Made by a program: the position numbers and the translations under genes. Below the pieces are notes generated by a model. The model searched no databases and was not told the origin of the DNA. It worked only from the letters and a program-made list of their open reading frames with translations. From NCBI GenBank assembly GCA_018895075.1, contig JAHIOW010000048.1, positions 1 to 44,258 of the forward strand: a stretch of DNA of 44,258 nt. The letters are read 5' to 3'. Positions 1 to 44,258 of the stretch are shown here, one piece after another. Every line of letters starts with the position of its first letter. The first letter of the stretch is position 1. The stretch is from Candidatus Omnitrophota bacterium. GTDB lineage: Bacteria; Omnitrophota; Gorgyraeia; Gygaellales; Profunditerraquicolaceae.

Positions 1-63
1 CGTTTTATCTTTTATTTCGTTATCTACCAATATGTTAGCATAAATATGAGAAAGAACAAGCAT
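1..63 (-). CDS. Possible 5' fragment of an ORF running off the left edge
   Basis: An ATG at 63-61 on the minus strand opens a frame of 21 codons with no stop before the window edge. The residues begin MLVLSHIYANILVDNE. No family can be assigned from so few residues. Just upstream (70-100) the minus strand carries a short GGAGA/TCTCC inverted repeat and an A-rich stretch, but no clear Shine-Dalgarno sequence. It may be the start of a real gene or chance coding. Confidence 0.25.
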   Translation of the reverse strand, partial: MLVLSHIYANILVDNEIKDKT

Positions 64-111
64 TTTTTCCGACGGGAGAATAAATCTCTCCGACGAGAAA
101 ATAGAGAAAAT

Positions 112-480
112 TTAGTCAGAGTTTTTCAGAGCTCTCTTCTTGTCTGTGTATTCCGGTCTGCCTATTTCCCGGTAGGCCTGGTATACCCTTCCCAGGTTAT
201 TTAGTAGTCTTGAGCTATTCGGAGAATACTTCAAGGTTCTTTCAAAAAAAAGTATAGGTTTCCTCCAATAATCATTCTGCCTGATTGTTAAAGACGAATA
301 AAAAACCAATAGGCATATTGAAAGTAATATCGTAAAAACTCTCAAATTTCTCGTTCTGTACATACGACTTAAGCCGCCTGTCTTCTTCTGTTCGCCAAGC
401 GCCTTTTCTAATTGCTCAGGCGTAATCACCCCGGCATCAATGAGCATCTGCCCTATTAGAATAATATTCCCTGTCGGCAC
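112..480 (-). pseudogene. Chimeric remnant: PilB/MshE N-terminal-like motif joined to a membrane TPR tail
   Basis: A GTG-started 122-residue frame. Residues 9-35 (GQMLIDAGVITPEQLEKAL and on) resemble the small helical N-terminal domain of type II secretion/type IV pilus ATPases (MshEN/GSPII_E N). At about residue 38 this stops and a transmembrane segment follows (RVFTILLSICLLVFY), then one TPR-like unit (FFERTLKYSPNSSRLLNNLG), as at the end of bacterial membrane TPR proteins. Each half is far shorter than its family: pilus ATPases exceed 500 residues and TPR membrane proteins have many repeats. I infer a fusion of two decayed gene fragments. A short novel protein cannot be excluded. A GGGGAC palindrome lies immediately upstream. 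Confidence 0.45.
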
Positions 481-502
481 TATATCTTCCTCTTACATTT
501 CA

Positions 503-529
503 GGGACTGTCCCCGATGGGGACTGCCCC
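503..529. repeat. REP-like GGGAC palindrome
   Basis: The stretch reads GGGACTGTCCCC, GAT, GGGGACTGCCCC. GTCCCC and GGGGAC can pair across the GAT loop, and the first half is itself palindromic. It sits between the antitoxin stop and the chimeric remnant. It resembles the other GGGGA/TCCCC elements in the window (14260, 17858 and 29416), so a dispersed REP-type family is inferred. Confidence 0.55.
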
Positions 530-535
530 TTCGTT

Positions 536-1081
536 TTAATATTCTTTCCTTTTAGATATCTCTAAATAAAGTTCCATTTCTAAGGCGTCAACAATCTTCT
601 TGAGGGTAAGTAAGGATATATTTTCCCTCCCCCTCTCAATGCGGGATATGATTTGTTGAGAGGCCCTTAATTTTTTGGCTAATGCATCTTGGGTCAATCC
701 TTTTAGTTTGCGTATAGACTTTATCCTCTCTGCAATCAATTTACAAAATTCATCTTGCGGCCTTGTAACGGCTATTGCTTTAGTGACAGATATTCCTTTA
801 TCCTTGTATTTTTCTTTTAATTTTTCGTATATTGCCTGCCAGAATTCTATACGCGGGTTATTCCAGGCATCCTTGCGCATTTGCCTTTTTATCCTATTCC
901 AATTCTGCAAGAAAATCAAGGGTTTTAGATAATTCTTAAATACTTCTTTGGGGATATTCTTTCTGGAAAGCAACAGGCCCGACAAAGACAAAAAATGCTT
1001 ACTTTCGGGTTCTTTTAATATAGATTGGGCCTTTTTAATGCTTATCTTCCTGTCCCAGAGCCAATCTCGTTTTAGAATCAT
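536..1081 (-). CDS. XRE-family HTH protein, probable antitoxin of the AbiEii-type toxin
   Basis: A 181-residue protein. The C-terminal part (about 115-172) is a clear XRE/Cro helix-turn-helix: ERIKSIRKLKGLTQDALAKK, then a recognition helix beginning ASQQIISRIERG. The N-terminal ~110 residues are helical, rich in Trp, Lys and Arg, and not assigned; they could bind the toxin. Its ATG overlaps the toxin stop codon by 4 bp (ATGA), so translation is probably coupled. Toxin-first order and an XRE partner differ from the canonical AbiEi(winged-helix)-AbiEii order. Binding to the palindromes upstream of the toxin gene would give autoregulation; this is inferred from layout. Confidence 0.75.
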   Translation of the reverse strand: MILKRDWLWDRKISIKKAQSILKEPESKHFLSLSGLLLSRKNIPKEVFKNYLKPLIFLQNWNRIKRQMRKDAWNNPRIEFWQAIYEKLKEKYKDKGISVTKAIAVTRPQDEFCKLIAERIKSIRKLKGLTQDALAKKLRASQQIISRIERGRENISLLTLKKIVDALEMELYLEISKRKEY

Positions 1082-1794
1082 ATGGATTCAACCTCTTTTT
1101 CGATAATTCTGTCTATTTCCTTTTTGAAATGGCGTTCTATATCGCTATAATCAATATTTTTCTTTGATTGTAATTCTAAAAGCCCGGTTTTCATATCCAG
1201 GCGGCTATATGTGCTAAACCATCTTATAAGGGTCTCGCGCATCAGGGGGTTGCCGAACCTTAAGGAAAAGTCCGATAACTTCATAAATATCTGAGAAAGG
1301 CAATATAAATCATAGAAATCTTTTGCCTCCTGCCTGCCTCCTTTTGAAATTCTTTTACCTATGGAATCCTCTGTTTGCAGAGTGCCCGTTAGGGCATAAA
1401 TTTTTCTAACATAAATATCCTCTAATGATAAAACTTTTATTCCGTTTATTATCTTGGCCGGCTTTATGCGCTCAAGATAATCCTGAACAAAATCTAACTT
1501 TAAAGACTCTTTTGCATTGATACCTATAGAGTAAACCAGTATTTTTACTCTATTTTTCCGGGCCTCTTCCGCGATAATCCCTATTTTCTTTTTTAATGTC
1601 AGCGACAAGAATTTTACTATTTCAAGCACCCTTATTTTACTAAAACTTTGCGTAAAAAAATCCAAATCTAAAGATTGGCGGTGGTTAAAATAATATAATG
1701 ACAAGGCGGTCCCGCCACCCAAATAAAAATCATCTATTTTATTAGATAAGACTTCTAATACCTTATTCTGGTAATCTATTACCTTAGTCTTCAT
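1078..1794 (-). CDS. AbiEii/AbiGii-family nucleotidyltransferase toxin
   Basis: A 238-residue protein if started at the internal ATG (1794); the frame is open 12 codons further upstream, but those codons lie in the promoter. Motifs fit the AbiEii (DUF1814) nucleotidyltransferase-like fold: GGGTAL at 26-31, HRQSLDLDFF at 38-47 with the expected acidic pair, a later KLDF, and an RQEAKDFYDLY segment matching the family's R-x-x-KD-x-x-DL motif. AbiE toxins are known to transfer nucleotides and halt growth in phage abortive infection or toxin-antitoxin roles. The gene overlaps its XRE partner. A sigma70-type promoter ends just before the chosen ATG, so the message would have almost no leader. Confidence 0.8.
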   Translation of the reverse strand: MKTKVIDYQNKVLEVLSNKIDDFYLGGGTALSLYYFNHRQSLDLDFFTQSFSKIRVLEIVKFLSLTLKKKIGIIAEEARKNRVKILVYSIGINAKESLKLDFVQDYLERIKPAKIINGIKVLSLEDIYVRKIYALTGTLQTEDSIGKRISKGGRQEAKDFYDLYCLSQIFMKLSDFSLRFGNPLMRETLIRWFSTYSRLDMKTGLLELQSKKNIDYSDIERHFKKEIDRIIEKEVESI

Positions 1795-1801
1795 AATCGC
1801 A

Positions 1802-1830
1802 AGTATACAACATAAAAGTTGTTTTGTCAA
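1802..1830 (-). promoter_or_regulatory. Sigma70-type promoter of the toxin-antitoxin operon, apparently leaderless
   Basis: Read on the minus strand, TTGACA (1830-1825) is followed by a 17-bp spacer and TATACT (1807-1802). Seven bases after the -10 comes the ATG at 1794, so the predicted start site falls at or next to the start codon and leaves no room for a Shine-Dalgarno sequence. The -35 is a perfect consensus and the -10 matches at five of six positions. Confidence 0.75.
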
Positions 1831-1858
1831 GCACTTTTACAACTTTTAAGTTGTAAAA
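1807..1858. promoter_or_regulatory. Two related palindromic operators around the toxin promoter
   Basis: Copy A (1835-1858) is a palindrome with 11-bp arms, TTTTACAACTT and AAGTTGTAAAA, around a TT centre, just upstream of the -35. Copy B (1807-1822, ACAACATAAAAGTTGT) fills most of the spacer and touches the -10. The 16-bp cores agree at 13 positions. The placement suggests repression by the XRE antitoxin. Copy A also lies right after the HD-GYP gene's stop, but without a U-tract for termination. Confidence 0.7.
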
Positions 1859-1862
1859 ATAA

Positions 1863-3053
1863 CTAAAAAAACTTCTTCATCATAAGATTTATATCCTCCC
1901 CCTCATGGTAAAGCTCTGCCATGGCCTCAGCCAGCAGGGGCGAAAACTGCTTGCCTGCAAGCTGCTTAATTTCTTTCACCGCCTCTTCTTTAGAAAGGGT
2001 GCGACTGTAAGGCCGGTCAGTGGTCATAGCGTCAAAGGTATCCGCCACAGAGATAATTGCCGCAATCAGCGGGATTTGTTCCTGCTTTAACCCTTCTGGA
2101 TAACCTGTGCCGTCATATCTCTCATGATGATATTTTACGCCCAGTATGGAGTCCCCTAATTCCTTTATGGGCTCTAATATAGTGGCGCCAACCAAGGGAT
2201 GTTGCCTTATTTTTTCCCTCTCCTCTTCAGTCAAAGCCTCTTCTTTATTTAAGATTGACTCCGGGATGCCAATCTTACCTATATCATGCAGGAGCGCGGC
2301 AATGTGCAAATGTTCTAAGAACTGATCATCAAAGGCCTTTTTATTCTTCTGGCCAAGTTTCTTGGCAACCTCAAGAGAAAGTGTGGTTACTCTCTGGGTA
2401 TGGCCATGGGTATAATGGTCTTTGGCATCAATAGCCGCAGCCAGGGCGATAGTAGTATGAATAAAAAGCACATATTTTTTATTCAATTCTAATTCTAATT
2501 CCTTAAAAAGCTGGGCATTTCTTATGGCCATAGCCACATCTGAGGCCAAGGCACTAAAGAAATCCAATTCCTCTTTAAGAAATCTTGTTCCGTCTTTTTT
2601 CTTTCCCAGCAAAAGGATGCCCAATAATTCATTCTGGAAATAACTGCTGATACAGGCCTCTGCCTCAAAAAGGCCCATTTGATACAAGGCGCCTTTTAAA
2701 ATCTGTTTTAAATCCGGCGTTATCCTTTTACTTAACCACCTTTTCCCTTGTTCATAGACCAGCGTTCCGTCAGATAAAAGTTTTCTTTCATGGCGTTCTT
2801 TGAAAAAACGGATGAGCAAATTATCTAAATCCATACGCACGAATTTAAGCGGAACCTTTAAACCTAATGCCCCCCTAGAATCTGTCAGGACATAGGTATT
2901 TTTTTCTCTATCGTGGAGCAATATCCCGGCGTGACTGACATTTACCTTGTGCACAATGGTGCGGATAATCATCTTAATCAGGGTATCCGGTTCGTGGACC
3001 AGGATCATGTTCTTGGCGGTATTTTCCAGTTCCCTCTTATAATTTATGCGCAT
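1863..3053 (-). CDS. GAF-HD-GYP protein, predicted cyclic-di-GMP phosphodiesterase
   Basis: A 396-residue protein. An N-terminal GAF-like domain (about 10-185) precedes an HD-GYP domain (about 205-375). H256-D257 lie in HDIGKIGIPE, followed by the HHERYDGTGYPEG signature, HPLVG and the ADTFDAMTTDRPY motif, so the metal ligands and the GYP loop that define active enzymes are present. Expected reaction: hydrolysis of cyclic-di-GMP to pGpG/GMP in the cytoplasm. No receiver domain is fused, but a stand-alone receiver gene lies 15 bp upstream. The GAF domain resembles those of the two neighbouring kinases and may sense the same ligand. It is the last gene of the 12.3-1.9 kb run. Confidence 0.88.
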   Translation of the reverse strand: MRINYKRELENTAKNMILVHEPDTLIKMIIRTIVHKVNVSHAGILLHDREKNTYVLTDSRGALGLKVPLKFVRMDLDNLLIRFFKERHERKLLSDGTLVYEQGKRWLSKRITPDLKQILKGALYQMGLFEAEACISSYFQNELLGILLLGKKKDGTRFLKEELDFFSALASDVAMAIRNAQLFKELELELNKKYVLFIHTTIALAAAIDAKDHYTHGHTQRVTTLSLEVAKKLGQKNKKAFDDQFLEHLHIAALLHDIGKIGIPESILNKEEALTEEEREKIRQHPLVGATILEPIKELGDSILGVKYHHERYDGTGYPEGLKQEQIPLIAAIISVADTFDAMTTDRPYSRTLSKEEAVKEIKQLAGKQFSPLLAEAMAELYHEGEDINLMMKKFF

Positions 3054-3068
3054 AGTAACTTTAAGTTT

Positions 3069-3434
3069 TTATTTAAGCAATACCTTTAAGACAGTCTCTT
3101 CCAGCTCATCCAGAGCCAAAGGCTTATGGATATAGTCCAAGGCGCCTAGGCCCTTGCACACTTCCAATGATTTATCATCGTCAGAATCTTTACCGGTAAC
3201 CATCACTACCTTTATGCCTTTATTCTTATTTTTTATACGCTTTAAGGTCTCAACTCCGTCTATACCATTCATTTTGATATCCAGTAACACCAAATCCGGC
3301 TTTTGCTTTTCTATCAATGCCAACGCCTCCTCCCCGCTGCCGGCAGTGGTTACCTCAATCTTTCGTTTACGGAAGAAATTTGCCCCGAATTCCCTTACAT
3401 CTGCTTCGTCATCTACGATTAACAACCTTGCCAT
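3069..3434 (-). CDS. Single-domain response regulator (CheY-like receiver)
   Basis: A 121-residue protein consisting only of a receiver domain. The acidic pocket is D8-D9, the phosphoacceptor D52 lies in LVLLDIKMNG, T80 falls in VVMVTG, and the conserved Lys is in YIHKP. With no output domain it must act by protein contact, as a phosphorelay shuttle or regulator of a neighbour. It lies 11 bp downstream of a hybrid-free histidine kinase and 15 bp upstream of the HD-GYP gene, so it is the obvious link from kinase to phosphodiesterase. That role is inferred from order. Confidence 0.9.
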   Translation of the reverse strand: MARLLIVDDEADVREFGANFFRKRKIEVTTAGSGEEALALIEKQKPDLVLLDIKMNGIDGVETLKRIKNKNKGIKVVMVTGKDSDDDKSLEVCKGLGALDYIHKPLALDELEETVLKVLLK

Positions 3435-3445
3435 CTCTTATCTCC

Positions 3446-5614
3446 TTATTTGGCTATGGGTAGCTCCAGAGTAAAGCGCGTGCCTGTCTTATATTCAGAA
3501 TCAAAATCAATCCTTCCCTTGTGGGTATCGGTAATAATCTTATTGATTACATATAGGCCCAGGCCTGTTCCCCGCCGGGAAGAAACCTTGGTGGTAAAAA
3601 AGGGAGTAAAGACCTTCTTTTTGTCTTCCTCCTTTACCCCCAGGCCATTATCTTTTACGATAATCTCTAATACGTTATCTTTTGGCTGCGCAGAGACGGT
3701 AATCCGGCCGCGATAACCTTCTTCCTGTAACATATTGCGCCTCTCTACAATGGCATCATAGGCGTTATCTATAAAATTAAAAAACATCTCCTGCAGTTGC
3801 GCCAGATTCCCTTTTATTTTGGCTAAGTCCTGGGGGAAATCACGCACAATATCTATCTCTGATAGTTTTACTTTGTATTGGGCCATCTCCATAGTGTTAT
3901 CTAAAACAGTGTTTAGCTCCAGCGGTTCAAGCCCCTTATCTCCTTTACGGGAATATTTAAGCAACCCCTGAACTACCTGCCCGCCCTGCATCACGTTTGC
4001 CTGAATGCGTTCAAGAGCATACTTCATCTCTTCGGTAAATTTCTTGAACTCCGCGCTGCATCCAGAGGTATCGGTAATCTTAAGGGTATCCAGGGCATCG
4101 CTGGCAATCAAGGAAAGGGCATTAAAACGGTTATTTATCTGATGCGATAGCCCGTCAGCCATGGTTCCGATAGTGGCCATCTTTTCTGCCTGGGCAATCT
4201 GCTCCTGCATGGTTTTTGCCTCTTCGTAAAACAGGGCATTTTCAATAGCCAGAGCCGCCTGGGTGGCAAGGACCTGAAAGACACTAAGGTCATCGGGGGT
4301 ATAAATCTGGCCGGAGATTTTATCTCCCAGGATAATAAGCCCCATAGATCTATCCTCTAAAAAGCTGGGGATGATTACCGATGCAGAAATCTGGCGCATA
4401 TTTTCCTCTAGATTTCTATAGGTAATATCTCCAAAGTCTTCCATTTGGCGTTTTATCTCTTCGTAAATAACCGGCTGACGCCTGGTAGTAATCCAGGTAA
4501 CAATAGGGCTATCGGCGGTTAATTTTGAATTGAATTGTTTGTTTTTGTTCCGGCTTGCCTGCAGGATATACTCATTGGTTTCCGAATCATGAAGATAAAT
4601 TGCGGCAAAAGAGATACCCACGGTCTTGGTAACAATGTGCACAGTTAAGTTTAACAGTTTTTTTAAATCCCGGATGCGCGTCATACCCAATGCCGCCTGT
4701 TTTAAGGTGTTTTGATAACGCCTCTGTTCTTTGAGTAATCTTCCCTCAGCCCTGCGCTCAAGGAAGATGTAGATAAATGGCCCCACTGTGGCTAAGGCGG
4801 CCATCAAACTCAAAGGCCCTACCCACCAATTAGCGCCCATAATTTCAATAAGCCATTGCCTCAACCAACCTGTTACAGCAAAGGGTATTCCTAAAACCAG
4901 GGTATAAACCGCAATAAAGATTCCTGTACGGGTAATAGCAACCGTAATATCCATGAGACGGTAACGAATAATAGAGTAGGTCAGGACTATCATGCAGGCC
5001 ACAACCAAAAAATCGTGGGGGAAGAGCTCACGAAGCCCCAAAGAGGTGGAAAAATGAATTATTCCACTAAAAAATGCTAATAAAAAACCGGCAAATACAT
5101 ACCTTATTTGATTTTTTTTAGAACCACTCGATTCTCTTATACCAAGGTAAAGTTTATAAAAGCAATATAAACAGACAATTCCAAAGTACAGAATGAATAT
5201 TATATATAAGGGGCCTCCTACTATTGAGAAATACGAATTGGCCCTTTTTATATTTCTTATAAAAATCGGAGAGAACAAAAAAGGCAAAAAGACTAAAATC
5301 GAGGCGATAAAAGAGCCCTTAATTAATTTTCGTTCTTTGGGGACTTTTTCGATATCTAGAACAGTTAGCCCAAAATTCAGAAAGGCGGGAGCTGTAAAGA
5401 TAGCGGCAATATAAACAAGGCGGGTGAAAAATAACGATTTTTCTGGCCACCCTATCCAAGCTAAAAAAGGAAAAAGGCACCATGTCCCAGCACAAAGAAT
5501 AATAAAAATAATGGCTTTACGACTCTTATCTTGGATGCCTTTCAGATACACAAATAAAGATAGAGAAAAGGAAATCGCAAAAGCTATTATTGAGGAAATA
5601 GTGTAAGTATTCAT
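3446..5614 (-). CDS. 7TM-GAF sensor histidine kinase (copy 1)
   Basis: A 722-residue kinase. About seven hydrophobic segments fill residues 5-225 (HisKA_7TM-like), with two more to about 290. A GAF domain follows (about 310-470), then the dimerisation helix with H491 in GLSHQINNRFNAL and a HATPase domain with N-box NFIDNAYDAI, DNGLGV and TGLGLYV. The residue after HQINN is Arg where most HisKA proteins have Pro, so the acceptor helix is slightly atypical. It is clearly paralogous to the kinase at 7979-10144 over its full length, sharing DITVAITRTGIFIAVYT-type and GLIILGDK-type segments. It overlaps the aldehyde dehydrogenase gene by 4 bp. The ligand is unknown. Confidence 0.9.
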   Translation of the reverse strand: MNTYTISSIIAFAISFSLSLFVYLKGIQDKSRKAIIFIILCAGTWCLFPFLAWIGWPEKSLFFTRLVYIAAIFTAPAFLNFGLTVLDIEKVPKERKLIKGSFIASILVFLPFLFSPIFIRNIKRANSYFSIVGGPLYIIFILYFGIVCLYCFYKLYLGIRESSGSKKNQIRYVFAGFLLAFFSGIIHFSTSLGLRELFPHDFLVVACMIVLTYSIIRYRLMDITVAITRTGIFIAVYTLVLGIPFAVTGWLRQWLIEIMGANWWVGPLSLMAALATVGPFIYIFLERRAEGRLLKEQRRYQNTLKQAALGMTRIRDLKKLLNLTVHIVTKTVGISFAAIYLHDSETNEYILQASRNKNKQFNSKLTADSPIVTWITTRRQPVIYEEIKRQMEDFGDITYRNLEENMRQISASVIIPSFLEDRSMGLIILGDKISGQIYTPDDLSVFQVLATQAALAIENALFYEEAKTMQEQIAQAEKMATIGTMADGLSHQINNRFNALSLIASDALDTLKITDTSGCSAEFKKFTEEMKYALERIQANVMQGGQVVQGLLKYSRKGDKGLEPLELNTVLDNTMEMAQYKVKLSEIDIVRDFPQDLAKIKGNLAQLQEMFFNFIDNAYDAIVERRNMLQEEGYRGRITVSAQPKDNVLEIIVKDNGLGVKEEDKKKVFTPFFTTKVSSRRGTGLGLYVINKIITDTHKGRIDFDSEYKTGTRFTLELPIAK

Positions 5615-7173
5615 CTATCTATTGTCCTGCTGACACCTTGTAAGTGAGAGGTTTTTTGCCAGAAATAATTCATTTCTCCGAAAGGACCGCCGCTTTTACA
5701 AGTACCTCCGTGTGTTGAAAGATATGGAGAAAAAGCGATATGGCGAGAGTTAATTCTAAACATCCCGCAATTATCTAGTTGTTTAGCAAATTTTCGCATA
5801 TATTTTGCTGAAGATATCCAAAGAGAAGTCCGAATGCCATAGTTGTGCTTATTGACAAATCGAATAATCTTTTCGAAAACTTCCTCATCTGTCCCTGTAA
5901 CAATAATCAATGGTAAAAGAGGGAAGAAGATTTCTTCTTTTATACATCGCATCTCGATTGCTTTCTTGATATCTATAACCTCTAAAAGCGTAGGCCGTAA
6001 ATACATTCCCTCGGGATCAGGACAATTTAAATAATTAATACGTTCGTTCCCATAAAGAACTTTTGCCCCTTTAACAAGAGCATCATTAAGAAAATCGGAA
6101 TAATCTTTAATTTTTCCTACAGGAGCTAGGATTGTATCTGGATCGCTTGGTAGAGAAGCTTTTATGGTTTTCGTTTTCTCGATCATTATGCGTAAAAAAT
6201 CATTATATGCCTCATAATGTATGAGCGAAATTTTAGGAACCATGCATATTTGGGTTGAACCGAGAAAACAATCTAGCAATGAATCGCTAGCCTTATTCAA
6301 ATCACCATCTTTCCAGACTGCTAGTATATCATTTCCTGAGAGTTCCAGAATCGATTTCTTACCAGCCTGGAATATTTTGGTGCCGATTTCCAATCCTCTT
6401 TTACTGTCTCCAAAGAAAATTATATCGTTTACGTAGGCACTCTCTAACCATTCATCCATCATTTTTTTTGGATTACCTACCACTAGATTTACAGTACCTA
6501 AAGGGCAGTTATTCTTTACTATTGCTTCATAAACAACTTCCCTCCAAAGGAAAAGAGTTGACAATGGGGCTCTTAAGGAAGGTCGGACAACTATGGTATT
6601 ACCTGTAATCAAAACAAGAATACCATTGTAGGAATCGCTTGCAGAAGCATTTGCAGGTGTTGTCATACAAACAACGCCGTCTGGTTTTCTTGACCAATAA
6701 AGAATCTCTTTATTGTACCTACCAATCTCATGTCGGACTTGTGTACAATAAAAATCTATTGTTTCAGGACATGTTCCCATCCGCATCCCCTCAAATTCCC
6801 ACTCTGCTAACTTTCTAGGATGTCCCTCTATCATCATTAATTTAATAAATTCTTCTTTCTTCTTAAGTAATAAATCATAGCAATCCAAAAGCATCTTTTT
6901 TCTTGTAGCCAATGAAACCTTACGGAACTTTTGAAAAGCTTTATAAGCTGACTCAATGGCGAGCTGATTAGTTTCATTATCTCCAAGACAATATTTTCCA
7001 AATACATATTCGTTTGCCTCTTTGGAATCCTCTTGAAGCTTTCCTATTTTAATATCAGTCATAACTCTAAAAGTATTTTTAAAATCACTTATAAATTTAT
7101 CCGAATATGGAAAATATCCATAACGTCCCGTATCTAGGTCCTTCCCTTCGACTAAAAGTGTAAACTTTTTCAT
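5611..7173 (-). CDS. Aldehyde dehydrogenase superfamily protein
   Basis: A 520-residue member of the NAD(P)-dependent ALDH superfamily. Catalytic Cys is C310 in STQICMVPK; the general-base Glu is E277 in ILELSGND, 33 residues earlier as in classical ALDHs. The coenzyme loop FFGDSKRGLEIG replaces the usual FTGS-type motif and TTPANASASDSYN occupies the PWN-like region. Start and length are normal. The subfamily is not one I recognise: the active-site surroundings are divergent, so oxidation of a fatty aldehyde or action on an acyl thioester are both possible. The gene looks more AT-rich than its neighbours, which hints at transfer. It lies 5 bp after a receiver gene and overlaps kinase copy 1. 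With an acyl-ACP reductase in the same run, a fatty aldehyde is the likeliest substrate (inference). Confidence 0.8.
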   Translation of the reverse strand: MKKFTLLVEGKDLDTGRYGYFPYSDKFISDFKNTFRVMTDIKIGKLQEDSKEANEYVFGKYCLGDNETNQLAIESAYKAFQKFRKVSLATRKKMLLDCYDLLLKKKEEFIKLMMIEGHPRKLAEWEFEGMRMGTCPETIDFYCTQVRHEIGRYNKEILYWSRKPDGVVCMTTPANASASDSYNGILVLITGNTIVVRPSLRAPLSTLFLWREVVYEAIVKNNCPLGTVNLVVGNPKKMMDEWLESAYVNDIIFFGDSKRGLEIGTKIFQAGKKSILELSGNDILAVWKDGDLNKASDSLLDCFLGSTQICMVPKISLIHYEAYNDFLRIMIEKTKTIKASLPSDPDTILAPVGKIKDYSDFLNDALVKGAKVLYGNERINYLNCPDPEGMYLRPTLLEVIDIKKAIEMRCIKEEIFFPLLPLIIVTGTDEEVFEKIIRFVNKHNYGIRTSLWISSAKYMRKFAKQLDNCGMFRINSRHIAFSPYLSTHGGTCKSGGPFGEMNYFWQKTSHLQGVSRTIDR

Positions 7174-7178
7174 ATTAG

Positions 7179-7553
7179 TTACCCCAAAACATTTTTAATT
7201 ATTCGCAGAAATTCCTTGTTATCAAAAGGTTTATATAAATAGTCAAATACTTCTAACTCTTTTGCGCTCACATACTTTTCCATATCGGCATAACCTGTAA
7301 TCAATACTTCGGGAACTGGCTTTTTGTTTGAGTTTTCTAAGTGCGCACGAATTCGTTTAATAGTTTCTATACCATCCAGTTCAGGCATTCTGACATCACA
7401 GATAATAAGGTCAAAATCATTTTTTTTAACTTTATCTATGGCTTCCTCTCCACTCTTAGCTACAGTTGCATTGTATCCTTCAATGCTCAATAGTTTTAAC
7501 AGACTTTCCGTAACTAGCTCTTCGTCATCAATCACCAGAATCTTCTTTGCCAT
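7179..7553 (-). CDS. Single-domain response regulator (receiver, tandem copy)
   Basis: A 124-residue receiver-only protein. Acidic residues are D10 and E11, the phosphoacceptor D53 lies in LIICDVRMPELDG, Thr is in VLITGYA, and Lys in YLYKPFD. No output domain is present. It has the same layout as the adjacent upstream receiver, including the segment KKPVPE before the Thr motif. The two genes share an identical 32-bp block over their ribosome-binding site and first codons, indicating tandem duplication. It lies 5 bp before the aldehyde dehydrogenase gene. Confidence 0.9.
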   Translation of the reverse strand: MAKKILVIDDEELVTESLLKLLSIEGYNATVAKSGEEAIDKVKKNDFDLIICDVRMPELDGIETIKRIRAHLENSNKKPVPEVLITGYADMEKYVSAKELEVFDYLYKPFDNKEFLRIIKNVLG

Positions 7554-7972
7554 TTTTAGGTTCTCCTTAATTATAGTAAGTTTGCTTTTCTATAGCTTCC
7601 TTTGTAGTTTGTAACAATGTCTTGATATCAAAGGGTTTTTCTATATAACCTGCAGCCTGTAATTCCAAGGCTTTCTGGTACATTTCTTCTTTTGCATAGG
7701 CGGTGATAAAGATTTCAGGAATAGGTTTTTTATGATTTTGTGCTATATGCTCTCTGATCTTTTTCACGGTTTCTATGCCGTCCATATCAGGCATTTTTAT
7801 GTCTGACATGATTAGATCAAATCCATCCTCTATCATACGTCTGAGTGCTCCCTGACCGCTTAGAGCTGTGATTACCTTATATCCTTCTCTGGTCAGCAAT
7901 CTTTTTAAAGTCATTAGTACTAATTTATCATCATCAATTAACAGAATCTTCTTTGCCATTTTTAGGTTCTCC
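7535..7972. repeat. 32-bp direct repeat spanning the 5' ends of two receiver genes
   Basis: Positions 7535-7566 and 7941-7972 are identical. The block covers the Shine-Dalgarno sequence (AGGAGAACC on the minus strand), the ATG and the first codons (MAKKIL) of both receivers. It marks a tandem duplication, gene conversion or a potential recombination site that could delete one receiver. Confidence 0.8.
7567..7959 (-). CDS. Single-domain response regulator (receiver, tandem copy)
   Basis: A 130-residue receiver-only protein. D10-D11 form the acidic pocket, D53 in LIMSDIKMPDMDG is the phosphoacceptor, Thr is in FITAYA and Lys in YIEKPFD. It has no DNA-binding or enzymatic output domain. It lies directly downstream of kinase copy 2 (19 bp) and upstream of its sister receiver (13 bp). 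It is probably the partner of kinase copy 2; the sister may serve copy 1 or compete for phosphate. This assignment is inference from order. Confidence 0.9.
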   Translation of the reverse strand: MAKKILLIDDDKLVLMTLKRLLTREGYKVITALSGQGALRRMIEDGFDLIMSDIKMPDMDGIETVKKIREHIAQNHKKPIPEIFITAYAKEEMYQKALELQAAGYIEKPFDIKTLLQTTKEAIEKQTYYN

Positions 7973-7978
7973 TCGTAA

Positions 7979-10144
7979 TTAAACTTCTATTTTTAATTTG
8001 TTTTCTACTTTTACCTTGGGTAATTTTATAGTAAATGTAGAACCTTTATTGAGTTCAGACTGTACAGTAATCATACCATTGTGTTTCTCGATAATCGCCT
8101 GGCATATTGAAAGACCAAGGCCGGTCCCTTTTCCCACCTCTTTGGTAGTAAAAAAGGGGTCAAATATCTTGGAGATTTTTTCCGGCGCTATTCCCATACC
8201 TTCATCCTTGATATTAATCTTTATCCAGTCATCGCCTTTTGAAAAGGATATACGTATATCGCCGCTCTTTTTTATCTGCTTGATAGCGTCCCTGGCATTT
8301 AAGATTATATTCGTCACTACTTGTTCTAATTCATTTTGATTACCCGTAACTAGATATCCATCGCCTTTGGCCTCGCTGATTATCTTGATATTTTCCTGCT
8401 CTAACTGATAACCCAGGAAAGCAGTTACATTCTTAATGACGTTCAATAAATCTACCTTGGATATCTCTGCAGCCTCTAAGGGTTTCTTGGCATAGGCCAT
8501 TAATTTCTGCACAATTGTGCGGCAGCGCTTGGTTGCCTCCTCTATTAACTCCAGAGATTCCCGGTCCAATTTAGCGTCAATTTCCCCGCCCGAAGCCAAA
8601 AGCATCTGCACATTGGTTAATATTGCCGTCAATGGATTATTTATTTCGTGAGCCACCCCGCCTGCCAGGGTGCCCATAGTAGCCAATTTTTCTACCTGAA
8701 TAAGCTGTTTCTGCACCTCCATTAATTCCTTTGTCCTCTGCCTGACCTGCTCTTCCATATTGCCATAAAGCAATGCGTTCTCGATAGCTACGGCAGTATG
8801 GCTGGCTAAAATAGAAAAAATTCCTAAATCCTCCGATGAATAAATCTTTCTAGAGAGTTTATCTCCCAGGATAATAAGGTTTGATAATTTATTCTCAAGA
8901 AAACTGGGTACAATCACCTCGGCATTCAAGGACTGCATCTGCGTTACTAATTCCCGGGAGGCATAATCAAGATCGCCTTCTGAATCTATTCTTGCCTCTT
9001 CATAAACCAAAGGTTCTCTATGATCCTGCAACCAGGCAATCAAGACGTTTTTGCTGCTTATTGAATGTATCTGGTCCTTTTTTAAATTACACCCTGCTTT
9101 CAAAATAAACTCATCTGCCTGTTCATCATATAAATATATTGCCGAATGAGAAATACGCACCTGCTCGGTAACGGTATCTACAACCAAATCCAATAATTTT
9201 TGTAAATTATGGATACGCGTCATCCCGCCTGCAGTCTGCTTTAAGACTTCGTGGTAGCCTCGTTGTTCTTTAAGCAGCCTGCCTTCGGCCTTACGCTGCA
9301 GGTATATATAAATAAATGGCCCGAAAGTAGCTGAGGCCGCCATCAACCCCGCAGGCAATACCCACCAATTTATGCCCCAGGTCTCAACAAGCATTTCCTT
9401 CATCCGGATCGCAATGGCGAAAGGTAATCCTAAAAGTATGGTATATACCGCGATAAAAATTCCCGTGCGGGTAATAACAACTTTGATATCCATAAGGTGG
9501 TGCTTCAAAATGGCATAAGTCAAAATCCAGGGATATATAAATATGAAGAGGTCGTGGGGTATGGGTTCTTTATTGGTATAGGTTGCTACGAAATGTATTA
9601 TTCCGCTTATAGAACCGAATATAAATGCCCAGGTTACATAAATCAATTGGCTCCTGCGGTAGCCTCTGACAGTCTTCAATTCAATAAAGAGCTTAAAGAA
9701 GATGTTCGTAAAAATAACCGCAAAAAATATCATGAATGGGAAATATAACGGCCCCGGTTCAGGAGAAAAGCTGGGAGCAAAACGCCTTACATCCTTAACC
9801 AGTAAAGGGGTAAAAGAAACAGCGGCAAATAATATAGAAACGATATAAAAAACAATGAGCTTCTTTTTCTCTTCGGTTTTACCCAATAGGCTAATCATAA
9901 AATAAAACCATGCGGTAGGAACGAATACGGCAAAGATATATAATAAGCGGGCGATAAGAAGGGCGTTATAATCGCTTTTTGGCAGGCTGGTTAAAAAGGG
10001 AAACAGGGTCCAGATGCCCGTAAATACGGTTGCCAGAAAAAATGACCTGTTCTGACTATTCCTTGCGCCTTTTAAGATAACCGGGATTGCAAAGAAAAAA
10101 CATGCTGAACTGGCAATAAGCGAAGATAAAGAATAGGGATTCAT
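7979..10144 (-). CDS. 7TM-GAF sensor histidine kinase (copy 2)
   Basis: A 721-residue kinase with the same architecture as copy 1: N-terminal 7TM region (about 5-225), two further hydrophobic stretches to about 290, GAF domain (about 310-465), coiled linker ERQRTKEL-like, HisKA and HATPase. H499 lies in GGVAHEINNPLTAIL, a canonical acceptor box. The ATPase N-box is NIILNARDAI, with DEGMGI, FDPFFTTK and GTGLGLS. HisKA_7TM regions are thought to detect ligands at or within the membrane. Its ATG overlaps the acyl-ACP reductase stop by 4 bp, which ties sensor and enzyme in one transcript. The signal is unknown; a lipid or aldehyde product is inferred from context. Confidence 0.92.
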   Translation of the reverse strand: MNPYSLSSLIASSACFFFAIPVILKGARNSQNRSFFLATVFTGIWTLFPFLTSLPKSDYNALLIARLLYIFAVFVPTAWFYFMISLLGKTEEKKKLIVFYIVSILFAAVSFTPLLVKDVRRFAPSFSPEPGPLYFPFMIFFAVIFTNIFFKLFIELKTVRGYRRSQLIYVTWAFIFGSISGIIHFVATYTNKEPIPHDLFIFIYPWILTYAILKHHLMDIKVVITRTGIFIAVYTILLGLPFAIAIRMKEMLVETWGINWWVLPAGLMAASATFGPFIYIYLQRKAEGRLLKEQRGYHEVLKQTAGGMTRIHNLQKLLDLVVDTVTEQVRISHSAIYLYDEQADEFILKAGCNLKKDQIHSISSKNVLIAWLQDHREPLVYEEARIDSEGDLDYASRELVTQMQSLNAEVIVPSFLENKLSNLIILGDKLSRKIYSSEDLGIFSILASHTAVAIENALLYGNMEEQVRQRTKELMEVQKQLIQVEKLATMGTLAGGVAHEINNPLTAILTNVQMLLASGGEIDAKLDRESLELIEEATKRCRTIVQKLMAYAKKPLEAAEISKVDLLNVIKNVTAFLGYQLEQENIKIISEAKGDGYLVTGNQNELEQVVTNIILNARDAIKQIKKSGDIRISFSKGDDWIKINIKDEGMGIAPEKISKIFDPFFTTKEVGKGTGLGLSICQAIIEKHNGMITVQSELNKGSTFTIKLPKVKVENKLKIEV

Positions 10145-11703
10145 TTTATTTGCTTTATCTTCTCTATTATTGAATTATCTATCAATCTATCCCCCCAGTA
10201 AAAATCCGAGATTTCAAAGCCGTGCTTTTTGCCTAACTGCCTTATTTCTTCTATCTTTTCTGAAGTAATATTTCCCCTGCCAAAACTATAACTTTCATAA
10301 CGTTTCTCTAAAGCCAGGATTATGCCTTCAGCAAAGCATCCATAAATTATATTTGAAGAAGGCAGGCCTAAGTCAAGAGGAAGAAACAAGGGCGTGGGAG
10401 ATTTTGACAATCCTCCGGAGAAAACCAGGATATCCTCCCTGCTTACCGGGGCATAGGAAATATTCTTAGGATATCCGATATCACAGATAATGGAGCCGGG
10501 TTTAAACCAGCCTATATCCAGGATTGAGGAACTAACGCTGGCAGCGGCAATGATAATGTCTGCATCAGAAACCGCCTTTTTATTATCTGTAGTAGCAAAG
10601 ACCTTTGCCTTTTTTCTCTTTTTTAATTCTGCCTTTAGCCGGCTTAAATTACTTTTTGTCCTGCCGGTAATAGTCAGTTGTTTAACATTATCTACCAGGG
10701 CCCTGGCGCAGGCGCTCCCGATGTCCCCTGTGCCCCCTACGATAGTGACTTTTAGAGAGGCAATATCTAAATTTAGCAGCCCGGCTGCCTTAAGGACTCC
10801 GTCGATAGTCATCGCTGCGGTAAAGGTGTTGCCTGTAGTCACTGCAATATCCACCTCCTGGGCAATCTCATGGCCGACCCTTTCAGCTACGATAGAAGTA
10901 AATCCGCCCAGGGTAACAATCCCAATCCCCTGTTTCTCGGCAATCTTACAGGCCTTTACTACCTTAGAAAATACAGTCCAGATATCTTTTTCTACCATAT
11001 CGGGGATAAAAGTAGCGATTATAAAACAGCCATTTGTGGTGTTGCCTGCCTTAGATTTAAAATCTTTGATGTCATAAAGTTTAAAAGACGGGCTGATGTT
11101 AAAAAGATGGCTTATAAATTCAAGCGAGGGCATAACAAATTTAGGATTTAACATCTTAAAGCACCTGTCTAGGTGTTTGAAATTATAGGGATGGCCGATG
11201 ATGCCGAATCCTGATATCTTGTCAACCAAACCATGTTTATAACCGGCATACCTCATAGAAATTGACCTTTTTTCCAGGGCTTCCAGTATGGCCTGGAAAT
11301 TCCGGGTAAGTATTTTCTGGAGATAGGCCTTTGCAAAATCCTTGATTGCCGGTATCCCCACCCTTAAAGAGACATTCACAGTTACCTGGGTCCCTTCCTT
11401 ATGGTCAGCGAATCTCCATTCCCCCTTAAAATCCTCCAAATCTCCCTCAATGGCCTTAAAATAAATCCTGTTTTGCTTAAGGCTGAGCGTCTCCTCTTCG
11501 GTCCAGCTTATGGGAACGCCATTAACCTCGATCTTCCAGCTCGTTCTAATTTTATTGCGGCTCTTTTGAATAACCCTTGCCTCCTTAACATTAGCTATAT
11601 AAGCCGGGAATTCCCAGACTTTAACAATAAGGCGGATTACCTTCCATTTGGCAGCAGGTATGACTCTTGATACACTTATCTCTATTAAATCTTTATCCGG
11701 CAT
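10141..11703 (-). CDS. SRPBCC/START-like domain fused to a long-chain acyl-ACP reductase (AAR-like)
   Basis: A 520-residue two-domain protein. Residues 1-150 look like a polyketide-cyclase/START (SRPBCC) lipid-binding fold (IEISVSRVIPAAKWKVIRLI; later FKGEWRFADHKEGTQVTVNV). Residues about 160-515 closely resemble cyanobacterial acyl-ACP reductase: FGIIGHPYN, GIGIVTLGGFTSIVAE, TTGNTFTA, the NADPH motif GGTGDIG at 323-329, CDIGYPKNI, C456 in GCFAEGI at the position of the acyl-thioester cysteine, and YSFGRGNIT. Cyanobacterial AAR reduces acyl-ACP to fatty aldehyde with NADPH. Those enzymes are about 340 residues long, so the N-terminal domain is extra. The gene overlaps the PlsC gene by 11 bp and kinase copy 2 by 4 bp. 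Substrate chain length cannot be told. Confidence 0.82.
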   Translation of the reverse strand: MPDKDLIEISVSRVIPAAKWKVIRLIVKVWEFPAYIANVKEARVIQKSRNKIRTSWKIEVNGVPISWTEEETLSLKQNRIYFKAIEGDLEDFKGEWRFADHKEGTQVTVNVSLRVGIPAIKDFAKAYLQKILTRNFQAILEALEKRSISMRYAGYKHGLVDKISGFGIIGHPYNFKHLDRCFKMLNPKFVMPSLEFISHLFNISPSFKLYDIKDFKSKAGNTTNGCFIIATFIPDMVEKDIWTVFSKVVKACKIAEKQGIGIVTLGGFTSIVAERVGHEIAQEVDIAVTTGNTFTAAMTIDGVLKAAGLLNLDIASLKVTIVGGTGDIGSACARALVDNVKQLTITGRTKSNLSRLKAELKKRKKAKVFATTDNKKAVSDADIIIAAASVSSSILDIGWFKPGSIICDIGYPKNISYAPVSREDILVFSGGLSKSPTPLFLPLDLGLPSSNIIYGCFAEGIILALEKRYESYSFGRGNITSEKIEEIRQLGKKHGFEISDFYWGDRLIDNSIIEKIKQIK

Positions 11704-12286
11704 CTAACATCTCCTGGATTATATTTTTAATCTTAGAAATCCCTTCCTGTAAATATATATCATCAATTACATCATCAAATTCTTTCAATAAATATACTGG
11801 TTTGGCAATCTTTAGTTTTATGGGCACAGGCTTGGGAAATTTGGCCGTTACCGGCAGGGCCTGATAAGTTCCCAGAATAGCACAAGGGACAATTGGCCTA
11901 CCGGTTGTCAATGCCAGGACAGCCGCACCCCTTCTGAATTCCCTTAAATTTCCGTCCCGGCTGCACCCTCCTTCCGGGAATAAACCCACAACCTCATTTT
12001 TCATTAAATAATCAACTGCCTTTTCAGATGAAGCGCCGGTTGGTAAGGCCTCTAATCTTTCCAGAGACCACCTCAACCAGGGTATACTATATAGGAACCT
12101 GGAAGATATACAGTGAATTTTCACGGGGACGGCTGCGGCAATAACAAAGGAATCCATGAGACTGGAATGATTAGCCACTATAATAAAATTATTTTTCTTT
12201 GGTAGATTCTCTAAACCCTCCACCTTAAGCCTAAAGAACAATTTTAATACTATTTTAGATAAGGCCCTGAATATCGCATACCACAT
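11693..12286 (-). CDS. plsC: PlsC-like 1-acyl-glycerol-3-phosphate acyltransferase family
   Basis: A 197-residue acyltransferase. The catalytic HX4D box is H40-D45 (NHSSLMD); the FPEGG substrate motif occurs near residue 104, followed by the family-typical FRRGAAVLALTTGRPIVP. One N-terminal hydrophobic or amphipathic stretch suggests membrane attachment. Known members acylate lysophosphatidic acid in phospholipid synthesis, though homologues handle other acceptors. It is the first gene of the compact lipid-signalling run and its stop overlaps the acyl-ACP reductase start. It may be the ordinary housekeeping enzyme or a dedicated one using the same acyl pool; sequence alone does not decide. 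Confidence 0.85.
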   Translation of the reverse strand: MWYAIFRALSKIVLKLFFRLKVEGLENLPKKNNFIIVANHSSLMDSFVIAAAVPVKIHCISSRFLYSIPWLRWSLERLEALPTGASSEKAVDYLMKNEVVGLFPEGGCSRDGNLREFRRGAAVLALTTGRPIVPCAILGTYQALPVTAKFPKPVPIKLKIAKPVYLLKEFDDVIDDIYLQEGISKIKNIIQEMLDAG

Positions 12287-12310
12287 ACTTTGAACCTGTT
12301 CCCAATAATT

Positions 12311-12772
12311 TTATTTCGTTGCTTCGCTAGTCGTCCTTTTTTTAGCTGGCGCTGACCTGGGCCCTACAGAGATAATAATGGTAATATTATTGCCACGGGG
12401 CAATATATTCACAATACAGCTTTCTTGATCCCGCTCAAAATTAAGGATGCGCTGGCCATACTCAATGACATTAATCGGATTCCAATTATACATCAGCATC
12501 TGTTCCTTAAAGAAATTTACCACCCGTTCCGGGTCTGCCTTTCCCCGATACTTAAGTAACCCTGACCTGAAATTACCGCTCTGAAAAGAGTAAGACTCTT
12601 CGGGAATCAATCTAAACCCTACTGGTATTGGAATATCGCCGAATTTAAAAACAGACTGCGGCTTAAGCATCAAGTCAAGCGTAGAAGAACCTTTTTTATA
12701 AATCCCGGCGCAACCTAAAAAAACAAGCAGAGAAAAACAGAGAAACAAAATAACCAATATATTTTTCCTCAT
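12311..12772 (-). CDS. Predicted lipoprotein, unknown function
   Basis: A 153-residue protein with an N-terminal Lys-Arg-poor signal and a lipobox FLGC with Cys at residue 21, so it should be lipid-anchored in the envelope. The mature part contains FGDIPIPVGF and SYSFQSGNFRSGLLKYRG, then a segment VVNFFKEQM-YNW suggesting a small alpha/beta domain. I do not assign a family with certainty. The ATG overlaps the PHP-domain gene's stop by 4 bp. The gene ends 24 bp before the PlsC gene and could belong to the same transcript. Confidence 0.75.
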   Translation of the reverse strand: MRKNILVILFLCFSLLVFLGCAGIYKKGSSTLDLMLKPQSVFKFGDIPIPVGFRLIPEESYSFQSGNFRSGLLKYRGKADPERVVNFFKEQMLMYNWNPINVIEYGQRILNFERDQESCIVNILPRGNNITIIISVGPRSAPAKKRTTSEATK

Positions 12773-13425
12773 TTCCCCTTTCCTTTCTTTAAAATGAACC
12801 TCTCTACTTTTTGATAAATATTTTTTATATCCTTTTGGCTCAGGCCCGCCCTTCTGCCTGTATCTATTAACTGCGCGGGGGTAATTATGTCTTCGGGCAT
12901 ATGGCTATCAGAGCTTAGGATTAATCTCGCCCCCCACTTTAAGGCATACTCTACTACGTGAGGATTGGTATCCCGGTGATTTTTACGGGAAGTCACTTCT
13001 AAAAATATATTTTTTCTCTTTGCCAGTTTGACATCCTCCTCGCTGATTAAACCGGGATGAGCCAGGATATCAATATCTGCCTCTAAGGCTGCCCTATTCG
13101 TCCCTTCTACTACCGGCTCAGCCAGGGTCTGGCCATGGGCAATAATAATTTTTATCCCTTTTGCCCGCGCATATTTGGCTAAAGGCCTAAATTGCGTTGG
13201 CGGCAGGTGGGTCAACTCAATGCCAGGCAGGACCTTGATCCCTGAATCTTTCGGCCAATGGCTGCTAAATTCTAAAATCGCATCAGTGGCTGGTTTGATG
13301 TTGCTGTAGTCGGCGTGGTCAGTAATAGCTATTGCCTTATATCCCAGAGATAGATAACGCATAGCTACCTCTGATGGCAAAAGCGCGCCGTCGCTTAATA
13401 AAGAATGCGTGTGTAAGTCGTACAT
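12769..13425 (-). CDS. PHP-domain metal-dependent phosphoesterase
   Basis: A 218-residue protein consisting of a PHP domain. Metal ligands are visible along the chain: DLHTHSLLSDG (H5, H7), ITDHADY, PGIELTH, IIAHGQT, ILAHPG, and SSDSHMPEDI near the C terminus. It belongs to the histidinol-phosphatase/YcdX-like group, which hydrolyses phosphate esters with three metal ions; the substrate is unknown. Length is typical for the single-domain forms. The start at 13425 lies 6 bp after a small ORF, with no strong Shine-Dalgarno sequence, so coupling to upstream translation is possible. The downstream lipoprotein overlaps by 4 bp. Confidence 0.85.
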   Translation of the reverse strand: MYDLHTHSLLSDGALLPSEVAMRYLSLGYKAIAITDHADYSNIKPATDAILEFSSHWPKDSGIKVLPGIELTHLPPTQFRPLAKYARAKGIKIIIAHGQTLAEPVVEGTNRAALEADIDILAHPGLISEEDVKLAKRKNIFLEVTSRKNHRDTNPHVVEYALKWGARLILSSDSHMPEDIITPAQLIDTGRRAGLSQKDIKNIYQKVERFILKKGKGK

Positions 13426-13431
13426 ACTATT

Positions 13432-13596
13432 TTATTCTTTATCAATATTTAAATCCGAAAAGGTATTCTTCACCTCATCTATCCAACCAAGAATTCTAGA
13501 ATATAAGTCTTTATTATGGATTTTTATTACACAAGTACCTTCATATAATCTATTTTTTCTTAACTCAATTGCTTTTAACTTTTTTGAAAAATCCAT
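13432..13596 (-). CDS. Small ORF of 54 residues between tRNA-Arg and the PHP gene
   Basis: An ATG at 13596 opens a 54-residue frame that ends 6 bp before the PHP gene, filling the gap exactly. It starts MDFSKKLKAIELRKNRLYEG and ends FSDLNIDKE; it is Lys-rich and has no signal peptide or known motif. No Shine-Dalgarno sequence precedes the ATG, because the tRNA 3' end is only 9 nt upstream. The tight fit and lack of internal stops argue for coding; the lack of a binding site argues against it. Confidence 0.4.
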   Translation of the reverse strand: MDFSKKLKAIELRKNRLYEGTCVIKIHNKDLYSRILGWIDEVKNTFSDLNIDKE

Positions 13597-13605
13597 GTTA
13601 TTTTA

Positions 13606-13679
13606 TGCGCCTGGGTGGATTCGAACCACCCGCCTAGGCCTTAGGAGAGCCCCGCTCTATCCAAATGAGCTACAGGCGC
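13606..13679 (-). tRNA. tRNA-Arg, anticodon CCT
   Basis: The minus strand folds into a full 74-nt cloverleaf. The acceptor is GCGCCTG/CAGGCGC, the D stem GCTC/GAGC, and the anticodon stem GGGCT/GGCCT has two wobble pairs. The seven-base loop is CTCCTAA (anticodon at 13645-13643), the variable loop has five bases, the T arm is GGTGG-TTCGAAT-CCACC, and the discriminator is A. It reads AGG codons. CCA is not encoded. The 5' end lies two bases after the apt stop codon, so it is probably cut from an apt transcript. Confidence 0.95.
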
Positions 13680-13681
13680 AT

Positions 13682-14209
13682 TTAATACTTAATTAGCGAA
13701 TAAACCGGATACCCTTTTAGTTTATCAGCGCCTTTTAAATCCGTAAGTTCGATTAAAAAGGCAATGCCTGCAATCTTACCCTGCAGCTGCCCGATGAGCT
13801 TAGTTACTGCCTCAACCGTACCTCCGGTGGCTAAAAGGTCATCCACGATTAAGACCTTATCGCCGGGATTAATGGCATCATGATGCATCTCTAAGGTATC
13901 TGTGCCGTATTCTAAATTATAAGTTACAGAGTTTGTTTTCGCCGGCAATTTCCCTTTTTTGCGCACCGGCACAAACCCCGCGCCTAATCTTTCGGCAATT
14001 GCCCCTCCTAAGATAAACCCCCTGGCTTCCACTGCCACTACCGAATCTATATCTTTATTTTTATATTTAGTCACTAAGGCATCCACTGCCAGCTTAAATG
14101 CCTTTTTGTCTTTTAATAATGTGGTTATATCTTTAAATAAAATCCCTGGCTTAGGAAAATCAGGGATATTGCGAATGCAATCTTTTAGCTCTATTTTTTT
14201 CTTTCGCAT
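13682..14209 (-). CDS. apt: Adenine phosphoribosyltransferase
   Basis: A 175-residue type I phosphoribosyltransferase. It converts adenine and PRPP to AMP and pyrophosphate (purine salvage, cytoplasm). Diagnostic segments are [15 protein letters not shown] near the N terminus, [16 protein letters not shown], and the PRPP-binding loop [13 protein letters not shown] at residues 119-131. Length is normal. A Shine-Dalgarno-like GAGGTG precedes the ATG. The tRNA-Arg gene begins right after its stop codon. The sigma-factor gene lies 67 bp upstream, separated by a GGGGACGC-type palindrome. Confidence 0.95.
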
Positions 14210-14259
14210 CTCTTTTCACCTCTATTGTAACTGATTAAAATTCAAATACTTATATCATG

Positions 14260-14272
14260 GGGGAGCGTCCCC
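14260..14272. repeat. REP-like 13-mer GGGGAGCGTCCCC (copy 1)
   Basis: The 13-mer has GGGGA/TCCCC arms around three bases. It sits a few bases beyond the sigma-factor stop codon, in the gap before apt. The same 13-mer occurs exactly at 29416-29428. No U-tract follows on the minus strand, so it is not an ordinary intrinsic terminator. Confidence 0.6.
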
Positions 14273-14276
14273 AAGT

Positions 14277-15098
14277 TTACTGATACCACTCTTTTTCCTG
14301 CTCCTGGATAAATCGCCTTAATTTCTTCAATGCCTCATTTTCAATCTGGCGCACCCTCTCCCGCGAAACCCCTATCTTATCGGCTACCTCAGCCAAAGTA
14401 TGTATTTGGCCGTTTACCAAACCAAAACGCATATCTAAAACCTCTTTTTCTCTATTCGTCATTATCTCCAAAAGGCTAGCTACCTTTTCCTTATCCAAAA
14501 AATACTTAATCTCAGCGTCAGGCGGCGCGGTAGTCTGATCTTCAACTATATCCTCAACCTGGCTCTCGCCCTCTTCGCTAATGGGCGCTTCCAGCGAGGA
14601 GGTCTGCGCAGACAACCAGAAGTTTATCTGCTCTGTCTTTTCTTTAGATAGTTTCATTTTCTTGGCAATCTCCCTGTCCGAAGGCTGACGTTTTACTTTT
14701 TGCGATAACCGCTCTTTTGTCTTTTTCCATTTAGCAATGAGTTCGTTCATATAGACCGGGATGCGGATCAGTTTACCCTGCTCGGATATTGAGCGAATAA
14801 TCGCCTGTTTAATCCACCAGGCGGCATAAGTCGAAAATCTAAAACCCTTTTTCGAGTCAAACCTATCCACTGCCTTCATTAGGCCCAGATTGCCCTCTTC
14901 AATTAAATCCAACAGCGGTATCCCCAAATGCATATATCTTTTTGCAATATTAATTACCAGCCGCAGATTCGAGCGGATCATCTTCTTGCGCGCCTGCTCA
15001 TTACCTTGCTTTATTTTCTTATCTAATGCCACCTCTTCTTCAGAAGTTAATAAAGGGATATTCTTTATCTCTTTTAAATAGGTCCTTAATGCTTCCAT
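14277..15098 (-). CDS. rpoD: RpoD/SigA-like sigma-70 factor, short form
   Basis: A 273-residue group 1/2 sigma factor. Region 1.2-2 begins at the N terminus (RTYLKEIKNIPLLTSEEEVA). Region 2.2-2.4 contains DLIEEGNLGLMKAVDRFD and FSTYAAWWIKQAIIRSI, region 3 follows with KRQPSDREIAKKM, and region 4.2 ends with TLAEVADKIGVSRERVRQIE. Region 1.1 and the non-conserved region of classical RpoD are absent, which accounts for the short length. The consensus promoters in this window (TTGACA with TATAAT-like boxes) suit such a factor. It starts one base after ppdK stops, so the two are probably cotranscribed. Whether it is the primary factor or an RpoS-like alternate cannot be settled here. Confidence 0.9.
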   Translation of the reverse strand: MEALRTYLKEIKNIPLLTSEEEVALDKKIKQGNEQARKKMIRSNLRLVINIAKRYMHLGIPLLDLIEEGNLGLMKAVDRFDSKKGFRFSTYAAWWIKQAIIRSISEQGKLIRIPVYMNELIAKWKKTKERLSQKVKRQPSDREIAKKMKLSKEKTEQINFWLSAQTSSLEAPISEEGESQVEDIVEDQTTAPPDAEIKYFLDKEKVASLLEIMTNREKEVLDMRFGLVNGQIHTLAEVADKIGVSRERVRQIENEALKKLRRFIQEQEKEWYQ

Positions 15099-15099
15099 T

Positions 15100-17838
15100 T
15101 TACTTTTTAGTCTTCTCTTTTAATACTGCTTGCGCAGCAGCTAATTTTGCAATAGGTATCCTAAAAGGCGAACAGCTGACATAATCCATGCCCAGGCGAT
15201 GGCAGAATTCTACAGAACGCGGCTCGCCGCCGTGTTCGCCGCAGATACCTACCTCCAGGTTCTTGTTTGTCTGGCGGCCCAGCCTTATGCCTATTTTCAT
15301 TAGCTCTCCGATCCCTTCCTGGTCAATACCCTGGAAAGGGTCTTCGGCAAGTATGCCTCTTTCAAGGTAATCGGGAAGAAATCTGCCGATATCATCCCGT
15401 GAGAAACCAAAACCCATCTGAGTCAAATCATTGGTGCCGAACGAGAAAAAGCTTGCTGCCTTTGCTAATTTATCGGCAACAATGCAGGCACGCGGAATCT
15501 CTATCATCGTCCCCAAAAGATGCCTGATTTTTTTCAGGTTATATTTTTTCAGGACTTGAGCATATATTTTTTTAGCCAGCGCGAGCTGGTCATCCAATTC
15601 TTTAACATCACAGACTACAGGGATCATTATTTCAGGATACGGGTTCTTTCCTTCTTTAATTAATTCTGCGGCTGCCTCAAATATTGCCCGTATCTGAGCT
15701 ATGCTTACCTCAGGATAAGTAACTCCCAGGCGCACGCCCCTGTGCCCCATCATCGGGTTTGACTCATGTAAATCTTTGGCGCGTTCTGAAAGTTCTTCCA
15801 TAGTTATATTTAAATCCCGGGCGAGCTGCTCCAATTTTGCCTGGTCCCCGGGGACAAATTCATGCAATGGCGGGTCTAGAAGACGGATAACTACAGGCAA
15901 ACCATCCATTGCCCGCAAAGTTCCCTTGATATCTTCTTTTATATAAGGCGATAATTCATCCAGCGCCTTTTTTCTTTCTTCTTCGGTTTTAGACATTATC
16001 ATCTTGCGTAATATAAAAAGCGGCTGGTCGGAATTCTTGCCGTAAAACATATGCTCAGCGCGGAACAGGCCGATGCCTTCTGCGCCGAAAAGCCTCGCTT
16101 TCTGCGCATCCTCGGGAGTATCGGCATTGGCGCGAATACCCAGTTTCTTTATCGGATTACAGAGTTTCAAAAAATCTCCTAAGAGCTGATTTTCTTCGGA
16201 GGCATCCATCATAGGAAGCCTCTCTGCATACACATATCCCTTGGTGCCATTGAGGGTAACCCAATCGCCTTCCTTAATCACTTTGCCATCTATATGAAAC
16301 TCTTTTTTTTCATACTCTATGCGTAATGCCCCGCATCCCACAATACAGCATTTTCCCCAGCCCCGGGCAACCAACGCCGCATGAGAAGTCATCCCGCCCC
16401 TGGCAGTTAAAATTGCCTCTGCGGCGCGCATGCCTTCTACATCCTCAGGATTGGTTTCCTCGCGCACTAAGATTACCTTCTTGCCTTGTTTTTTCCACCC
16501 TACAGCGTCGATAGCGCTAAACACTACCTGTCCGGTTGCCCCGCCCGGCCCCGCAGGCAAACCTTTGGCCAACGGCTTTTTGGTTAATTCTACCTTGGGG
16601 TCAATTATAGGATGGAGTAACTCATCAAGTTGCGCAGGCGTAACGCGCATTACCGCCTGTTCCTTGGTAATTAATTTTTCTTTTAACATCTCCATGGCCA
16701 TGCGTATTGCTGCCGGGCCATTACGTTTTCCTACGCGGCACTGCAGCATAAAAAGCCGGCCCTTCTCAATGGTAAACTCGATATCCTGCATATCGCGATA
16801 GTGTTTCTCCAGGCGCAGCTGTATATCAAAAAGTTGCTTGTATATTCCGGGCATTATCTTTTCTAATGTCGACAGTTCTTTATTGTGTTCTGATTTTGAA
16901 TAGGCGTTAATGGGCGCGGGGGTGCGTATGCCGGCCACCACGTCTTCCCCCTGGGCATTAACCAGGTATTCGCCGTAAAATTTATTTTCGCCGTTTCCCG
17001 GATTACGCGTAAAAGCCACCCCGGTAGCAGAATCGTCTCCCATATTCCCAAAGACCATGGTCTGCACATTCACTGCTGTGCCCCATTCATCAGGGATACC
17101 TTCTATGCGGCGGTAACTGACCGCGCGCTTTCCGTTCCAGGAAGCAAACACCGCCCCGATACCGCCCCACAATTGCTTGGAGGGGTCATCAGGAAACTCT
17201 TTACCCAATACCTCTTTTATCTTTTGTTTATATAAACGGCAGAGTTTCTTTAAATCCTCGGCAGTTAAATCCGTATCGTTTTTATATCCTTTTTCTTTCT
17301 TCATCTGCCCCATAATCTTCTCAAGTTGCTTGCGTATGCCCTGATCCTCTTTGGGCTCAATACCTGCGGCCTTCTCCATCACCACATCCGAATACATGGT
17401 GATCAGCCTGCGAAAGGCATCATAGGCAAAACGGCTATTTCCGTTGCTCATCTTTATTAAACCGGGTAAAGTCTCCTCGGTCAACCCCACGTTTAAAACT
17501 GTCTCCATCATCCCGGGCATTGATTTTCTCGCTCCGGAACGCACGGATACCAGAAGCGGATCCCGGGGATCGCCGAATTTCTTGCCCATAATTTTTTCTA
17601 CTTTCCTTAAAGCATCCTCAACCTGTTCTCTTAAGCCTTTAGGATAGCTCTTTCTATTTTTATAATAATATATGCAAACCTCGGTAGTAATGGTAAAACC
17701 TGGCGGCACAGGAAGCCGTAAACCTTTATGCCCGGCCATCTCTGCTAAATTGGCGCCTTTACCACCCAGGAGATTCTTCATGCTCTCATTTCCCTCTGCC
17801 TTTCCTTCGCCAAAGAAGTAAACATATTTTTTTGCCAT
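15100..17838 (-). CDS. ppdK: Pyruvate, phosphate dikinase
   Basis: A 912-residue protein of full family length. It interconverts pyruvate, ATP and phosphate with phosphoenolpyruvate, AMP and pyrophosphate. The N-terminal ATP-grasp domain shows GGKGANLAEMA and SVRSGARKSMPGMMETVLN. The swivelling domain carries the phosphorylated H486 in GGMTSHAALVARG. The C-terminal PEP/pyruvate barrel ends with GICGEHGGEP, where C866 is the catalytic acid. In organisms with pyrophosphate-linked glycolysis the enzyme can run toward ATP, but direction cannot be read here. It precedes the sigma-factor gene. Two GGGACACCC hairpins lie upstream in the gap to glyS. Confidence 0.97.
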   Translation of the reverse strand: MAKKYVYFFGEGKAEGNESMKNLLGGKGANLAEMAGHKGLRLPVPPGFTITTEVCIYYYKNRKSYPKGLREQVEDALRKVEKIMGKKFGDPRDPLLVSVRSGARKSMPGMMETVLNVGLTEETLPGLIKMSNGNSRFAYDAFRRLITMYSDVVMEKAAGIEPKEDQGIRKQLEKIMGQMKKEKGYKNDTDLTAEDLKKLCRLYKQKIKEVLGKEFPDDPSKQLWGGIGAVFASWNGKRAVSYRRIEGIPDEWGTAVNVQTMVFGNMGDDSATGVAFTRNPGNGENKFYGEYLVNAQGEDVVAGIRTPAPINAYSKSEHNKELSTLEKIMPGIYKQLFDIQLRLEKHYRDMQDIEFTIEKGRLFMLQCRVGKRNGPAAIRMAMEMLKEKLITKEQAVMRVTPAQLDELLHPIIDPKVELTKKPLAKGLPAGPGGATGQVVFSAIDAVGWKKQGKKVILVREETNPEDVEGMRAAEAILTARGGMTSHAALVARGWGKCCIVGCGALRIEYEKKEFHIDGKVIKEGDWVTLNGTKGYVYAERLPMMDASEENQLLGDFLKLCNPIKKLGIRANADTPEDAQKARLFGAEGIGLFRAEHMFYGKNSDQPLFILRKMIMSKTEEERKKALDELSPYIKEDIKGTLRAMDGLPVVIRLLDPPLHEFVPGDQAKLEQLARDLNITMEELSERAKDLHESNPMMGHRGVRLGVTYPEVSIAQIRAIFEAAAELIKEGKNPYPEIMIPVVCDVKELDDQLALAKKIYAQVLKKYNLKKIRHLLGTMIEIPRACIVADKLAKAASFFSFGTNDLTQMGFGFSRDDIGRFLPDYLERGILAEDPFQGIDQEGIGELMKIGIRLGRQTNKNLEVGICGEHGGEPRSVEFCHRLGMDYVSCSPFRIPIAKLAAAQAVLKEKTKK

Positions 17839-17856
17839 CCCTAAAACTCCCTTCTT

Positions 17857-17940
17857 AGGGACACCCTTTTTGCTAATCGGGAGGGTGTCCCCTGATTATC
17901 TATTTAGGAGACACCCTTAGCTTTAGCTGAAAGGGTGTCC
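17857..17940. repeat. Pair of GGGACACCC hairpins between glyS and ppdK
   Basis: Hairpin 1 pairs GGGACACCCT (17858-17867) with AGGGTGTCCC (17882-17891). Hairpin 2 pairs GACACCCTT (17910-17918) with AAGGGTGTC (17931-17939). The two share the same ACACCC/GGGTGT core and are separated by about 18 bases. No U-tract follows on the minus strand. They look like a doublet of a REP-type element in the glyS 3' region and ppdK leader, and could protect RNA ends. Confidence 0.65.
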
Positions 17941-17947
17941 CTGGTGT

Positions 17948-19273
17948 TCAATTACTCAATTTATCTGAAAGATGCTCTTTTAATCTGTCTATAGAAACCC
18001 GCTCCTGTTTCATCGTATCCCTATCGCGGACGGTTGCCTGCTTATCCTCCAGCGACTGCACGTCTACAGTCACGCAATATAGCGTGCCTACCTCATCCTG
18101 CCGGCGGTAAAGTTTACCGATACTGGCGGTATCATCATAAACAGTAATAAAACATTTCTTTAAATCCTGCGCTATTTTTCTGGCCAGTTCCACAATCTGA
18201 GGCCGGTTCTTTAAAAGCGGTAACACTGCCACCTTTGTCGGCGCTAAATTTTTATCTAATTTTAAGACCGTACGCAGGTCATCTTTGACCTTCTCTTCAT
18301 AATAGGCATCCGCCAAAAACGCCAATACGCTTCTATCTATGCCGCCCGATGGTTCAATGATATAGGGATAAAATTTTTCTCCTGCCGCGTCATCAAAATA
18401 TTTTAATTCCTTACTACTATATTCTTCATGTTGCCTTAAATCAAAATCAGCGCGGTTGGCAATCCCCTCTAATTCGCTCCATCCGAAAGGAAAGTTATAC
18501 TCTATATCTGTGCAAGCCTTGGCGTAATGCGCCAGTTCATCTTTGGGGTGCTGGCGTTTCCTTAAATTTTCTTTTTTGAGCCCCAGGCCTGTATACCAAT
18601 CAAATCTTTCTTTAACCCAGTATTCATGGAACTTATCCGCATCTTTAGGCTCTACAAAATATTCTATCTCCATCTGTTCAAATTCACGGGTGCGGAAGGT
18701 AAAATTTCCCGGGGTAACCTCATTCCTGAATGCCTTTCCTATCTGCGCCAGGCCAAAAGGCAACTTGGGATGCCTTGAGTCTAAAATATTTAAGAAATTA
18801 ACAAACATCCCCTGCGCAGTCTCAGGCCGCAAATATGTATCTATACCTTGAATTTCAAGTGCACCCAATGTTGTCTTAAGCATAAGGTTAAAATCCCTTA
18901 TATCAGTTAAACCTATGCCATCATGTCCGCATTCTGGACACCAATTAGGCTTTTTAGGATTCCAGCGTGGATCGTCTGATTTAATCCGCTTTTTACACAC
19001 CAAACAATCTCTATATTTATCTTTAAAGCTCGAGATGTGCCCGGACGCTTCCCAGACCTTAGGGTGCATCAGGATTGCTGCATCCATACCAAAGATATCA
19101 TCCCGGTCATTGACTACTGCCTTCCACCAGGCGCGCTTGAGGTTATTCTTTAACTCTACGCCGTAAGGCCCGTAATCCCAAGTGTTAGCCAGACCACCGT
19201 AAATCTCAGAGGATTGAAATATAAACCCCCGTCGCTTGCAAAGCGAAACTATTTTATTCATTAAATCTATCAT
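17948..19273 (-). CDS. glyS: Glycyl-tRNA synthetase, homodimeric (alpha2) type
   Basis: A 441-residue class II synthetase of the single-chain alpha2 type, not the bacterial alpha2beta2 GlyQ/GlyS form. Diagnostic segments are IVSLCKRRGFIFQSSEIYGG at the N terminus, WDYGPYGVELKNNLK, a zinc-like CxxC pair region (CLVCKK, CPECGHDG), class II motif 2 FRNEVTPGNFTFRTREFEQME, and the GIDRSVLAFLADAY motif 3 region. The C-terminal anticodon-binding domain starts near residue 345. The second Met (19261) fits the usual family start better (MNKIVSLCKRRG). A TTGACA promoter ends so close to the first ATG that the message would be nearly leaderless; starting at the second Met leaves about 15 nt. Confidence 0.96.
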   Translation of the reverse strand: MIDLMNKIVSLCKRRGFIFQSSEIYGGLANTWDYGPYGVELKNNLKRAWWKAVVNDRDDIFGMDAAILMHPKVWEASGHISSFKDKYRDCLVCKKRIKSDDPRWNPKKPNWCPECGHDGIGLTDIRDFNLMLKTTLGALEIQGIDTYLRPETAQGMFVNFLNILDSRHPKLPFGLAQIGKAFRNEVTPGNFTFRTREFEQMEIEYFVEPKDADKFHEYWVKERFDWYTGLGLKKENLRKRQHPKDELAHYAKACTDIEYNFPFGWSELEGIANRADFDLRQHEEYSSKELKYFDDAAGEKFYPYIIEPSGGIDRSVLAFLADAYYEEKVKDDLRTVLKLDKNLAPTKVAVLPLLKNRPQIVELARKIAQDLKKCFITVYDDTASIGKLYRRQDEVGTLYCVTVDVQSLEDKQATVRDRDTMKQERVSIDRLKEHLSDKLSN

Positions 19274-19282
19274 AAGCCTTTA

Positions 19283-19310
19283 TTTTTACACAGATTCCCC
19301 TGCTTGTCAA
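19283..19310 (-). promoter_or_regulatory. Probable sigma70-type promoter of glyS
   Basis: On the minus strand, TTGACA (19310-19305), a 16-bp spacer and TAAAAA (19288-19283) precede the annotated ATG at 19273 by nine bases. The -35 is perfect and the -10 weaker. The likely start site falls within a few bases of the ATG. Confidence 0.55.
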
Positions 19311-19338
19311 CGTAATCTCGCACTTGTCCCCCTCATCT

Positions 19339-20175
19339 CTATTTCAACTTCTTTAATTCCTCTTCTTTAATCCGAAAGCTGTGTTCCTGAGCAGGAAATT
19401 TTCCCTGTATGACTTCATCTTTATATTTTTCTATTGCCTCGGAAATCAAAGAGGAAATGTTTATGTATCTCTTGACGAATTTGGGCGTAAAGCGCTCAAA
19501 GAGGCCGATTAAATCATGGGTAACCAAAACCTGGCCATCGCAGTTTGGGCCAGCGCCAATACCAATAGTGGGAATCTTTAATTTTTTGGTAATAATCTCA
19601 GCAATCTTATCCGGGACACATTCAAGGACCAGGGAAAAACACCCTAATCTTTCTAACTCCGTTGCCTGCTCAATCAAACGGCTAGCTGCCTCAGCATCCT
19701 TTCCCTGCACCTTGAATCCGCCTAATTTATCCGCTGTCTGGGGAGTCAGGCCAATATGCCCCATCACCGCAATCCCTGTTTGGATAATCTTGCGCGTGAC
19801 ATCCAGACACCGCTCAAACCATTCTAATTTTACAACATCACAGTTGGCCTCCTGGATAAATCTATGGGCATTTTTTACAGACTCATCAGGATTAATCTGA
19901 TACGACTCATAGGGCATATCGCCTATAACCAGGGCATGCTTTACTGCCCGGGTAACTGCCTTAGCATGATGAATCATCTCTGTCATTCCTACCTGGGTGG
20001 TAGAATCTAATCCTAATACTACATTTGCTACCGAGTCACCTACCAGGATTATATCTACCCCTGCCTTATCAATCAAAGATGCCAGGGGATAATCATAGGC
20101 AGTAAGCATAGTAATCTTGCGTCTGCCTTTTAGCGACACAATATCTTGAATTGTAATTTTCTTATCGTTTTGCAT
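19339..20175 (-). CDS. panB: 3-methyl-2-oxobutanoate hydroxymethyltransferase
   Basis: A 278-residue PanB. It transfers a hydroxymethyl group from methylene-tetrahydrofolate to alpha-ketoisovalerate to form ketopantoate, the first step of pantothenate and CoA synthesis. Signatures are MLTAYDYPLASLIDKAG, the metal-binding VGDSVANVVLG, MGHIGLTPQ, LVLECVP with the catalytic Glu, and IPTIGIGAGPNCDGQVLV. Length is normal. It is the last gene of the run from the TPR protein, 9 bp after nfnB. A PanE-type reductase for the next step lies at 27611-28540, so two steps of the pathway are close but not adjacent. Confidence 0.96.
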   Translation of the reverse strand: MQNDKKITIQDIVSLKGRRKITMLTAYDYPLASLIDKAGVDIILVGDSVANVVLGLDSTTQVGMTEMIHHAKAVTRAVKHALVIGDMPYESYQINPDESVKNAHRFIQEANCDVVKLEWFERCLDVTRKIIQTGIAVMGHIGLTPQTADKLGGFKVQGKDAEAASRLIEQATELERLGCFSLVLECVPDKIAEIITKKLKIPTIGIGAGPNCDGQVLVTHDLIGLFERFTPKFVKRYINISSLISEAIEKYKDEVIQGKFPAQEHSFRIKEEELKKLK

Positions 20176-20184
20176 ATCTTAACC

Positions 20185-21585
20185 TCAAAAATTACTAGAA
20201 TTACTAGTTAATGAGTTAATATATTTATCTATCTCCAAAGCCGCCTTCTTGCCTGTCCCCATTGCCGAGATAACAGTATCCGCGCCGGTGATAATATCGC
20301 CACCGGCAAAAACCCCGGATATGGAAGTCATCAGGTTCTCATCAACCGTAATTTTGCCATCATCCCTGGTTTTAAGGTTAGGCGTAACTTTGGGTAATAA
20401 AGGATTGGGGTTTTGCCCGATAGCCACAATAACCGTATCTACATCCAAAACAAAATTAGAATTTTTTATAGGCAGCGGCCGCCTCCTTCCTGATTCATCG
20501 CAGCCTCGAGCTAATTCCATCCTGATACACTCCAGCCCCTTTACAAATCCTTTTTCATCGCCGATTACCCTAACCGGCTGGGTCAAGGTTTTAAAAATAA
20601 TGCCTTCGTCTTGAGCATTCTCGATTTCTTCTTTACGCGCGGGCATCTCATTCTCTGTGCGGCGATAAACTAAATTCACTTCTTTACCCATCCTCAGTGA
20701 AACCCGGGCGCAATCCACAGCCACATTACCGCCGCCGATAACCGCTACTTTATCGCCCAGGTTAACGGGTGTGGAAAATTCCTGGAATTTATACGCTTTC
20801 ATCAGGTTTATGCGCGTCAAAAACTCATTGGCAGAATAAACGCGGTTTAGATTCTCTCCCGCAACCCCTAAAAACTGCGGCAGTCCTGCGCCCACAGCAA
20901 TAAAGATAGCCTTAAATCCCTCTTGCAATAAATCCGCAATGGTAAAAGTATTACCGATAAGCGTATCTGTTTTTATCTGGACTCCCAGGCCTTTTATATA
21001 TTCTATCTCATTTTGCACTATTTTTTTAGGTAGCCTGAATTCCGGGATACCATAGACGAGTACCCCGCCGGCTAAATGTAGAGACTCAAAGAGTAGCACC
21101 TGATAACCCATCTTAGCCAGGTCCGCAGCGCAGGTCAAACCTGCAGGGCCAGAACCCACAACCGCCACTTTTTTTAGTTGTCGGTTGTCGGTTGTCGGTT
21201 TTCGGTTTCTATCTGAGAGCTGATTTAATTCATAATCCGCAGCATACCTTTCTAATGCTCCGATATTTATAGGCATCTTTTTCTTATTTAATACGCAAAC
21301 CAACTCGCACTGGTCTTCCTGCGGGCAAACCCGGCCGCAAACCGCAGGCAGGTTATTTTTCTCTTTTACCTTCTCTAATGCCTCCTTGCGCTTACCTTCT
21401 TTAATTAATTTTATAAAACCGGGGATATCTATTTTAACCGGGCAACCCTTTACGCAGGGCGCCTCCTTGCATTGCAGGCAGCGTGCGGCTTCTTTCTCTG
21501 CCTCTCCCTGGGAAAAACCCAAGGCTACTTCCGAGAAATTTTTAGCGCGTTCTTTTGCGGACTGCTGGGAGACTTTATTACGCAT
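20185..21585 (-). CDS. nfnB: NfnB-type large subunit / NADPH-dependent glutamate synthase small-subunit homologue
   Basis: A 466-residue iron-sulfur flavoprotein. The N-terminal domain binds two [4Fe-4S] clusters (CLQCKEAPCVKGCP and CGRVCPQEDQCELVC). Two Rossmann motifs follow, VAVVGSGPAGL for FAD and VAVIGGGNVAVDCARV for NADPH, and a C-terminal AGGDIITGADTV flavin segment. GltD-like proteins can be the glutamate synthase beta subunit, but no large GOGAT gene is present and the partner-type NfnA gene is close, so the electron-bifurcating NADH-dependent ferredoxin:NADP oxidoreductase is favoured. Just before the FAD motif (about residues 126-137) the DNA is a 7-bp tandem array encoding KPTTDNRQ-type residues. 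Its start lies 3 bp after mgtE. Confidence 0.88.
   Translation of the reverse strand: MRNKVSQQSAKERAKNFSEVALGFSQGEAEKEAARCLQCKEAPCVKGCPVKIDIPGFIKLIKEGKRKEALEKVKEKNNLPAVCGRVCPQEDQCELVCVLNKKKMPINIGALERYAADYELNQLSDRNRKPTTDNRQLKKVAVVGSGPAGLTCAADLAKMGYQVLLFESLHLAGGVLVYGIPEFRLPKKIVQNEIEYIKGLGVQIKTDTLIGNTFTIADLLQEGFKAIFIAVGAGLPQFLGVAGENLNRVYSANEFLTRINLMKAYKFQEFSTPVNLGDKVAVIGGGNVAVDCARVSLRMGKEVNLVYRRTENEMPARKEEIENAQDEGIIFKTLTQPVRVIGDEKGFVKGLECIRMELARGCDESGRRRPLPIKNSNFVLDVDTVIVAIGQNPNPLLPKVTPNLKTRDDGKITVDENLMTSISGVFAGGDIITGADTVISAMGTGKKAALEIDKYINSLTSNSSNF
21177..21208. repeat. In-frame 7-bp tandem array inside nfnB
   Basis: Three exact copies of GTTGTCG (21177, 21184 and 21191) are followed by a variant GTTTTCG (21198) and a partial unit GTTT. 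The reading frame is kept. The same GTCGGTTGTC word ends the repeat in the apbE signal peptide on the opposite orientation. Confidence 0.85.
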
Positions 21586-21588
21586 TGA

Positions 21589-22989
21589 TCAAAACCTTAA
21601 TGCCGGAATCAATAACTGGGCAACTTTAAAATAGATGATTAACCCTACCACATCCACAACACTGGTAGTAATCGGCCCGGCTAAGGCGGCAGGGTCAAGC
21701 CCAATCCTTTTGGAGAAAAGAGGTAAAAATATGCCTGTGGATATAGCCAGGATGGCGATCAGGACCATCGTCAAAGCCACAACTGTAGCCACAAGGAAGT
21801 CTTTCTGCAAAAGAAAGGCCCTGCCAAAAGCCACCGAACCTATAATCAACCCCATCAATATGGCGGCGCTAAATTCCAGTTTTACCACCCTAGAGATATT
21901 CTTGAAATTGACGTCGCCGGTAGCCAGGCCCCTGATAATGGTAATCGATGTCTGGGCACCGGCATTACCGCCGGTATCCAGCAGCATCGGTATAAAGAAA
22001 ACCAGGGCCACCACCGAAGTTAAGGTATGCTCAAAACTCTTTAAGACCGTGCCGGTTAAAAAATCAAACACCAACAAAAGTATAAGCCATCCTGCGCGCC
22101 TTCTCACTAATTCAAATGTTGTCGCCCGGGCATAGCTGATTATCTCACCGCCCCGGGCGTCCATTTTACCGATTTCGTATATTTCCTTGGTTGTTTCTTT
22201 TTCCATAATGTCTACGATATCATCAACTGTGATTATCCCCAGGAGTATATTCTCTTTATCCACCACCGGCACATCCAGCAGGTCATACTTCTTAAACCGG
22301 CTGACTACTTTTTTTATATCGCTTTTTACATTGATCTTGATTAACTCAACGCTTTCCATGATATCCTTAATCAGGATATCAGGTGGCGCCTTTAATAAAT
22401 CCTGCAAGGGGACGTTGCCTACTAATTTATGATTTTCATCAGTCACAAAGACGGAATAGATGTTCTCGCGGGATTCGGCGCGCAGATTTTCCTGCACAGA
22501 CAATATGGCCTGCCTGGCAGTCATCTCTTTCTTTAACTCCACTAATTCCGTAGTCATCAAACTGCCGGCAGTGCCTTCCCTGTAAACCAATAATTCCCTT
22601 AAATCCTGCGCCTCCTCTTTGTTTATTAAACTAAAAAGCTTCTTAAATACCTTTTCCGGCAATTCTTTAAAGAGGTCTGCCCTCTCATCCGGAGCCATCT
22701 CGTTAATAACCTGGGCGACCTCAGTGTTATCTAAATTATTCAAGATGTGGGTCTGCTCAGGGAACCTTAAATTTTCAAATACCTCCACTGCCTTCTTAGG
22801 GCCCAGTAACTTAAAAACAAGTATCTTATTCACCGGCTCCAGGTATCTCCAGCCTTCAGCCAGGTCAATAGAATGGGTATTTTTCAGGCATATCTTTAGC
22901 CCGTTAAAATCTTTTTTCAGGATTAATTCTTTTATCTCCGGCAGGAATAAGGCAAAGACGTCTATCTTCTTACGCGCTGAATTTTTCAT
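21589..22989 (-). CDS. mgtE: MgtE-family magnesium channel/transporter
   Basis: A 466-residue inner-membrane protein. The cytosolic N domain (1-130, with repeated helical hairpins like EVAQVINEMAPDERADLFKEL) precedes two CBS domains (about 135-255; the second ends GIITVDDIVDIME). The plug helix and five transmembrane helices follow (about 285-466), with the selectivity segment LLDTGGNAGAQTS and the DPAALAGP helix. MgtE is gated by intracellular Mg2+ bound at the N and CBS domains. It sits between the two Nfn subunit genes, overlapping nfnA by 20 bp, so it is expressed with them. No M-box riboswitch is visible. Confidence 0.95.
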   Translation of the reverse strand: MKNSARKKIDVFALFLPEIKELILKKDFNGLKICLKNTHSIDLAEGWRYLEPVNKILVFKLLGPKKAVEVFENLRFPEQTHILNNLDNTEVAQVINEMAPDERADLFKELPEKVFKKLFSLINKEEAQDLRELLVYREGTAGSLMTTELVELKKEMTARQAILSVQENLRAESRENIYSVFVTDENHKLVGNVPLQDLLKAPPDILIKDIMESVELIKINVKSDIKKVVSRFKKYDLLDVPVVDKENILLGIITVDDIVDIMEKETTKEIYEIGKMDARGGEIISYARATTFELVRRRAGWLILLLVFDFLTGTVLKSFEHTLTSVVALVFFIPMLLDTGGNAGAQTSITIIRGLATGDVNFKNISRVVKLEFSAAILMGLIIGSVAFGRAFLLQKDFLVATVVALTMVLIAILAISTGIFLPLFSKRIGLDPAALAGPITTSVVDVVGLIIYFKVAQLLIPALRF

Positions 22990-23821
22990 CTATTTTTTTC
23001 TCCTGGTCCTTAAATAACTCTAATCTTTTCTCTAACTCGCCGAAATCGGCTTGATGGCCGTCAAACTCCGGGCCATCCACGCAGGCGAATACAGTCTTAC
23101 CTGCGACGCTGCATCTGCATGAACCGCACATACCTGTGGCATCAACCATAATCGGATTCAGGCTTACTGTGGTTTTAACGTCGTATCTACGGGTAAATTC
23201 AGAGACTGCTCTCATCATCGGCAGGGGCCCGATGGCGTACACCAAATCCGGATATCTGGTATTGGTAGACTGCTCTATGGTCTTAAAATATTCCTCTAAC
23301 ACATCTGTGACAAAACCCTTATGCCCGGCTGAACCATCGTCAGTGGCGATGAACAATTCATCGCAGACTCCCCTCATCTCATTTTCCAAAATGAGTAAAT
23401 CTTTACTGCGGCTGCCGATTATACCGATGAGGCGATTACCCGCCTCTTTAAATGCCCTACAGACAGGATAGACTTCAGCCACGCCTACGCCGCCGCCGAT
23501 ACATATCACCGTGCCTATATTCCTAGCATCAGTTGCATGGCCCAAGGGGCCCAGGATATGGCCTATGCTATCACCGATATTAAGCGCCCCTAATTTCCTG
23601 GTAGTAAACCCCACTTTTTGAAATATCAAACTAATAACCCCTTTATCTTTATCCCAATTTGCTAATGTCAAAGGTATGCGCTCGCCTTGCTCCTCAATGA
23701 TAATAACTACAAATTGCCCTGCTCTTGCCTTTTTGGCAATCTGCGGCGTCTCTACCTCTAACCTGATTATATCTTTAGCCAGATCTTCTTTATGAATTAT
23801 TCGGGACATCTTTAGACTCAA
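22970..23821 (-). CDS. nfnA: NfnA-type FAD/[2Fe-2S] small subunit (SudB/PyrK-like)
   Basis: A 283-residue member of the ferredoxin-NADP reductase/dihydroorotate dehydrogenase electron-transfer family. The N-terminal half is an FAD-binding beta barrel (RIPLTLANWDKDKG). The middle holds the NAD-binding GGGVGVAEVYPV and YAIGPLPMMRAV. The C terminus has four cysteines for a [2Fe-2S] cluster (DATGMCGSCRCSVAGKTVFAC) and ends in the DGPEFDGH motif typical of NfnA/sulfide dehydrogenase beta. With NfnB it would form the cytoplasmic bifurcating complex linking NADH, ferredoxin and NADPH. MgtE interrupts the usual direct nfnA-nfnB adjacency. It overlaps apbE by 32 bp; the second Met (MSRIIHKEDL) four codons in is an alternative start. 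Confidence 0.9.
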   Translation of the reverse strand: MSLKMSRIIHKEDLAKDIIRLEVETPQIAKKARAGQFVVIIIEEQGERIPLTLANWDKDKGVISLIFQKVGFTTRKLGALNIGDSIGHILGPLGHATDARNIGTVICIGGGVGVAEVYPVCRAFKEAGNRLIGIIGSRSKDLLILENEMRGVCDELFIATDDGSAGHKGFVTDVLEEYFKTIEQSTNTRYPDLVYAIGPLPMMRAVSEFTRRYDVKTTVSLNPIMVDATGMCGSCRCSVAGKTVFACVDGPEFDGHQADFGELEKRLELFKDQEKKIDEKFSA

Positions 23822-24791
23822 TGATTTTCATCCTGACATCAGGAAATCTTTTTTCTACCAGGGTAGAACCTTTTTCTTTTCCTAAAACAAATATGCTTGT
23901 TGCCAGGGCGTCCGCAGTCAGGCAATCCGGCGCAATTACCGTCACAGAAACCACACCGGAATCCAGGGGGTATCCTGTCTTGGGATTAAATATATGTGCG
24001 TAGCGTCTGTTGCCCTGTATAAAAAACTGTTCGTAATCGCCGGAGGTTGCTACCGCTTTATTTTTTAATTCTAAACGTTGGAGAAAAGCAGCGTGGCGCG
24101 GGTCTTTTACTGCCACCTTCCAGGATTTACCCTTTATGTCGCCTAAGGCATATATATCACCACCGGCATTGATCAGGCAATCCTTTATACCTTTTTCTTT
24201 TAACTTCTTTACGGCGCAATCTATGGCGTAACCTTTAGCCACTGCCCCCAGGTCTATCTTCATCCCCTGAACGCTAAATTTTACCACATTTTCGGCATTA
24301 TTAAAAATAATTTTATCAAAACCTACAAGATTCAGCGCCTCTTTTATCTCTTCATCTCTGGGTAAATAATATTTTTTATCCGTAAACCCCCACAGATCCA
24401 TCAGCGGCCCCACGGTGATATCAAATGCTCCATCGCTAAGCTGCCAGAATTCTTCTGCCTTTTGCAGAATATACAAAGTATCCGCACTTACCTTTAGCTC
24501 GCCGCGTTTATTTAATCTGACAACCTCGCTATCCTCTCTATATTTACTCAAGAGGCCTTCAATTCTTTTTATTTCAGTAAAGGCGACCTTGGCTGCCTCT
24601 TTATCCGGTGAACTAACCTCCACAAATGTACCCATCACTATGCGGCTGTCTTTATAGAGTTGCTGATTCTGACAACCGACTAAAAGCGTAAAACTCAAAG
24701 CGCAAAGCGCAAAACCAAAACTTAAAACATAAAACTTTAAACTTTGAGTTTTAACTCTACGCTTTTCGCTTTGCACTCTACGCTGTATCAT
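23790..24791 (-). CDS. apbE: ApbE-family FAD:protein FMN transferase, lipoprotein
   Basis: A 333-residue ApbE. These enzymes attach FMN from FAD to Thr/Ser of target proteins in the envelope. Signatures are RIVMGTFVEV, a central GAVAKGYAID, NAGGDIYALG, SGDYEQFF and HIFNPKTGYPLDSGVVSVTV, and the C-terminal DALATSIFVLG. A lipobox LLVGC places the anchor Cys at residue 40. Residues 1-40, including the hydrophobic core, are encoded by an inverted repeat made of short AAAGCG/AAACTC words (24671-24790), so the export signal appears to have been recruited from a mobile or expanding repeat. The gene overlaps polX by 4 bp and nfnA by 32 bp. No obvious flavinylation target is present nearby. Confidence 0.92.
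   Translation of the reverse strand: MIQRRVQSEKRRVKTQSLKFYVLSFGFALCALSFTLLVGCQNQQLYKDSRIVMGTFVEVSSPDKEAAKVAFTEIKRIEGLLSKYREDSEVVRLNKRGELKVSADTLYILQKAEEFWQLSDGAFDITVGPLMDLWGFTDKKYYLPRDEEIKEALNLVGFDKIIFNNAENVVKFSVQGMKIDLGAVAKGYAIDCAVKKLKEKGIKDCLINAGGDIYALGDIKGKSWKVAVKDPRHAAFLQRLELKNKAVATSGDYEQFFIQGNRRYAHIFNPKTGYPLDSGVVSVTVIAPDCLTADALATSIFVLGKEKGSTLVEKRFPDVRMKIIESKDVPNNS
24671..24784. repeat. Inverted array of short A-rich words within the apbE 5' coding region
   Basis: On the plus strand AAAACTCAAAG (24690-24700) is the reverse complement of CTTTGAGTTTT (24742-24752), and AAAAGCGTA (24682-24690) of TACGCTTTT (24758-24766). CAAAGCG and AAAAC words recur within each arm. It ends with GACAACCGAC, the word that is arrayed in nfnB. 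The whole element codes for the signal peptide. Confidence 0.75.
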
Positions 24792-26497
24792 TTTTTTATC
24801 GTCTTTAATAATTCCTCGACCGCAAGCGTATTAATCACTTCGTTTTTACTCAGCCAGCCGCGCCGCGCCACAGATACGCCTAATTTCATCATCTCCAGCT
24901 GCTCGGTGGTATGCGCGTCTGTGCCTATAACTAACTTTGCGCCTATCTCTTTTGCCCGACGGCAGTTCAGGTCATTTAAATCTAACCTCTGGGGAAAGGC
25001 ATTTATCTCTAAAAAAGTATTTGTATCTCTTGCTGCTTTCAAAACTTCATCCGTATCTATATCGTAAGCATCGCGGCTACCCCATAGCCTGCCTGTAGGG
25101 TGTGCAATAATATGGGCATATTTATTCCGGCATACCCTGATAAGCCTCTTGGTCAACTGCGATTTAGATTGTTTAAAACCGCTGTGAATCGCTGCCACTA
25201 CCACATCAAATTCTCTTAATGTCTCGTCTTTATAATCAAGCCTCCCGTCAGAGTCGATATCCGCTTCTGTGCCGTATAAAATCCTAAAACCTTTTATTTT
25301 TTTATTCAACTGCCCTATCTGGCGTCTCTTTTTCTTTAAATCCGCCACACTTAATCCGCCTGCTACCTTTAAACTTTGAGAATGGTCAGTGATGGCAATA
25401 TAGGAATAACCCCTGAGTTTTGCTGCCCGGGCCATTTCTTCAATGGTATTGCCGCCGTCTGACCAACGCGAATGCACATGCAGGTCTCCTTTTAGGTCTT
25501 GGACCTTGATCAGTTCAGGTAACTGAAATTTTTGTGCCAGCTCTATTTCTCCGGCGTCCTCCCTTAATTCCGGCTCAATATAAGACATCCTTAACGTCTT
25601 GAATATATCCTCTTCGGTCTGCCCGGTGATAAATCTATTCTTGCGGAAAACTCCGTATTCGTTTATCTTCAGCCCCTTTCTTATGGCTATCTGCCTGATT
25701 TTAATATTAAAATTTTTAGAGCCCGTGAAATATAAGAGTGCTGCGCCAAAAGATTTTCTTTCTACCACACGGCAGTCTACCTGGATATCATCCTTTGTGC
25801 GTACCGAAGACTTGGTTTCTCCTCTGGCTAAAACCTCTCCTACATCAGGATGTTTGGTGAAGATATTCATAATTTTGTGCGGCCGGTCTGAAATTGCCAG
25901 GATATCAATATCGCGCACAGTCTCTTTCTGACGCCTCAGGCTTCCGGCGTAAGATATTTTTTTAACCCCGGCTAAAGCGCCAAGTGCTTTGATAAATTCA
26001 TCCGCCACCTGGATTGCCTGCGCCAGAGTCATCCTCTCTCTCCCTCTTTTTAAGAGTTCGATGCCTTTGGAAATATTCTCAACGGTCTTTTTTTTGATGC
26101 CGAAAATTCCCTTCAGTTTATTCTTTTTTATAGCCCCCTCTAAACCCGCAATATTCTTTATCTTCAGTTTCTCATATAATAGTTTCGCAGTTTTGGGCCC
26201 CACCGAAGGAATATTAAGCAAATCTAAGAGTCCGGCTGGTATGGTCTTTTTTAAATCTTCATACACTTTTATTCTGCCGGTTTCCACAAACTCTTTTATC
26301 CTCTCCGCCAGATCCTTACCTATTCCGGGAATCTGTGTAAGTTTATCGCCCCTTATAAAATTTTCTATATCTTCGCTCAATCCTGCAATATTCTCTGCTG
26401 CCCTCTCGTAGGCGCGGATTCGAAAAGGGTTGCCGCCCTTAATCTCTAAGATCTTGACGATTTCGCGAAAAATCTCGCTGATTTTTAAGTTTTTCAC
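24788..26497 (-). CDS. polX: PolX-type family X DNA polymerase with C-terminal PHP domain
   Basis: A 569-residue PolX. The N terminus has helix-hairpin-helix repeats (FRIRAYERAAENI, QIPGIGKDLAERIKEF, PSVGPKTAKLLYEKL). The palm contains the pol beta-type GS motif AGSLRRQKETVRDIDILA with the metal-binding acidic pair, then IQVDCRVVE with the third acidic residue and LLYFTGSKNFN. From about residue 340 a PHP domain begins (DLHVHSRWSDGGN, ITDHSQSL, EADIDSDGRL, IIAHPTGR, GTDAHTTEQL), which gives 3'-5' exonuclease and AP-endonuclease activity in known PolX enzymes. The role is gap-filling base-excision repair. It overlaps the TPR gene upstream and apbE downstream by 4 bp each. Confidence 0.96.
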   Translation of the reverse strand: MKNLKISEIFREIVKILEIKGGNPFRIRAYERAAENIAGLSEDIENFIRGDKLTQIPGIGKDLAERIKEFVETGRIKVYEDLKKTIPAGLLDLLNIPSVGPKTAKLLYEKLKIKNIAGLEGAIKKNKLKGIFGIKKKTVENISKGIELLKRGRERMTLAQAIQVADEFIKALGALAGVKKISYAGSLRRQKETVRDIDILAISDRPHKIMNIFTKHPDVGEVLARGETKSSVRTKDDIQVDCRVVERKSFGAALLYFTGSKNFNIKIRQIAIRKGLKINEYGVFRKNRFITGQTEEDIFKTLRMSYIEPELREDAGEIELAQKFQLPELIKVQDLKGDLHVHSRWSDGGNTIEEMARAAKLRGYSYIAITDHSQSLKVAGGLSVADLKKKRRQIGQLNKKIKGFRILYGTEADIDSDGRLDYKDETLREFDVVVAAIHSGFKQSKSQLTKRLIRVCRNKYAHIIAHPTGRLWGSRDAYDIDTDEVLKAARDTNTFLEINAFPQRLDLNDLNCRRAKEIGAKLVIGTDAHTTEQLEMMKLGVSVARRGWLSKNEVINTLAVEELLKTIKK

Positions 26498-27339
26498 AAA
26501 TCCCCTTTGATTTCTCTCAGCGCTTCATTTTCTGGATCTAATTCTTCTGCCTTCAGAATATAAAGATTAAACTTATCTACGTCGCCTTTCTTTTTATAGG
26601 CCTGGGCTAACCGGGCATTAACAGTAGCAAAATCCGGGGTGAGTTTCACCGCATATTCTAATTCTTGAATTGCCTTATCAATATTACCGCCAACTATCCG
26701 GGGCGCGAGCAGATAAAACGTACCTAGCCCTAAACGCACCTCAGATAAATCCGGAGCCAGAGTTTTTGCTTTGACAAAAAAACCTCCTACTCTCGTGCCA
26801 TAGGCAACCTTGTATAAAAATCCGCCTAAAGAGGCCTTTTTGGCATTTATGCTGCCCATCAGCATATAAACCAGGGCCTTATTTTCTCTGTCTAAATCCG
26901 GCTGCCCTAATACCTCCTGCAAAATACCAGAGGCCTCCTCAAATTTATCTTCATGATACCTCATATAAGATAGACTGATTAAACTTGATGCGTGAGCCGG
27001 ATATTTAGATAAAATTTGCTTTAAAAGTTTTTCTGATTCTTGGAATCTATAAGTGCGCCGGAATATTTCGGCTTTCGCCCATAAGGCGCATAAATCGCCA
27101 GGCTCAACTAATAATATCTTCTCGGCCTCGGCTAAGGCAAGTTTATCTTTCCTTAATTTAAGATTTCTTAAGATATTTTTCCGGGAGCCATCTAAATCAA
27201 AAGGAAGACGCATTCTTTGTACTCTTCTTTTCTCTTGCTTAATTAAATGACTCCTCAACGGACAATATCTATCTTCAAACAAAAAAAACGGCACAACCGC
27301 CGCAACCAATATAACCAATACCAAAACATATTTTTTCAT
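26494..27339 (-). CDS. TPR-repeat protein with N-terminal membrane anchor
   Basis: A 281-residue protein. A hydrophobic N-terminal segment (VLVLVILVAAVVPFFLF) without a lipobox suggests a membrane anchor or signal. Tetratricopeptide-like helices follow from about residue 55: CALWAKAEIFRRTYRFQESEK, HASSLISLSYMRYHEDKFEE and ATVNARLAQAYKKKGDVDKF. A loop VGGFFVKAKTLAPDLSEVRLG resembles the TRAP-transporter-type TPR (TtpA/TatT-like) but I cannot assign it. It is the first gene of a run that overlaps polX. It probably acts as an envelope protein scaffold. Upstream lies the 190-bp repeat element. Confidence 0.8.
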   Translation of the reverse strand: MKKYVLVLVILVAAVVPFFLFEDRYCPLRSHLIKQEKRRVQRMRLPFDLDGSRKNILRNLKLRKDKLALAEAEKILLVEPGDLCALWAKAEIFRRTYRFQESEKLLKQILSKYPAHASSLISLSYMRYHEDKFEEASGILQEVLGQPDLDRENKALVYMLMGSINAKKASLGGFLYKVAYGTRVGGFFVKAKTLAPDLSEVRLGLGTFYLLAPRIVGGNIDKAIQELEYAVKLTPDFATVNARLAQAYKKKGDVDKFNLYILKAEELDPENEALREIKGDL

Positions 27340-27357
27340 AATATGTTTATCGGGGAC

Positions 27358-27547
27358 GTTTGTTAATAGTCAATTAAATTAGGTAACTCTTTAAGGGTAT
27401 TGGGTAATTGGGATATCGGGGTCTGGTTATTGGGGGATTGGAATATCAGGGATAAAAGATTTATTATATATAACCAGTTGTGCCTAATCCCCAAATCACC
27501 TAATCTCCAAATCCTAATCACCTAATCCCCTAATCACCTTAACAAAC
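27358..27547. repeat. MITE-like intergenic element: terminal inverted repeats enclosing two opposed short-word arrays
   Basis: GTTTGTTAA (27358-27366) and TTAACAAAC (27539-27547) are perfect inverted ends. Inside, the left arm has repeated ATTGGG/GATTGG-type words (27395-27450) and the right arm repeats CCTAATC/CCAAATC words in the opposite sense (27482-27538). The centre is AT-rich. Transcribed, it could form one long imperfect hairpin. No ORF is visible in this 271-bp gap between panE and the TPR gene. Confidence 0.65.
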
Positions 27548-27581
27548 ATTAGCGAATTATTGGGCTATTACAATGTTACCG

Positions 27582-27594
27582 AAGGTGCCACCTT
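27582..27594. repeat. Palindrome AAGGTGCCACCTT downstream of panE
   Basis: A perfect 13-nt palindrome (AAGGTG-C-CACCTT) lies just past the panE stop. On the minus strand it is preceded by the stop codon and is not followed by a clear U-tract. The core GGTGGCACCTT recurs at 29405-29415 next to a GGGGA palindrome, suggesting a dispersed element. Confidence 0.5.
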
Positions 27595-27610
27595 TTCGTC
27601 TAACCATAGT

Positions 27611-28540
27611 TTAATCTACTGCCAGGTTATAACTGGACTCAATGGTCTTTACCAGATCCACCAAAACCGAATTTACCGGCGTCGGTATCCTTAACTCCTG
27701 TGCCTGGCGGACAATCACCCCGTTAATAAAATCTATCTCTGTGCGCCTCTTTTTTAGAACATCCTGGAGCATACTGGATACGTTGCTGGCAGTGGCCTCG
27801 CAAACCGCTTCTACCTTTGCTAGCGGGTCATCATAGATGAGTTTTATCCTTTTTCTTTTGGCAATGCGGATGGCCTCCAATACCGCATCCTTTAAAATCC
27901 GCCGTGTCCCTTCAAACTCTATCAGTTTTCCATTATTCAGACGGGTTATTACCGTAAGCGCATTTATACCTACATTTATAATTAACTTTGACCATAAAAG
28001 GCCTTTTATATCCCGGGAAATCCTGGTCTCCAAACCCGCGTTATTAAAGATTTCACGGATTAGGCGCATTTTAGCCGGGATCTTGCCGTCTATGCGGCCA
28101 ATTACAGTCTCGCCTCGCCCTGCGTGTTTTACGCATCCTGCATCTATTAAAGTTGCCCCCAGGTTAGTCACTCCGCCAACCACCTTCTCTGAACCTGCGG
28201 CCTCGGCAATAATTTCAATGTTACCCACGCCATTCTGTAAAGTCAGGATGCTTGTATTGTCGCTGATTAGAGGCTTAACATCCAGTATAGCGCGTTTGGT
28301 ATCATAAGATTTTACACAGATAATTATCAAATCCGTATTTTCTATCTCCCTTGCATCGCTGGTGGCTTTAACCTGGGCCTTGTAGTTTCCGGAAATGCCT
28401 TCTACAATTACACCCTGTTGTTTGATTTTTGCGGCGCGCTCTTTATCTTTATCCAAAAGCCAGATCTCCTCTTTGCCCTTTGACAAAAAAGCGGCAAATA
28501 AACAACCCATCGCCCCCGGACCCACTATGACTATCTTCAT
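27611..28540 (-). CDS. panE: 2-dehydropantoate 2-reductase family
   Basis: A 309-residue NADPH-dependent reductase of the ketopantoate reductase (PanE/ApbA) family. The N-terminal nucleotide motif is GPGAMG at residues 7-12. LTLQNGVGNIE in the middle matches the family, and LLWSKLIINVGINALTVI carries the catalytic Lys. The C-terminal domain has the substrate-binding SSMLQDV and EIDFINGVIV motifs. It would reduce ketopantoate to pantoate after PanB. Sequence does not separate PanE from close paralogues acting on other 2-keto acids, but panB nearby supports it. It starts 13 bp after recO. Confidence 0.9.
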   Translation of the reverse strand: MKIVIVGPGAMGCLFAAFLSKGKEEIWLLDKDKERAAKIKQQGVIVEGISGNYKAQVKATSDAREIENTDLIIICVKSYDTKRAILDVKPLISDNTSILTLQNGVGNIEIIAEAAGSEKVVGGVTNLGATLIDAGCVKHAGRGETVIGRIDGKIPAKMRLIREIFNNAGLETRISRDIKGLLWSKLIINVGINALTVITRLNNGKLIEFEGTRRILKDAVLEAIRIAKRKRIKLIYDDPLAKVEAVCEATASNVSSMLQDVLKKRRTEIDFINGVIVRQAQELRIPTPVNSVLVDLVKTIESSYNLAVD

Positions 28541-28553
28541 TGTCCTACCTCCC

Positions 28554-29345
28554 CTAAAATTTTCTTTCTGTCATCCCGGATAACTCCTTATAGGAAAAAT
28601 TATTCAATTTATTGAGAACCTTCTGGGACTTAAGTTCTTTTTCTAAATGAAAATCCAAAAATGCATTCAGTAATGTATTTAGCTCTTTTTTAATCTGTGG
28701 GTTCATGCCTAGATTAAGATTGGTTTTCAGGTCGTTCTTCTCGATATGCAAGATTGTCGCTACTGTACCTCTGAAGATAAGACGGGCGGCAGGATCCCGG
28801 CTCCTACATTCCGAACAGAGTAACCCCCCGAGATTTAAACTAAATTTGGATGGGCCGCTGATCCTTACGCCACAACAGACACAAGAATCAAAATGCGGTT
28901 TAAATCCGGAAAAGACTAACATCTTAATCTTAAATATGGTCATTATCTTATCGGGATTATTATATGTTTCCAACTCTTTAAGGCAGGCCAGAGCGAGATT
29001 AAAGACATCTTCATTTTTATCCTCCGGCGGCATAACTACATCTAAAAGTTCCATCATTACGCTGCCACAGCCTATCTTGATCATATTCTGCCTCATCAGA
29101 TTAAAATTATCTTTTATCTCACATCCAGTTACAAGATGTAATGATGAATTCCTCTTTTTATAAAATATTATGTCGTTATAAGAAAAGGGCTCCAGCGTGC
29201 TGGAAAATTTAGCAGAATCCTCTCTTATGCCTTTTAGTATACCGCTGACCTTACCAAAATCCCGGGTATAGAAATTGGCAATGATTGATGTCTCGCGAAA
29301 ATCACGCTTATTTAAAACTATAGCTTCGTTTTTATGGATAGACAT
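28554..29345 (-). CDS. recO: DNA repair protein RecO
   Basis: A 263-residue RecO. The N-terminal OB fold starts EAIVLNKRDFRETSIIANFYTRDFG and continues KGIRE, typical of the family. The helical C-terminal part carries a zinc-like knuckle, C155/C158 and C177/C180 (CVCCG, CSEC), with LNLGGLLCSEC. RecO loads RecA on SSB-coated DNA with RecR in gap repair. Length is normal. It lies 36 bp after ybeY and 13 bp before panE in the same run. Confidence 0.92.
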   Translation of the reverse strand: MSIHKNEAIVLNKRDFRETSIIANFYTRDFGKVSGILKGIREDSAKFSSTLEPFSYNDIIFYKKRNSSLHLVTGCEIKDNFNLMRQNMIKIGCGSVMMELLDVVMPPEDKNEDVFNLALACLKELETYNNPDKIMTIFKIKMLVFSGFKPHFDSCVCCGVRISGPSKFSLNLGGLLCSECRSRDPAARLIFRGTVATILHIEKNDLKTNLNLGMNPQIKKELNTLLNAFLDFHLEKELKSQKVLNKLNNFSYKELSGMTERKF

Positions 29346-29381
29346 TTTAATCTAATCAATGTTATATGTAACCCTAAGTGA

Positions 29382-29849
29382 TTAAACAGGTTCTAGATGC
29401 TTAGGGTGGCACCTTGGGGAGCGTCCCCAGAGAGTGGTTAGTATATGGTTGGCTTTCTTATCCATCATCTGTCTTTGCCTGAGGCGTTTATCATCGTAAC
29501 CTAAAAGATGAAGCAGGCCATGGATTACATACAGGCACAGTTCCTGTGATAGGCTGGTCTTATAGGTGCCGGCATTAACCAGGGCCGTATCCGTAGATAT
29601 AAATATATCGGCAAATATATTATCTGAAATCGCAGGCTCGCTCAGGTCAAAGGCTATAACATCCGTAGGGGCATCCCTATCAAGATACTTTAAATTAAGT
29701 TTTCTGATTTCCTTGTCGCTTACAAAATAAATAGCTATCTCGCCAGAATTTTTTATGCCCTCTGATGACAGGGTATTAAGGGCTATCTTTTTTATCTTTT
29801 TCGGATGGATTAAGGCTTTCTTTTGGAGATTTCTTATGGTTATTTTCAC
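29382..29849 (-). CDS. ybeY: Endoribonuclease YbeY with a variant zinc site
   Basis: A 155-residue YbeY, started at GTG (29849), which acts in 16S rRNA 3' maturation and ribosome quality control. Recognisable segments are IYFVSDKEIRKLNLKYLDRD, PTDVIAFDL and the metal site HGLLHLLGYDD. H110 and H114 are in place, but position 120, a third His in most YbeY proteins, is Asp. The last ~17 residues are encoded by a dispersed GGGGA palindrome, so the native C terminus has probably been replaced. The start lies within the 3' end of the HD-domain gene (74-bp overlap). Confidence 0.88.
   Translation of the reverse strand: MKITIRNLQKKALIHPKKIKKIALNTLSSEGIKNSGEIAIYFVSDKEIRKLNLKYLDRDAPTDVIAFDLSEPAISDNIFADIFISTDTALVNAGTYKTSLSQELCLYVIHGLLHLLGYDDKRLRQRQMMDKKANHILTTLWGRSPRCHPKHLEPV
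29405..29428. repeat. REP-like GGTGGCACCTT plus GGGGAGCGTCCCC (copy 2) inside the ybeY 3' end
   Basis: GGTGGCACCTT is followed directly by the 13-mer GGGGAGCGTCCCC (29416-29428), identical to 14260-14272. Here the repeat lies within the ybeY frame and codes for its last residues (LWGRSPRCHPKH). Confidence 0.65.
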
Positions 29850-31176
29850 TCTCTTTGGTTCTCTCTGGGTAGGTTATGCGGCTGTGGTATATCCCGCTTA
29901 ATATGCGGATAAACGCTGCTGAGATTTTTTCTAAATCCTTAAGGGTTAAATCGCATTCATCGAGTTGTCCGTCAATAAATTTATTATTGATAATTTTATG
30001 CACTACCTCCTGGATATTCGCCGGGGTCAATTCCTTTAAGGCCCGCGTTGCTGCCTCTACCGAATCTGCTAATAAGACTACGGCTGTCTCTTTAGTATTA
30101 GGCTTAGGGCCCGGGTAACGGAAACCCTCTTCCTTAATCTCCTGGTGTTCCTCAAGGTTCTCTAAAGCCCGCCGGTAAAAATAATAAACCAGGCTCGTGC
30201 CGTGATGCTGCACAATAAAATCTATGAGGCTGGGATTAAGTTTATACTTCCTTGCCAGCTCTACGCCCTCTTTGACATGGTTTATAATTACGAGTTTGCT
30301 CATTGTCGGGGCCAGGGTATCGTGCTTGCTCTTATCTGATTCATAATTTTCACTGAAATATCCCGGTTTCTCTAGTTTCCCGATATCGTGGTAATAGCCT
30401 CCTACCCTGGCTAACAGCGCATTAGCGCCTACTGCCCGGCAGCCAGACTCTGATAGATTACCCACAACCAGGCTATGATGATATGTGCCGGGCGCCTCTA
30501 ATATCAGGCGCTGTAAAAGGGAATGATTAAAATCAGTTAATTCTAAGAGGCTGATATTCGTTACTGTCTTAAAAAGATATTCAAAGACAGGCAGGATCCC
30601 AACTACAATAATACTTGATACAATAGCATTAAGTATAAGAACTATATAGTTAATTGAATCCTGGATCTGAAAGCGGTCAATAAAGAATAAGGTTAGCGCC
30701 TGCAGTAAGCCGACAATAAAACCCGCGCTGATAATAGCCATACGCCTGCGGATATTCATAACCAACAGGCTTGATGAGATACCGCTTATTAAAAATAATA
30801 CTCCCAGATATAAATTATTGCCTGCGATGGATGCGATAGCAATACAAGAGGCAAGCGTAATCAACAAAGAAATTTGTAACTGAGCAAACAATATCGTAGT
30901 TAACATCGGTATAATACAGAAGGGGATATAATATACCGGCCATCCCTGCTTTATAATAAAATAGGCAGTAACAAAGCTCATTACAAAAAGCAGGTTAATA
31001 TTCAAGAATTTAAATCTTTGCAGGGAAAGGTCTTTATATGAAAATTTAAGATAGGCAAATAAAACCGCTAAGTATATGGGTATGAAAAGGTCTACCCCCA
31101 GGATATAACTGATTAAAAAAACTAATATTATTCCTAGAATAAACTTTATTTTATTTGTTCCGATTAACCTTATCAT
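29776..31176 (-). CDS. pgpH: PgpH-like multi-pass HD phosphohydrolase, predicted cyclic-di-AMP phosphodiesterase
   Basis: A 466-residue protein if started at the ATG at 31176; an upstream Met (31239) would overlap phoH more deeply. About seven hydrophobic segments lie in the first 220 residues. A cytoplasmic HD domain follows: LEAPGTYHHSLVVGNL, YYHDIGKLEKPGYF, a distal IINHVKEGVELARKY and IVQHHGTSLVYYFY. This is the PgpH-type HD that hydrolyses cyclic-di-AMP. Typical PgpH (about 700 residues) carries a large extracellular 7TMR-HDED domain; here it is missing. The C-terminal tail is Lys/Ser-rich and overlaps ybeY. Neighbours phoH and ybeY match the usual phoH-pgpH-ybeY order. Confidence 0.88.
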   Translation of the reverse strand: MIRLIGTNKIKFILGIILVFLISYILGVDLFIPIYLAVLFAYLKFSYKDLSLQRFKFLNINLLFVMSFVTAYFIIKQGWPVYYIPFCIIPMLTTILFAQLQISLLITLASCIAIASIAGNNLYLGVLFLISGISSSLLVMNIRRRMAIISAGFIVGLLQALTLFFIDRFQIQDSINYIVLILNAIVSSIIVVGILPVFEYLFKTVTNISLLELTDFNHSLLQRLILEAPGTYHHSLVVGNLSESGCRAVGANALLARVGGYYHDIGKLEKPGYFSENYESDKSKHDTLAPTMSKLVIINHVKEGVELARKYKLNPSLIDFIVQHHGTSLVYYFYRRALENLEEHQEIKEEGFRYPGPKPNTKETAVVLLADSVEAATRALKELTPANIQEVVHKIINNKFIDGQLDECDLTLKDLEKISAAFIRILSGIYHSRITYPERTKESENNHKKSPKESLNPSEKDKKDSP

Positions 31177-32107
31177 AAGCCTCAATAATCTTCTGCACCA
31201 GCGCATGCCTGACCACATCAGCGCCGCTAAAATAAACAAATTTTATCCCCTCGATACCCTTCAATATCTCCTGCGCCTGAAGTAATCCTAAGGGTTGGCC
31301 ATCAGGTAAATCGCTTTGAGTTATATCGCCGGTAATGACTGCCTTGGAATCAAAACCCAGGCGGGTGAGAAACATCTTCATCTGTTCAACGGTACAGTTT
31401 TGCGCTTCATCTAAAATAATGAAGGCGTCATTTAAGGTCCTTCCTCTCATATATGCCAAAGGAGCAACCTCTATAATACCTGTTTCTAAATATTTCTCAA
31501 TCGCGCTGGCCTCCATCATGTCATAAAGCGCATCATAAAGCGGCCGAAGATAGGGAGAGATCTTCTCATACATATCTCCCGGTAGAAAACCTAAAGACTC
31601 TCCTGCTTCAATTGCCGGCCGCGTCAGGATTATCCTGCGAACCTCCTGCTTCTTGAGGGCCTCAACTGCGCAAAACATAGCTAAATATGTCTTACCCGTA
31701 CCCGCAGGGCCGATACCAAAAACAACATCGTATTTTTTTATCGCCTCCACATAACCATGCTGCCCCTTTGTCTTTGGCCCTACCTGTTTAGTGCCGGATA
31801 AACGCCTCATGCTTAAATTCTGCGCCTCAATAGAAGAGACGCTCTTTTTTTTCTGGAAGTTATTTATTAAATACAACAGGTCTGTCCTGCCTACCTCGCT
31901 TTGGCCGGAGCGGGATGCATCTAATATATACTCTATGAGGCTTGTGGCTTTTTTAATATTACCGGAAGTACCGCTTATTTTTAAATGTTCGCCGCGCAGG
32001 GTTATCTTGACCCTGAATTCTTTTTCTATTGTCCTGATATTCTGGTCATGGAGCCCAAAAAGCGACTGCAACTCCTGCTGGGATTCTACCGGGATTATCT
32101 TTTGCAT
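31151..32107 (-). CDS. phoH: PhoH-family ATPase
   Basis: A 318-residue PhoH-like protein. The N-terminal ~70 residues look KH-like (VKITLRGEHLKISGTSGN). The ATPase core has Walker A GPAGTGKT at 133-140, RPAIEAGESLGFLPGD, and Walker B AFIILDEAQNCT followed by LTRLGFDSKAVITGD. PhoH proteins bind RNA and act with YbeY in RNA metabolism, and both genes are here. Length is normal. It starts 38 bp after the LysM lipoprotein gene and overlaps the HD gene. Confidence 0.95.
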   Translation of the reverse strand: MQKIIPVESQQELQSLFGLHDQNIRTIEKEFRVKITLRGEHLKISGTSGNIKKATSLIEYILDASRSGQSEVGRTDLLYLINNFQKKKSVSSIEAQNLSMRRLSGTKQVGPKTKGQHGYVEAIKKYDVVFGIGPAGTGKTYLAMFCAVEALKKQEVRRIILTRPAIEAGESLGFLPGDMYEKISPYLRPLYDALYDMMEASAIEKYLETGIIEVAPLAYMRGRTLNDAFIILDEAQNCTVEQMKMFLTRLGFDSKAVITGDITQSDLPDGQPLGLLQAQEILKGIEGIKFVYFSGADVVRHALVQKIIEAYDKVNRNK

Positions 32108-32145
32108 TAAATGAGCGCTTGAGGCGCTTCTTTGTTTGTGCGAAT

Positions 32146-32706
32146 TTACTTAATCTTTTTTCCGCCGGGCTTAACCTCAGGAGGAGTCAGGGTATCAAGC
32201 GGAATCTCTATAACCTGTCCGGGGTAAATCTTATCTGTGCCCTTGAGCACACCCTTGTTTGCCTCATAAATTTTACTCCATTTCTTGGTTGTGCCGTAAA
32301 ATTTCTCTGAGATCTTCTGAAGCGTATCCCCTTTCTGCACAGTATATTTCTTAATTTCTGGCTCTACGACAGGCGGCTGTGACTCTGTAATAAACCCTCG
32401 ATTGCCCCACAATGCCTTGTCTTCATCTTTGACTACTGGCTGCTTTATCTTTTCTGCCTTTGGCTGCGCAGGCATCCTTTCAAACCTAATCGGTGAAAAT
32501 AACTCTATTTCCACAACCCGAGTATTGCGAGTTCTCTTTTCCCTTTTTACCTCTGTAGCCGGAACCTCTCCCTCAACATATCCGCGGTTACCCGCTGAAT
32601 CCTGGTCAGTCCTTTCCTTTGTTACCGAATATGTCCTTACGATACAGCCGGACAAGATAAAGATAAAAGATAATACTAACAAATAGAACTTGTCTTGCGT
32701 CTTCAT
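32146..32706 (-). CDS. LysM-domain lipoprotein
   Basis: A 186-residue protein. Lipobox LSGC puts the lipid-modified Cys at residue 21. A charged linker contains two similar motifs, GNRGYVEGE and WGNRGFITES. A LysM domain occupies about residues 125-175 (YTVQKGDTLQKISEKFYGT and NKIYPGQVIEIP-like). LysM binds peptidoglycan GlcNAc chains, so the protein probably links the envelope membrane to the cell wall. Its ATG overlaps the aspS stop by 4 bp. No enzymatic domain is seen. Confidence 0.9.
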   Translation of the reverse strand: MKTQDKFYLLVLSFIFILSGCIVRTYSVTKERTDQDSAGNRGYVEGEVPATEVKREKRTRNTRVVEIELFSPIRFERMPAQPKAEKIKQPVVKDEDKALWGNRGFITESQPPVVEPEIKKYTVQKGDTLQKISEKFYGTTKKWSKIYEANKGVLKGTDKIYPGQVIEIPLDTLTPPEVKPGGKKIK

Positions 32707-34100
32707 TTCTTCCTCCCCTCTTCCTTAAAACTTAGATTCAATTCCTTTAATTGCCTTTCTTCTATCTCTGAAGGAGCATCTGTTAATGGACAAAATGCCC
32801 TCTGCGTCTTAGGGAAAGTTATTACCTCTCTGATACTGTCTTCTCCTGCCATGATAGCCAACAACCTATCTAAGCCAAAGGCAATCCCGCCGTGAGGCGG
32901 AGCGCCAAATTGAAAGGCATCCAGGAGAAAGCCGAACCGTTTCTGCGCTTGAGCTTTATCTATACCGATAACCTTAAAGACCCTTTCCTGTAACTGTTGA
33001 TTATGAATCCTGATTGATCCTGAGCCTATCTCCATGCCGTTTAAAACCAGGTCATAAGAACGGGCCTTTACCTTATCTGGCATTTTTTCCAAGTTTTCCA
33101 AATCCTCCGGGTGAGGCGCTGTAAAAGGATGGTGTTCGCTCTCCCAGCGTTTTTCCTCTTTATTATACTTAAATAACGGAAAATCCTTTATCCAGACAAA
33201 GGCGAATTCGTTATTAAGTTCCTTTCTCAAATCAGGCTTATCCGTGCCATATCTATCCTGTGCCTCATGAAAACTTAATCGCGGAAAAGGTATTTTTATA
33301 TCTATACCCTTTATTTCTCTGAATATTGATTGTATTATCAGCTGGCTTAAAGAAAAGATATCTTCCTCGTCTACAAAAGACATCTCTAAATCCAATTGCG
33401 TAAATTCCGGCTGGCGGTCAGCGCGCAGGTCTTCATCCCGAAAACACTTGGCAATCTGATAATATCTGTCTATGCCGGCAACCATAAGAATCTGCTTGAA
33501 CAATTGCGGCGACTGAGGCAAGGCGTAGAACTGGCCGGGGTTGAGCCTCGAAGGCACTAAATAATCACGCGCCCCTTCCGGAGTAGACTTAGTAAGTATG
33601 GGCGTCTCGGATTCGATAAAACCCTCTTTATCTAAAAATGCGCGTATAATCTTATAGATATTATGCCTTAAGATAAGATTATTAAAGACTTTTTTTCTTC
33701 TTAAATCAAGATAACGGTATTTAAGCCGCACCTCTTCATTAATATTAAGATTATCTTCTATCTCAAAGGGCGGCGTAAGAGAGGTATTTAAAATCTCTAA
33801 ATCCTGCGCCAGGATCTCTATCTCGCCTGTGGCTAACTTAGGATTTACTGTACCCTCAGGACGCCTGTTTACGCTTCCCGATACCTTAATCACGAATTCA
33901 TTCTTTAGCTCCTGCGCCTTCTTATAGGCATCAGGCGAGTCGCCAGGCACAAAAACAACCTGGCTGATTCCATATCTGTCGCGGACATCAATAAATATGA
34001 TTTTGCCATGGTCGCGGCGGCTTCCTACCCAGCCGTACAATGTAACTTTTTTACCGATATCCTTTGCGTTTAATTGGCCGCAGGTATATGTGCGTAACAT
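32703..34100 (-). CDS. aspS: Aspartyl-tRNA synthetase lacking the GAD insertion, probably non-discriminating
   Basis: A 465-residue class II synthetase, about 120 residues shorter than the usual bacterial AspRS. The N-terminal OB domain has GWVGSRRDHGKIIFIDVRD. The core has YALPQSPQLFKQILMVAG and motif 2 FRDEDLRADRQPEFTQLD, and motif 3 FGLDRLLAIM. Between YGTDKPDLR (about residue 290) and FAFVWIKDFPLF only a few residues remain where bacterial enzymes carry the GAD domain. The residue at 31 is His in RRDHG; in bacterial AspRS His here marks non-discriminating enzymes that also charge tRNA-Asn, and Leu marks discriminating ones. The gene lies 4 bp after hisS and overlaps the LysM gene. Confidence 0.94.
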   Translation of the reverse strand: MLRTYTCGQLNAKDIGKKVTLYGWVGSRRDHGKIIFIDVRDRYGISQVVFVPGDSPDAYKKAQELKNEFVIKVSGSVNRRPEGTVNPKLATGEIEILAQDLEILNTSLTPPFEIEDNLNINEEVRLKYRYLDLRRKKVFNNLILRHNIYKIIRAFLDKEGFIESETPILTKSTPEGARDYLVPSRLNPGQFYALPQSPQLFKQILMVAGIDRYYQIAKCFRDEDLRADRQPEFTQLDLEMSFVDEEDIFSLSQLIIQSIFREIKGIDIKIPFPRLSFHEAQDRYGTDKPDLRKELNNEFAFVWIKDFPLFKYNKEEKRWESEHHPFTAPHPEDLENLEKMPDKVKARSYDLVLNGMEIGSGSIRIHNQQLQERVFKVIGIDKAQAQKRFGFLLDAFQFGAPPHGGIAFGLDRLLAIMAGEDSIREVITFPKTQRAFCPLTDAPSEIEERQLKELNLSFKEEGRKK

Positions 34101-34104
34101 AATA

Positions 34105-35349
34105 CTATGCTCTCTTTAAATCCTCCACAATATCATCACTTTTAACTTCTCTCTGTTCTCCCGAAACCATATCTTTTAATGTCACAACACCCTTTTTAAT
34201 CTCATCCTCTCCGGTAATTAAGACGTATCTTGCGCCAAGGTCATTGGCGCGCCTCAAGGCCCCCTTAAGCGACCTGGCCTCATAATCTGTATCAGAGATA
34301 ATTCCCGCCTGGCGTAATTCATTTAACAGCTTCAAATTCTGTCTTTTTGCCTCTTCGCCTAACGATACCACATAAACCAGATTCTCCTTTGGCGCCTTGA
34401 TACTTTGACACCTTGACACCAACAATAACCTCTCCATCCCAAAGGCAAAACCTATTGCACCTACATCAGGGCCACCCAGGTCGCTAACTAAACTATCATA
34501 TCTACCCCCTGCGCCCAGGGCATCCTGAGCCCCTAAATCCTGATGCGTAACCTCAAAGACAGTACTGGTATAATAATCTAAACCGCGCACCAGATAAGGC
34601 GCGGCTTGGTAATCTACCTTTAGGGAATCAAGGCCTTTTTTCACCTGAATAAAATGCGTCTTACATTCACCGCAAAGATGACCATCCTGAATATCCAGTT
34701 TTTCAATAATATCCCTGCAGGATTTATTTTTACAATCCAGGACCCGCAAGATATTATTTTTGAACCTCAGGCGGCAGTCAGTGCAAAGACTCCCCCGTTT
34801 ATCTCTCAGGCCCTTATTTAAAAGTTGCGTTAATTCTTTTCTGTCTTTTATGCAACCCAGGCTGTTAATTTTAATTTTATAGCCCTCTATAGCGTAGGCC
34901 TTAAGCAGCCTATCGACTAAAGAGATAACCTCTACATCAAGGCATGGATCATGAGCACCAATGGCTTCACAGCCCAAATGATGGAACTGCCTTTGCCTGC
35001 CCATCTGCGGGCGCTCAAGCCTAAACATCGGCCCCAGATAATAAAGTTTTATAAAAGGGCTTTTTTTCTGAAGATTATTTTCGATATAGGCGCGCACAAT
35101 GGAAGCCGTACCCTCCGGCCGCAGGGCATAGACATCATTTTTTTTCTTAATCAGGAACATCTGTTTGCGGATTATTTCTGTAGACTTTCCTAAAGAACGG
35201 TTGAACAGGCCGGCTTCTTCAATCAGAGGAGGGCGTATCTCTGTGTAGTTGTAAATAGAAAAAATCTTGCGGCTTATATCTTCTATTTTTTGCCACCAGG
35301 AGGCCTCTTCTGGCAGGATGTCTTTGGTGCCGGGTATTTTTTTAAACAT
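34105..35349 (-). CDS. hisS: Histidyl-tRNA synthetase
   Basis: A 414-residue class II synthetase. Signatures are PGTKDILPEE, RPEGTASIVRAYIE, motif 2 FRLERPQMGRQRQFHHLGCE, the histidine-specific VRGLDYYTSTVFEV, motif 3 GFAFGMERLLL, and the C-terminal anticodon-binding domain starting LVYVVSLGEEA. A CxxC pair (CTDC, CGEC) occurs in the insertion domain. Between motif 3 and the anticodon domain (about residues 310-318) the DNA holds three consecutive 8-mers. It overlaps the upstream HU gene by 8 bp and precedes aspS by 4 bp; hisS-aspS is a common bacterial pair. Confidence 0.96.
   Translation of the reverse strand: MFKKIPGTKDILPEEASWWQKIEDISRKIFSIYNYTEIRPPLIEEAGLFNRSLGKSTEIIRKQMFLIKKKNDVYALRPEGTASIVRAYIENNLQKKSPFIKLYYLGPMFRLERPQMGRQRQFHHLGCEAIGAHDPCLDVEVISLVDRLLKAYAIEGYKIKINSLGCIKDRKELTQLLNKGLRDKRGSLCTDCRLRFKNNILRVLDCKNKSCRDIIEKLDIQDGHLCGECKTHFIQVKKGLDSLKVDYQAAPYLVRGLDYYTSTVFEVTHQDLGAQDALGAGGRYDSLVSDLGGPDVGAIGFAFGMERLLLVSRCQSIKAPKENLVYVVSLGEEAKRQNLKLLNELRQAGIISDTDYEARSLKGALRRANDLGARYVLITGEDEIKKGVVTLKDMVSGEQREVKSDDIVEDLKRA
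34396..34419. repeat. Three tandem 8-mers inside hisS
   Basis: Units are CTTGATAC (34396), TTTGACAC (34404) and CTTGACAC (34412). They lie at the inter-domain linker of HisRS, coding for VSRCQSIK-type residues. The reading frame is kept because 24 bases are added. Confidence 0.6.
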
Positions 35350-35620
35350 AGGTAATCTTTTTCTTCATCTCTAGGCCGGGCTTAAAAACCACTACCTTGC
35401 GAGGCGGAACAGGGACTGTCTGGCCAGTACGGGGATTTCTACCGGTGCGGCTCTTTCTTTGTTTTGTCTTAAAGACACCGAAATTGCGCAGTTCTATATT
35501 CTCCCCTCTCACTAATGCCTCAATAATACAATTAAGAGTCTCCTGCACGACTTTTTTGACGTCTATTTGTTTTATGTTGGTGTCATCAGAAACTTTTAAG
35601 ATTATGTCTTTTTTGGTCAT
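35342..35620 (-). CDS. HU/IHF-family DNA-binding protein
   Basis: A 92-residue nucleoid protein. It contains the HU beta-arm (FGVFKTKQRKSRTGRNPRTG, then VPPRKVVVFKPG) and a helical N terminus (MTKKDIILKVSDDTNI). It bends DNA and helps compaction. It begins with a strong Shine-Dalgarno sequence (AGGAGGTGAG, 35633-35624) behind a consensus promoter. It is probably the first gene of the long hisS-panE run. Confidence 0.95.
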   Translation of the reverse strand: MTKKDIILKVSDDTNIKQIDVKKVVQETLNCIIEALVRGENIELRNFGVFKTKQRKSRTGRNPRTGQTVPVPPRKVVVFKPGLEMKKKITYV

Positions 35621-35647
35621 CTCTCACCTCCTTTTATAAGCGTAACT

Positions 35648-35676
35648 ATAATACCAGCAAAAAGTTACAGTGTCAA
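35648..35676 (-). promoter_or_regulatory. Sigma70-type promoter of the HU-hisS run
   Basis: On the minus strand, TTGACA (35676-35671), a 17-bp spacer and TATTAT (35653-35648) are followed by an AGGAGGTGAG Shine-Dalgarno and ATG at 35620. An inverted repeat, GTAACT (35642-35647) and AGTTAC (35663-35668), surrounds the -10 and could be an operator. Confidence 0.8.
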
Positions 35677-35690
35677 CCTAAAATCTTTCT

Positions 35691-38600
35691 TTAAATCGCC
35701 AGCGATATCTTCTCTTCGCCGATAAGGCCCTCTATATCCCGGATCAGTTTCTCTGAAGGCAGCACAAAGAGCCCTTGCTCCACAACTACCTGTATCCTGG
35801 ATTTTGTGGGTGTGTCTAAGTGCAGGTATATCGGGATATTGCCGGGGCAAGAAGCAAGCAATCCCTTCAGGCTCTCAAATAAATTTTCTCGTATGCCTGA
35901 GATATTGATATTCAAGGCCGTAATTAATTTATATACCTCATCCATGGGGAATATATCATTGGCTATAATCTTGGGGGTATCCTCTCTTAAATTAATCCTG
36001 CCCCTGATTAATACCGCTGTATTGGGTTGAATATGCCGGGCTACCTTTTGAAATACAACGGGAAATACAAGGACCTCCACTATCCCTTCCAAATCCTCCA
36101 ATTTTAAGATTGCCATCTTTCGTTGTCTGGCGCGCGTGATTGTCTGTTTAATTTTAACAATCAGGCCTACTATCTTTATCTCTTCACCGTCCCGCTGTTG
36201 AGATAGGTTGGCCGTAGAGGAAGAGGCAAAACGTTTTAATTGCAGGGCATATCGCGCTAAGGGGTGGCCGGTAACATAAAAACCCAGCATCTCTTTCTCA
36301 AAGGCAAGTAACTGTGGCTCCGGCCACTCTTTCACTTGTGGCAGGCTACTGAAAGGTGAAGCAAAGGCATTCTGTTTATTAAAACCTTGATTAAAAAAAG
36401 ACAACTGTCCGGTGGCAAATTCCCTCTGTGCTCGGGAAGCAGAGGCCAAGACTACATCTAACCCCGCAGCCATCTGGGCCCGGCGCATCCCAAAAGAATC
36501 CAATGCCCCGCATTTTATAAGGCTCTCTAAAATCTTTCTGTTAGCCAGCCTTAAATCAATACGCCCGCATAAATCTTCTAATGAACTAAAAGGCCCATTG
36601 CCTCTGGCTTGAATTATAGACTCCACTGCCCCCTGGCCTACATTTTTTACTGCCAGCAGGCCGAATCTAATAGTCTTTTTATCCACCACCTTAAATAAGG
36701 CATCACTTTCATTGATATCCGGCGGTAATACCTTCAGGCCCATACGGCCGGACTCATTGACGTATTCAACAATCTTATCCGTATTATAGCGTTCTGAGGT
36801 CAATAGGGCAGTCATAAATTCTACAGGGTAATTTGCCTTCAGGTACACCGTGCGGTAAGAGATTAAGGCATAAGCGGCGCTATGTGATTTATTGAAGCCA
36901 TAACCTGAAAAATATTCTATCAAGTCGAATATCCTGTTGGCTATGGGTTCGGAGGTATTGCTATTCTTGATACAGCCATCCACAAAAGTTTTTCTTTGCC
37001 GTTCCATAACCTCGGGGGTCTTTTTACTCATTGCCCGGCGTAATAAATCGGCCTGCGCTAAACTAAACCCTGCCAACAGCGATGCTATCTGCATAATCTG
37101 CTCTTGAAAAACAATGATTCCGTAAGTTTCTTTTAATATCGGCTCCAATTTTTTATGGTCGTATCTTAAGGGGGTACGATTATGTTTACGCTGCATAAAA
37201 TCATCAAGCATGCCTGAACCGATTGGCCCTGGCCGATATAAAGCCAGAAGCGCAATCAGATCCTCAAACGCCTGAGGTTTCAGCTTCCTGAGTAAATCGC
37301 GCATTCCCGAACTTTCCAGCTGAAATACCCCCATAGTCCGCGCAGAACTTAGTAGCTTATAAGTCTTGTCGTCATCCAGCGGTATCTCCTTAATATCAAT
37401 AACCTCGCCTTGCGTCTCTTTAATTATCTTGGTAGCGGAATCGATAACGGTGAGAGTCCTTAAACCCAGAAAATCCACTTTTAGTAAACCGATTTTTTCC
37501 AGCGCCCCCATGCTGTAACCCGTAGTTATCTGATCATCCTGAGATTTAAATAACGGCATATAATTATCCAGGGGTTTATCCGCGATCACTACTCCTGCGG
37601 CATGAATAGAGGCATGGCGATTCAGTCCTTCAAGCGGCAATGCAGTATCGATCAACTTAGTTATCTGGGGGTCATTTTTATAAAGATTATTTAATTCTGT
37701 TTCGCTTTCTAAGGCATCTTTTAAAGTAATACTCGAGTCAGGAGGGATCATCTTGGCAATGCGGTCCACCTCGCTATAGCTTATCCCCATAACCCTGCCC
37801 ACATCCCTGACTACGGCGCGGGCCTGCATTGTCCCGAAGGTGATAATCTGAGCTACGTTTTCCTGTCCGTATTTTTTGGTCACGTATTCAATTACTTCCT
37901 GCCTTCTCTCGTAGCAGAAATCTATATCAATATCAGGCATGCCCAATCTCTCGGGGTTTAAGAATCTTTCAAACAATAAGCCGTATTTGAGGGGGTCTAT
38001 ATCGGTAATCCCTAAAAGATAACTGACCAGGCTTCCGGCAGCGCTCCCGCGGCCCGGGCCCACAGGTATGTTTTTACTCTTACCGTAATGAATAAAATCC
38101 CAGACAATCAGGAAGTAACTGGTAAAACCCGTACTCTTAATAATTTCCTGTTCGTGTTGGAGGCGTTCTCTTATAGCGGGGGTAACCGACGGAAACTTCT
38201 CCTTTAAGCCTTCTTCGCAAAGCCCCTTTAAGAATTCCTCCTTGGTCTTGCCTTGCGGCGGCTCATATCTAGGTAAATGGATCTGCGAAAAATCCAGTTC
38301 TAAATTACAGCGCCCGGCAATCTCCAGGGTATTGGAAACGGCCTGGGGAATTTCTTTAAAAATCTCCTGCATCTCCTGGGGAGATTTAAAGTAGAATTCC
38401 TGAGTCTGAAAGCGTAATCTATGAGGGTCATCTAAGGTAGTCTGCGTCTGAATGCATAAAAGGGCTTCGTGGCTTGAGGCGTGTTGTTTTTGCAGATAAT
38501 GCACATCATTAGTTGCCACCAGCGGTATATTTAATTCTTTTGATATCCTGATCAGGCCTTCATTGACTATCTTCTGTTCAGGGATAGAGTTCTCCTGCAC

Positions 38601-39131
38601 CTCTAAATAGAAATTATCTTTACCCAGGATCTGCAAAAACTCATCCGCTGTTTTCAAGGCATCGTTAAATCTTTTTTGCTGCAATAATACCGGTATTTCG
38701 CCTTTAAGGCAGGCGCTTAAACCAATGAGGCCTTTTTGATACTGCGAAAGTATCTCCTTGTCGATGCGCGGGCGATAATAAAAACCTTCCAAATAACCGA
38801 TAGAGACCAATTTCATCAAGTTCTGGTATCCAACTTCATCTTTCACCAGGAGTATAAAATGACAAGAGGCCTCATCAATACTTCTTGAATTTTTCTCAAG
38901 ACGGCTGGCAGGGGCAATATAGACCTCGCAGCCAATAATAGGCTTTATCCCTGCCTTCTGGGCCTCTAAATAAAAATCTATCGCCCCGAACATATTACCG
39001 TGGTCGGTAATAGCCAGGGAATCCATTTTATACTGATTGGCCAGATTTAAAAGCTTTGGTATTCGGCAGGCGCCATCAAGCAGGCTATATTGGGTATGAA
39101 GGTGCAGATGGATGAATTCTGAGTGTGGCAT
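35691..39131 (-). CDS. dnaE: DNA polymerase III alpha subunit
   Basis: A 1146-residue replicative polymerase of the DnaE1 type. The N-terminal PHP domain begins IHLHLHTQYSLLDGACRI. The palm contains GRGSAAGSLVSYLLGITDIDP and the catalytic acidic residues PDIDIDF (D400, D402, D404). Further on come the fingers segment RHASIHAAGVVIAD and the VFQEQIMQIASLLAGFSLAQADLLRRAMSKK helices. The C terminus carries an OB domain (IVGLIVKIKQTITRARQRKM). No 3'-5' exonuclease is fused. It starts 24 bp after guaA and ends 15 bp before the HU promoter's -35. Confidence 0.97.
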   Translation of the reverse strand: MPHSEFIHLHLHTQYSLLDGACRIPKLLNLANQYKMDSLAITDHGNMFGAIDFYLEAQKAGIKPIIGCEVYIAPASRLEKNSRSIDEASCHFILLVKDEVGYQNLMKLVSIGYLEGFYYRPRIDKEILSQYQKGLIGLSACLKGEIPVLLQQKRFNDALKTADEFLQILGKDNFYLEVQENSIPEQKIVNEGLIRISKELNIPLVATNDVHYLQKQHASSHEALLCIQTQTTLDDPHRLRFQTQEFYFKSPQEMQEIFKEIPQAVSNTLEIAGRCNLELDFSQIHLPRYEPPQGKTKEEFLKGLCEEGLKEKFPSVTPAIRERLQHEQEIIKSTGFTSYFLIVWDFIHYGKSKNIPVGPGRGSAAGSLVSYLLGITDIDPLKYGLLFERFLNPERLGMPDIDIDFCYERRQEVIEYVTKKYGQENVAQIITFGTMQARAVVRDVGRVMGISYSEVDRIAKMIPPDSSITLKDALESETELNNLYKNDPQITKLIDTALPLEGLNRHASIHAAGVVIADKPLDNYMPLFKSQDDQITTGYSMGALEKIGLLKVDFLGLRTLTVIDSATKIIKETQGEVIDIKEIPLDDDKTYKLLSSARTMGVFQLESSGMRDLLRKLKPQAFEDLIALLALYRPGPIGSGMLDDFMQRKHNRTPLRYDHKKLEPILKETYGIIVFQEQIMQIASLLAGFSLAQADLLRRAMSKKTPEVMERQRKTFVDGCIKNSNTSEPIANRIFDLIEYFSGYGFNKSHSAAYALISYRTVYLKANYPVEFMTALLTSERYNTDKIVEYVNESGRMGLKVLPPDINESDALFKVVDKKTIRFGLLAVKNVGQGAVESIIQARGNGPFSSLEDLCGRIDLRLANRKILESLIKCGALDSFGMRRAQMAAGLDVVLASASRAQREFATGQLSFFNQGFNKQNAFASPFSSLPQVKEWPEPQLLAFEKEMLGFYVTGHPLARYALQLKRFASSSTANLSQQRDGEEIKIVGLIVKIKQTITRARQRKMAILKLEDLEGIVEVLVFPVVFQKVARHIQPNTAVLIRGRINLREDTPKIIANDIFPMDEVYKLITALNINISGIRENLFESLKGLLASCPGNIPIYLHLDTPTKSRIQVVVEQGLFVLPSEKLIRDIEGLIGEEKISLAI

Positions 39132-39155
39132 TTATCGTTTTGGGTTACTACGGAA

Positions 39156-40700
39156 TTACTCCCATTCAATAGTAGCGGGCGGCTTGGAACTGATATCGTA
39201 TACTACGCGATTAACGCCTTTGACTTCATTGATAACGCGGTTGGAAATCTTTTCTAAGACCTCTGAAGGTAGTTTTACCCAATCTGCAGTCATTCCGTCA
39301 TCGCTGGTCACACAGCGCAAGGCTACTACATTCTCATAGGTACGCTCATCACCCATAACCCCCACGCTCTTTATCGGTAGCAAAACAGCAAATGACTGCC
39401 AGACCTTATCGTATAAGTCGGCATTTCTAATCTCTTCGATTACGCGCCGGTCAACTTCACGCAGGAGGTCAAGCCGCTGCTCAGTCACCTCGCCGATAAT
39501 CCTTACTGCCAACCCTGGCCCGGGAAAAGGCTGGCGATATATTATCCCGTCGGGCAGACCTAAGGCCCTGGCAATCTGGCGCACTTCGTCTTTAAACAAA
39601 TCCCTTAACGGCTCAATGAGTTTGAGCTTCATGTCTTGAGGCAGGCCCCCTACATTGTGATGGCTCTTTATGCGGCTTGAGGGTGCGCCCCCGGGAGAAA
39701 TTGACTCAATTACATCCGGATACAGCGTACCCTGGCCTAAGAATTTTACGCCTTTTATTTTAGCGGCCTCTTCTTCAAAGACCCTGACAAACTCACCCCC
39801 GATAATCTTTCTTTTTTCCTCTGGGTCAAAGACGCCTTTAAGGCGGCTTAAAAAGCGCTTGGTCCTATCCGCATAACCTAAGTTAAGATGAAAGGCATCG
39901 CGTAATATCTTCTTTACCTGTTCCGGTTCATCCTTTCTTAAAAGGCCATTATTGATAAAGATACACCTTAAATTTCTATGTATGGCCTTGTGGATTAATA
40001 AGGCGGCGACGCTGGAATCTACCCCTCCGCTTATCCCCAGGACTACCTTATCGCGGCCTATTGTCTTTTTTATGTTTTCTATACTCTGCGTAATAAACGA
40101 CTGCATTGTCCAGCGGCCGAAACAACCGCATATCTTAAATAAAAAATTACTCAGGATTTGATTGCCTTTTTCCGTATGCGTAACCTCAGGATGGAATTGC
40201 ACGCCGAAAACTTTGGATTTCCGGTTTGAGATAGCGGCTATGGAAGTATTAAGGGTGTGGGCGCTGGTAATAAAACCCGGCGGCAACTTGGTAAGATAAT
40301 CGCCGTGGCTGGCCCAGCAGGTGAGGTTTCCGGGAAGGTGGCTGAATAAATCTCTGGTTTCATCAATAAATAATTCTACCTTGCCGTATTCGCGCTCTTT
40401 GGTATGCCTGACTCTTGCCCCTAACATTTCGCCGATAACCTGCATACCATAACAAATACCCAGAATAGGGATTTTTAATTTAAAGATACCTTTATCCGGA
40501 TAAGGGCTTTTCTTATTTATTACTGAGGCAGGGCTTCCGGAAAGTATCAGGCCCTTGGGAGCCATATCGGCTATTTCTTGTGCCGGAGTATTATAAGGTA
40601 TGATTCTAGAGAAAACCTTGTTTTCTCTTATACGCCTGGCAATCAGCTGCGTGTATTGTGAACCAAAATCTAAAACAAGTATCGTTTGCTGTTTACTCAT
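39156..40700 (-). CDS. guaA: GMP synthase (glutamine-hydrolysing)
   Basis: A 514-residue bifunctional enzyme making GMP from XMP, ATP and glutamine. The N-terminal glutamine amidotransferase has the nucleophile C83 in GICYGMQ, followed by VQFHPEVTHTEKG with the catalytic His and Glu. The ATP-pyrophosphatase domain has the P-loop GISGGVDSSVAALL. The C-terminal dimerisation domain ends VVYDISSKPPATIEWE. Length is normal. Its ATG overlaps guaB3 by 4 bp, which couples the last two steps of GMP synthesis. Confidence 0.98.
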   Translation of the reverse strand: MSKQQTILVLDFGSQYTQLIARRIRENKVFSRIIPYNTPAQEIADMAPKGLILSGSPASVINKKSPYPDKGIFKLKIPILGICYGMQVIGEMLGARVRHTKEREYGKVELFIDETRDLFSHLPGNLTCWASHGDYLTKLPPGFITSAHTLNTSIAAISNRKSKVFGVQFHPEVTHTEKGNQILSNFLFKICGCFGRWTMQSFITQSIENIKKTIGRDKVVLGISGGVDSSVAALLIHKAIHRNLRCIFINNGLLRKDEPEQVKKILRDAFHLNLGYADRTKRFLSRLKGVFDPEEKRKIIGGEFVRVFEEEAAKIKGVKFLGQGTLYPDVIESISPGGAPSSRIKSHHNVGGLPQDMKLKLIEPLRDLFKDEVRQIARALGLPDGIIYRQPFPGPGLAVRIIGEVTEQRLDLLREVDRRVIEEIRNADLYDKVWQSFAVLLPIKSVGVMGDERTYENVVALRCVTSDDGMTADWVKLPSEVLEKISNRVINEVKGVNRVVYDISSKPPATIEWE

Positions 40701-41857
40701 TTGCCCATTCCTACGCGCTGGTCCACCTGAAAGATCTTGCCTTCGGTCTGTATTGAAGGAGCAATAATAATCTCGACATCATGCATTTGTTTAAGGTCAG
40801 ATACCCCCAATGAACCCATGGAAGTTTTCAATGCGCCTATTAGATTTTGTGAACCATCATCAACCCTGGCCGGGCCAAAAATAATTTCTTTCAGGGTGCC
40901 GGTTGCCCCCACATAGATGCGCGTGCCACGGGGAAGATTTTCGTGAGAAGTGGCCATTCCCCAGTGATAACCTTTACCTGGCGCCTCTTTAGACCGGGCA
41001 AAACTAGAACCGATCATCACCGCATCTGCGCCACAGGCAAAGGCCTTACAAATGTCGCCGCCGCGGCTCATCCCGCCGTCAGTAATTATAGCCGCATACC
41101 TTCCCGTACTTTTATAATAAAAATCGCGCGCCGCTGCCGCATCTACAGTAGCAGTTACCTGCGGCACGCCAATCCCTAATACGCCCCGGGTAGTACAGGC
41201 AGCCCCCGGGCCAACGCCGATTAACAGCGCTGACGCCCCTGTTTCCAATAAGGATAATGTAGTCTCATAAGTTACGCAATTACCGATAATCACCGGGATT
41301 TTTATGGATTTACAAAATTTAAATAAATCCAGGCTCTTATATTCCCTGGAGATGTGTTTTGTGGTAGTAACAGTAGACTGCACTACAAATATATCTGCCC
41401 CGGCATTGACCGCAATCTTGGCAAACCTCTCAGCGTAGGCAGGTATAGAACTTACCACCGCAGAACCGCCTTTAGCCTTAATCTGCTGTATCCTTTTAGA
41501 GATGAGTTTCTCTTTTATGGGTTTGGTGTATATTGACTGGATTGATTCTGTTGCCTGCTGCGGCGTGGCCTTGGCAATCCTCTCTAAGACTATATTCGGG
41601 TTATCATAACGGGTCTGTACGCCGCAAAGATTCAATACCGCCAGGCCTCCCAACTTAGACATCTCCACAGCAAACCTGACATCCACCACCCCATCCATAG
41701 CCGCAGCCAGAATAGGAATCTTAAATTTTTTCTCTGCAATTTTAAAAGCAATATTTACTTCTCCAGGATTTACCGTCCTCTCGCCTGGGACAAGGGCAAT
41801 CTCATCAAAACCATAACAGCGCCGCCCCCGCCTCCCTATACCTATCCATTCCGCCAT
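40697..41857 (-). CDS. guaB3: GuaB3-family IMP dehydrogenase homologue (no CBS domains)
   Basis: A 386-residue barrel enzyme. It has the catalytic loop GPGAACTTRGVLGIGVPQ with C221 in the place of the IMPDH cysteine, LAAAMDGVVDVRFAVEM near the N terminus, TDGGMSRGGDICKAFACGAD, and the GuaB3-type tail GMATSHENLPRGTRIYVG with FGPARVDDGSQNLIGALKTSMG. The length and missing CBS pair fit the GuaB3 subgroup known from actinobacteria and cyanobacteria rather than classical GuaB (about 490 residues). The likely reaction is IMP to XMP with NAD+; the activity of this subgroup is less well settled than GuaB. It is first in the guaB3-guaA pair and sits behind a promoter. Confidence 0.9.
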   Translation of the reverse strand: MAEWIGIGRRGRRCYGFDEIALVPGERTVNPGEVNIAFKIAEKKFKIPILAAAMDGVVDVRFAVEMSKLGGLAVLNLCGVQTRYDNPNIVLERIAKATPQQATESIQSIYTKPIKEKLISKRIQQIKAKGGSAVVSSIPAYAERFAKIAVNAGADIFVVQSTVTTTKHISREYKSLDLFKFCKSIKIPVIIGNCVTYETTLSLLETGASALLIGVGPGAACTTRGVLGIGVPQVTATVDAAAARDFYYKSTGRYAAIITDGGMSRGGDICKAFACGADAVMIGSSFARSKEAPGKGYHWGMATSHENLPRGTRIYVGATGTLKEIIFGPARVDDGSQNLIGALKTSMGSLGVSDLKQMHDVEIIIAPSIQTEGKIFQVDQRVGMGK

Positions 41858-41867
41858 ATTATTGCTC

Positions 41868-41911
41868 CCTGCCTGCCCTGCCTCGCCGGCAGGCGGGCGG
41901 TAGGCAGGCTT
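41868..41911. repeat. GC-rich palindrome in the guaB3 leader
   Basis: CCTGCCTGCCCTGCC (41868-41882) faces GGCAGGCGGGCGGTAGGCAGG (41890-41910) across CGCCG. Repeated CCTGCC/GGCAGG words form an imperfect stem. It lies within the untranslated leader, 11 bp upstream of the guaB3 ATG, so it could also shape translation. It looks like a dispersed GCAGGC-type element. Confidence 0.6.
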
Positions 41912-41988
41912 TATGTAATTTATTATTCCTCAATGGGTTATGATTTAACATCTACTTTGTGGGGGTTATTTAAGAAATGAGTATTCAA

Positions 41989-42017
41989 ATTTTATATCAA
42001 TATCCTAAACTTGTCAA
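41989..42017 (-). promoter_or_regulatory. Sigma70-type promoter of guaB3-guaA
   Basis: On the minus strand TTGACA (42017-42012), a 17-bp spacer and TAAAAT (41994-41989) lie about 130 bp before the guaB3 ATG. The resulting ~125-nt leader contains the GC-rich palindrome. I see no known riboswitch in it. Confidence 0.6.
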
Positions 42018-42032
42018 TAATTATTTTAAAAT

Positions 42033-42065
42033 AAAAAAGGGCGAAGTTTTACCTTCGCCCTTTTT
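42033..42065 (-). terminator. Intrinsic terminator after groEL
   Basis: On the minus strand AAAAAGGGCGAAG, a six-base loop and CTTCGCCCTTTTTT form a 12-13 bp GC-rich stem followed by a U-tract, 20 bases past the groEL stop. The A-run on the other side makes it able to work in both directions. Confidence 0.9.
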
Positions 42066-42084
42066 CTAACAACTCAAAAACTAA

Positions 42085-43731
<1,647 letters not shown>

Positions 43732-43749
43732 TTACTCCTTTCTTGTCTC

Positions 43750-44040
43750 TTATTTTATTATAGCTAATATGTCTTCTTCGCGCATAATCAATAGTTCTTG
43801 CCCTTCTTTAGTTGTAATCTCATTACCCGAATATTTACCGTATAATACCCTATCGCCGGCTTTTACCTCTAAGGCCTTAACTGTCCCGTTCTCTAAAACC
43901 TTGCCTTTACCTACAGCTACCACTTCACCCTCTTGAGGTTTCTCCTTAGCGGTATCAGGTAACACTATGCCGCCCTTTGTCTTTGATTCTGCCTCTAAAG
44001 GCTTAACTAATACCCTGTCTCCTAATGGTTGAATCTTCAT
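43750..44040 (-). CDS. groES: Co-chaperonin GroES (Hsp10)
   Basis: A 96-residue co-chaperonin. It starts [20 protein letters not shown], has the mobile loop [20 protein letters not shown], and the roof/dome segment [14 protein letters not shown]. It caps GroEL as a heptamer. Length is standard. A TTGACA/TATAAT promoter with CIRCE lies 50-80 bp upstream. Confidence 0.98.
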
Positions 44041-44071
44041 TCTCCTGCCTCCTCTCCATGTTCAGTTTATT

Positions 44072-44098
44072 TTAGCAATCAACTTCAGGGAGTGCTAA
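44072..44098. promoter_or_regulatory. CIRCE operator (HrcA-binding site)
   Basis: TTAGCAATC, nine bases, GAGTGCTAA. The right arm is identical to the consensus and the left arm differs at one base (consensus TTAGCACTC). It overlaps the predicted transcription start and the edge of the -10 of groES, as CIRCE sites do. It predicts an HrcA repressor elsewhere in the genome. Confidence 0.92.
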
Positions 44099-44125
44099 TT
44101 ATAAAACAAAAAAATATTTTGTCAA
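44098..44125 (-). promoter_or_regulatory. Sigma70-type promoter of groES-groEL
   Basis: On the minus strand TTGACA (44125-44120), a 16-bp spacer and TATAAT (44103-44098), both perfect consensus. The CIRCE element begins at the last base of the -10. Confidence 0.88.
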
Positions 44126-44258
44126 GACTTTTTTTGAGGTCTCTGAAAAAATCCTTGTTTTGTAATTATGGCGCCCTGACTAATAGCGCGTTTTCTTTCC
44201 TTCGTTTTAATATTTAAAGAACGCCTAATCCATCTCTTATCCTGCCCTAATGGCTAAA

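Follow-up and report, generated by a model that had tools for sequence, protein, structure and literature searches.

What do two membrane kinases detect when each is encoded directly behind a putative lipid enzyme, and where does their signal go? The question is raised by a 9-ORF operon on the minus strand of the 1.05 Mb genome of an uncultured member of the Omnitrophota, located in a stretch of DNA of 44,258 nucleotides that was analysed as a whole (the window). Coordinates proved exact in an ORF re-check, and domains were assigned to the nine ORFs using Pfam/NCBIfam profile searches. In order of transcription, the genes are as follows:

11693..12286, minus strand: PlsC-type 1-acylglycerol-3-phosphate acyltransferase, 197 aa (Pfam Acyltransferase, 2.9e-25), with NHxxxxD and FPEG motifs
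10141..11703, minus strand: fusion of an SRPBCC (START-like) domain and an acyl-ACP reductase-like domain (AAR), 520 aa (Polyketide_cyc, 7.6e-14; TIGR04058; PDB 6jzq)
7979..10144, minus strand: HK1, 7TM-GAF-HisKA-HATPase kinase paired with AAR (Pfam), with intact H-box (VAHEINN), N, G1, and G2 boxes
7567..7959, minus strand: REC1, receiver without output domain (Pfam Response_reg, 1.4e-28), phosphorylation residues intact
7179..7553, minus strand: REC2, receiver without output domain (Pfam Response_reg, 2.2e-27), phosphorylation residues intact
5611..7173, minus strand: ALDH, an aldehyde dehydrogenase of a distinct subfamily (Aldedh, 4.1e-62)
3446..5614, minus strand: HK2, 7TM-GAF-HATPase kinase paired with ALDH (Pfam), with intact H-box (LSHQINN, from residue 489), N, G1, and G2 boxes
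3069..3434, minus strand: REC3, receiver without output domain adjoining HD-GYP (Pfam Response_reg, 1.2e-29), phosphorylation residues intact
1863..3053, minus strand: (GAF-)HD-GYP protein, candidate c-di-GMP phosphodiesterase (HD_5, 7.4e-38), with HDIGK and HHERYDGTGYP intact

The re-check agrees with the initial annotation that the nine co-directional genes are tightly packed, with overlaps of 4–11 bp (PlsC/AAR, 11 bp; AAR/HK1 and ALDH/HK2, 4 bp each) and gaps of 5–19 bp (HK1-REC1, 19 bp; REC1-REC2, 13 bp; REC2-ALDH, 5 bp; HK2-REC3, 11 bp; REC3-HD-GYP, 15 bp). Nor is the arrangement peculiar to this contig, an outcome that would have spoken against that annotation: many relatives have these genes in the same order, well above chance. 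A promoter/terminator scan of the operon gave a signal not clearly over that of shuffled sequences. A lipoprotein gene lies 24 bp upstream of PlsC and is overlapped by a PHP gene by 4 bp, and an AbiEii/HTH toxin-antitoxin-like pair lies downstream; the transcript may start further upstream, at the lipoprotein/PHP genes, and read through into the AbiEii/HTH pair.

A motif check found the active-site residues of AAR, ALDH, both kinases, all 3 receivers, and the HD-GYP protein intact. AAR carries the NADPH motif GGTGDIG, its Cys456 (GCFAE) aligns with the AAR catalytic Cys, it matches the AAR structure 6jzq at E=9e-36, and its AlphaFold model has a pLDDT of 86.9. Its score against the acyl-ACP reductase equivalog model TIGR04058 is 169.5 bits, under the cut-off of 449.7, and judging by sequence it is a homologue, not an equivalog, of that enzyme. 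Homology and the conserved residues suggest that AAR would convert acyl-ACP into a fatty aldehyde and ALDH the aldehyde into an acid, while PlsC would handle acyl chains. In cyanobacteria, AAR and AldE together yield free fatty acid (PMC3594298), and the window presumably shares this AAR chemistry with the cyanobacterial AAR-ADO and AAR-AldE systems, but differs from them in the SRPBCC fusion, the ALDH subfamily, and the coupling to kinases. The alkane pathway (AAR-ADO) was rejected because the assembly contains no ADO (PF11266). PigE, the prodigiosin MAP aminotransferase, is an AAR domain fused to a class-III aminotransferase, a domain that the window AAR lacks; one relative locus (L074) has a separate PigE-like aminotransferase gene. 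PlsC is found directly 5' of AAR in about 27 relative loci and is missing there in the f53-type class.

The ALDH subfamily has a conserved N-terminal extension, and E277, C310, and E413 are invariant in an alignment of 12 relatives. It occurs in 11/384 genomes, as an optional component that is rare in the family, and a 7TM kinase follows it in 12/12 loci, even where AAR lies on another contig. The suggestion that AAR and ALDH form the signal-making core is, as worded, not supported by these counts, ALDH being both rare and tied to its own kinase. Other loci carry in its place a methyltransferase, a GMC or FAD oxidoreductase, a radical SAM enzyme, a LuxD-like protein, an aminotransferase, or a dedicated FAS-II set.

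Neither kinase contains a REC or Hpt domain detectable with Pfam, and HK2 gives no HisKA profile match despite its intact H-box. TIGR02916, which describes PrsK of XrtA/PEP-CTERM systems, covers almost the whole of HK2 (residues 60-719) and the GAF and kinase parts of HK1, but the two scores, 88.6 and 113.1 bits, are far under the cut-off of 300, and the operon contains no PrsR partner. A structure model of the HK1 7TM domain (pLDDT 92.7) had GPCRs as its top Foldseek matches in the PDB, with a TM-score to the query of up to about 0.63; no match fell below E=0.001, and we therefore take the likeness as shared 7-helix topology only. The GAF domain of the HD-GYP protein scores 20.6 bits, just under the Pfam cut-off of 22.4.

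That AAR, 7TM-GAF kinases, and HD-GYP proteins occur together, as the initial annotation had proposed, is borne out by a genome search. Across the 35 AAR genomes, 64 of the 113 HisKA_7TM kinases lie within 12 kb of an AAR, compared with 1.5 expected, and such proximity was seen in 31 of these genomes; a HisKA_7TM kinase is encoded no more than 3 genes downstream of AAR in 40 of 47 full-length AAR loci. Genomes of the same family that lack AAR contain 0–1 HisKA_7TM genes each. Besides the conserved AAR-kinase loci and intact catalytic residues, the initial annotation is backed by the HK2-REC3-HD-GYP run, which recurs in 8 loci (L035, L037, L043, L056, L072, L080, L086, and L087), and by a c-di-GMP network in the window's genome (5 GGDEF and 7 PilZ).

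In most cases, an Omnitrophota 7TM kinase gene lies directly downstream (median gap, 3 bp) of one for an enzyme that modifies a lipid or metabolite, such as AAR, ALDH, a methyltransferase, or an FAD or GMC oxidoreductase. Across the phylum, the class of this enzyme is tracked by the 7TM domain rather than by the kinase core. The nearest relative has the same enzyme for 51/62 kinases when chosen by 7TM sensor and for 29/62 when chosen by kinase core (McNemar p=1e-5), a contrast that persists with near-copies left out. Grouped by upstream enzyme, the sensor-domain tree requires 18 label changes versus 52.5 when shuffled; when both trees are built from those 62 kinases, 12 changes suffice for the sensor and 24 are needed for the kinase core (shuffled, 31–32). 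In many lineages, the break points of the sensor swaps cluster at two domain edges; the only HK2 relative to lack one (L189; logLR 0.9) is also ALDH-paired. The way in which the sensor part changes with the neighbouring enzyme across the phylum suggests a so far undescribed family of systems that sense lipids and may signal from cell to cell. Among the upstream enzymes are analogues of known fatty-signal synthases, namely an alpha-oxoamine synthase-methyltransferase fusion (L194), a LuxD-like acyltransferase (L059), and methyltransferases; a recurring methyltransferase of 331–344 aa has no named family in NCBIfam.

The AAR class contains two very different sensor types (window/L034/L049 versus L035-like), whose 7TM domains are about 23% identical while the AARs are about 70% identical, and AAR identity tracks the kinase core (rho 0.80), not the 7TM domain (rho 0.25). 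Simple co-divergence of AAR and sensor is thus rejected, and the pairing holds between enzyme classes rather than as fine co-variation within AAR. Both features count against enzyme-sensor pairing, as do the distribution of ALDH-paired sensors over several separate groups (4 changes on the sensor tree) and the loss of the catalytic Cys in the AAR of locus L059.

We judge it just about probable that the operon is one case of modular enzyme and 7TM-kinase pairs, in which the kinase reads the product or an intermediate of its neighbour enzyme and feeds lone receivers and c-di-GMP. Each 7TM-GAF kinase, coupled translationally to one enzyme, would most likely detect the lipid product or an intermediate of that enzyme through its 7TM domain and then phosphorylate the output-less receivers. 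REC3 may act on the adjoining HD-GYP protein, like an RpfG split in two, in which case the lipid state would set c-di-GMP; the lipid could also act between cells. More tentatively, and with some doubt, we envisage combinatorial lipid signalling throughout the phylum, in which interchangeable lipid-modifying enzymes come with 7TM sensors of their own, joined to conserved GAF-kinase cores. The many chemical dialects that result would converge on a common set of lone receivers and on c-di-GMP and serve communication among cells or with hosts.

A serious rival, although in our view a rather unlikely one, is a structural or secondary (membrane or envelope) lipid pathway under stepwise regulation, the kinases watching the membrane state or intermediates and adjusting the pathway by feedback, with no communication signal. 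Dedicated KAS/FabG/FabZ/ACP sets, PlsC, FadL, MGDG-synthase-like, and LpxL-like genes in or beside the loci, the many different tailoring enzymes across them, and RND pumps upstream in one locus class all agree with such a pathway; the full FAS-II sets at several loci would suit bulk lipid, and no exporter gene is evident within the window operon, both of which count against signalling. Yet the window locus has no FAS-II set, a conserved tail of lone receiver and HD-GYP without a transcription factor would be odd for pathway control, and sensors are swapped together with the enzyme, leaving the kinase cores in place. This swapping might instead reflect linkage only, the kinases sensing something unrelated while sensor and enzyme co-move as neighbours on recombining DNA: the kinase gene adjoins the enzyme gene with its 5' part, sensors often diverge faster than cores, and two unrelated sensor types both accompany AAR. 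We consider this improbable, given that many lineages have their break points concentrated at two domain edges, that 7TM kinases are nearly missing from genomes of the family without AAR, and that ALDH is without exception followed by a 7TM kinase in varied genomic contexts. A true DSF/Rpf-type system with AAR/ALDH in place of RpfF, as initially proposed, has a lipid enzyme, a membrane kinase, and HD-GYP within one operon in its favour but is very improbable, since crotonase (RpfF family, PF00378) had no match in the operon or the 88%-complete assembly (control genomes gave matches), the kinases are not RpfC-type hybrids with receiver and Hpt, receiver and HD-GYP are separate genes, and ALDH is rare in the family.

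What stands of the DSF likeness is functional analogy, and the modular enzyme-kinase system that we favour for the window would work like Phc, Cqs, or Rpf but probably belongs to none of them. A fatty acid is reported to bind RpfC and activate it (PMC5391125). A literature search returned no description of cell-cell or lipid signalling in Omnitrophota and none pairing Omnitrophota with acyl-ACP reductase. If correct, our reading would bring AAR, ALDH, GMC, and radical-SAM chemistry into fatty-derived signalling and define a bacterial 7TM receptor family with known synthases; a sensor exchanged together with the adjacent lipid enzyme would offer a direct route to the ligands of orphan membrane kinases.

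Comparable modularity is seen in ComQXPA pherotype loci, in which the signal-making gene and the sensor half of the kinase (the ComP N-terminus) vary and the kinase core is conserved (PMC4008528). ComQXPA and agr use peptide signals, whereas the Omnitrophota loci differ by entire enzyme classes and are compared between families instead of strains. The agr pherotype loci presumably follow the same pattern, with a varying signal gene and sensor half and a conserved core. In PhcBSRQ quorum sensing of Ralstonia, a synthase gene likewise precedes those for a membrane sensor kinase and for receivers without DNA-binding domains (PhcB-PhcS-PhcR/PhcQ), the signal being fatty-acyl-derived (PMC8578825); the operon of the window differs in having AAR and ALDH in place of a methyltransferase, an HD-GYP output, and no PhcA-type regulator. 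The gene layout of PhcBSRQ is also that of Omnitrophota loci with a methyltransferase, a 7TM kinase, and a REC in succession (e.g., contig C60 of G000). The alpha-hydroxyketone systems CqsA-CqsS and LqsA-LqsS (PMC3376566, PMC3285556) also have one lipid-signal enzyme per multi-helix sensor kinase, and Pfam/NCBIfam detected no alpha-oxoamine synthase, their autoinducer synthase, among the window's nine genes. Locus L194, where a 7TM kinase follows the alpha-oxoamine-synthase fusion, recalls Cqs/Lqs, although its synthase domain gets a better score as a serine palmitoyltransferase than as a CqsA-type enzyme.

The nine-gene run of the initial annotation was borne out in its coordinates, co-directional layout and domains:

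12286 to 1863, minus strand: nine-gene run whose genes overlap by 11, 4 and 4 bp or lie 5–19 bp apart
7979–10144, minus strand: HK1, 7TM-GAF kinase paired with the acyl-ACP reductase-like protein
3446–5614, minus strand: HK2, 7TM-GAF kinase paired with the aldehyde dehydrogenase

Pfam and NCBIfam identified PlsC, an SRPBCC domain fused to an acyl-ACP reductase-like domain (AAR), two HisKA_7TM-GAF kinases, three lone receivers (REC1–REC3), an aldehyde dehydrogenase (ALDH) and an HD-GYP protein, the GAF domain of the latter being a marginal match. H, N, G1 and G2 boxes are all present in HK1 and HK2, phosphorylation residues in all 3 receivers, HDIGK and HHERYDGTGYP in the HD-GYP protein, and GGTGDIG and GCFAE in the AAR, and alignment showed ALDH residues E277, C310 and E413 unchanged across 12 relatives. 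The crystallised Synechococcus AAR (6jzq) matches the AAR part at E 9e-36, and AlphaFold yielded a confident two-domain model of the whole protein (pLDDT 86.9); the AAR part scores under the TIGR04058 cut-off, so acyl-ACP reductase activity is inferred. The modelled 7TM domain of HK1 (window 9440–10144) is GPCR-like in fold, with TM-scores to the query reaching about 0.63 and no match at E < 0.001.

AAR homologues were found in 100 of the 384 Omnitrophota genomes sampled, about 60 being near full length with an SRPBCC domain, and the closest relatives of the window AAR are Omnitrophota MAGs, except two labelled otherwise. Among the loci retrieved, a recurring order is PlsC-AAR-kinase-receiver-(methyltransferase or ALDH)-kinase-REC3-HD-GYP. 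A 7TM kinase lies within three genes downstream in 40/47 full-length AAR loci, most exceptions stopping at a contig edge. Across 35 AAR genomes, 64 of 113 HisKA_7TM matches fall within 12 kb of an AAR versus 1.5 expected, kinases of one locus being non-independent in this count, and 31 genomes have at least one such match; in the same family, eight genomes that lack AAR carry 0–1 HisKA_7TM kinases each. The ALDH subfamily occurs in 11/384 genomes, 9 of them with AAR (Fisher p = 1.4e-4), and ALDH is followed by a 7TM kinase in 12/12 loci (nine directly, three after one gene), even when AAR sits on a separate contig.

What is encoded between AAR and the kinases varies by locus: GMC oxidoreductase, extended SDR, B12-radical SAM, FadL, dedicated KAS/FabG/FabZ/ACP sets, a LuxD-like acyltransferase-methyltransferase fusion, nitronate-monooxygenase-like and formyltransferase-like proteins, or a class-III aminotransferase with GNAT. 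Among 138 7TM kinases compiled from 43 genomes and retrieved loci, the gene directly upstream (median same-strand gap, 3 bp) encodes AAR in 35 cases, a count inflated because AAR loci were chosen on purpose; the other counts, largely from the genome-wide list, are methyltransferase 19, another 7TM kinase 12, ALDH 9, FAD oxidoreductase 7, GMC 6 and ICMT-type methyltransferase 5, the rest being other proteins.

The sensor (7TM domain) tracks upstream enzyme class and the kinase core does not. In FastTree trees, many branches of which are weak, the 7TM-domain tree clusters by upstream enzyme (18 changes versus 52.5 shuffled; 0/200 shuffles), and the same 62 kinases require 12 label changes on the sensor tree versus 24 on the core tree (shuffled, about 31–32), GMC and FAD-oxidoreductase labels showing no clustering at all on the latter. 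The nearest relative has the same upstream enzyme for 51/62 kinases by sensor and 29/62 by core (chance, 26%; McNemar p = 1e-5; p = 5e-4 with close relatives left out). Against HK2, identity rises from 19–36% to 50–68% at residues 209–217, the end of the 7TM domain, in 15 kinases, 14 with another upstream enzyme (or, at locus L210 alone, an unread one) and one ALDH-paired; the sole remaining relative, the ALDH-paired kinase of locus L189, shows no break. In comparisons with HK1, kinases encoded after a GMC, radical SAM, SDR or LuxD-like gene break at 203–209, and those of a second AAR-paired type mostly at 450–469, after GAF. Within the AAR class, AAR identity tracks the core, not the sensor, so AAR is compatible with two sensor types. 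Fast sensor divergence and linked recombination could mimic part of the sensor-enzyme pattern, which resembles loci such as ComQXPA, where the sensor part of the receptor varies along with the gene that makes the signal (PMC4008528).

Most likely, each 7TM kinase would read a lipid product or intermediate of the neighbouring enzyme through its 7TM domain and phosphorylate the lone receivers, with REC3 acting on the HD-GYP protein. There are precedents: AAR with AldE yields free fatty acid (PMC3594298), the PhcB-PhcS system uses receivers without a DNA-binding domain (PMC8578825), and RpfC is bound and activated by a fatty acid (PMC5391125). The main competing explanation is feedback regulation of a lipid pathway, structural or secondary. 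The initial annotation had proposed sensing of an AAR/ALDH-made fatty aldehyde or acid, controlling cyclic-di-GMP, in likeness to DSF/Rpf; the conserved AAR-kinase co-occurrence supports the proposal in part. The system is not a DSF/Rpf member, with no crotonase in the assembly (1.05 Mb, 88% complete), no hybrid kinase and no REC-HD-GYP fusion. An alkane pathway is rejected, the assembly having no ADO. Generalised to enzymes other than AAR and ALDH, the reading of a neighbouring enzyme's lipid would place the operon among synthase-sensor kinase systems.

Five GGDEF and seven PilZ matches make c-di-GMP signalling plausible in the window's genome, of which the window itself is contig C43. This genome has three HisKA_7TM kinases, two in the operon and one on contig C60. 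The latter, preceded by a receiver and a methyltransferase, forms a second receiver-methyltransferase-7TM kinase locus (L071, 6270–9805) and shares 67% identity with HK2 right of residue 212 (core) and 25% in the sensor.

Several other loci deserve mention. In one genome without AAR, the gene immediately 5' of a 7TM kinase encodes a fusion of a methyltransferase with an alpha-oxoamine synthase of the serine palmitoyltransferase/CqsA superfamily (L194:9819-11843). An AAR that has lost the catalytic-type Cys (YASYAEG) adjoins a LuxD-methyltransferase fusion (L059:6095-9363), followed by kinase, receiver, KAS, KAS, ACP and FabZ. In another Omnitrophota class, AAR precedes a stand-alone PigE-like class-III aminotransferase and GNAT (L074:6577-10671), suggesting amine products. 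One full-length AAR without a 7TM kinase is followed by a c-di-GMP-binding PilZ protein (L061:5274-7221), and AAR domains of Bacillota MAGs (L156–L170) lack SRPBCC and share a conserved neighbourhood without 7TM kinases. A small HTH_17 DNA-binding protein, absent from the window, lies just 5' of PlsC/AAR in many loci (L035:6951-7184, L117:9174-9413 and others) and is a candidate transcriptional link. Directly after the HD-GYP gene, window 536–1830 encodes a toxin-antitoxin-like pair made up of an AbiEii-type nucleotidyltransferase with an HTH protein. Loci L044 and L088 contain related pairs, and L052 and L185 have other nucleotidyltransferase genes within or next to them, which indicates that such pairs insert repeatedly into these operons.
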